Positions 1 through 37,518 of a stretch of 37,518 nucleotides of DNA are shown here, in pieces (position 1 is the stretch's first letter; each line of letters opens with the position of its first letter). The stretch is from Candidatus Baldrarchaeota archaeon (GTDB taxonomy: Archaea; Asgardarchaeota; Baldrarchaeia; Baldrarchaeales; DXJG01). The position numbers were made by a program, and so were the translations under genes. The notes under the pieces are model-generated. The model had not been told where the DNA came from, ran no database searches, and saw only the letters and a list, made by a program, of their open reading frames with translations. Where the stretch lies: contig JAEOSG010000009.1 in the NCBI GenBank assembly GCA_016840485.1, forward strand, positions 1-37,518, in the 5' to 3' direction.

Positions 1-510
1 TTTTTCTGTTGCTTTGTTGTAGCTTTCAAGCCCAAGGAGAGCGTTTATTATTTTTTCTCTGCTTTGTCCTTTTAGTTCTAGGAGTTTGTCTAGTTCTTTT
101 TGTGCTACTATGTTTGTTACTAGGACCTCGTTGAATGACAGGCCTCCAAGCAGATTTTTTATGAACTTGTTTGTTTCTTGTATTGTTAATGCTTGTGGAA
201 CTAGCCCGTTAGATGTTATTTTGTATATTTTTGCGTGTGTTTCTGTTCTTTTCAGTATTCTTTGTACTAGGTATTGTTGGCCGTTCACTGTGAATGTTAG
301 TTTTATTTTTGCTATGTTTGATTGATAGTTTATAGCTAGTTCTTTTGTTCCACGCATAAGTTTTCCGAATAGGGCGTATAGTATTGCTTCTAGTATTGTT
401 GATTTTCCAGCTTCGTTTGGCCCCTTTATTATAAGCATTCCTTGCGGAAAGTCTAGTGTTATGTTTAGTTTTCTGAAGTTGTGAGCTTCTAGGCGGTTTA
501 GGATCACCAT
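1..510 (-). CDS. rad50: Rad50 / SbcC-like ATPase, N-terminal part (runs off left edge)
   Basis: Absent from the ORF track because it has no stop in the window. From the ATG at 510 the reading frame stays open for 170 codons to base 1. Residues 1-20 form the strand preceding the P-loop; the Walker A motif GPNEAGKST lies near residue 30, followed by the helix ILEAILYALFG. A Q-loop-like stretch, IVAQKEL, lies near residue 145. This is the N-terminal half of an ABC-type ATPase head; the coiled coil, zinc hook and C-terminal lobe lie outside. Rad50 partners Mre11 in processing double-strand breaks. The start overlaps the mre11 stop by 7 nt, so the two are translationally coupled. The Walker A carries Glu-Ala where many Rad50 proteins have Gly-x-Gly. 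Identity as Rad50 rests on the P-loop plus the operon. Confidence 0.92.
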   Translation of the reverse strand, partial: MVILNRLEAHNFRKLNITLDFPQGMLIIKGPNEAGKSTILEAILYALFGKLMRGTKELAINYQSNIAKIKLTFTVNGQQYLVQRILKRTETHAKIYKITSNGLVPQALTIQETNKFIKNLLGGLSFNEVLVTNIVAQKELDKLLELKGQSREKIINALLGLESYNKATEK

Positions 511-1667
511 GCCCCCGCCTCTTCAAGTTTTTCTACGCCTATTTTCTTTGCTAATTCAAGTATTCTTCGCCGCTGTGGGTTGTTTTCTTTTTGTATTAGT
601 TGATTCATGTAGTCTGTGAAGGCTTTAAGCGGTGTTAATCTTCCTACTGTTTCAAATTTCTCCGCCTTGTATATGAGATCTCTATCGTCTATTATAACAA
701 AGAAGAAGTGATCTAACAGTCTTCTTAGTATTTCATTTCTTTGATATTTTGTTAAGGTGTGTAAAGGTACTTTTCCAGTTATTTGCAGCCTTAAAATGAG
801 TTCTGGGTCTCTATGTTGTAAAGCGTATGATATTATTTCTGTTGTTGGGCTTAACGTGTTTGGTGTGAAATGGTAGGTTAATGTTTTCATTGGTCTCGTA
901 GGTACTTCGATAAACTCTTTGCTTACTATTTTTTCCTGATTTAACTCTATCCATAAGAAGCCCTTTTTCTCCGTTTTTTCTTCTATGAAGCTTCTTCGCT
1001 CAGTGCTTCCAGGATAAGCTACGAGGGTTCTGCTTCGCTGCTTTTCTTTATGTTCATGTATATGTCCCGCTGCTACATAGTTTATTTCACTTGGTATGTT
1101 TGAGAGTCTAACCAATGGCTCATTTACTACGTAAGATGCGAATTCCTGAATTGTGTAGTGTAGCATTAGTATGTTGATGTCTCCCTCTACTCCAGGTTTA
1201 GATTTCCTTAATGGATCCTCCCCTGGGGCTAGATTGAAGTTGTAGGTTAAACCTGATATGCAAACATCTAAGTCGTTTATTTTTACGTGTTCTATTGCAG
1301 GTTTAATTACTCCCGCTAGGTATGTTACGTATCCTGAGGCTGCAAGTTCATCTAGGGGTGAAGCTCCTTCCTCAACTGAACGTGGGGTATCATGATGCCC
1401 TCCTACCAAGAATATTTTTGTTCCTTTGTTGTGTAGGTGTCGAAAATGTTTTAGGATGTGTGTTCTCGGCGGGTTTCTAGGGTTCACTCTATCGTATAGG
1501 TCTCCTGATATTAGGAATAGGTCTGGTTTTCTTTTATCTGCGTAGTCTAAGACATATTTGAAGGCATTCCAAAAATCTCTTCTTCTCTCATTTATTTTAT
1601 GTCGATACATGGTTAAGGCTGGATCCAAGTGGTTGTCCGCTGTGTGCAATATTTTTATCGTTGACAT
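504..1667 (-). CDS. mre11: Mre11-like DNA double-strand break repair nuclease
   Basis: 387-aa calcineurin-like phosphoesterase. Metal-site motifs appear in order: TADNHLD near residue 10 (usual D-x-H), SGDLYDR near 55 (GD-x-x-D), GGHHD near 92 (usual GNHD), LMLHYT near 170 and AAGHIHEH near 200 (GHxH). A C-terminal capping region of about 170 residues follows, as in archaeal Mre11. The enzyme resects broken DNA ends together with Rad50, with HerA-NurA extending resection. The ATG at 1667 has AGAGGTG six bases upstream and sits 2 nt after the herA stop; the C-terminus overlaps rad50. The odd point is motif III, where the conserved metal-binding Asn is replaced by His. Activity is probably retained, since His can also bind metal, but that is inference. 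Confidence 0.93.
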   Translation of the reverse strand: MSTIKILHTADNHLDPALTMYRHKINERRRDFWNAFKYVLDYADKRKPDLFLISGDLYDRVNPRNPPRTHILKHFRHLHNKGTKIFLVGGHHDTPRSVEEGASPLDELAASGYVTYLAGVIKPAIEHVKINDLDVCISGLTYNFNLAPGEDPLRKSKPGVEGDINILMLHYTIQEFASYVVNEPLVRLSNIPSEINYVAAGHIHEHKEKQRSRTLVAYPGSTERRSFIEEKTEKKGFLWIELNQEKIVSKEFIEVPTRPMKTLTYHFTPNTLSPTTEIISYALQHRDPELILRLQITGKVPLHTLTKYQRNEILRRLLDHFFFVIIDDRDLIYKAEKFETVGRLTPLKAFTDYMNQLIQKENNPQRRRILELAKKIGVEKLEEAGAW

Positions 1668-1669
1668 CG

Positions 1670-3301
1670 TTACACCTCTGAGAACATTGTACCCTCTTGA
1701 ACCACGGTTTTCTCTTGGGTTTCTTCTATTTCTTGTAGGATTTTTGCTTCTTCTCTTGCCTGTTTCAGTTTTGTTAAAATGTCTATGTCTGCTCCTCCCT
1801 CTCTTGTGCGTCTGCTCCTTATTTTAACCATTACTGGAACCTTTGTTACTTCACCTACTATTACTGCTTCCCCTACGTTTAAACCTGGGAGATCTCTGAG
1901 CAGAGATTCGCTTAGCCTTTCACTTGACTCCATTATTGCTCTTTGATCCATGGGGTTTGATACTCGAAGTATTATTTGACTGTTGCATTGGCTTAGGGCG
2001 TCTGGATCTACTTTTGAAGGTCTTTGACTTATTAGAGTCATGAATATTCCGAATTTTCTTCCTTCAGCTGCAATAACGTTTATTATTTCTCTGGACATTC
2101 TTCGCCCTTCTCTTTTTCTAGGTATGAATTTGTGGGCTTCCTCTATTATTACGAAGATTGGGTACTGGAAGTTTCCACTTGACACTTCGTTGTAGCAGCT
2201 GTTTAAAATGCGATATGTAATGTAGTCCATGCTTGCATCATTTAAGCCGGAGAGATCTATGACTGACAGTTGAACCGGTTTTAACATTTCTTTTATTGAC
2301 GTGGTTTTTTCTCCGAAAACCTTTAGTTTTTCAAGTTTTCTAACATGTTTTAAGGCGTTAAAAGCATGAGGTGCTTTCTTTTTATTTCCGCTTTTAGCTA
2401 TTTCTTCAAGTTTGCTTACAAGATCCTTATACGTGTAGTCTCCTCCTTTTTCTTCTTTTAGTTCGCTGAGTGCTTCTGATATTATTGCTTTGATGTTTGT
2501 CCATTTTTCAGGTATCTCTAAGATTTCACAGATTTCCTCGTCCGTTAAATCGGAGAACCTAATCGTGTAGTCGTATACGTTGTCTAGTTCCTCTTTAGAA
2601 TATCTTCCCGTGCTGCTGGGATTTCTGAAAATTTTAATTCTATCAGCATATTCGTATCTTGTTCCATCAGGTTTTCTGCTTAGGAAAACGTAGTCTGCAT
2701 GGGGGTCAATGATTATTATCGTGGCTCCTTTTGCTAGCAGTTCTTCTACTAGTACGCCTACTGTGTATGATTTTCCCGCTCCCGTTTGCGCCAATATTGC
2801 TAGATGCCTTTTGAAGCCGTTAACTGATATGTGAACTGGTATTGTGCTTCTCGATATTAGGTAGCCTATGTGTAGTCCTTCTTCTTCGGGGTACGAGAAG
2901 AATTCTTGTACTAGTTCGTCTGGTGCTAGGTAAACTTCGTTTCCCGGGTATATTGCTCTTCTCGGTATCAAAATTTCTTTTTTTCCGTTGATTTCAGCCA
3001 TGTATCCCAGGGTTCTTGCTTGGCAAATTACGTTAACATCTTCTATTCCTGCGTGGAACATTCTCTCTAGGGCTTCAAGATCTAAATCTATGTTGTAGGA
3101 TGTGCTTCTCGATATTACTCCTGTTACTTGTGCCAGTACCTGTACTTTTTGTACGGTTCCTCCTACGTCTTCTTTTGAGTAAACTATGACGTATTCGAAT
3201 TTTGGTGGGTGGTTTTCTTTGTCTGCTACGAAAAGGAATTCTGTTGGGGATGCTTCTCCAACTATTCTTCCGAGAAGTTTGAGACTACGGGTATTTGACA
3301 C
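1670..3301 (-). CDS. herA: HerA bipolar DNA helicase/translocase
   Basis: 543-aa HerA/FtsK-superfamily ATPase. An N-terminal HAS-barrel-like region covers roughly residues 1-160. Walker A, AQTGAGKSYT, is near residue 178, and a hydrophobic Walker B strand ending IIEEAHKF is near 395. An arginine-finger candidate, SQRPSK, follows. HerA forms a hexameric ring that works with NurA to degrade one DNA strand at broken ends during homologous recombination. The start is GTG at 3301 with GAGGG nine bases upstream, inside the end of nurA (17-nt overlap); mre11 follows after 2 nt. Length and motif order match archaeal HerA. No lesion is seen. Confidence 0.95.
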   Translation of the reverse strand: MSNTRSLKLLGRIVGEASPTEFLFVADKENHPPKFEYVIVYSKEDVGGTVQKVQVLAQVTGVISRSTSYNIDLDLEALERMFHAGIEDVNVICQARTLGYMAEINGKKEILIPRRAIYPGNEVYLAPDELVQEFFSYPEEEGLHIGYLISRSTIPVHISVNGFKRHLAILAQTGAGKSYTVGVLVEELLAKGATIIIIDPHADYVFLSRKPDGTRYEYADRIKIFRNPSSTGRYSKEELDNVYDYTIRFSDLTDEEICEILEIPEKWTNIKAIISEALSELKEEKGGDYTYKDLVSKLEEIAKSGNKKKAPHAFNALKHVRKLEKLKVFGEKTTSIKEMLKPVQLSVIDLSGLNDASMDYITYRILNSCYNEVSSGNFQYPIFVIIEEAHKFIPRKREGRRMSREIINVIAAEGRKFGIFMTLISQRPSKVDPDALSQCNSQIILRVSNPMDQRAIMESSERLSESLLRDLPGLNVGEAVIVGEVTKVPVMVKIRSRRTREGGADIDILTKLKQAREEAKILQEIEETQEKTVVQEGTMFSEV

Positions 3302-4625
3302 GTCTTACATCCCTCGTATGTTCTATCAAGATTTTAAGCTCTTTCATTAAGGCTGATTCATAAATGGTTATAAGATCTCTTTGTTTGAGCTTAACTTTCA
3401 GGTCAACCTCTTCTAATAAAACGTTGTAGTGTTTTGGTCCAGCATAAAAACTGTTTAACATGTTTAGTATCCATTCAAGTTTATTCTCGGAGTAAGGGGT
3501 CTCGTAGCTTTTTACGTCATCGATGTGATAGTTAAATCCAAGTGTCCAGCCGGGAACATCTATTCGCAGCGGAATTTCATTTTTTCCTGGGATGTAATAG
3601 AACATGTAGATTGCGGGGTATTCGAATATTTTTAGTAAAATTTTCTTGGCTTTTTCTACTATTTCTTCTCCTTCTTCGACTAGAGCTTTTGAAAAATTGT
3701 TTTCAATGTAGGTTTCTAAGGTTCCGCTCTCGAAAGCATACAGTAGTGGGTCGAGGGCAGGTGTTGGTATTCCTAAAATAAGTGGAGTTGTGTATCCCGG
3801 TTCTTTTATGAGACTAGATATGATTTGGATGTCTGGTCTCGAGATTAAAGCCTCTTTGAAAACTTCTTTGATTTCAGAGGGTATTGTGGTTTCTTTTGAG
3901 AGTTTTTCTATTTTCCTCAAAGCGTTTCTAGGTCTTTTCCAAATTTCACTCCAGCTAGACAATACTGCTGTTTCCGTTTCAGAGTTTAATGAGCTACGTG
4001 TAAGGTGGTGTTTTAGTTTGTGAGTGAGTAGGATTCTTCCTAAAAGTCTTGATCTTGAATCTTTGCTTACACCTATTATTGGTATGTTTTTCTCCTTAGA
4101 TTTTTTGAGAATGTTGCTGTAAGTTTCTATGTAATCTAACATGAAAGATTGATAACCAGGTATTTCTGAGTCTTTTGGTACATGTGACATTCTACCGTAG
4201 AGGGAACCGTCTAAAAACAATACTCGGCTATTTAAATCTTCATTGTAATTGTTTAAACATTTTAGGGAAACTAAATGTTCTAGGTGCTCCCTCATTCGAC
4301 TTCTAAAAATTACAAGATCGTTTCTTTTCCTCGGATCGTAAAAGATGTTTACTTTTAATTCCCTACATTCTTTACGGGTATTTGACAGTGCTAATGCTCG
4401 GCAAACATGAATAATTACGCCATCCCTATATTCAATAATGCCGTCGCTACTGTCTACGGCGAAAACTTCTCCCTTAAAATTTTGAATATCGGGAAGGGAA
4501 TTCCAGTATTTAGGGAAAAGACTTTCATATAGTTGAAGTTTGTCTTTTGAAATTGTTAAAAGTTTCTTTATTTTGTCTTTGCTTTGACGGATTTCATAGA
4601 GAAATAAATCTAGGAACCGTGGCAT
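3285..4625 (-). CDS. nurA: NurA 5'-3' nuclease
   Basis: 446-aa NurA-domain protein, first gene of the resection operon. The catalytic Asp of motif I is in FAVDSSDG near residue 56, preceded by a helical N-terminus. A second acidic motif, LFLDGSL, is near residue 138, and a late HIDDVK region is near 367, both in the order expected for the RNase H-like NurA fold. NurA is the nuclease partner of HerA. The length is at the upper end for archaeal NurA. No ribosome site precedes the ATG; instead a TATA-like box lies about 26 nt upstream, so the message is probably leaderless. The C-terminus overlaps herA by 17 nt. Confidence 0.9.
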   Translation of the reverse strand: MPRFLDLFLYEIRQSKDKIKKLLTISKDKLQLYESLFPKYWNSLPDIQNFKGEVFAVDSSDGIIEYRDGVIIHVCRALALSNTRKECRELKVNIFYDPRKRNDLVIFRSRMREHLEHLVSLKCLNNYNEDLNSRVLFLDGSLYGRMSHVPKDSEIPGYQSFMLDYIETYSNILKKSKEKNIPIIGVSKDSRSRLLGRILLTHKLKHHLTRSSLNSETETAVLSSWSEIWKRPRNALRKIEKLSKETTIPSEIKEVFKEALISRPDIQIISSLIKEPGYTTPLILGIPTPALDPLLYAFESGTLETYIENNFSKALVEEGEEIVEKAKKILLKIFEYPAIYMFYYIPGKNEIPLRIDVPGWTLGFNYHIDDVKSYETPYSENKLEWILNMLNSFYAGPKHYNVLLEEVDLKVKLKQRDLITIYESALMKELKILIEHTRDVRRVKYP

Positions 4626-4943
4626 AATTTAACAATTCCTCTGCTTATTTTTAAAGATACTCAAAAATATATGTGGGTAATGTGACTAAACCCGCCAAAT
4701 AGAATTGGTTGTATAGATGCAATAACCTGGTTTTGTAAGGCTGTAATAAAACATTTTATTGATTAAGGTGCCGACATATTATCAGGTTTATAATTCTATT
4801 TTTGTTTTATGTTTTGAAGATAAAATATTGCTTAATGCAGCTACAACCGTGAAAAATTTACGGTAAATAGTTTCATGTGAGGTTTTGAAACTTTTGAAGG
4901 TGAACATAAAATAAGTTGCTTGCACTACCCTGAATGATGAATA
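4626..4943. other. Gene-free stretch between nurA and a small membrane protein
   Basis: Apart from the nurA promoter, only one short inverted repeat was seen, ACCGT with ACGGT separated by about 9 nt around 4847-4866. It lies downstream of the minus-strand gene ending at 4944 and could help end that transcript. No RNA gene or convincing ORF was recognised. Confidence 0.35.
4646..4656 (-). promoter_or_regulatory. TATA box of the nurA-herA-mre11-rad50 operon
   Basis: On the minus strand this reads CTTTAAAAATA, centred about 26 nt before the nurA ATG. This is the archaeal TATA-to-start distance for leaderless transcription. A second AT-rich stretch (ATATATTTTT, about 4661-4673) lies farther upstream and is a weaker alternative. 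Confidence 0.55.
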
Positions 4944-5153
4944 TCAGCTCTTTTGATAACCTAACTTCAGGATAATTTTTACGGAGATTACGGCTAGACC
5001 GCAGACTATTAGAACAACGGAAAGCAGCTTAAATAGCTGTATCCCGGTGATTAAGCCAGTTATTCCAAGTAGAATTCCTCCGCCTAATAGTAAACAGGCA
5101 AGAACAACAAATGGATATCTTGCAAAAACGTTCAAAAGAATTCCTATACTCAA
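4944..5153 (-). CDS. Small two-helix membrane protein, function unknown
   Basis: 69 residues with two strongly hydrophobic stretches, about residues 10-34 and 38-62, separated by a short glycine-rich turn and ending in a basic tail. The start is TTG at 5153; GGAAGGG lies about 8 nt upstream, which supports translation from this uncommon start. It stands alone on the minus strand between nurA and a plus-strand membrane protein. No family is recognised. An ORF this short and AT-rich could be chance, but hydrophobic periodicity plus ribosome site favour a real gene. Confidence 0.5.
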   Translation of the reverse strand: MSIGILLNVFARYPFVVLACLLLGGGILLGITGLITGIQLFKLLSVVLIVCGLAVISVKIILKLGYQKS

Positions 5154-5466
5154 TTTATAACCCTTCCAAGTCTATTCACAAAATATTTACTACTTTAAAA
5201 TTCCTTGAAAAGGTTATTAATGTTCCTCTTTGTATCTTGGAAAACCGAAAATTTCAGAAATGTATGAAATACCAATAATTTAATGTAATATATTCATATT
5301 TTAGACAAAAAAACGCTTGTTCCAGTATTATAAACAGCTTAAGCTAATTATTGAAGTAGCCATCAGTAAAACTATTACTTAATAAATACTCCATTGACAA
5401 TTTGGATTATAAAAAAATTTATATATTGTTTGGTCTGACTTTCGTTAAACTGTAAATGGTGATTTT
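5154..5466. other. Divergent promoter region between two membrane-protein genes
   Basis: The region separates the minus-strand gene at 5153 from the plus-strand gene at 5467. It is very AT-rich. It holds the plus-strand TATA box listed separately and an AAATATTTT element near 5176-5186 that could serve the minus-strand gene. No gene or RNA was seen. Confidence 0.4.
5416..5428 (+). promoter_or_regulatory. TATA box for the 5467 membrane protein
   Basis: AAATTTATATATT about 45 nt before the ATG, with a GGTGAT ribosome site at 5458-5463. This implies a transcript with a short leader of about 20 nt. Confidence 0.5.
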
Positions 5467-5892
5467 ATGGAGAGAACAGGGCCTAGAGGAGCCGCGTTTG
5501 TTGGCTTTCTATTTTTGCTAGTAGGTGTTTTTCTTATATTGCTTGGTGCTACAAGACTCTTTGATCTAGGGGTAATAGGGAACTATGTTTCCGGCATTTC
5601 ATCGCAAGATATCGAGATAATACAGCGTATAGGTGCTACAGGTAGCTACATGTTAATTCTATACGGTATAATTGCCTTTGCACTATCAATGGGTTTCTTC
5701 CAGCAACAGGAATGGGCAGCTGGTGGAGGTTTCGTTTTAATTTTAATTTCCCTTGTTTCAACGGGTTTCATTGCATGGGAACAGTATGGTCTTTTTGGCT
5801 TAGCCGCAACATCTACTATTGTTTCAATAGTTGCATGTTTAGTGATGGCACTTATTCTGGTATATTTGATTGTAGCAAGAGGTTGGAAATAA
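5467..5892 (+). CDS. Four-helix membrane protein, function unknown
   Basis: 141 aa with four predicted membrane segments (about residues 9-30, 55-76, 85-105 and 115-137). The N-terminus is short and basic (RTGPRG) and the tail is short and basic (ARGWK). The ATG has GGTGAT three to four bases upstream, complementary to the archaeal 16S tail. It is monocistronic: its own TATA box lies upstream and a terminator hairpin follows. No catalytic or binding motif is visible and no family is recognised. Confidence 0.72.
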   Translation: MERTGPRGAAFVGFLFLLVGVFLILLGATRLFDLGVIGNYVSGISSQDIEIIQRIGATGSYMLILYGIIAFALSMGFFQQQEWAAGGGFVLILISLVSTGFIAWEQYGLFGLAATSTIVSIVACLVMALILVYLIVARGWK

Positions 5893-5905
5893 CAAAACTT
5901 AATTT

Positions 5906-5930
5906 GCTGAGATCTCTCTCAGCTCTTTTT
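5906..5930 (+). terminator. Hairpin plus T-tract terminator
   Basis: A 7-bp stem (GCTGAGA / TCTCAGC) with a 4-nt loop, followed directly by TCTTTTT, lies 13 nt after the stop of the 5467 gene. This resembles an intrinsic terminator. Many archaeal terminators need only the T-tract, so the stem may be an extra. Confidence 0.6.
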
Positions 5931-6021
5931 ATTTGGATGGCTTTAAAGTTAGTGATGATTCTATACTGCAATATTTGATGTTATGATGCGTTTAAAATTA
6001 GATTCATCATGTTTAAGGGTT

Positions 6022-6732
6022 TTATATGATTTCTGTTAATATTTTGTATAGTTTTTCTATGTTTTGTCCTGTTAGGGCCGATATTGGAACTACTTGGTGA
6101 TTTGGGTAGAATTTTTTCACTAATTCCGGTTTTGCTTCTGGTAGGTCTATTTTATTCGCCACTATGATTGTTGGTTTTCTTTTTGCTTCCAGAGTTCCTA
6201 TTATTATGATGTTTATTTGTTCGTAGGGCATTTTTGTAGAGTCTATAACGGTTATTGCTGCGTCTATTTCATCCATTGACTCTATTGCCTTTGTTATTCC
6301 TTTTAGTGCTTCTTTTGTCCGTTGAATGGCTTCGGATTCGCTTAAGCCGTATTTGATGAACTCTAGGTGGCTTATTTTCGTTGCTAGCCCAGGTGTGTCT
6401 AATATGGTTAGCTGAAGATTTTTCCCATTTATGTTTAAGTTGAGGTTTTCTATTTTTATTACCTCTCTGGTTTCATGGGGTATTTCTGAAACTACTCCTT
6501 TTGGTTCAACGTTACAGTCCATTGCTATCCTATTTGCCAGTGTTGTTTTCCCAGCATTCGGTGCGCCATAAATACCTAGAACCACCTTTTTCTCTCTTTC
6601 CCCAAACAGCTTACGGATCCATTCCTCCGCTTCTTCCAGTCCAAATGTATCTCTTCTTCCCTTTAAAGGCTGTAGAGTGTTTTCGCCCTTGTACAGGTTT
6701 AAAGACGACAAACCTTTCCCCCATAGTAGCAT
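6022..6732 (-). CDS. Era-like GTPase (paralogue 1)
   Basis: 236-aa P-loop GTPase. G1 is GAPNAGKTT near residue 57; a G2 candidate Thr lies in PHETRE; G3 is DTPG near 113; G4 NKID is near 193; G5 SALTG is near 218. All nucleotide-binding motifs are intact. It is closely similar over its whole G domain to the protein at 20329-20946. It differs by a longer N-terminus (about 50 residues before the G domain, against 20) and has no DUF2073 neighbour. The start is uncertain: ATG at 6732 has no ribosome site and a TTTAAAA element only about 16 nt upstream. Function is unknown; Era-like GTPases often act in ribosome assembly or membrane-associated switching. Confidence 0.85.
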   Translation of the reverse strand: MLLWGKGLSSLNLYKGENTLQPLKGRRDTFGLEEAEEWIRKLFGEREKKVVLGIYGAPNAGKTTLANRIAMDCNVEPKGVVSEIPHETREVIKIENLNLNINGKNLQLTILDTPGLATKISHLEFIKYGLSESEAIQRTKEALKGITKAIESMDEIDAAITVIDSTKMPYEQINIIIIGTLEAKRKPTIIVANKIDLPEAKPELVKKFYPNHQVVPISALTGQNIEKLYKILTEII

Positions 6733-7144
6733 CTTGCTACACTTCTTTTAAAGTAGGTAAGCCAATAGTATCAACCATGTATTACTGTCTGAGCCGTATT
6801 TTTTAAGAAAAAGAAATATGAATGAAATTTATCAAACTTTCATGTTTTTCATTAATTTTTCAAGTTCATTACGTATTTTGACGAATATTTGTGGGAAAAC
6901 AGCAAATTTTATGTTTAAATTACTATTGCTATTTTAGAAGTTTAAAAATTAAATTATGTGCCTTAACAAGCAGATTCCTGTCGTGTTAAAAACGTTAATT
7001 AAATGTCATGCTTTATCGTAATTGGGTAATTTTTGTCTTTGGCTAGATAGTCAGTTAACTTCAAAGTTTAAGAATATCACATACAATGGAATTTAATGCT
7101 GATATATTTTTAGGTCTCACTTTACTCGTGGTTTGTGGATTTAT
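6733..7144. other. Gene-poor stretch with a possible minus-strand coding remnant
   Basis: About 6832-6930 on the minus strand reads as a 33-codon open stretch ending KLMKNMKV and stop, with an amphipathic helical look but no start codon. It may be the tail of a decayed gene or chance. The short plus-strand ORF starting at 7086 overlaps the gene at 7145 in antisense and was not accepted. Confidence 0.3.
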
Positions 7145-7810
7145 TTACAGGTATTTGTATAGAAGTTCTTTTGCCTTTTTCATCGATTCTGGGTATCTTT
7201 CTGTAAGTTTGCATATAATTTCCTGTGGGCTGTCAGATTTTACTATTATGTCTAATATGCTTAGTAGTGTTTTCTTGGCTTTTTCTGTATAGTTTCTGCT
7301 GATCTCTAAGGTAATGTATGATCCATGTTCTCTGAACTTATTTTTAGCGTATGGTGGTGGTCCTCCATGTAAAACTTGGTCTTCTATTGCCGGTTGTTCC
7401 TCGTAAGGTATAAGGGATGGTACACCCTTTTTCTCTAATCGATGCGGATCTGTTAAGCTTTGATAAAATTTGGAGTTAAATGCGTGTAGTTCAACAACAA
7501 TGTCAGGCTTATAGTGCTCCAATATTTTGCAATACGTTTTATAAGCTGGTGTTTCCGTATATTTTGGATTAATTACACTGATGTTTACTTTTCCTTCGAT
7601 ATCAACTGTGGGAACTATAATAACCGATCCCTTCAAGGGTTTGGGTTTAAATTCTTCAAGTATGGGCCATGTTGCTTCTCTTTCTTGCCTATGCATTTCG
7701 CCTATAATGAGCCGCACAATACCTTTGTCAGCGTGGTACTCCTTTATTTTCAGCTTTCTTTTCAGATTTTCAATTTCGTTGTTTAGATTCTCTATTTTGT
7801 TAATTGTCAA
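7145..7810 (-). CDS. DUF2119-like protein, probable M14-type zinc hydrolase fold
   Basis: 221 aa. After a coiled N-terminus (residues 1-25, rich in Asn, Glu and Lys) comes LIIGEMHRQE near residue 35, resembling the H-x-x-E zinc motif of M14 carboxypeptidases and AstE/AspA deacylases. VVELHAFN near residue 108 could supply the second zinc His, and YITLEIS near 165 a catalytic Glu. The length and these motifs recall the archaeal DUF2119 family, whose function is not established. The start is TTG at 7810 with AGAAGG abutting it; no better in-frame start lies downstream of the coil. The Roadblock gene lies 126 bp upstream on the same strand. Family call is from memory; the zinc assignment is inference. 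Confidence 0.7.
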   Translation of the reverse strand: MTINKIENLNNEIENLKRKLKIKEYHADKGIVRLIIGEMHRQEREATWPILEEFKPKPLKGSVIIVPTVDIEGKVNISVINPKYTETPAYKTYCKILEHYKPDIVVELHAFNSKFYQSLTDPHRLEKKGVPSLIPYEEQPAIEDQVLHGGPPPYAKNKFREHGSYITLEISRNYTEKAKKTLLSILDIIVKSDSPQEIICKLTERYPESMKKAKELLYKYL

Positions 7811-7935
7811 CCTTCTACAACCATGTTAATGTTATTAAATGTTAGAGTAGTTTTTAAATTTCGATTTTTAATATTTCGCTATAGGACATAATTGAAAATA
7901 AGGTTTCGAAAATTAGGAAGTTAAAATGTAAGGGG

Positions 7936-8313
7936 TTATATTGTTCGTTGACTGATTTTTTCTGCTGCTTTTCTCATACTATGAAGTATTATTCCAAGAC
8001 TTGTTTCTGGGTTTGCCATTCCAACTATTACAAAGTCTTTGCCAGCAGTTACTGCAACTATTTTTGCATGTGTTCCTTCAATTATGATTCTCTTTACATC
8101 TCCTTTATTAAGTTCGGTGAAAACTGTTTCTGCTGCTTTTATTATTGTGGCTGTCATGGCTGCTAGAGTTTCTTCATCTAAGTCTTCAGGCATTAAACTT
8201 GCCACAATCAATCCGTCTCTTAAAACTATTGCCAGAGCATATATACCTGTATTTCTCTTAATCTCCATTAGGATTTCATTAAATGTTTCATGAACAGCTT
8301 CTGTGGAAGTCAA
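7936..8313 (-). CDS. Roadblock/LC7-domain protein
   Basis: About 125 aa, spanning a single Roadblock/LC7 domain: an N-terminal helix, the strand YALAIVLRDGLIVAS, a central helix (ETLAAMTATIIKAAETVF), strands around RIIIEGTHAKIVAV and FVIVGMAN, and a C-terminal helix. Such proteins dimerise and regulate small GTPases (bacterial MglB, eukaryotic Ragulator parts). An Era-like GTPase lies two genes downstream on the same strand, so a link is possible but unproven. The TTG at 8313 has AGGTGG five bases upstream and is preferred over the track's GTG at 8322, which overlaps that ribosome site. A TATA box and an inverted repeat lie just upstream. Confidence 0.88.
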   Translation of the reverse strand: MTSTEAVHETFNEILMEIKRNTGIYALAIVLRDGLIVASLMPEDLDEETLAAMTATIIKAAETVFTELNKGDVKRIIIEGTHAKIVAVTAGKDFVIVGMANPETSLGIILHSMRKAAEKISQRTI

Positions 8314-8341
8314 TTTTCCCACCTAACATCTTAACTTTACA

Positions 8342-8355
8342 ACAACATTTGTTGT
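8342..8355. promoter_or_regulatory. Inverted repeat at the Roadblock gene's start site, candidate operator
   Basis: ACAACA-TT-TGTTGT, perfect 6-bp arms with a 2-nt centre, about 30 bp before the TTG. A minus-strand TATA box (about 8370-8379) places the transcription start within or next to the repeat, a common position for a repressor. Confidence 0.45.
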
Positions 8356-8369
8356 ATTACCTATTACTA

Positions 8370-8379
8370 AATATAAAAA
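8370..8379 (-). promoter_or_regulatory. TATA box of the Roadblock gene
   Basis: ATTTTTATAT on the minus strand, about 55-65 nt before the start codon, giving a predicted transcription start near 8349. Confidence 0.45.
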
Positions 8380-8492
8380 TTTGCGTTTAACTAAGACGTC
8401 GACTATAATCTCTCACGCTCCACAATGTATATCTTAAAACAATAAATCAATCAAAAATGTCTAAAAGATGAAAAGAAAACGTTAATTTCAGA

Positions 8493-9315
8493 TTATTTTA
8501 TGTGTTTTTCAACAAACTCTGCAGCGTTTTTCCATAAAATTTTCTCTTTAATTTTTTCGTCAACATTAAGTTTAAGCAGAGTTTTTAGTGTTTTTTCTGG
8601 TTTCCACCAAACCAGAGGTATCTCGCTTCCGTAAAGAACTCTGTTCGGATAGTCCTCTATTAAGTTTACAACTTCTTCAGATAACCATTTTACTTTTTCA
8701 CCTGTAACATGATCAATAACCGTTATATCGATGAGCGCGTTTGATGTTTCGGTGTAAACGTTTTTTCTCGCATCAAGGAATTTTCTGAGTTCCTTTGGTT
8801 TTCCAAGCATCATGTGGGCGAGAATTACCGGAATGTTGTAATTGTATATTAGGGGTTCGTACATTTTTGAATCTGAATATTGGAAACCGTTATCTGGAAA
8901 CCAACCCGTGTGAATGTAAAGCGGCTTTTTCAATTCTTCAAGTAGATCGTAGATGTTCAAAGCTTCTTTTGAGTCAGGTCTAAATTTCTGAACAGGTGGA
9001 TGTAATTTTAACCCGTCTATCCACTTGTTTTCAAAAGCTTTTATGAGTAGTTCTTCGCTGTTTTCTGGTGAAATGCGCCGAAAGTTATGAACCCGTACTT
9101 CTTTTTAAGTTCTCCCTGCCATCCATTAAATTTCTCACTATATTCTGGAGTGATAGCGTGAGTTAGATTAAAAATCTGTTTTACACCCATATTTTTCAAT
9201 ACATTTAAGGCTTTTTCCCATTCAATTGGCATTTCAATTTATGTTTCTTTTCAATCCAAGCGTAAAAACGCCACACAATATCGTCAGGAAACAAGTGAAC
9301 ATGAGCATCAATCAT
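8493..9315 (-). pseudogene. Amidohydrolase (TIM-barrel, amidohydrolase-2 type), two frameshifts
   Basis: Three frames join into one protein. Frame 1 starts at ATG 9315 after an AGGTGA ribosome site and opens with the metal motif DAHVH. Near 9235 the sense shifts to the ORF at 9041-9232. Near 9070 it shifts again to the frame ending at 8493, which continues upstream of the track's Met with GLKLHPP. Later metal-site residues are present: YIHTGW, LAHMM and YGSEIP. Each shift is explained by one missing base (GAAATG and CACCAG contexts). Intact, it would be about 273 aa and close to the decarboxylase/hydrolase type of metal-dependent hydrolase. As written it is broken; sequencing error is the alternative. 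Confidence 0.85.
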
Positions 9316-9462
9316 CTGTTTCACCTAAATAACATATGGATAAACGATATCATTATTATTTTAAGCTTTGGAGAAACTGTTAAAGTTCTTACTGGAAGCG
9401 AAATATCGTATATTTACATAAAACTCGTTAATAAAATATAAAATAAAATTGTTGAGTGGTAT

Positions 9463-9801
9463 TTATCGTTTTTCTATGAGTGCTGCTGAAAAGTAGCCTA
9501 TTAGTGCGCTAAATAGTCCAAGTAGTCCTGCGAGTATTAGGCCGATTCCTAGAAACATTGAGAGGTTTAAGTATGCCATTGCAAAGCTGCTGGGTAGCTT
9601 TAAATACAAGGCTATGAAGAGAATTCCTCGACAGAAAAGTAGACCGAAGAAACCTGAGAAAATTGCTGTCTTAAGGTTTTTCGCTAAGAATCCTCCGATA
9701 ATCCCAGCGATTACAAGTAGCTGCCATATCCTTGTAAATTCCAATGCAACTCCAATCACGAACGTTACTAATAAACATTGGATAAGGTTAAGTTTTTTCA
9801 T
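9463..9801 (-). CDS. Small polytopic membrane protein downstream of the acylase
   Basis: 112 aa with about four hydrophobic segments and a charged tail (ALIEKR). The track starts at 9837 inside the upstream gene. The ATG at 9801 is better: GGGGTGAT lies just before it and overlaps the TGA of the acylase gene, leaving a 4-nt gap, so the two are co-transcribed and probably translationally coupled. The fixed pairing suggests a role in export, anchoring or handling products of the acylase, but there is no motif to support this. No family recognised. Confidence 0.7.
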   Translation of the reverse strand: MKKLNLIQCLLVTFVIGVALEFTRIWQLLVIAGIIGGFLAKNLKTAIFSGFFGLLFCRGILFIALYLKLPSSFAMAYLNLSMFLGIGLILAGLLGLFSALIGYFSAALIEKR

Positions 9802-9805
9802 TTTA

Positions 9806-12487
9806 TCACCCCGGCATAAATTCCAGTACGCTTTCAACGTCTTCTACTTCACTTGGATTTGCAGGAAAACTCATTTGCTTATATTCTCCGTTAAGCCACA
9901 TTCTAAGCTGATCATAATAGTGTTCGCTGAAGGGGTTACCTGATTGGCCGCCAGGGATTATGCATAAGCTTTGGTTAAGGTCTTTGAAGTTTAATATTTC
10001 TCTCCAAGATGGTCCACTTTTGCCGGATGCTCCAATATTGTTAACGCATTGACTCCATCCCCAGGCTTCCCATTCAGGGTAGTTAAGCCAACTGAACACG
10101 GAGCCAAATGGATGCTCAGCGTGCAACTTGTGTATTTTAGAGAATTTCCAGTTACTCATGTCCTCTCCAAACTCGTTTTCTAGTAGTTCGATGGTTTTTT
10201 CGAAGCTTCCACGTATTATGGTTGCTGCGTTTTCAGTTTCATCTGTGAAAACGTTGTCAAACCAGTGGGAGTTTGGTTCAAGTTTTACGTAAGCTTCTAA
10301 GATACTGGTTGGAATGGATTCTACAAGGTCTTCGAGTTCGCTTTTGCTAATGGTAAATCCGCTGACTGTTTTGTTTAATTCTATGAATTCGTCTGCAAGT
10401 GTCATGTTTTTGAAGACACTAAGCCATTTGGCGAAAATTGTTGGAGCAACGAGGTCTGGGAGCATCGAATAGTTCCATTCCTTAAGAATGTTAAGTGCTT
10501 CTTGTACCTTCTCATCTGTTACTCCGGAAAGCGCGTTTTCTATTTCTGGTACTAGTTTAGCTGCTGGGACATAGAAGACGTCGTTCTGTATTTTCTTCAT
10601 GTCTTCAATTGTGACGTAGCCTTTCTCTTTTATGCATTCTCTTATGAGGTAGTCGATTCTATATGCTCTATAGTAGTCTGCAAATGTCCATGCAACATCG
10701 TAGATATACGGGTATGTTTTGTTTGCTAACCTGTTGTTTGCAGTTACCACGTAGCCTTGCTTAGGATTCCATAGTGTTGGTGCTTCATTTGCATCAATCC
10801 AGTCATTTACATTCCATTCAATGACGTTTTCAGAACTACCGTTAATGGGTAATCTCGGTATTAGGGCTGTTAATGGTTTTGAAGGATCTATTGCCATAGT
10901 GCCGTTTGGATAGGTTCTATTGGGATACCAGCCAACTGCTCTCCATCCAAAGTTTCCATAGATGTCTGCAAAAGCATGATTTTGAGGAGGCATATGAAAG
11001 TAGTATGTTGCTTTTAGGAATTCGGTTGCATTTTTTGCATGAACATATTTTAGTAATGCTAAAGATTCCAGTGAGCCGTATTTTTCTCCCATCCAGCAGA
11101 TTGCAAACTTTGTCCCTTTTCTTTCAATGATTGGGCCGTGAACCGTGAAGTTTAATGTAATTGTTCTTTTTTCATATCCATTGCTGGCTTTAACGAGTAT
11201 TTCTTCATTTACTGTTTTTACATCTTTCCAAGACCCCTTATACAAATATTGTCCTTTGTCATTCCATTTATAGTAGTAGAAGTCCATTTGATCTGCCATA
11301 ACATTTGTAAAGCCCCACCCGACGTATTGAGTACATCCAATGATTATTAGACCAATTCCCGGGAAGGTTACGCCTCTAGCGTTAATAAACTCTCCATCTG
11401 GGCTTTTCACAACATAGTGAACTTCGTACCAAACTGACGGCACCACAAGTTGCAAGTGAGGGTCATTACAAAGTATAGGTTTTCCTGTTTCGGTTAGATT
11501 TCCACCTACAACCCAATTGTTGGATGCAAACATAGATCTTATTGGCGTGAGTAATGGAGATGCTTCCTTTATCCATTTAAGGAGTTCGTTTATTCCTTGC
11601 GTCTCTACGTTTACTGTAGAAAAGCCAAATGTTTTGGAGGGGTCTGCTGGATTAACGGGGTGAATGCAGCTTTCATTTTCTGGGACAATGAAATGATCAA
11701 TGGGCCTATCTATCGGTAGTAGTTCAAGTAGAAGTTTTGTGCCGTTTTCCACACCGTATTTACCGACTAACCCTTGATATACTAAGTAAAGCTCTAGGTC
11801 AGCGAAGGTTCCAGTTAGACCCCAGCTGATAAGCCTACCTATTTCAAGGATGTTTAAGGGCGTCCAAGGCTCCGGCTTGTAACCTAAAAGTTTAAACTCC
11901 AATGGCAATGCATTTTCCTTTTCCATTTCTTCTATTGCAAAATTCACTCCTTTAGAGTAGGCGTCTAACATGTCTAAAAGTTTCTTGGCATCATCTTTTA
12001 TGAGTGTAACATCCATTTGAGGATAGTGGCTCGCTTTTTCTCCTTCAGAGATGTTTTCTAAGAGTTCTAAGGATTTTTGCGCGCCTCTGTAAAGCCCTAG
12101 AATTCTATATAATACGTCGGTTTGATAGGCGGCTTCTCCAAGTACTTCGGATAGCCTGCCTTCTACTAGTCTTCGCTGCAGGTCCATTTGGAAAAGTCTA
12201 TCGTGAGCATGCAAATAACCTAGCACATAGGCGACATCTATTTCAGATTTCGCAAAGATATGTGGCACTCCATAACCATCTATTATGACTGTTACATCGC
12301 TTTCCAGTCCGGGCATCACTATTTTTCCGCGGTTTGGATATTTAGCTGTGTAGACAGAGCCCCAAATACCTGCTAATGGGTCTGTCATTGACATCAAGGT
12401 GGACGGTGAAAACATTCCTGGAAGCGGTATTAAAAACGCTATTGTTAGAGCAACGGCTAAAATTAAACCTATTACGCCCCTCTTCAC
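9806..12487 (-). CDS. Penicillin-acylase-family Ntn hydrolase, exported
   Basis: 893 aa, as long as a complete penicillin-acylase/acyl-homoserine-lactone-acylase precursor. Residues 1-24 are a signal peptide or anchor: MKRG, then a hydrophobic stretch to about 22. The alpha part carries GYLHAHDRLFQMD near residue 92. Autoproteolysis is expected before the nucleophile Ser in FASNNWVVGG near residue 321, followed by NDPHL. The partner Asn/Arg region is expected in the beta chain (NNIGASGKSG near 820). The family cleaves amide bonds of acylated substrates; the true substrate is unknown. The start is GTG at 12487 with GAGGGAG about 7 nt upstream. No lesion over 2.7 kb. A divergent Fe-S gene lies upstream and a membrane protein follows. 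Confidence 0.92.
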   Translation of the reverse strand: MKRGVIGLILAVALTIAFLIPLPGMFSPSTLMSMTDPLAGIWGSVYTAKYPNRGKIVMPGLESDVTVIIDGYGVPHIFAKSEIDVAYVLGYLHAHDRLFQMDLQRRLVEGRLSEVLGEAAYQTDVLYRILGLYRGAQKSLELLENISEGEKASHYPQMDVTLIKDDAKKLLDMLDAYSKGVNFAIEEMEKENALPLEFKLLGYKPEPWTPLNILEIGRLISWGLTGTFADLELYLVYQGLVGKYGVENGTKLLLELLPIDRPIDHFIVPENESCIHPVNPADPSKTFGFSTVNVETQGINELLKWIKEASPLLTPIRSMFASNNWVVGGNLTETGKPILCNDPHLQLVVPSVWYEVHYVVKSPDGEFINARGVTFPGIGLIIIGCTQYVGWGFTNVMADQMDFYYYKWNDKGQYLYKGSWKDVKTVNEEILVKASNGYEKRTITLNFTVHGPIIERKGTKFAICWMGEKYGSLESLALLKYVHAKNATEFLKATYYFHMPPQNHAFADIYGNFGWRAVGWYPNRTYPNGTMAIDPSKPLTALIPRLPINGSSENVIEWNVNDWIDANEAPTLWNPKQGYVVTANNRLANKTYPYIYDVAWTFADYYRAYRIDYLIRECIKEKGYVTIEDMKKIQNDVFYVPAAKLVPEIENALSGVTDEKVQEALNILKEWNYSMLPDLVAPTIFAKWLSVFKNMTLADEFIELNKTVSGFTISKSELEDLVESIPTSILEAYVKLEPNSHWFDNVFTDETENAATIIRGSFEKTIELLENEFGEDMSNWKFSKIHKLHAEHPFGSVFSWLNYPEWEAWGWSQCVNNIGASGKSGPSWREILNFKDLNQSLCIIPGGQSGNPFSEHYYDQLRMWLNGEYKQMSFPANPSEVEDVESVLEFMPG

Positions 12488-12572
12488 CGCTACTCCCTCA
12501 CAAATGCAATAGTAAAGTACATTATGAAATTTTGCAAATTAAACTTTTGTATTAATTCTAATGAAAATTCGG

Positions 12573-12584
12573 ACTAATATTAGT
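12573..12584. promoter_or_regulatory. 12-bp palindrome between divergent genes
   Basis: ACTAATATTAGT, a perfect palindrome in the short region between the acylase (minus) and the Fe-S protein (plus). It could be an operator for either or both. It is AT-rich, so chance is not excluded. Confidence 0.3.
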
Positions 12585-12677
12585 TTAAGTTAAGCTAACG
12601 AAGTCTTTTTGACAGAAAAATGCAATAGTAAAGTAGATGTTAAATTGCCATTTTCACTATTTAGGAGAGCGAACCAA

Positions 12678-13796
12678 ATGTTAGAAAACATTAAAGAGAC
12701 AGTTTTCTCCTGTATCGAGTGTAAAGCTTGTAATGATGTATGTTCTTTCTATCTTTCAAGCAGAGACGAAAACATAGGTGCTTGGAGTAGAATTAAAGCA
12801 GCTCAATCTATTCTAAACAAAGAGAAAACGATTAGCGATATTGTTAGAGAATTGTATACATGTACTTGTTGTGGAACTTGTGAACTAATCTGCCCCACGA
12901 ATATTCCTATTTCAGATGTTGTTCGAAGCCTTAGAAATCTTGCAGTTAAGGAAGGAAAAGTTCCAGAACCCATTGCAAATCTTTGCAAAAACATCATAAG
13001 TAGCGGATCGATGACCGGTGAAGGCCCAGAATACTGGAAGAAGTGGATTCCTGACGGCATTAGGTTTCCGGAAAAAGCTGAGTATATTTATCTCGTTGGA
13101 TGTATGGTTCCATTTAGACTACATGAAATAGGACATACAACAGTAGACATTTTTAGTAAAGCTGATCTTGATTTTACGATTCTCGGCGAGCAGGAAAGAT
13201 GCTGTGGACTTCTCCTTGTTGATCACGGATTTTTTGATGAGGCAAAGAAAGTAGCAGAAAGTAACATTGCAAAAATAGAGGAGAAAGGTGTTGATAGAGT
13301 TGTGATGGCTTGCGCTGCATGTTATCACACGTATAAACATATATATCCACGTATATTTAGAAAACCAGATTTCGAAGTTCTACATGTTGTTGAGGTTTTA
13401 TCGGATCTTATCGATCAAGGGAAAATTGAATTTAGTAAGCGAATAGAGGAGAAAGTTGTGTTTTTAGATCCTTGTCATTTCGCTAAGACGTCGAAAAAAT
13501 ATGAAGAGCCTCGGAAAATCATTGAGAGTATTCCTGGAATAGAGCTTTTAGAGTTTTCAAAGAACAGAAATGAAGGTTACTGTTGTGGGGCTCCTGGGGG
13601 AATTAGGCTATTATTTAGGGATATATCGAATTCTGTAGCGATGATGATAATAAGAGAAGCCTTGGATCTCGGTGCTTCAAGAATTATAACGGCGTGTCCG
13701 CTGTGTATGTTTCAACTTGCAAGCACCGTTAGGAAACAGGGAATAAAAGACCTAAAGGTAACGGATATACCCCTACTTCTCCATGAGGCCATATAG
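12678..13796 (+). CDS. HdrD/GlpC-like Fe-S protein with two cysteine-rich domains
   Basis: About 372 aa. The N-terminal ferredoxin-like domain holds two [4Fe-4S] motifs, CIECKACNDVC and CTCCGTCELICP. Two cysteine-rich CCG-type domains follow: the first with RCCG and ACAACYH, the second with DPCHF, YCCGAPGG and ACPLC. This is the layout of HdrD, GlpC and related electron-transfer subunits, which pass electrons from quinol, heterodisulfide or flavoprotein dehydrogenases. No membrane or flavin partner is adjacent, so its donor and acceptor are unknown. The ATG at 12678 has AGGAGA nine bases upstream; the track start (TTG 12609) has none. Confidence 0.9.
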   Translation: MLENIKETVFSCIECKACNDVCSFYLSSRDENIGAWSRIKAAQSILNKEKTISDIVRELYTCTCCGTCELICPTNIPISDVVRSLRNLAVKEGKVPEPIANLCKNIISSGSMTGEGPEYWKKWIPDGIRFPEKAEYIYLVGCMVPFRLHEIGHTTVDIFSKADLDFTILGEQERCCGLLLVDHGFFDEAKKVAESNIAKIEEKGVDRVVMACAACYHTYKHIYPRIFRKPDFEVLHVVEVLSDLIDQGKIEFSKRIEEKVVFLDPCHFAKTSKKYEEPRKIIESIPGIELLEFSKNRNEGYCCGAPGGIRLLFRDISNSVAMMIIREALDLGASRIITACPLCMFQLASTVRKQGIKDLKVTDIPLLLHEAI

Positions 13797-13822
13797 CATC
13801 TTGAAACCTAGGTTTCAGCGCT

Positions 13823-14752
13823 TTACTTTCGTCTTCCAGGAAGCTTCCTCATGTAAAATTTATGTTCACGGTATCTCAATTCAATTATTTTTCCTTCATT
13901 GATCAGTTTTTCCACAACCTCCCACCCTACTCCAGCCCTATTAAGAAGTTCTTGGACCGCGTCTTCGCGCATTGGATGCACTGCAGTAATGCTAAGCAAA
14001 TCTTCCTCAACGTTACCCGAAAATGAAAAAGCAGTACCTTCATATCCTATAAGGTATTCCACGTTCTTAATCTTTTTAGAAAACATTTGGAATGCTTCGT
14101 TAATTATTTCTTCTCGTGGAGGTTTTACCCATTTCTCAGCGGGAGGCCTCGTAGGAATTGCAATATATGCTATTTTTGGATTCAATTCTCTGATGAAGTC
14201 GGCAATCTTATCGAATTCGTTTTCATAGTTGATTTGGTCTATTAGCATTGTTTCCGTTATTAGTTCTCCTTTGAATTCTTTGGAGAACTCTAACATTCCT
14301 TCAAGGATTTTTTGAAGAGAAAGCGAAGGGTGTGGTCTATTTATTTTCTGCCATAAATCTCCACTTACTGCGTCGACCTTTAAGGATACAAGATCTGCTT
14401 TTGAAAGATCGTTTCTTACGTCTTCTCTAAATGTTAGAGAACCATTTGTGAGAACAGCGATCCTATGGTTTAGACTTTTTAACATTTCTATTTCTTTTCC
14501 TAAATTCTTGTCGAGGGTGGGTTCTCCATCTGGTACAAAAGTAATGTAGTCCACTTGTACATTTTTTACTTTGTTCTCTGCTTCTTTGAAGATTTTTTCT
14601 GGATCGTAGAATGGACGTCTTTCAATACTTATTTTTATGGTTGTACCTAGCTGACAATAAACGCATGAATATGAACATATTTTTGCTGGAATATTATTTA
14701 CGCCTAAACTTCTTCCTAATCTACGCGAGGGAACTGGACCGAATACTAACAT
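13823..14752 (-). CDS. Radical SAM Fe-S protein (COG0731-like)
   Basis: 309 aa. It opens FGPVPSRRLG, followed by the radical SAM cluster motif CSYSCVYC near residue 27. FVPDGEPTLD near 72 is the usual SAM-binding Gly-Glu-Pro strand, and AVLTNGSL follows near 98. After the partial TIM barrel, residues about 240-309 look like a winged helix (REDAVQELLNRAGV, then a basic wing). This N-terminal signature is typical of a widespread archaeal and bacterial radical SAM group of uncertain function. ATG at 14752 lies about 30 nt downstream of a TATA box, suggesting a leaderless or short-leader message. Convergent with the Fe-S protein gene, 26 bp apart. Confidence 0.88.
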   Translation of the reverse strand: MLVFGPVPSRRLGRSLGVNNIPAKICSYSCVYCQLGTTIKISIERRPFYDPEKIFKEAENKVKNVQVDYITFVPDGEPTLDKNLGKEIEMLKSLNHRIAVLTNGSLTFREDVRNDLSKADLVSLKVDAVSGDLWQKINRPHPSLSLQKILEGMLEFSKEFKGELITETMLIDQINYENEFDKIADFIRELNPKIAYIAIPTRPPAEKWVKPPREEIINEAFQMFSKKIKNVEYLIGYEGTAFSFSGNVEEDLLSITAVHPMREDAVQELLNRAGVGWEVVEKLINEGKIIELRYREHKFYMRKLPGRRK

Positions 14753-14777
14753 AGATGTAAGTGTTGTTTCAATCTTC

Positions 14778-14788
14778 TTAAATATTTC
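14778..14788 (-). promoter_or_regulatory. TATA box of the radical SAM gene
   Basis: GGAAATATTTAA on the minus strand, centred about 30 nt before the ATG. No ribosome site precedes that ATG, in keeping with leaderless transcription. Confidence 0.5.
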
Positions 14789-14989
14789 CTAATTTGAAGG
14801 TTGATTGTTAAGTAAGGTTAAATCTTGGCTTTCAAAGCGCACTATTGCTTATATTACGTACATCATTTCGGAGATAGCTACTTATTACTGTTTGAAAGTT
14901 AAGTTTGACCTTAAACTTTGAGCAATAAACTTTTAGGTTACATTGCATTTGGTTTGAATATCATTCAACAAATGTTCCGAGGGGTAGAT

Positions 14990-16375
14990 TTGAGTAGTAA
15001 TATCATTGAACTGCTTGATAGTTACGTTACTGAAGCTATGTCCACGTTTCGAATACCTGGATTAAGCGTTTCTGTCGTCAAAAACAACTCAATTCTTTAT
15101 AGTAAGGGTTTCGGTGCAAGAAATTTAGAGGAAAATTTGCCTACAACACCTAACACGTTGTACGGGATTGGTTCTGTAACAAAGTCTTTCACTGCTTTAG
15201 CAATTATGCAGCTGGTTGAAGCCAGTAAACTAGATATTCATGATCCAGTGAAAAAATATATTCCCCTTAAAATCGGGTTCGATGAGCGTCCTATTGAAAT
15301 ATTTCATTTATTAACGCATTCTTCTGGTGTTCCGAATCTTGGTCAAGCTGAAATAGTAATAAAAAGAGGACTTGGGTTCTATGAAAGTTGGATTCCTATG
15401 ACAAGTTTTGAGGATTTTATGCAGTTTGTGAATGGCGCATCCGAAGAAATCGCCGCAAAGCCTGGTGAAAGATTCTTCTATTTCAATGAAGGTTACACAA
15501 TGCTTGGGAAAATCATTGAAGTAGTTAGTGGAATGAATTACGAGGATTATATTAGAGAGAAAATTCTTAAACCGTTGAAGATGACTAGGTCTACGTTCTT
15601 AAAGGAAGAATTTGAGGCAGACCCAGACATCATGACTCCTTACTATATTGATAGGGAGGGCAAGCCAGTTCCAGCTAAGTTTCCCTTTAACAAGTTGATA
15701 TATGCTGCTGGAGGATTATTAAGCTCTGTTTCCGAGCTTTCTAACTATGTTATTGCAAATATGAATGATGGTGTTTTCGATGGCATACAGATCGTAGATT
15801 CGTCTCTTCTTAAAGAAATGCATACTCCTCGTATTGAAGTTAATCTTTTCTTGCTTGGATTTGAGAAGCGAAGCTACGGTTATGGTTGGATTATTTTAGA
15901 TGATTTCTTCGGTCATAAAGTGGTTTATCATAGTGGTTCTGTAGGTGTCTGTGGCGCATTTGTAGCTTTTATTCCAGACTTTAAAGTGGGTGTGGCCATA
16001 GCATCTAATGGAAGTCCTGACAGTCTTTCCATACTTGGCCTAGGAATTTTAACTCTCTTGATTGGTAGAAAACCCGATGAGTTACCGTTTATAGCACTTG
16101 ATAAAAAACTTGACATGTTAGTAGGTGTATACGAATCTTACAAGGGAATAAATAGAGCTTCAGTAGTTAAAAGAGGCTCTACACTATATCTTGAGATTAA
16201 AGATAAGCTTTGGGAAATGAATGTTCCCCTAATTCCGGTAGATGAAAGATTAGAGGAATATAGGTTTTATATTGTTGAAGGAGGCGTAAAGATACCAGTT
16301 GAATTTGTAGTGGACTCCTCTGGAAAAATAGACCTCTACATAGAGAGACACCGGTTGCACAAGGTTAAAAGTTAA
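14990..16375 (+). CDS. Serine beta-lactamase-like hydrolase (class C / EstB type)
   Basis: About 461 aa. The catalytic S-x-x-K is SVTK near residue 65. The Y-x-N element is in FYFNEGY near 168 and the third element is YHSGSVG near 312. A C-terminal region of about 100 residues resembles the beta-rich tail found in many archaeal and bacterial members that act as peptidases or esterases. No signal peptide is evident, so the protein is probably cytoplasmic. TTG at 14990 has GAGGGG five bases upstream; the track's TTG at 14918 has no ribosome site and adds 24 residues, so the start is not certain. It is divergent from the radical SAM gene. Confidence 0.85.
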   Translation: MSSNIIELLDSYVTEAMSTFRIPGLSVSVVKNNSILYSKGFGARNLEENLPTTPNTLYGIGSVTKSFTALAIMQLVEASKLDIHDPVKKYIPLKIGFDERPIEIFHLLTHSSGVPNLGQAEIVIKRGLGFYESWIPMTSFEDFMQFVNGASEEIAAKPGERFFYFNEGYTMLGKIIEVVSGMNYEDYIREKILKPLKMTRSTFLKEEFEADPDIMTPYYIDREGKPVPAKFPFNKLIYAAGGLLSSVSELSNYVIANMNDGVFDGIQIVDSSLLKEMHTPRIEVNLFLLGFEKRSYGYGWIILDDFFGHKVVYHSGSVGVCGAFVAFIPDFKVGVAIASNGSPDSLSILGLGILTLLIGRKPDELPFIALDKKLDMLVGVYESYKGINRASVVKRGSTLYLEIKDKLWEMNVPLIPVDERLEEYRFYIVEGGVKIPVEFVVDSSGKIDLYIERHRLHKVKS

Positions 16376-16422
16376 TTAACAGATAATGTTTAATACTTGA
16401 TATTTATTTGTGAGGTGATTTT

Positions 16423-17142
16423 GTGGTGAAGTTTGTGTTTTTTGACTTAGATGGAACTTTAGGTTACGTATCCAATAGGAGAATGTTTACTAAATGTTTT
16501 ATTGATAATCTTGTTGAAGTAGCTTTAGAAGAGATAAAATTGAGTAGGAAAGTTATTGCTGAGACTTTTTTGAAAGTTATGTGGGATATAAGAATGAATC
16601 CCCCGCTTACTAGAACTATTATTGACGAGTTTTGTATGCAAATTGCAAGGAAGCTTAATGTAACTTCCTTTGTTGTTAGGAAAATTGTTGACAGATATTA
16701 TAATGAAAGATTTCAATTGTTGAAGCGGTTTTATGCTCCAATGGATGGAAACCGTGAAATCATAGAACTTTTGTTAAACGAGAATTTAAGTATAGGTATC
16801 GCGACTGATCCAGTTACGAAAGCTATTGCTGTAGACTTTAGGTTGCGTTGGGCTAATATTGAGGATTTTCCTTACTGTTTGATTACCCACGGTGAGAATA
16901 TGCATGCTGCAAAGCCTCACCCAGAATACTTCAAAGAAATATTGAGAAAATGTGGTGCAAGAGCTCATGAAGTAGTTATGATTGGAGACGATTTGCTACA
17001 AGATATTTCTGGCGCTAAAAGAATAGGTATGAAAACTATACTTGTTAAAACAGGTGTTAAAAGAAGCATAAGTGTAAAACCAGATTTTGAAGTAGAAAGT
17101 ATCAGAGATGTTCCTGAAATTTTAATGCAACTAAAAGAATAA
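16423..17142 (+). CDS. HAD-superfamily phosphatase
   Basis: 239 aa. Motif I is FFDLDGTLG near residue 8 with both nucleophile and acid Asp. A helical cap with many aromatic and basic residues covers about 20-115. Motif II is TDP near 127, the motif III Lys is in AAKPHPEY near 165, and motif IV is IGDDLLQD near 188. It is thus a complete phosphoglycolate-phosphatase-like hydrolase with unknown small-molecule substrate. Start GTG at 16423 has GAGGTGAT a few bases upstream, one of the clearest ribosome sites in the window. The HD phosphohydrolase follows 27 bp downstream on the same strand, probably in the same transcript. Confidence 0.9.
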   Translation: MVKFVFFDLDGTLGYVSNRRMFTKCFIDNLVEVALEEIKLSRKVIAETFLKVMWDIRMNPPLTRTIIDEFCMQIARKLNVTSFVVRKIVDRYYNERFQLLKRFYAPMDGNREIIELLLNENLSIGIATDPVTKAIAVDFRLRWANIEDFPYCLITHGENMHAAKPHPEYFKEILRKCGARAHEVVMIGDDLLQDISGAKRIGMKTILVKTGVKRSISVKPDFEVESIRDVPEILMQLKE

Positions 17143-17169
17143 ATTAATGCGGTTACGTGGGGCATTGTT

Positions 17170-17790
17170 ATGAGTTGGGAGGAAAAGTTGAAAGAAGTTG
17201 TAAGGGAATATATGTGGAATAATTGGCCTGGTCACGACTATTTTCATGCCATAAGGGTTTACAATTTATGTTTGAAACTTGGCGAAAAGCTTGGTGCAGA
17301 TTTAGATGTTTTAAAAGCTGCTGCTTTACTACACGATGTAGCCTACGGTGAAAATGTGAAGGAACATGATGTTTTAAGTGCCAAAATAGCTGAGAAGATT
17401 TTAAAAGATATTGGCTTTCCGAAAAATAAGATTAGCCAAGTCGTTTACTGTATAAAGACCCATAGGTTTCTTAAGGGCTGTAAGGCTGATACATTGGAGG
17501 CTAAAATTCTTCAGGATGCTGACCGTTTAGATGCTATTGGAGCTATTGGTATTGCGAGGGCTCTAGCGGATACAGGTTTAAGAAAAGAAAAGATTTGGAT
17601 ACCTTGGATTAAACCTAAAGAAAAGTATGATGGTAAAAGCGTTAGCTGCATAAATCATTTTTACGAAAAATTGTTAAAAATTAAGGATCATTTGAATCTT
17701 GAGGAAAGTAAAAAGATCGCTGAGGGGAGAACAAAGTTTATAGAAATTTTTCTAGATGAATTTTTCAAAGAGTGGAAAGGAGAAAAATAG
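17170..17790 (+). CDS. HD-domain phosphohydrolase
   Basis: 206 aa. Metal ligands of the HD fold are visible in order: GHDYFH near residue 20, ALLHDVAYG near 57 and DADRLDAIG near 116. The layout matches the YpgQ/YedJ-like group of HD hydrolases, several of which act on nucleotides. The substrate cannot be read from sequence. It lies 27 bp after the HAD gene, which suggests co-expression of two phosphate-ester hydrolases. Confidence 0.9.
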   Translation: MSWEEKLKEVVREYMWNNWPGHDYFHAIRVYNLCLKLGEKLGADLDVLKAAALLHDVAYGENVKEHDVLSAKIAEKILKDIGFPKNKISQVVYCIKTHRFLKGCKADTLEAKILQDADRLDAIGAIGIARALADTGLRKEKIWIPWIKPKEKYDGKSVSCINHFYEKLLKIKDHLNLEESKKIAEGRTKFIEIFLDEFFKEWKGEK

Positions 17791-17922
17791 CAAATTTCAC
17801 TCATACAATTTAAAGTAAAATAGGCTTAAACTCTCTCTTCATCTCTAGTATCATATAATGGTTGGAAAAGAGTTTATAGTATAGTAGCGACATACATTAG
17901 TAAAAGGTTACGGGTGTTTTAA

Positions 17923-19119
17923 ATGGGGGATGGTGGGCTTTTAGATTTCATTGTGGAGATATGTGACAAGGTTGGGGCAAGACCTCCAGGTAGCGAGGCT
18001 GAAAGAAAAACTGCTCAAATAATTGCGGAAAGACTGGAAAAATACTGCGATGAGGTTTTTGTCGAGGAGTTTGTTACTTGTCCTAGGGTTCTTCAAGCTC
18101 TCATAGATTTCGTTGTGTATTCTTATCTTGTTGCTCTTATTCTCTACCTGTTTTTACCGTATCTTTCTGCTATTTTCGTAGCTATCGGGTTTTCGGTGTT
18201 TTATTTGACTAGGTTTCGTGGAAAGGAGATTTTGGATAAGTTTGCTAGAAAAGCTAGGTCACAGAACGTTATTGGTCGAATTAAACCTACAGGCAAGGTG
18301 AAAAAATATGTAATTTTTTCAGGTCATCACGATTCAGCTTATATGATGCCGCTTTTTCAACCAAAATATCTTCGTTACGTTCCTTTGATTCAAAATATGG
18401 GGGTTATTGGCGCAATTTCATTACTTATTTTGTCCATTTTAAAATCACTGGTGATTTGGGGAGTTGAAGTATTGGATTGGAGACCTGTTTTCGGGGTTTC
18501 CATTTACGATTTGCTCTTGGTAATTCCTATAATTGGATTACTTTTTGCTTTATTTTTTAAGTTAAATATGGTGACAAAAATTCCTGTGATAGGAGCAAAT
18601 GATAATCTTTCTGCTGTTGCCGTCGTTTTAGGTTTAGCTGAAATCGTTTCTCAGAATAGACCGAAAAACGTTGAAGCATTTTTTGTCTCTTTTGGATCGG
18701 AGGAACCTGGACTTAAAGGGTCACGTAGATTTGTGGAAATGCATCCTAGTGTTGCTAAAAATGCTTATCTGATAAATTTGGAGATGCTTGGTGCTGGAGA
18801 ACTGTTTATAGATGTGAAAGAAAATTCGATAGGTGTTAAACATTCAAAAGAACTGGCTGAGATTGTTATGAATGCTGGAGAAAGGATTGGGCTTAAGGTG
18901 GATACTGTTGCTTTACCTTACGGTGATACCGATGCTGCCTCTTTTTCTCGAAAAGGTTTTCACGCTATCACAATAATTGCTTTGAGTCCAAGATTGGAGT
19001 TAATGAAATGGCATCTTCCCGATGATGTTCCAGAAAATATAAGTGAGGAAAACTTACAAAAAGCTTTGAAACTATGTAAGGCAGTGCTAGAAGATATTGA
19101 TAAAATGTTAGAAAACTAA
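17923..19119 (+). CDS. M28-family metallopeptidase with inserted membrane helices
   Basis: 398 aa. The zinc-site residues of M28 aminopeptidases appear in order: GHHDS near residue 134, GANDN near 224 (shared Asp), GSEEPG near 258 (Glu base plus ligand), INLEMLG near 286 and KWHLPDD near 362 (final His). Two hydrophobic blocks interrupt the fold, about residues 60-97 and 160-215, each long enough for two membrane crossings. The active domain would thus be tethered to the membrane. There is no cleavable signal peptide. The promoter region is the AT-rich 130 bp upstream. The peptide substrate is unknown. Confidence 0.88.
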   Translation: MGDGGLLDFIVEICDKVGARPPGSEAERKTAQIIAERLEKYCDEVFVEEFVTCPRVLQALIDFVVYSYLVALILYLFLPYLSAIFVAIGFSVFYLTRFRGKEILDKFARKARSQNVIGRIKPTGKVKKYVIFSGHHDSAYMMPLFQPKYLRYVPLIQNMGVIGAISLLILSILKSLVIWGVEVLDWRPVFGVSIYDLLLVIPIIGLLFALFFKLNMVTKIPVIGANDNLSAVAVVLGLAEIVSQNRPKNVEAFFVSFGSEEPGLKGSRRFVEMHPSVAKNAYLINLEMLGAGELFIDVKENSIGVKHSKELAEIVMNAGERIGLKVDTVALPYGDTDAASFSRKGFHAITIIALSPRLELMKWHLPDDVPENISEENLQKALKLCKAVLEDIDKMLEN

Positions 19120-19134
19120 TCTCTTAGCATTCTA

Positions 19135-19332
19135 TTATACTGCTTCCCAGTATGTTTTTGGTCTACCTCTATGGTTGCTTTTTACTGTTTTTCTTCTCAC
19201 TTTCCCCTTTAAGGACAGTTTTACTAATTTAACGTACAAAGTTGTTAGAGGTATCCCTGTTATTTCCATTAGTTCTTTTCTTGTCATCGGTCCCTTTTCT
19301 CTGAGAATTTCGAGCAGTTTATCTTCAAGCAT
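19135..19332 (-). CDS. 65-aa winged-helix regulator (twin A)
   Basis: A single helix-turn-helix domain: LLEILREKGPMTRKELMEITGI, then recognition helix LTTLYVKLVKLSLKG and a basic wing ending RGRPKTYWEAV. It fits the small MarR/TrmB-like winged-helix type without a sensing domain. The protein at 22396-22593 has the same length and the same ending and is clearly a paralogue. The ATG at 19332 has CAGGTTG upstream and a TATATC element near 19375. It ends 15 bp from the M28 gene, convergent. Such bare DNA-binding domains probably act as dimers; the target is unknown. Confidence 0.82.
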   Translation of the reverse strand: MLEDKLLEILREKGPMTRKELMEITGIPLTTLYVKLVKLSLKGKVRRKTVKSNHRGRPKTYWEAV

Positions 19333-19398
19333 TTTTACAACCTGCCATACTGATAAAAAGAACTACACATGAGATATAATGGATTAAAACTTTAAAAG

Positions 19399-19932
19399 TT
19401 ATTGGTTTGTTTTAATTTTTGATATTTTTGTTGGTTCTAAAAGCCGTAGCAATGCGTAAGTTGGCAAAGGTTGGACCACTATTCCTGGAACCATAGATTC
19501 TGCTATTACTTCCCTTCCTCTGTGAGAAACCGTTATGTAGCCATGTTCGCTTTTTATTTTTATTTTGTTTACATTAAACTTCACGGCCTTATAGGCTTGA
19601 ACGCACTTTTCTTCCCCTATTGTTTCAAGTTTTTCTCTTAACGATAAGAAATATTTTTCAAACTTTTCTCTCAGCTTCCTTTCTCTTCTTAATGCTTTTA
19701 ACAGCAATTCCTTTTCTTTTTGGTGATGTAATTCTGTTTTCCAAATTATTCTTGTCCCTCTTCTTTCTCTAACCGTCTTGATTAAGTCTAAAGCCTTTAA
19801 TACTGCAATAATGTCATATATCCTTCTTTGCGGTATTCTTAGCTTCTGTGCCAACTCTAAGCTCAAATAACCTCGTTCTCCGGATCCCTTGAGAATTTCA
19901 ACGACCTTCCTTGTAATTTCCACTAGTCGCAT
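19399..19932 (-). CDS. E2F/DP-like winged-helix protein with coiled coil
   Basis: 177 aa. Residues 1-68 align well with the E2F/DP DNA-binding domain: a first helix (ITRKVVEILKGS), LSLELAQKLRIP, the recognition segment QRRIYDIIAVLKALDLI and a wing ending RIIWK. E2F proteins show RRIYDITNVLEGI at the same place, and RRxYD is their known base-contacting motif. Residues 70-110 are a heptad-like, highly charged coiled coil, where E2F/DP proteins have their dimerisation helix. The last 65 residues look beta-rich. ATG at 19932 has GGAGAGG six bases upstream and a TATA-like TATTTAAG about 70 nt upstream. A generic archaeal winged helix with convergent resemblance remains possible. Confidence 0.85.
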   Translation of the reverse strand: MRLVEITRKVVEILKGSGERGYLSLELAQKLRIPQRRIYDIIAVLKALDLIKTVRERRGTRIIWKTELHHQKEKELLLKALRRERKLREKFEKYFLSLREKLETIGEEKCVQAYKAVKFNVNKIKIKSEHGYITVSHRGREVIAESMVPGIVVQPLPTYALLRLLEPTKISKIKTNQ

Positions 19933-19998
19933 CGATACCTCTCCATATCAAAAGAGTATTAGTTGTATGTTCTTAGATAATACGTAGGAATATCTTTC

Positions 19999-20007
19999 TT
20001 AAATACT
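19999..20007 (-). promoter_or_regulatory. TATA box of the E2F-like gene
   Basis: GTATTTAAG on the minus strand, about 70 nt before the ATG and about 45 bp downstream (in the direction of transcription) of the GGCGCC palindrome. Confidence 0.45.
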
Positions 20008-20046
20008 TGCTTACTTCGGACGCGATACCCAGGTAGAGTTTTTGGA

Positions 20047-20057
20047 TTTGGCGCCAA
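20047..20057. promoter_or_regulatory. E2F-type site TTTGGCGCCAA upstream of the E2F-like gene
   Basis: Contains the 10-bp palindrome TTGGCGCCAA and an exact match to the eukaryotic E2F consensus TTTSSCGC. It lies in the region between the divergent E2F-like and Era-like GTPase genes, where a regulator of both could bind. It is a conspicuous GC-rich island in an AT-rich intergenic region. Binding is inference; GGCGCC alone occurs once more upstream of a gene, near 36508. Confidence 0.4.
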
Positions 20058-20328
20058 TTTCAATTTTGGTAGAAATAGATATTACAACTTTAAAAAGACT
20101 TTAACTTAAATTTCAAATTTTACCTATTAGTCGAAATGAATCACATTAGAGTTGTAAGCTTCACTTGAAACGAACTAATGTATAAATGTTGCTTTAAACT
20201 TGTTTTGCAAAATCAAATCGAGTTAACGTTTGAGTTAATCGTTGCTCAACTACGAATATTAGTCAAGTATTACCTAGCAATTTATTGGTGATTTACCCAC
20301 TTTAAAGAGCCTACAAAACGATGAGGAT

Positions 20329-20946
20329 ATGGGATTTAAATTGGCTTGGCTCCTAAGACTGTTTGGAAGAAAGAAGAGAAGATTAGTTTTAGGTATCTAT
20401 GGCGCGCCAAATGTTGGAAAGACGACGCTAGCAAATAGAATAGCGAAAGATTGTGGCGTTGAACCAAAAGGAATAGTTTCGGAGATACCGCATGAAACCA
20501 GGATAGTAGAGAAGGTAGAGGAACTTAGTTTAAATGTGGATGGAAAAGTTCTTCAAATGACTGTTTTAGATATGCCTGGTTTGGCAACGAAAATAAATTA
20601 TCGAGACTTTTTAAATTACGGTTTAAGCGAGGAAGAGGCAGTAAAGAGGGCTAAAGAAGCGATAAAAGGGATAATAGAGGCTGTAAAGTGGCTAGACAAT
20701 GTAAATGCAGCTATCGCTGTGATTGATTCAACTAAAGTTCCCTATGATCAGGTAAATATTATGTTAATTGGGAATTTAGAGGCTAAAGGTATACCTGTGA
20801 TTATTGCTGCGAATAAAATAGATTTACCTGAGGCTAGACCGCATTTAATAAAGGAGGTTTTTCCTAATCATGAAGTGATTCCTATTTCAGCTTTAACAGG
20901 TCAAAACATGGATAAGCTTTATGAAGCTTTGGTAAAAATTGCTTGA
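20329..20946 (+). CDS. Era-like GTPase (paralogue 2, DUF2073-associated)
   Basis: 205 aa. G1 is GAPNVGKTT near residue 26, a PHETR switch Thr near 50, G3 DMPG near 82, G4 NKID near 162 and G5 SALTG near 187. It shares most positions with the GTPase at 6022-6732 but lacks the long N-terminus. It overlaps the ribosome site of the DUF2073 gene, a pairing that recurs in archaea, so the two products probably act together. The ATG at 20329 has GAGGAT just upstream and a TATA-like element at about minus 27. Role unknown; ribosome-linked switching is a guess from the Era-like group. Confidence 0.9.
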   Translation: MGFKLAWLLRLFGRKKRRLVLGIYGAPNVGKTTLANRIAKDCGVEPKGIVSEIPHETRIVEKVEELSLNVDGKVLQMTVLDMPGLATKINYRDFLNYGLSEEEAVKRAKEAIKGIIEAVKWLDNVNAAIAVIDSTKVPYDQVNIMLIGNLEAKGIPVIIAANKIDLPEARPHLIKEVFPNHEVIPISALTGQNMDKLYEALVKIA

Positions 20947-20955
20947 GGTGTCTGT

Positions 20956-21279
20956 GTGAAAATAGATTTCATTTCTAAAAATGCCTTAAAGCGGCTTAAA
21001 ACAAGGGAAAAGATAGATATGATATTAAGATTGGTGAAGAATAATACAATAATAGTGTTGGAGGGAAATTTATCTCCAGGAGAACAAATAGAACTAGTTA
21101 AAGAAACTATGAGGCAGATAGATCCGCTAAGCTTTATTGGAATCGAAATTATTGATTTTACTAATGCAGAAAAGTATGGAGCTGCAAAGAACACCGCCTC
21201 GCTTACGATAATAGCGCCCGGAGGAAAAGTTGAAGTTATAAAGAAAACGCCTAATTATCTCTCAATGCAGGTTTCTTAA
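20956..21279 (+). CDS. DUF2073-family protein
   Basis: 107 aa. Predicted alternating helices and strands: KRLKTREKIDMILRLVKNNT, then the strand IIVLEGNLSPGEQ, a helix ELVKETMRQI and a final strand region with TIIAPGGKVEVIKK. This pattern and the position straight after an Era-like GTPase match the archaeal DUF2073 family, for which no function is established. Start is GTG at 20956; GAGGTG lies about 6 nt upstream and overlaps the GTPase stop codon, so the pair is translationally coupled. Confidence 0.85.
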   Translation: MKIDFISKNALKRLKTREKIDMILRLVKNNTIIVLEGNLSPGEQIELVKETMRQIDPLSFIGIEIIDFTNAEKYGAAKNTASLTIIAPGGKVEVIKKTPNYLSMQVS

Positions 21280-21328
21280 CTTTTTATCTTTGTTTTAAAG
21301 CAGCTTGTGATTGAAAAAATAAAAGTTT

Positions 21329-21784
21329 TTAGGGAAGTTGCATGGTTTGATATTCTTTCCATAGTTTCATGTAGTCTATTTTTCCAACGCTTGTTTTTGG
21401 CAGCGTATCTACGAATACGAATTTGTCTGGTATCCACCATTTAGCTATTTTTCCTTGTTCAACTGCTTTTGTTAAATATTTTCTGAACTCGTCTTCTGCT
21501 GGTGGTTTTTCTTTATATTCTGGGTTTAAAACTATTAGGGCTACTGGCCTTTCTCCCCATTTTGAGCTTGGAACACCTATTACAGCTACTTCCGATACTG
21601 CTGGGCGCATGGACAATAGGTCTTCTATTAGTAGGTGTGGTATCCATTCTGAACAGTCTTAGAGAGCAATTAGTTGCTTCACTGTTTTCGGGTGTAATTA
21701 GGTTTTTTGCGAGAGCTTTTGTGTGTGTAGGGGCGGTTCAAACCATTCTTTTTCAATCGAGCATACAACTTTTGCACTCGGCAC
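21329..21784 (-). pseudogene. Gutted acyl-CoA synthetase (AMP-binding) remnant
   Basis: About 103 codons of the C-terminal domain of an acyl/AMP ligase survive: EWIPHLLIEDLLSM, AVIGVPSSKWGERP, and near the end LPKTSVGKID with the catalytic Lys. Upstream of a stop codon (near 21660) the N-terminal domain of some 400 residues is absent. A start-like signal remains: GGAGGT about 6 nt before a GTG at 21784, followed by 28 codons in another frame ending at a stop. The simplest reading is an internal deletion of more than 1 kb that left the start region and the C-terminus. It cannot form adenylates as it stands. Confidence 0.75.
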
Positions 21785-22105
21785 ATTTATACCTCCATAA
21801 GATGTAACAAGTTATTTATATTAGATAGTATTGTTGTTCGATTTTAAAACTTAAATATCTCGTTAAGTTTATTGACGACTGCAGAGATGTAAAATTTTAA
21901 TGCGTCTCCGCGTAGCATTTTAAGGCTTAATTTTGCGAAAATTTCAAAATTGAAATAGTTTTAAAAAGGGTTGTTATAACGTAGTTATAACATTTTCTAG
22001 TGCGAAAAAGTATTTAGACACATGTTTACTGCCTTCACTTAGCACGAGTGCGTCCCAACATAACATTCTAAACAATAGTGCGATGTATTCAAAGCTTCAA
22101 TAGGT
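21785..22105. other. Intergenic region with repeated GTTATAAC palindrome
   Basis: Holds a TATA-like AGTTTTAAAAAGG (about 21957-21969) followed by the repeat listed separately, and ATTTCAA-AA-TTGAAAT a little upstream. These look like a promoter with operator for the gene at 22106. No coding sequence seen. Confidence 0.35.
21973..21991. promoter_or_regulatory. Double palindrome GTTATAAC-GTA-GTTATAAC
   Basis: Two copies of an 8-bp palindrome with a 3-nt spacer; the whole 19 bp is also nearly self-complementary. It lies some 15-25 bp downstream of a TATA-like element, over the predicted transcription start, where a dimeric winged-helix repressor would block initiation. A winged-helix gene lies nearby (22396-22593). 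Confidence 0.4.
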
Positions 22106-22360
22106 GTGTTTACATTGAGAAAATCAATAAGTTATCGAGTAGAAGACGGAGAAGACAAGTCTTGCATATTTGTGAAAAGCTTGAACACCTTTAATGAAAA
22201 TGAGGTTATTGTCTGTTTTGATAAAAAGAAAAGCGAGTTCATCTTTATGCTTGGAACTGAAAGTATATGGCTTTCTCTCAAAGAAATAAAAGAATTAATA
22301 GATACTTTGCAAAACTGGGTTAAAGAAATTGAAAAAATAGCTGCAAAAGGAAAAGATTAA
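22106..22360 (+). CDS. Small alpha/beta protein, function unknown
   Basis: 84 aa from GTG at 22106, or 81 from TTG at 22115, for which AGGTG upstream is better placed. Predicted strands around SYRVED, SCIFVKSL, EVIVCFDKK and EFIFMLGT are followed by a long helix, KEIKELIDTLQNWVKEIEKIA, and a Lys-rich end. The strand-strand-helix order recalls single-strand nucleic acid binding folds such as PC4, but no signature supports that. It is convergent with the winged-helix twin B gene. No family recognised. Confidence 0.6.
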   Translation: MFTLRKSISYRVEDGEDKSCIFVKSLNTFNENEVIVCFDKKKSEFIFMLGTESIWLSLKEIKELIDTLQNWVKEIEKIAAKGKD

Positions 22361-22395
22361 ATTGTGAGCTATTAGTTCTTAGAAAATGGTGGCTT

Positions 22396-22593
22396 TTACA
22401 CTGCTTCCCAGTAGATTTTTGGTCTTCCTCTTTTCTTTCTTTCTTCAGGTTTTTTTATTACTTTTTTCTGCAATAAGAGTTTTGAAAGCTTGTCGTAAAT
22501 CGTTGTTCTTGGTAGTCCCGTTATTTTTGCCAGTTGGTCTCTTGTTAGGGGACCGTGCTTTTTAAGTATTTCAAGGAGTTCCTCTTCTTTCAT
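22396..22593 (-). CDS. 65-aa winged-helix regulator (twin B)
   Basis: Single helix-turn-helix domain nearly parallel to the protein at 19135-19332: LLEILKKHGPLTRDQLAKITGL, recognition helix RTTIYDKLSKLLLQ, then a Lys/Arg-rich wing ending RGRPKIYWEAV. The track extends it to 22650, but the ATG at 22593 has GGAGGG seven bases upstream and gives exactly the length of twin A. About half of the positions are identical between the twins, so they arose by duplication. Twin B is more basic in the wing. Target DNA unknown. Confidence 0.85.
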   Translation of the reverse strand: MKEEELLEILKKHGPLTRDQLAKITGLPRTTIYDKLSKLLLQKKVIKKPEERKKRGRPKIYWEAV

Positions 22594-23032
22594 TTTCATC
22601 CCTCCTTTAAAGGTTAATGTTAACTTCGCGTATTTTGACGGAATTTTCACTGCGGATCTTCTACGTTTTGTTTCAATCTATTTCTTTCATTTGGGGTAAT
22701 TGCGTTCCAATTTTTAATGCATAAGTATTATTTAAATTATGCGTTGTAGCCCACATTAACATCCAACTTTTATTTATTTCATTTTTAAAGGTTCTGAAAA
22801 TAAAAGAGTTGAGAATTTCGCAGTAGATTAGTCATCATCATACTACATAATGAGTTATTATAAAATGTTGTTTTCATCGCTTTACGACAAAAATAAATAT
22901 TTCCTTAACTTTACAACAGCCAGTCAAAAACTAGAAGAATTTTTGTCCACACTCCATGATTAAACGAATTGTAATAAACCTTTGTAGATGAAACATTTTT
23001 AGGCTTACTAGTTTAATACATTATGGGGAGGG
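22594..23032. other. Gene-free AT-rich stretch before the acetamidase gene
   Basis: About 440 bp holding the divergent promoters of the winged-helix gene and the acetamidase gene. Poly-A/T runs are frequent. No ORF with a ribosome site, hairpin or RNA gene was recognised. Confidence 0.35.
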
Positions 23033-23038
23033 ATGAAA

Positions 23039-24334
23039 ATGAGTTCCGAATTATATGTCGATATTTTTACTAATGGTATTATTGGACCCAATGTGAAGAT
23101 GCTTGGACCTGTTGCTGACGGTGGAAGAATAACGTTTTTAACTGCTCCTGGCTGCTGGGGTCCAATGATCACTCCAACGTTAAGAGGTGGCCACGAGGTT
23201 TGTACTCCTGTCACTGTTGAAAATGCTGATATTGGCGATGCTGTTGTTATTTACATCGAGGAAATTAAAGTTAAATCTAAGGCTGCGTCATCCGGTGTAG
23301 ATGAAAGTGTTGAAGGAACGTTTGTCGGTGATCCTTATGTTGCTAAAAGATGCCCAAAATGTAGAGAGCCTTGGCCTGAATTTAACGTTGAAGGTATTGG
23401 GCAAGAAGCTATAAGATGCAAAAATTGCGGTGAAGTCACATCGCCGTTTAGGATGATTCACGGTTACACCATGGTTTTTGACGAGAATAGAAGTTTTGGA
23501 TTGACAGTTGACGAGAAATTAGCCGAAGAAATAGCTAGAAAGACTCATGAGTATTCAGCTTTACCTGAAAAGTCAAAACAGGTTCCAATACTGGTTTTCG
23601 GTAAAGCCGATATCGTAGGTTTAGCTTCAAGAGTTAGACCTTTCATGGGACAGCTTGGAACTGTACCTGCGGTTAACATTCCTGATTCACATAATGCAGG
23701 AGACTTCGGATCGTTTCTTATAGATGCCCCACATCCGTATAGAATTACTAAGGAACAGTACGAAAGGGATTTAACTGATGGACATTTAGATGTCGATTCG
23801 GTTAGAGCTGGGGCAATTTTGATTGCTCCAGTTAAGGTTAAGGGTGCGGGAATTTATGCTGGAGATGCTCATGCTATGCAAGGTGATGGCGAAGTTGCAG
23901 GACACACCACCGACATAACCGCTGAAGTCAAAGTTAAAGTTGAAGTGCTTAAAGATTTTAGTCTCGATGGCCCAATTTTGCTGCCGTTAGAGGAAGATTT
24001 ACCACCTTTAGCTAAGCCTTGGCGTAAAGATGAATGGGATCAAATAACCAGTTTAGCTAAAAAGTATGATATTGAACCTGAACCGGTTGCTCCAGTTCAA
24101 ATTATTGGCTCCGGTCCAACAATTAATGATGCAGCAGCCAACGGATTTCAAAGAGCAGCAAAACTATTTAACATTGGTGTTGAAGAAGTTCGTAATAGGG
24201 TTACAGTTACCGGAGCGGTTGAAATCGGAAGATTACCCGGGATAGTTCAAGTAAGTATGCAAGTCCCGATTAGAATACTTGAAGAACTAGGCATAGCAGA
24301 CCTGGTAACAAAACATTACAAGCTACCATACTAG
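23039..24334 (+). CDS. Acetamidase/formamidase-family protein with zinc-ribbon insert
   Basis: 431 aa. The family signature GDAHAMQGDGEVAG lies near residue 280, with PGCWGPMITPTLRGGHE near 36 and the conserved IPDSHNAGDFG near 217. These enzymes hydrolyse short amides to ammonia and the acid. An extra segment near residues 102-133 holds CPKC and CKNC pairs 22 residues apart, a likely structural zinc ribbon. The ATG at 23039 is chosen over 23033 because GGGAGG then has 7-nt spacing. It stands alone, convergent with an SDR gene. Substrate unknown; whether it is a formamidase is not readable from sequence. Confidence 0.88.
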   Translation: MSSELYVDIFTNGIIGPNVKMLGPVADGGRITFLTAPGCWGPMITPTLRGGHEVCTPVTVENADIGDAVVIYIEEIKVKSKAASSGVDESVEGTFVGDPYVAKRCPKCREPWPEFNVEGIGQEAIRCKNCGEVTSPFRMIHGYTMVFDENRSFGLTVDEKLAEEIARKTHEYSALPEKSKQVPILVFGKADIVGLASRVRPFMGQLGTVPAVNIPDSHNAGDFGSFLIDAPHPYRITKEQYERDLTDGHLDVDSVRAGAILIAPVKVKGAGIYAGDAHAMQGDGEVAGHTTDITAEVKVKVEVLKDFSLDGPILLPLEEDLPPLAKPWRKDEWDQITSLAKKYDIEPEPVAPVQIIGSGPTINDAAANGFQRAAKLFNIGVEEVRNRVTVTGAVEIGRLPGIVQVSMQVPIRILEELGIADLVTKHYKLPY

Positions 24335-24551
24335 TGGAAATGTGAAAATAATACAAAGTAATACTTAGTTTAGAGACTGTGGTAAATTGCAAGATTCACG
24401 CATCTTCATTTATTTTTAAGCAGTCTCCGTACGCCTTGTTGGAATCAGATGATTTCAAGGAAAATGATCGCTAAAATAACTGCTAGGACTAAGAAGACTT
24501 AGAGGCCATATTAACATAAATCGTGTCACTTTGCTGAGCTTAATTTTATAT

Positions 24552-25295
24552 TTAATCCATGTAGTATCCGCCGTTTATGTCTATAACTTCTCCCGTTACA
24601 TAGTCGCATTTTATTAGGAATATTACCGCTTCCGCAACTTCTTCTGTTTTACCAAATCTTCCCATAGGAACTCTGCTCAATATTATTTTTCTTCGCTCCT
24701 CTGAGATGCTTTGAACCATTTCTGTTTCTATCGGCCCTGGGGCAATCGCGTTAACGGTTATGTTGTATTTTAATAGTTCTTGTGCAAGGGAAAATGTCAT
24801 TCCTATTATTCCTGCCTTGGATGCTGCGTAGTGTGGTCCTACCGTGCCTCCCATTTTCCCTGCAACTGAAGATATGTTAATTATTTTTCCTTCTCGATTC
24901 TTTATCATAACTGGAACTACTGCTTTTGTGCAGTTGAAAACTCCGGTGAGGTTTACTGCGAGGATTTTCTCCCACTCCTCTAAGGGAATGTCGAATATTG
25001 AGTAGTGCTGTGGAATTATTCCTGCATTGTTTACGAGGATATGGATCGTGTTAAAGTCTTCAACTATTTTTCTAACCATTTCTTCTACTTGCTGATAGTT
25101 TGAAACATCTGCCTGATATATTTTAGCTTCTACTCCATATTTTCTTGCTTCCATTGCGACTTTTTCAGCCTTTTCCCTGTTTTTCAAATAGTTTATTGCA
25201 ATGTTTGCTCCTTCCATAGCTAAACGCAATGCTATTGCTTTCCCTATCCCCCTACTAGAACCCGTAATAAGAGCCACCTTATTCTTTATTTTCAC
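24552..25295 (-). CDS. SDR-family oxidoreductase (FabG-like)
   Basis: 247-aa classical short-chain dehydrogenase. TGSSRGIG near residue 11 is the cofactor motif, NNAG is near 90, and the catalytic Ser (ISSVAGKMGG near 141), Tyr and Lys (YAASK near 156) are present. AINYLKNREK following the second strand, with Arg/Lys after it, favours NADP(H). The C-terminus GYYMD closes a full-length fold. GTG at 25295 has GAGGTGG about 8 nt upstream. Isolated between an acetamidase and a small membrane protein; substrate unknown, with 3-oxoacyl reduction one option. Confidence 0.9.
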   Translation of the reverse strand: MKIKNKVALITGSSRGIGKAIALRLAMEGANIAINYLKNREKAEKVAMEARKYGVEAKIYQADVSNYQQVEEMVRKIVEDFNTIHILVNNAGIIPQHYSIFDIPLEEWEKILAVNLTGVFNCTKAVVPVMIKNREGKIINISSVAGKMGGTVGPHYAASKAGIIGMTFSLAQELLKYNITVNAIAPGPIETEMVQSISEERRKIILSRVPMGRFGKTEEVAEAVIFLIKCDYVTGEVIDINGGYYMD

Positions 25296-25410
25296 TTCTC
25301 ATCCACCTCTTATGATGTAAGGAAGTTTATAGGTTGCTGTTTCTGATTTCTTTTGGTAAAAATATAACAATAATAAATTTTGATCAAGCTTTCTTTTTCA
25401 ATTCTATGGG

Positions 25411-25426
25411 TTACCGTCTACGGTAA
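25411..25426. promoter_or_regulatory. Inverted repeat TTACCG-TCTA-CGGTAA
   Basis: Perfect 6-bp arms around a 4-nt centre, 20 bp before the ATG of the small membrane protein at 25446. It could be an operator or a leader hairpin. Confidence 0.35.
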
Positions 25427-25445
25427 TGATTTAAAATTAAGTAAA

Positions 25446-25622
25446 ATGAAAAAGATTGGAACGGGCATTTTATTAGGTTTGTTTGTCCTTTTCTTAACAT
25501 GTATCGGTACTTTTATCCCCTATTTGCTTTTGAGTTCTTTGATGCGTTTTCTATTGTGGTTAATTCCCTTTACTTTAAAGATTTTACAAGCTGAAGGACT
25601 GATTAAAAAGAAACAATGTTAA
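25446..25622 (+). CDS. Small membrane protein, function unknown
   Basis: 58 aa from ATG 25446 (the track uses TTG 25380, which has no ribosome site). Lysine-rich start MKKIG, then two hydrophobic stretches, about residues 6-26 and 28-45, and a basic tail KKKQC. No good ribosome site is seen at either start, so expression is uncertain. No family recognised; short length and AT-rich sequence leave chance as an alternative. Confidence 0.4.
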   Translation: MKKIGTGILLGLFVLFLTCIGTFIPYLLLSSLMRFLLWLIPFTLKILQAEGLIKKKQC

Positions 25623-25961
25623 AAAGAAAGTTGCAACACGATCTATTATAACATTCCAGTTCATTGCATAAAGAAACATTATCAGCAAAAATGACAGTCA
25701 AAAGACCTAGCTGTACTAGTACATCCAAGTTCTTTAATAAGGTCTTCACAAGTTATCAAGTTTTTACTAATTTCAAATGTCCTTAACTAAAAAGAACTGA
25801 ATACAATGTTCTTTGCATCTTTCTAACACTATCTTTTAGATCTTCACTAATTATATTTAAGCCGCTTCATGTGCAATGATTTCTTAGTGTTATAAGGATT
25901 GGTTAGTTTTAAAAAGTTAAAAAGGAATATTAGACAAAAACAATGGTTTGTGATTTAGGTA
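25623..25961. other. Intergenic region with possible decayed coding pieces
   Basis: On the minus strand two open pieces with protein-like composition lie end to end in different frames: one reading SEDLKDSVRKMQRTLYSVLF and stop (about 25785-25860), the other ISKNLITCEDLIKELGC and on to a stop (about 25690-25780). Neither has a start codon. They may be remnants of one small gene. The palindrome TGTACTAGTACA is at 25712-25723. Confidence 0.3.
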
Positions 25962-26396
25962 ATGAGAGATGAAAATAACGAACTGATTAAGATAGGCAAA
26001 GAAGTTTTTGAGAAAATTGGAAAGAGAATTGGAATAGAATATGCTATTATTTTTGGTTCCGCTGTTAAGGGAACTTTGAGCGCTGAGAGCGATGTTGATA
26101 TCGCAGTAAAATTTAAGAGCCTCCCAAAACACTCAGGAACCTTATTAAAAACAATATTGAAAATTAAGGACTTACTTGAGGAAAAAATGAGGAGAGAAGT
26201 TGACATTGTGATTTTAAATAGGTCAAGTTTAGGTTTATGGTACGAGGTCTTTTCTACTGGTAAACCAATGTATGTCCTAAGTGAAGAAGACTTTTTGAAG
26301 GATAAAGTACGAGTAATAAAACAGTATCTTGATTTTAAATATTACATCGACAAACATTTCAAGGAAAAGGTTGAGAGGATTATTTATGGTGAGTGA
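25962..26396 (+). CDS. MNT-type nucleotidyltransferase antitoxin
   Basis: 144 aa. The minimal nucleotidyltransferase motif is intact: IFGSAVKG, then ESDVDIAVKF near residue 45, with a third Asp in EVDIVIL near 83. A helix-rich tail follows. In MNT-HEPN pairs this protein neutralises the HEPN RNase, in characterised cases by attaching AMP to a Tyr close to its active site. It overlaps the HEPN gene by 11 nt, the usual arrangement. The HEPN partner here is broken, so this antitoxin may be left without a target. Start is ATG 25962. Confidence 0.88.
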   Translation: MRDENNELIKIGKEVFEKIGKRIGIEYAIIFGSAVKGTLSAESDVDIAVKFKSLPKHSGTLLKTILKIKDLLEEKMRREVDIVILNRSSLGLWYEVFSTGKPMYVLSEEDFLKDKVRVIKQYLDFKYYIDKHFKEKVERIIYGE

Positions 26397-26805
26397 AAGT
26401 ACTTTAAGAAAAGTTGAAAGATTTGAACAGGGAATTAAACTACTTTAAGAAATAGCTGAAGTAAGCTTAGAAGAATATTTAAGAGATATTAAGCTGCAAT
26501 CAATAGTTGAAAGAAACCTTCAGATATGCATAGAAGTCATAATAGATTTATCTAACGTGATCATCTCAAAAAAAGGTTTTAGAATACCTTCCACCTATAA
26601 GGAAACCGTAGAAATATTGAAAGAAAATAAAGTTCTAGAAAAAGAATTTGCAAAAAATTAGCGAGCCTTGTAGGATTGCGAAATATAATAGTCCATATGT
26701 ATGCCGACATAAAATCCGAAATAATCCATGAAAACTTAAGAGAAATAATAAATGTTTTAAAAGAAGCTTTAAAAACACTTTTAAAATACTGTGAAAAAAA
26801 ATAAA
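26386..26805 (+). pseudogene. HEPN toxin (DUF86 type), nonsense codon plus frameshift
   Basis: The ATG at 26386 lies inside the MNT gene. After 20 codons (ending GIKLL) an in-frame TAA interrupts; the same frame then continues EIAEVSLEEYLRDI and on to FAKN and stop. One base missing from an A6 run near 26650 accounts for the second break: the next frame reads LVGLRNIIVHMYADI, the HEPN R-x4-H-x-Y active site and AMP-acceptor Tyr. It ends with a TAA at 26803-26805. Repaired, it would be about 140 aa. As written, no product containing the active site can be made from the native start. Confidence 0.85.
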
Positions 26806-26958
26806 ATCGATCCTTAGACAGAAAAGCTCTTAACAAATGATTATATGTAATTAGTTAAGCTTTGCAAGAAGATTGTTTTCTCGGTACTTTGCTTTTTCTC
26901 TTCTTTCGAAAAGAAAAATTGAAAATAGATTAAAATTTTTGTTATTTGGTTACTATTT

Positions 26959-28419
26959 TTATTTTGATGGTTCTGGTATGTCTTCTTTTTTGATTCCTGC
27001 GAGTTTTGCTGCGTATTCCATGTATTGTTTCCATTTTGCTGTTGCGCGTATCATGAGTTTTGCTGCTGCAGGAGAACCTCCTCCGTGCATACAGCCAGGT
27101 ATTCCTGCACCGCAAGTTAACCATTGAATTAAATATGCGATTCTTGCTCTTGCTTCTCCTGGGGATGCAGCTGTAAGATATTTTTCTAGTAGTTTTCCAT
27201 ATTCTTCGTTTTTGAAGTCTTTCCATGAGGGCATGCAGCCTGTTTCTCCTATTCCTCCAGCGATGTCCTCACATAGAACCTTTGTTTCATAGGGTAAAGT
27301 TGCTACATGTACCTTGTTTACGTTTGCTAGCAACGCGTCGGGTATCCATGCACCGGATGGATGCTTCTCGCCTAAAGTTGCAGCAGCCACACCTAGACCG
27401 TAGGTTGTCTCGTTATTGATGACCATTTTGATTAATTGCTCTCGAAACGTTCTTTCAGATAGGCCGTTAGCTCTTGCTATTAGAACTGCGGCTCCTACCA
27501 TTACGTCCCCTTGTCCTGCTACACATGAGCCTATTAGAGCTCTATAGGCTGATGTGAAGTATATTATTGCTTTAAGCGCGTATTTCCATTCTCCACACAT
27601 AAATACTCTTTCTTTTGGTATGAAGACGTCGTTGAAAAGTATCCATGCTTGTGTTATTCCTGTTCCAGTCGCTGGTAACTCATATCCGTCGCCTTCCAGT
27701 TCTCTTGCATCATCTGGATGTCTTGCTTCCACAATTGTTATTCCTTCAGCGTCTCTAGGCACTACGAAAGACACTGCGTAGTTTTTATCCTCTTCTCTTA
27801 AGCTTGTTGTTGGCATTACGAAGATTTCGTTTGCAGCGGCTACTCCTGCTATCATTACTTTTGCTCCACGTACAACTATGCCGTCATCCCGTTCCTCCAC
27901 TATGTGCAAATATAGGTCTGGGTCTTTCTGCTGTGATGGTGATAGTGCTCTGTTTCCTTTTGGATCTGTTAGGGCTCCTGCAACCGTTATAGCGTTTCGC
28001 TGCGCATACTCTAACCATTTTCTAAGTCTTTGATGGTAGTCTGTTCCCTCATTTTGATCTATTTCATAGGTGGTTGCCCACATTGATTGTAGACAGTTCC
28101 AGCCTACACATAGTGCTCCGGTGCATGTTCCCGTCAAATTATACATTAGTCGTTTGAATTTGCAGTTTTTTATAGCGTCTTCAGGTGTTTCCATGACTGT
28201 TAGCCATCGCATAACCTTTTCGCCTATTAGTTTAGATTCGGCCGTTACTAGGTCTTGGTATTTGGGGTCTTGTGCTGCTTCGAAAGCTTTTGCATGAGAG
28301 TTAACGCATCTTTTTGTTGCTGGATGTGTCGTTACATCTTCTATTAATTCGCCAAACTTGTAGATGTTTGGACGCATCTTCTTTAAGCTTTCTTTATATT
28401 GTTCAGGTGTTTTAATCAA
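26959..28419 (-). CDS. HpaB / 4-hydroxybutyryl-CoA dehydratase-like flavoprotein
   Basis: 486 aa, normal for the 4-hydroxyphenylacetate 3-hydroxylase/AbfD family. It opens TPEQYKESLKKMRPNIY. A cysteine-rich CTGALCVGWNC lies near residue 97; the flavin-site region (KVMIAGVAAANEIFVMP) is near 190; CMHGGGSPAAAK closes the C-terminal part. AbfD uses a [4Fe-4S] cluster held by Cys99, Cys103, His292 and Cys299 (established for the clostridial enzyme). Here the later segment reads AYRALIGSCV: the Cys is kept, but His is Tyr and the following Lys is Val. So dehydratase activity is doubtful. TTG start at 28419, with GAGGAGGAGG upstream. Confidence 0.87.
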   Translation of the reverse strand: MIKTPEQYKESLKKMRPNIYKFGELIEDVTTHPATKRCVNSHAKAFEAAQDPKYQDLVTAESKLIGEKVMRWLTVMETPEDAIKNCKFKRLMYNLTGTCTGALCVGWNCLQSMWATTYEIDQNEGTDYHQRLRKWLEYAQRNAITVAGALTDPKGNRALSPSQQKDPDLYLHIVEERDDGIVVRGAKVMIAGVAAANEIFVMPTTSLREEDKNYAVSFVVPRDAEGITIVEARHPDDARELEGDGYELPATGTGITQAWILFNDVFIPKERVFMCGEWKYALKAIIYFTSAYRALIGSCVAGQGDVMVGAAVLIARANGLSERTFREQLIKMVINNETTYGLGVAAATLGEKHPSGAWIPDALLANVNKVHVATLPYETKVLCEDIAGGIGETGCMPSWKDFKNEEYGKLLEKYLTAASPGEARARIAYLIQWLTCGAGIPGCMHGGGSPAAAKLMIRATAKWKQYMEYAAKLAGIKKEDIPEPSK

Positions 28420-28574
28420 AATGGAACCTCCTCCTCTAAATTTAGTTACAAACTGTTATTTGCATTTTACTTTCAGACTTCATAATATATTAACTTTTTA
28501 TGATAGTGGCTTCAAGGCTTCGGTAAACTAGAATACAGTAAACTAAAAAAGAAGAAATCAGAGTACATTAAACA

Positions 28575-29291
28575 TTAACCAGTATGTACAACCTTGTACT
28601 TGTATTTTTTGGCTATAGCTCGAAGAGTATTAAGGATTTTACATCTGTCTTTTATTTCTGCGGGAGGAATATTATCAAAACATACGTAAAGTGTTTTGGG
28701 TTGAGCTTGGTTAAAACATTCCTCAATAGCAGTTTTAAGTAAATATACGAAGTTTTCAGACACTAAACCAGTTGTTTCATCCCCAAAAATATCGGGAACA
28801 CCAAAGTTAATGCAAACAACCCAAGCATGTTTCTCAGGGAACGTCACAATATTATTCTCGACAACAACCTTTGTATTCCAAACATCTTCACTGATATCAA
28901 TTACCGATGTTGGGTCGACAATTTTATCTTTATATAATGTTTTTATTGCTTCAAGAACAGTTTTGCATTCCTTAATTTTTTTAGGAAGCTTCGGCAATGT
29001 TTCGTAAAATTTTTTATCGTAAAGTTTTGGTAATTCTTCTAATTTTCCTTCCCAAACGATGTCTCCATACTTATTATACACAGTTAACGTGTTTTTATGT
29101 TTAAAGTAAACTAAACATCTTTTCCTTTCTTCTCTAATTTTTTCTACAAACTTAAGATATTCAAAAGACTCTCCCTCAGCTATTTTTTCCCCCTTTCTAT
29201 CATACAGTATTGACGGGCCTTCTTCCCCGTTCACAACAATGACGTAGCGAACTTTAGCCCTCTCAGCTAAATTTTTCACATCTAAGCTCAT
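28575..29291 (-). CDS. Hypothetical protein with operator-controlled promoter
   Basis: 238 aa from ATG 29291, which has GGTGA eight bases upstream; the track start at 29306 is less likely. The N-terminal half has two similar beta segments, ILYDRKGEKIAEG near residue 33 and TVYNKYGDIVWEG near 73. The C-terminal half is alpha/beta with HAWVVCINFG near 160, a helix, and TLYVCFDNIPPAE near 205, ending YKVVHTG. This could be a small ligand-binding or hydrolase-type domain, but no family is recognised. The promoter carries a 14-bp palindrome, suggesting dedicated regulation. Confidence 0.75.
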   Translation of the reverse strand: MSLDVKNLAERAKVRYVIVVNGEEGPSILYDRKGEKIAEGESFEYLKFVEKIREERKRCLVYFKHKNTLTVYNKYGDIVWEGKLEELPKLYDKKFYETLPKLPKKIKECKTVLEAIKTLYKDKIVDPTSVIDISEDVWNTKVVVENNIVTFPEKHAWVVCINFGVPDIFGDETTGLVSENFVYLLKTAIEECFNQAQPKTLYVCFDNIPPAEIKDRCKILNTLRAIAKKYKYKVVHTG

Positions 29292-29626
29292 CAGAAATCT
29301 CACCAATATGTAACAATATCTCTACTATGTTAATTATAGGTATACCTATTTTCTGCAGAGTCTGATTTAAATATTTTCAATAATCTTTACCTTCCCCTTC
29401 CAAAATAAACAACAAAAAGGAAATGAACCCATCCACGCACCTCAACAACCTAAAGCAATCCTCTGGATCCATTTCTAACTCATCCGTTTCACTTTTCTAT
29501 TTTGTTCAAAACATTCACCTCGTAAAAGAAAAATGTTAAGGAACAAGAGGCTTAAGAAACTTTGCAGCATATCAATGAAAATACCCACAGTCATGAAAGC
29601 TTAAGCAAGTTTAAAACTATATTCAC
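29292..29626. other. Intergenic region upstream of the 28575-29291 gene
   Basis: Besides the promoter and palindrome of that gene, the part from about 29390 to 29520 is C-rich on the plus strand with many CA and CC steps. No ORF or RNA gene was recognised in it. Confidence 0.3.
29336..29349. promoter_or_regulatory. 14-bp palindrome ATAGGTATACCTAT, candidate operator
   Basis: A perfect palindrome about 45 bp before the ATG at 29291. A minus-strand TATA element (AATATTTAAAT, about 29367-29377) puts the transcription start inside it, so a repressor bound here would block initiation. Confidence 0.55.
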
Positions 29627-30778
29627 TTAAGGTCTCCTTATCTCTTTCACAGTATATTTTTTAACGGCATCAATGTTTATTTCTACTCCGAGTCCAGGTT
29701 TGTCGGGGATTCTTACGTAGCCTCCTCTTGGCTCTATTGGTTTTTCCAGTATTGCGTCTCTTATCTCTGGGGTGAGAGGTGGATCTAGTGGAAATTCTAG
29801 GTATGGGCAGAGATAGTCGGGCATTGTGCCTATTAGTTGAAGTGCTGCTGCTAAACCTACGCCGGGTTCCCAGCCGTGAGGAATGAACTGTACGTGGAAA
29901 GCTTCAGCAAGCGCTGCTATTTTCTTCATTTCTGTTAACCCTCCACTTAGATTTGGATCTGGCTGTATTATATCGAAGCACTCGTTTTCCAACAGTTCTC
30001 TGATTCTAAAGATTCCGTATTCGAGTTCTCCTCCTGCAATCATAACACTAGTGCTTCTTCTAAGTTCAGCGTAACCTTTGAGATTTGTTATTGGAAGTGG
30101 TTCCTCCAACCATAGAACATCGTATTTTTCTAGTTCTTTCGCCACTTTTAACGCTGTTTTCCCGTCCCAGTATGGTGGGAAGTATGTCCATGCTTGGTTT
30201 GCATCTACCATTATTTCAACATCTGGGAAAATGTCTCTAAACTCTTTTAAAACTTTGATGTCATCTTCCCAGCGGCTTCTATGAAATCTCAGCTTTACAG
30301 CTTTAAAGCCGTATTTTGCTTTTCCTTCCTCAAAGTCTTTTATATGTTGTTGAGCTCTCTTTATTTGCCCTGTACTCATATATGCTTTAACCATTGGTTT
30401 AGCGGCACCCATTAACTTATAGATGGGCTGTTTTAACGCTTTTCCTACGATGTCCCATAATGCGATATCTATGAGACCTACTCTCGGCCCGAAATAGGAG
30501 CCAGTTCTTAGGGGGCGAGTCATCATTTCTATAAAGAAGAGGTCAAGCGGTATTCTGCTCAAAAACTCTTTCACAGCGCTTTCAATGAACGATATTACTT
30601 CAAATCCTTTCGAGATCATACCGCTATATCCTGTAATCCCTTCATCTGTCTCTACTTCAACAAGTGTGAATGTAAATTCTTTTGTAGATGCTACTTCCCA
30701 CGCAGCAGAAAATCTTTGCCCATCTGGATACGGTACCTTAAGAAGATAGGCATTTACATTTACTATTTTCAAATTCAT
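29627..30778 (-). CDS. Enolase-superfamily enzyme (mandelate racemase group), sugar-acid dehydratase-like
   Basis: 383 aa. An N-terminal capping domain (to about residue 120) precedes the barrel. Metal ligands: MVDANQAW (Asp) near residue 190, WLEEPL (Glu) near 222 and GGELEYG (Glu) near 247. KLRFHR near 160 holds the second-strand base position, and PHGWEPG near 300 supplies the His expected of mandelate racemase-type enzymes. Many members dehydrate sugar acids; the substrate cannot be read here. ATG 30778 follows AAGAGG directly; the track TTG at 30799 lies nearer the TATA element (about 30832-30840) and remains possible. It stands alone. Confidence 0.88.
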   Translation of the reverse strand: MNLKIVNVNAYLLKVPYPDGQRFSAAWEVASTKEFTFTLVEVETDEGITGYSGMISKGFEVISFIESAVKEFLSRIPLDLFFIEMMTRPLRTGSYFGPRVGLIDIALWDIVGKALKQPIYKLMGAAKPMVKAYMSTGQIKRAQQHIKDFEEGKAKYGFKAVKLRFHRSRWEDDIKVLKEFRDIFPDVEIMVDANQAWTYFPPYWDGKTALKVAKELEKYDVLWLEEPLPITNLKGYAELRRSTSVMIAGGELEYGIFRIRELLENECFDIIQPDPNLSGGLTEMKKIAALAEAFHVQFIPHGWEPGVGLAAALQLIGTMPDYLCPYLEFPLDPPLTPEIRDAILEKPIEPRGGYVRIPDKPGLGVEINIDAVKKYTVKEIRRP

Positions 30779-30964
30779 CCTCTTTACTACATAAATCAAG
30801 TTAATTCGTTCAATAATATGCCCACATTATTTATAAGCATGTTTCAACTTTCAGCATCACCATACACATAAATTAGTTAGACTAACAGCTCTTTCTTGAA
30901 ATCCTCGACGACTTGGTTCATCACTTGAAACATTAATATAGATTGTAAAACACCATATAGTTTT

Positions 30965-31396
30965 ATGAGAAGTGTCATTAAATTTCTACAGGTTTACTAG
31001 TCTTTGTTGCTTTTGTTCTATTAGTTAATCTTTCACTGGAGTTGCTAATATCGCCAGAAAACCGCAAAATTATAGAGGAACATGGATGGACATATTTTCT
31101 ACAACATCAACTCGTGGGCATCATAATATTTTTCTCAATATTTAGCTTCGTGGGAACTGCTATTTTCTTAAAAACAAGCTATAACCCTAGGAAAATGGGA
31201 ATTCTATCTTCTATCATCGGTTTCTTTTTAGAATTCACCATAATGAAACCTGAATGGGTTCAAAACATATTTGCTCTTAAAATTGGAGGAGATGTAATCG
31301 GTGCAATCATAGTATCTCCTCTTTACTGGTTCATGACTTGGGGGGGCACCATCATACATCTTCAATAAAATACAGGGAGAATATAAGACAAAATAA
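30965..31396 (+). pseudogene. Four-helix membrane protein with two frameshifts
   Basis: An ATG at 30965 lies about 28 nt after a TATA-like CATTAATATA and opens MRSVIKFLQ. One missing base near 30992 then moves the sense to the frame of the track ORF, reading GLLVFVAFVLLVN before its TTG at 31042. Near the end a G7 run (31340-31346) has one base too many: dropping it changes GGTIIHLQ and stop into a smoothly continuing APSYIFNKIQGEYKTK and stop at 31394-31396. Repaired, it is about 143 aa with four membrane helices. No family recognised. Sequencing error at the G run is possible. Confidence 0.65.
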
Positions 31397-31818
31397 GATA
31401 AAAGGATTGTTAACAATGTTTTACTGTCAATTGACCTTGCGTGCAGATTAAACCCGATTTTAGTTAGACGAATAAGTTGCGTTGTGATTGTCGTAAACGC
31501 ATATTTTACGACGGTTTCTACGTGAGGTTGTTGCGTAATTTTAGTTATGTATATGTTTGTTTGCTAATTGTGTTTTTTCGTAGGTGTCGTGGTTGATGTT
31601 TGATTTTCTAGGCTGGTTGCTATGGATAATACTGCTTCTGGTTTTAGAATTAGGGTGGATTAATGATTTTAATTTTCATTTCATCGATAAGAACTTTTAG
31701 ATTAGGATTTTAAAGTGGTTAGCGGTTGAGACATTAAAAGGAAATCTATATAGGTGTTAGGTTTGATGATATCTTCATATCTATACTATGTTGGGAAAAG
31801 GGTTTTGGGTGAAATAAA
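31397..31818. other. Gene-free stretch with a Cys/Arg-rich open piece
   Basis: About 31487-31606 on the plus strand reads LRCDCRKRIFYDGFYVRLL and on for some 20 residues to a stop. It is rich in Cys, Arg and aromatic residues and resembles the zinc-finger part of some transposases, but it is too short to assign. The palindrome ATTGTTAACAAT lies at 31406-31417. The stretch from 31480 to 31620 is G/T-rich compared with its flanks. Confidence 0.3.
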
Positions 31819-32586
31819 ATGGAAGAAAATTTTCTTCTATATAAGATGAGTTGGCCTGAAATTGCTGAAAAACTTAAAGAAAATCCTATAGTTCTTGTAC
31901 CAATAGGTTCTACGGAACAACACGGCATGCATCTGCCAATAGATAACGATGCATACACTGCCTTTGAATTTGCAAAAAAGATCGCTGAAAAGGCTTCAAA
32001 AGAGGTACCAGTTTTAGTTGCTCCCTTAATTCCCTACGGTGTCTCACAGCATCACATGAATTTTCCCGGCACAGTAACACTGCGAACCAAAACGTTAGCC
32101 CATGTTTTAGAAGAAGTTTGTAAGAGTTTAATACACCATGGTTTTAAGAAAATAGTTATCGTTAATGGACATGGAGGAAATATTACTGCGATCAATATGG
32201 CTTTACAAAAGGTAGGGGAAGAAACAGATGCCTTTTTAGCAGTGATAAACTGGTGGGAAATTGCAATTGACGTAATCTCTAAATTGGCTGAAACTCCCTT
32301 CTTCCATGCATGTGAAACAGAGACATCAGTTGCTTTGGCACTAGATCAAAAAGTTAATATGGAGAAAGCTAAAGGGGAAGTTCCTACGACACCATCAAAA
32401 TTCATAAAATTTGATTTTCTAGCTCCGCCGCCCAAGATATCTACATCTATTCCAAGTCTAGATAAGCTTACTAAAACAGGGTCAGTCGGAGACCCGACGA
32501 AAGCAAGTAGAGAAAAGGGCGAGAAAATAATAAGCGTTGTAATTGAAAGGGCAGTAGAGTTTCTAAAAGAAGTGGCTAAAATTTAA
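31819..32586 (+). CDS. Creatininase-family metal-dependent amidohydrolase
   Basis: 255 aa. PIGSTEQHGMHLPIDND near residue 36 supplies metal ligands Glu, His and Asp; VNGHGGN near 117 and HACETETS near 170 complete the family pattern (usual HAGExETS). The family includes creatininase, the archaeal riboflavin/F420 pathway formamide hydrolase ArfB, and others. The C-terminal region is typical in length. Metal residues are intact apart from Cys in place of Gly in the last motif. ATG at 31819 has GGGTGA seven bases upstream. Isolated, so pathway not determined. Confidence 0.9.
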   Translation: MEENFLLYKMSWPEIAEKLKENPIVLVPIGSTEQHGMHLPIDNDAYTAFEFAKKIAEKASKEVPVLVAPLIPYGVSQHHMNFPGTVTLRTKTLAHVLEEVCKSLIHHGFKKIVIVNGHGGNITAINMALQKVGEETDAFLAVINWWEIAIDVISKLAETPFFHACETETSVALALDQKVNMEKAKGEVPTTPSKFIKFDFLAPPPKISTSIPSLDKLTKTGSVGDPTKASREKGEKIISVVIERAVEFLKEVAKI

Positions 32587-32593
32587 CTACAAT

Positions 32594-32616
32594 AGTTTTA
32601 TTTTTTCTCTTTTTCT
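32594..32616. terminator. T-rich terminator between convergent genes
   Basis: TTTTATTTTTTCTCTTTTTCTT directly after the creatininase stop; the A-rich run 15 bases on gives T-runs on the opposite strand for the ecfT transcript. This is the T-tract type of archaeal terminator. Confidence 0.5.
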
Positions 32617-32646
32617 TAAAAAATAATAAAAATTGGAGTTTTAGTG

Positions 32647-33522
32647 TTAGATCCATGGTATAAGTTCCATGATGCGTTGTATAATACTCTGTATGACGCC
32701 GCTTTTCAGCAGAGTTAGTGTAAATGTGTATTCAGCTAGATTTGTGAACCATCCTATGTAGATAGCTAAGGCTGAGATTATTATTAGTATAACTGAGGCT
32801 ACGTAGTCTTTTTTGGTGTATTTTATTTCGTGTAAGAATGTTCTTGCTCTAAGGTTATATCCGAATCCTCTAGCTGTGATGGCAAGTGCAATGTCTTCTG
32901 TACGTCTCATCGAGTTGAGAATTGAGGGTATTAACATTTGCATGAAAAGGGCTCTAAATCTCTTTATTGGGTTGCGGAATCTGTAGTCCCATCCCTTTGA
33001 CATTAATGCTTCTTTTATTTTCCTGTTTTCATCTACTAGTACTGGTAGATATGCTAATCCTATACTCATAGCTATAGCGAATTCTGGGGGAAGTCTAAAT
33101 TTAACAAGAGACAATATGATGTCTCTTATTGGCGTTAACATCAACACTATTCTTATGACCACCAGTATCGTAACGAACCGTATCAATGCCCCAATAGCCC
33201 ACACAAGGGCCTCCAATGTTACAACGAACCCTAGAAATGTAAAAAGAGTAGTTGTTTCCTCAAATTTAATCATTGGGAACAGCAAGTTAAATATAAAGTA
33301 CATCGCTGCCAGTGGTGATAAATTTTTTAGAAATGAGACGATTTCTCCGGGTCTCAGTTTGCAATATAGAATGAGAAAAATCAGAAACGAGAATACAATG
33401 ATAAGCCATATTGGATCTGTGAATCCCACTGCCATTATGATTATTGTAGCAGCTAGCAGCAGTTTTACACGTGGATCAAACTTATGAAATAGGGTATCTC
33501 CCTTAACATATTCAAATGCCAT
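32647..33522 (-). CDS. ecfT: EcfT, membrane component of an ECF importer
   Basis: 291 aa with five to six membrane helices and a cytoplasmic helical domain. It begins with the CbiQ/EcfT pattern (GDTLFHKFDPRVKLLLA). The coupling helices that bind the ATPases carry EALMSKGWDY near residue 172 and ALAITARGFGY near 215. The second is the standard A-R-G; the first is S-K-G. EcfT links two ATPases to a substrate-binding S component for vitamin or metal uptake. Its ATG abuts the ATPase stop codon (TAAATG), with GGGAGG inside the preceding gene, so they are coupled. Substrate is set by the S component. Confidence 0.93.
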   Translation of the reverse strand: MAFEYVKGDTLFHKFDPRVKLLLAATIIIMAVGFTDPIWLIIVFSFLIFLILYCKLRPGEIVSFLKNLSPLAAMYFIFNLLFPMIKFEETTTLFTFLGFVVTLEALVWAIGALIRFVTILVVIRIVLMLTPIRDIILSLVKFRLPPEFAIAMSIGLAYLPVLVDENRKIKEALMSKGWDYRFRNPIKRFRALFMQMLIPSILNSMRRTEDIALAITARGFGYNLRARTFLHEIKYTKKDYVASVILIIISALAIYIGWFTNLAEYTFTLTLLKSGVIQSIIQRIMELIPWI

Positions 33523-35289
33523 TTAGATGCCTCCCAAGGACTTTTCTAAGCATTCATACATAGCATCAATGGTTAAAATTTCCTTAGGAATACCGTACTT
33601 GTTCAATTTATCTGCAAGTAGAGTTACTTGCGGCGGTTTTAAGAAAGCTTCCCTAAGAGTTTCGATCTGTGTGAACACTTCAGGCGTTGGACCATCTAGA
33701 AGAACCCTGCCATAGTTTAGTACTATGACCCTTGACGCATATTCTGCAGCTAACTCCATATCGTGAGTTATTACAATTATTGTTTTTCCTTCGTCATTAA
33801 GTTTCTTGTAAAAGTCCATCATATCCCTACTGGTTCTATAGTCTTGACCAGTTGTAGGTTCATCAACTATTAAAACCTTAGGTTTCATGGCCAAAATTGA
33901 TGCTACAACCACTTTTTGTCTTTCGCCTTTACTCAAGGAAAATGGATTTTCTTCCAGCACATCTTCTAGATGAAGAGCCTTAGTAACCTCTTCTACACGT
34001 TTTTCAATTTCCTCTTCGGGTAGATTTAAATTTCTTAGACCAAACTCTAATTCCTCTCTTACTTTTCTTGTACATATTTGGAAGTCGGGGTTTTGGAAAA
34101 CGTAGCCAACATTCTTTGAAAGTTCAATTATTGATGCTTCTGTCGTGTCTTTCCCGAAGACATAAACTTTACCCTCGGTTGGTAAAAGGAGGCCGTTAAA
34201 ATGCTTGACCAATGTTGTTTTCCCAGAACCATTTTGACCTATTATGGCTATAAATTCGCCATCATATATTTTGAGTGAAACATCGCGTATAGCTACAGTT
34301 CCACCGGGATAAATGTGTGTTAAGTTAACAGTCTCTATTATTGGCTCTTCTCCTGAAGCCTCTCCCTTGTATTTCGTATACTTGTTCGCTATGTAGTTTT
34401 TAGCAACTTCTTCACATTTTTCACGGTTAATGTTCTTTTTCGTTATTATTTTCTCAAATGTTGTATATGCCTCGTCCAACGTCATTGGTATAGATATTTC
34501 AGGAATCTTTTGCTTTAATCTGCGAGCAAGAGCAGTTACTTGGGGTATTCTTATACCCAACTCTTCTAAGTCTTCTCTGTGTATAAGTTCGTAAGGTTTG
34601 CCGTCAAAGACCATTTCTCCCTTCTTTAAAACTATTACTCTATCTACAAAGGGTAGTAACTCCTCGAGTTTATGTTCGACGAGAATCAATGTTTTTCTTT
34701 CTCTTTGAGAAAGTTCGTTTAGAAGCTTAAATACTTGGAAGGTACCTATAGGATCAAGGTTGGATGTTGGTTCATCAAGCACTAGTATTTCTGATCCCAT
34801 GACTAGAACTGAGCCTAATGCGCATGCTTGTTGCTGTCCTCCAGACAGAAAATGAGGATTCTGTTCCCTATACTCCTTGAGCCTCAATACTTCGAGGTAG
34901 ATTTCAATTCTTCTCCTAATTTCTTCAGGAGGTACGCCGTAGTTTTCTGCTCCAAAGGCCAGTTCATCTTCAACTGTGGGCGCTATTAATTGGCTTGCAG
35001 GGTCTTGAAATAGCATACCCACCATGTGGGATAGGAAAGAAACATCGTATCTTTTTGTATTGTATTCTTTAACATAGACATCGCCTTTTAATTTACCTCT
35101 AAAGAAGTGGGGAATAAGTCCATTGAATAACCTACATAATGTTGTTTTGCCAGCGCCGGCGTGCCCCGTTATTAAAACTCTTTCTCCTTCTCTAATCTTA
35201 AGGTTAATGTCTGTAAGCGCTGGAGTTTTGGAACCTGAGTATGTAAATGTCACGTTCTCCACATTTATTACAATGTTTTCGCCTGTCAT
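33523..35289 (-). CDS. ecfA: Fused double ATPase of an ECF importer (EcfA1-EcfA2)
   Basis: About 588 aa with two complete ABC domains. Domain 1: Walker A GHAGAGKTT near residue 42, QDPASQ, signature LSGGQQQ near 144, Walker B ILVLDEPTSNLD, switch His in VEHKLEE. Domain 2: GQNGSGKTT near 350, QNPDFQ, signature LSKGERQ near 450, Walker B LIVDEPTTGQD, TTGQD in place of the usual D-loop TAGLD, and ITHDME. Both can hydrolyse ATP by motif. ATG 35289 is used; the track TTG at 35298 lies 9 nt upstream. ECF ATPases are usually two genes; here they are one. Confidence 0.94.
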   Translation of the reverse strand: MTGENIVINVENVTFTYSGSKTPALTDINLKIREGERVLITGHAGAGKTTLCRLFNGLIPHFFRGKLKGDVYVKEYNTKRYDVSFLSHMVGMLFQDPASQLIAPTVEDELAFGAENYGVPPEEIRRRIEIYLEVLRLKEYREQNPHFLSGGQQQACALGSVLVMGSEILVLDEPTSNLDPIGTFQVFKLLNELSQRERKTLILVEHKLEELLPFVDRVIVLKKGEMVFDGKPYELIHREDLEELGIRIPQVTALARRLKQKIPEISIPMTLDEAYTTFEKIITKKNINREKCEEVAKNYIANKYTKYKGEASGEEPIIETVNLTHIYPGGTVAIRDVSLKIYDGEFIAIIGQNGSGKTTLVKHFNGLLLPTEGKVYVFGKDTTEASIIELSKNVGYVFQNPDFQICTRKVREELEFGLRNLNLPEEEIEKRVEEVTKALHLEDVLEENPFSLSKGERQKVVVASILAMKPKVLIVDEPTTGQDYRTSRDMMDFYKKLNDEGKTIIVITHDMELAAEYASRVIVLNYGRVLLDGPTPEVFTQIETLREAFLKPPQVTLLADKLNKYGIPKEILTIDAMYECLEKSLGGI

Positions 35290-35425
35290 ATAGATCAATC
35301 CCAGACATCTTTCATTTGCATTAATAACGATGAGTTCATTAGAGTTGTGGAGAAGTTATATTTATTACTTACGGTACACATCAAGGGAAACAACATATGT
35401 AACAACTTTTTTGACATTAAACATA

Positions 35426-35436
35426 CAACAATGTTG
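35426..35436. promoter_or_regulatory. Inverted repeat CAACA-A-TGTTG between divergent ECF genes
   Basis: A perfect 5-bp-arm repeat about 30 bp upstream of the S-component TATA box. A related element, AACAACATATGTAAC, lies 30 bp farther left (about 35390-35404). The arms resemble the ACAACA/TGTTGT repeat before the Roadblock gene. Candidate operator for joint control of the importer. Confidence 0.4.
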
Positions 35437-35454
35437 CATATACTTCTACACCGA

Positions 35455-35468
35455 AGCATATATATAAA
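35455..35468 (+). promoter_or_regulatory. TATA box of the S-component operon
   Basis: GCATATATATAAAA, a near-ideal archaeal TATA box, about 75 nt before the ATG; predicted transcript start near 35492 with a leader of about 45 nt. Confidence 0.6.
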
Positions 35469-35536
35469 ACTTTTATGAAGTATATGAGAGAAGTAAAAAT
35501 AAGAATAAAATTTAGAATGGGAGAGGTGCAATCATA

Positions 35537-36115
35537 ATGAGCGAAGAAGGTAAAGTACCCCCTCCAAGAAGGCCATTCTTAACTGCAAGGCAAGTTGCTA
35601 TGATTGCTGCTTTCGGTGGATTAGGATTCACTTGGAGAGCATTAGGATTAGTTATTCCATTGTTTCCACCGTTCGTTCTCGACATACGTGAAACAATATT
35701 GGTCATAGCGGCTTTTGCTGGAGGGCCTTACGTAGCAATTGGTACAGGAATATTGATAGGCTTACCATCTGCTGTTCCCATGTGCGACACAATTTATTAT
35801 CCACTTCTTGGAATATGTGTTTGCACGGTGGCTAAATTTGTTTACAAGAATCGTAAGCAGTGGTGGGCATGGGTATTAATGTTCGTTGTAATAGCAGTGT
35901 CTGAGGCTGCAATGTTAACACTTTTCATTGCAGAACTGGCCTTTGTACTACGTCTGGTTTCCTTCTGGCCAGAACTTGTAGCATCATTTGGAATAACATA
36001 CTGGGCCTATGTGTTACAGGAATTTATACCACTATTCATATTGGTTCAGATAGCACCAGAGTTTATGAAGCCTACATGGAGCTGGCGTGGCGGAGAAGTT
36101 GTAGAAGAGGAGTAA
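35537..36115 (+). CDS. ECF transporter S-component-like membrane protein
   Basis: 192 aa with five or six membrane segments after a cytoplasmic N-terminus (PPPRRPFLTARQ). FGGLGFTWRALG near residue 33, then a loop with PPFVLDIRE, and AAFAGGPYVAIGTG near 62 follow the S-component pattern, where the second helix pair and the first loop shape the ligand pocket. Divergence from ecfA/ecfT, with operator-like repeats between, supports a working importer. ATG 35537 has GAGAGGTG nine bases upstream. The substrate is not recognisable; the usual vitamin-specific motifs were not seen. Confidence 0.8.
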   Translation: MSEEGKVPPPRRPFLTARQVAMIAAFGGLGFTWRALGLVIPLFPPFVLDIRETILVIAAFAGGPYVAIGTGILIGLPSAVPMCDTIYYPLLGICVCTVAKFVYKNRKQWWAWVLMFVVIAVSEAAMLTLFIAELAFVLRLVSFWPELVASFGITYWAYVLQEFIPLFILVQIAPEFMKPTWSWRGGEVVEEE

Positions 36116-36128
36116 GGAGGAATGAGAC

Positions 36129-36371
36129 ATGAGTACGGGAACCGGTGGAACGGAAAAGGGTATTAGCGCTACGACAGCCACAATAATTCTAGTAGTTGTG
36201 ATAGTGATATTAGCGATAATCAGAATAATAGGATGGTTCTACAACGTCGGGTTAACTGGTGCTAAACCTTTACGTGAATTACACCCATGGGACTGGATCC
36301 TCGAAATAATAACAATAATCATAGTTATAGCTCTCGTATATACATGGTGGAAAAAGTACAAAGGAAAATAG
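36129..36371 (+). CDS. 80-aa two-helix membrane protein of the ECF operon
   Basis: Membrane segments about residues 15-38 and 55-74; between them the loop GLTGAKPLRELHPWDW, and a basic end KKYKGK. AGGAGG seven bases before the ATG overlaps the S-component stop region (13-nt gap), so the two are co-translated. Small helper membrane proteins such as CbiN exist in metal ECF systems, but this protein shows no CbiN signature, so a helper role is inference. No family recognised. Confidence 0.8.
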   Translation: MSTGTGGTEKGISATTATIILVVVIVILAIIRIIGWFYNVGLTGAKPLRELHPWDWILEIITIIIVIALVYTWWKKYKGK

Positions 36372-36575
36372 AATAACCTTAATTTAATTTCACTATTTTT
36401 TATCGAGTTTTTGGTTAAACATCGATAATTAGTTGGTTTTCCCGTTTAGTATAATTCTTTGTTATTTAGTTTTAGTTTAGTGGTATATATTTTATAGTTA
36501 TAAAAATGGCGCCGATAAAAACGCTAATAAAGTCTATAAGTGTATATTTTGTTAAGGGTTTAGGGGAGGATTTAA

Positions 36576-37116
36576 ATGAATGTAATATGTAAGTTAAAGG
36601 AAGCTGAACATTTCCTTGAAAAGTTATATGAGGTTCAAGGTATCGAAGATAAGTTTAAACGTTACTTAGATAGATTTTTAGCTGCTGTTCGAAGCATACC
36701 TAACTTTTTGCTGCGGAATTACAGTGTTAAATTCGGTTTGGGCATTCCTTTGGTTAAAAAAACTGTATTTTGAACTTTTCGAGGAAATAGCTGAGCAAAT
36801 TAAAAACAAATTAGCAATTGATTTTGTTAAAATGGTGGAAGCAGAAAATGAAGGAATTAGAGAATGATCTTTTGGGTTCATTACTAATCGACGAAAAACG
36901 TATTGATGCTCAAAATATTTTTATGATGCCTAAATTATATAGGTTGAGGTGCAAGCTGGTGTACCGCTAGTTCAGAAGGTAGAGGAGTATGGAGTGAGGG
37001 TTGGCTGGTTCTTCAAAGAATACGATAAGGAGCCAGTTCTTGTTGTATGCGAGAAATTTCTTAATATTATGAGAAAGTTTGTAGACGAGGCGGAAGCTAG
37101 ATTTCCCCCGATTTAA
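36576..37116 (+). pseudogene. Conserved-type hypothetical protein with three frameshifts
   Basis: The ATG at 36576 has GGGGAGG about 9 nt upstream. The frame reads well to GIPLVKK, then an A7 run at 36756-36762 with one extra A derails it. Dropping that A continues as LYFELFEEIAEQIKNKLA. A second extra A (A4 run near 36845) gives EMKELENDLLGSLLIDEKR. A missing base near 36943 joins VEVQAGVPLVQKVEEYG, ending at TAA 37114-37116. The repaired protein is about 179 aa, helical at the start with RFLAAVRSIPNFLL and beta-rich later. It looks like a small archaeal hypothetical family whose name I do not know. Confidence 0.7.
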
Positions 37117-37432
37117 AAGTAACTTTATTATAATTATAAATCTAAACTCTTGAAAGCGCAAGCCATACAAAGTACAGTTAGCATTTAATTTGATGCTTCC
37201 TTTACCTAATAACTTTTATAAGGTGTCATTAGTTCTGTTTTTGCTGGAAAAGAGACTCATAAGCCCGGACGTTAGTTTCAAAGATGTTTTGATAACTATT
37301 TCCACGATACTTCTTCTTTTGAGATTTTATTAGAAAACCGTGAAACAAAGATAAATTTGAATAAAATTTATATTCAGAAAAAGCCTATTTGAATTATTGA
37401 AAGGTGTTTGAGAATTTCGCAGGTTGTTTTAA
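37117..37432. other. Gene-free stretch before the last partial gene
   Basis: AT-rich, with TATAAAATTTATATT-like elements near 37358-37372 that could be the promoter of the gene at 37433. A CATAAGCCCGGACG stretch near 37260 looks tRNA-like in its anticodon loop but has no pairing stem. No RNA gene supported. Confidence 0.3.
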
Positions 37433-37518
37433 ATGTCAAAGAAAATTATTGAGGAACTTGCAGAGAAAATCACTAATTCTTTACCAGTGAGAAGTAGACT
37501 GGCCATCATTGGAGATAC
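37433..37518 (+). CDS. Start of an unidentified gene (runs off right edge)
   Basis: ATG 37433 opens 28 codons with no stop: an amphipathic helix (KKIIEELAEKITNSLP) followed by VRSRLAIIGD, the start of a beta strand. Upstream AGGTTG lies about 6-11 nt before the ATG. Too short to assign; a nucleotide- or cofactor-binding protein would fit the strand ending in GD, but that is a guess. Confidence 0.5.
   Translation, partial: MSKKIIEELAEKITNSLPVRSRLAIIGD

Follow-up and report, generated by a model that had tools for sequence, protein, structure and literature searches.

We propose that a 177-amino acid protein encoded in a Baldrarchaeia genome is probably a homodimeric, self-regulating E2F-type transcription factor of Asgard archaea, which binds palindromes at its own promoter. 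Of all microbial groups, Asgard archaea stand closest to the ancestor of complex cells. In animals and plants, E2F/DP drives cells into DNA replication, although the origin of this system remains open. The gene lies in a 37,518-nucleotide stretch of DNA (hereafter "the window"), which is contig C299 of a 3.2-Mb Baldrarchaeia (Asgard) metagenome-assembled genome estimated to be 91% complete and 8% contaminated. In the mechanism we envisage, the winged helix would use RRIYD to contact a CG-core site, and two subunits would be held together by a 40-residue helix. The dimerization region would be completed by a small beta domain, which may correspond to the E2F marked box in minimal form. Such a dimer would regulate its own gene by binding the E2F-type palindromes that lie upstream, with repression being, as a guess, somewhat likelier than activation. 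Dimerization, DNA binding, autoregulation, and the sign of the latter are inferred here, and a role in the cell cycle or in the control of replication genes is not demonstrated by our data.

The existence of an Asgard E2F family is already known, since the 2024 review "The Archaeal Cell Cycle" cites reported Asgard E2F homologs (PMC7617429), and the view of the family as eukaryotic machinery, held in the original prediction made from the window sequence, is therefore outdated. The layout, binding sites, neighborhood, and paralogs of Asgard E2F were, however, undescribed in the literature that we searched, with the caveat that the primary papers behind this review could say more. Within these limits, an E2F-like layout, CG-core sites upstream of the E2F gene, and a paralog linked to ArvA/ArvB genes appear to be new. 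The corresponding features are collected in Table 1.

Table 1. Features of the window discussed in the text, with positions counted from its first nucleotide.
Feature	Position	Strand	Basis
E2F-type transcription factor gene (177 aa, ATG start)	19399..19932	-	clean ORF; PF02319 E = 1.1e-9
E2F/DP-type winged-helix DNA-binding domain (residues 1-64)	19741..19932	-	pLDDT about 90-95
RRIYD (residues 36-40) in predicted recognition helix 35-47	19813..19827	-	invariance in alignments
40-residue single helix (residues 67-106), probable coiled-coil dimerization helix	19615..19734	-	AlphaFold2 pLDDT mostly about 92-97; coiled-coil profile matches
Four-stranded beta domain (residues 123-156), possible minimal marked-box counterpart	19465..19566	-	AlphaFold2; weak tail-model PDB ranking
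Candidate E2F site: palindrome TTTGGCGCCAAT, about 120 bp ahead of the E2F gene	20047..20058	.	shuffle test
OapA/ArvA-like small GTPase gene, divergent from E2F, second copy in the genome	20329..20946	+	
OapB/ArvB gene (PF09846), second copy in the genome	20956..21279	+	E = 9.2e-20
Segment of about 2.2 kb with E2F, OapA, and OapB that sister genome G001 lacks at the corresponding position	19102..21327	.	

DNA-binding domain and predicted layout

The E2F gene is an intact open reading frame read in one clean frame from the minus strand. In a Pfam profile search, residues 3-55 of its product matched the E2F_TDP domain (PF02319; E = 1.1e-9, 38.3 bits for a curated cut-off of 25.7), which was the clear top family, far ahead of the next-best winged-helix profile, TrmB (PF01978; E = 0.025, 14.9 bits, under its cut-off of 25.6). 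When the PDB was searched with the window protein alone, the matches obtained were E2F8 (6.5e-7) and E2F4 (0.08), while a profile of 21 homologs retrieved E2F8 (8.9e-12), E2F4 (2.1e-8), and DP2 (0.0037), i.e., all three solved E2F/DP DNA-binding structures as its top three, with a sole other match at 0.65. The DNA-recognition motif of E2F is RRxYD (PMC8564135), and RR[IVL]YD was found in 63/63 homologous sequences collected, a set that includes some genes fetched twice. Residues R36, R37, Y39, D40, L45, and the wing residue W64 were invariant in both alignments. Domain membership and conservation are thus directly supported, and on this sequence evidence the winged helix genuinely belongs to the E2F/DP family of DNA-binding domains.

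A full-length AlphaFold2 model (42 sequences, mean pLDDT 83.7) placed three helices in the N-terminal part (3-17, 24-31, and 35-47), followed by wing strands 51-56 and 59-64. The original prediction of an N-terminal E2F/DP winged helix, with RRIYD inside the recognition helix and a wing ending in an aromatic residue (W64, at the end of strand 59-64), was borne out on each of these points. So was its description of the C-terminal part as a coiled-coil-like helix after the DNA-binding domain and a beta-rich tail, since the model contains one long helix at residues 67-106 and four strands at 123-127, 134-138, 141-145, and 152-156. As a structure prediction, this layout is directly supported, while its relationship to that of eukaryotic E2F is less certain. 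A whole-chain Foldseek search returned generic winged helices, headed by MarR, ArsR, and Rpc34 chains, and did not single out E2F. We also modeled the tail without the DNA-binding domain (28 sequences, pLDDT 78) and compared it with 350,542 PDB chains. Among the 11 matches obtained, the coiled-coil/marked-box (CC-MB) chains of E2F1, E2F4, and E2F5 ranked 1-3, with alignments spanning 95-97 columns, although their E-values (1.7-3.3) are not significant singly. Sequence homology between the tail and CC-MB was looked for in three ways and not found: hhalign gave a probability of only 0.2%, PF16421 (E2F_CC-MB) had no match at the E2F loci searched, and the matches of a tail profile search were generic coiled coils. 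The fact that E2F chains head the fold list once the DNA-binding domain is removed is therefore suggestive of marked-box homology, in a comparison of predicted with solved structures, but does not establish it.

In most of these genomes there is only one E2F-type gene, and hence no separate DP; together with the palindromic candidate sites described below, this makes a homodimer the most likely form of the protein. Dimerization is in this case inferred from the long predicted helix, the palindromic sites, and the presence of mostly one gene per genome, and no dimer model was built. Heterodimers are possible in the window genome, which has a second E2F paralog.

Candidate binding sites and regulon searches

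The eukaryotic E2F consensus is TTTSSCGC (PMC2891812). In the 396-bp intergenic region upstream of the window E2F gene, which includes the TTTGGCGCCAAT palindrome, TTGGCGCC arose in 6/5000 dinucleotide shuffles, and the looser a-priori pattern TTTSSCGC in 101/5000. TTGGCGCC was present at -125 to -132 in 4/4 Baldrarchaeia E2F genes, including that of the window, whose promoter is otherwise unalignable with the other three. Across three Baldrarchaeia genomes, TTGGCGCC was not concentrated in intergenic DNA, most sites being intragenic, and its conserved intergenic copies were associated with E2F itself, a PRC-barrel-like gene beside a DEAD helicase gene, and a GC-rich element by tRNA-like matches. 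The PRC-barrel-like gene, the only other protein gene with a conserved intergenic upstream copy, is a possible second E2F target. In three Baldrarchaeia genomes (L143 about 1588, L152 about 1471, and L183 about 658), TTGGCGCCACAC is conserved about 100-120 bp upstream of this gene; the product is 112-117 aa long, and the gene is divergent from that of the DEAD helicase.

Candidate sites were also detected in two other Asgard lineages. In two Heimdallarchaeia (L057 and L058), the exact 12-mer TTTGGCGGGAAA is located about 140-175 bp upstream of E2F; each of its strands matches TTTSSCGS, and no other copy was found in 1.87 Mb of sequence searched. It is preceded at a fixed 20-bp spacing by TTTGGAGCCAA, and the element pair is retained in a third Heimdall genome (L059) as TTTCGAGCCAA, where the second site is degenerate. 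In most Thorarchaeia, CG[A/G]AAAATCG-type elements occur at E2F ahead of a BRE/TATA-like sequence, in either orientation and often in two copies. Within 308 kb from 28 Thor loci, 32/33 matches to this motif were ≤260 bp upstream of E2F, and the 11-mer TCGRAAAATCG was rare genome-wide, with 26 sites in six Thor genomes compared with 4 for a reversed control. Importantly, the promoters used to define the Thor motif are those in which its matches were counted, and these genomes are relatives of one another. No convincing conserved DNA motif was identified in the E2F promoters of Hel-, Sif-, and Odinarchaeia or of the f10 group. E2F-like CG-core sites thus precede the E2F gene itself in three separate lineages, with motifs that differ between lineages; the presence of these sites is directly supported, but without binding data the evidence that they are E2F-like targets, i.e., their position upstream of the E2F genes themselves, remains indirect.

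In Thor genomes, copies of TCGAAAAATCG (L190 1961/2569, L201 2043/2642, and L208 2040), without Rfam match, are paired about 600 bp apart in two genomes and followed by a GTGAGTGA-like sequence. One Thor genome (L197 2023) carries TCGAAAAATCG about 90 bp ahead of an actin gene, an arrangement that the scans of other Thor genomes did not turn up.

Searches for a wider regulon gave no replication targets. In three Baldrarchaeia genomes, a replication regulon defined by TTGGCGCC was rejected, as the sites were mostly intragenic and the conserved intergenic ones were not at replication genes. A Thor regulon based on the 26 TCGRAAAATCG sites had mixed targets, none of them replication targets shared among the six genomes, and a search for a Heimdall regulon found no second exact site in 698 kb of one genome. 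Overall, no replication gene was found next to candidate sites in these scans, which were partial and relied on narrow motifs. Since no replication regulon was found near other copies of the sites, autoregulation is a supported inference and cell-cycle control is not. Likewise, no Rb partner could be identified: Baldrarchaeia genomes contained no RB_B match at E ≤ 0.01, and the weak matches in other groups have lengths from which we infer that they are probably TFB-like cyclin folds. Taken as a whole, the protein is a minimal archaeal variant, given that its tail shows no marked box by sequence and that its genome yielded no Rb partner.

These results leave real room for a reading in which the protein is a true E2F relative by its DNA-binding domain but only a narrow autoregulator, or a stress or ligand regulator, with an unrelated beta tail and no cell-cycle role. 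The unsuccessful regulon searches, the absence of a sequence link between tail and marked box, the lack of an Rb-like gene in Baldrarchaeia, and the absence of the gene from about two thirds of the Asgard genomes searched would all fit such a restricted function, whereas the three E2F CC-MB chains at the top of the tail model's PDB matches argue for a related tail, and the limited scope and narrow motifs of the regulon searches weaken the negative result. That the upstream motifs reflect chance or the sites of another factor, with the protein binding something else, seems to us rather unlikely. It would account for the differences in motif between lineages, for the lack of intergenic enrichment of TTGGCGCC, and for the conserved copy ahead of the PRC-barrel-like gene, but less readily for the fact that three separate lineages all have CG-core motifs next to E2F, for a window site that recurs even though its promoter has otherwise lost detectable similarity to those of the paralogs, or for a Heimdall site that fits the eukaryotic consensus exactly on both strands. 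We retain the self-regulating E2F-type homodimer as the preferred reading.

Distribution, genomic context, and origin

The E2F_TDP domain was identified in 76/228 Asgard genomes and 32/62 genera, with every match above cut-off, and homologs also occurred on contigs labeled Thor-, Hel-, Sif/Borr-, Loki-, and Heimdallarchaeota. By comparison, a match above cut-off was obtained in just one of 398 genomes from another archaeal phylum, and in 0/14 control genomes, which indicates that ordinary archaeal winged helices do not trigger the E2F_TDP profile. The original prediction of an archaeal E2F/DP relative would have failed had this profile scored no better than other winged helices; since E2F_TDP is the clear top family and, with one exception, ordinary winged helices in the 398 other genomes stay under its cut-off, it is upheld. 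Its suggestion of a similar binding site gained further, unexpected support from the E2F-type palindromes ahead of the E2F genes themselves. The one exception (L062 5992-6330), on a contig labeled "Bathyarchaeota", is the best-scoring E2F domain of all (50 bits), and may represent a transfer, a mislabeled bin, or an ancient relic. The Odin and f10 Asgard groups (L009, L021, L010, L015, and L017) encode an E2F domain with a different, shorter tail lacking the PGxxVxP beta motif, and this tail type is a second archaeal E2F layout.

The genomic surroundings of these genes are often conserved. In 35/43 loci, including that of the "Bathyarchaeota" contig, E2F is tail to tail with a cyclophilin-like gene (PF04126). 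This gene order (L022-L062, e.g., L002 663-1049), shared from Baldr- and Thorarchaeia to "Bathyarchaeota", is very old and has no known reason. The second E2F gene of the window genome (contig C123) is in this conserved setting, and the window copy is outside it, next to the OapA- and OapB-type genes. OapA has been renamed ArvA, a GTPase driving vesicle formation in haloarchaea (PMC10927574). The window contig carries two OapA/ArvA-like GTPases (6022-6732 and 20329-20946) and one OapB, with an OapA-OapB pair elsewhere in the genome; OapB is single copy in G001, a relative from the same genus, and in G002. In G001 (contig C18), the sequences matching the flanks of the 2.2-kb segment (17938-19101 and 21328-21650) are about 35 bp apart, so that the segment was either gained here or lost there. 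A short ORF next to the edge of the segment (21329-21616) resembles the C-terminal end of an acyl-CoA synthetase, the rest of which is unseen, and is perhaps a remnant.

We considered whether the window contig could be a contaminant. Its Mre11-HerA-NurA cluster (window 1-4625) is 98% identical to that of G002 and collinear with G001, with HerA being a single-copy ortholog (98% to G002, 89% to G001), and a radical-SAM gene on the contig is 97% identical to that of G002. This HerA and radical-SAM orthology, together with the collinearity of the flanks with G001, rules out a contaminant contig and directly supports the location of the paralog, although a local misassembly is not excluded.

Transfer of the gene into Asgard archaea from a eukaryote, or eukaryotic contamination, is very improbable given that 32 genera carry the domain, that the neighboring gene is conserved at most loci, and that the genes are on archaeal contigs with collinear relatives. 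A tree of the DNA-binding domain (68 columns, well supported branches only 2/25) left the E2F versus DP origin unresolved, and its support does not suffice to rule out transfer one way or the other. Finally, an ordinary TrmB-, MarR-, or ArsR-type winged helix that came to resemble E2F by convergence is scarcely credible, for although TrmB is the second profile of the family (best 4.5e-6, in one relative) and MarR, ArsR, and Rpc34 chains lead the whole-chain fold search, E2F_TDP is above cut-off in 21/21 homologs tested and nearly absent from the other phylum, and E2F and DP are the only significant PDB matches of the family profile.

Comparison with known systems

If an Asgard homodimer reads the same palindrome as eukaryotic E2F and regulates its own gene in a feedback loop, then the protein and its regulatory code are both older than eukaryotes. 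As a tentative extension, which we regard as possible without favoring it, the complete module would be pre-eukaryotic, i.e., a homodimer with DNA-binding domain, coiled coil, and proto-marked-box acting on a TTTSSCGC-type palindrome at its own promoter, with the E2F/DP duplication and the addition of Rb coming later. Were this true, the Baldrarchaeia paralog pair would provide a picture of the first step of that duplication. The claim can be tested by combining short duplexes (TTTGGCGCCAAT, TTTGGCGGGAAA, and CGGAAAATCG) with either the 177-aa protein or the 120-aa counterpart from Heimdallarchaeia in purified form. The sharpest prediction is the exact 12-mer TTTGGCGGGAAA ahead of E2F in Heimdallarchaeia, because eukaryotes are usually placed closest to this lineage.

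Compared with eukaryotic E2F1-5 (PF02319 and PF16421), the window protein shares the DNA-binding domain family, RRxYD, the wing aromatic, the domain order from winged helix to helix to beta domain, and E2F-type palindromes at its own promoter. It differs in being only 177 aa long, in lacking an N-terminal arm before helix 1, in probably forming a homodimer, in having a tail without CC-MB sequence match, and in the absence of an Rb partner found in its genome. With DP (TFDP), it shares RRxYD and the winged helix, DP2 being the third PDB match of the family profile, but the match is weaker than to E2F (0.0037 vs 2.1e-8), and DP coiled-coil/marked-box chains are absent from the fold matches of the tail. 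TrmB is the nearest ordinary archaeal winged-helix profile, but its match to the window protein is below cut-off. The atypical E2F7 and E2F8 work without DP. E2F8 is the best PDB match of the window protein, although it has two DNA-binding domains per chain where the window protein has one. The Asgard E2F homologs cited by the 2024 review (PMC7617429) very probably belong to the same family, of which the window protein is a Baldrarchaeia member; the review gives no layout, binding site, neighborhood, or paralog, whereas the window copy is a second paralog, next to ArvA/ArvB genes.
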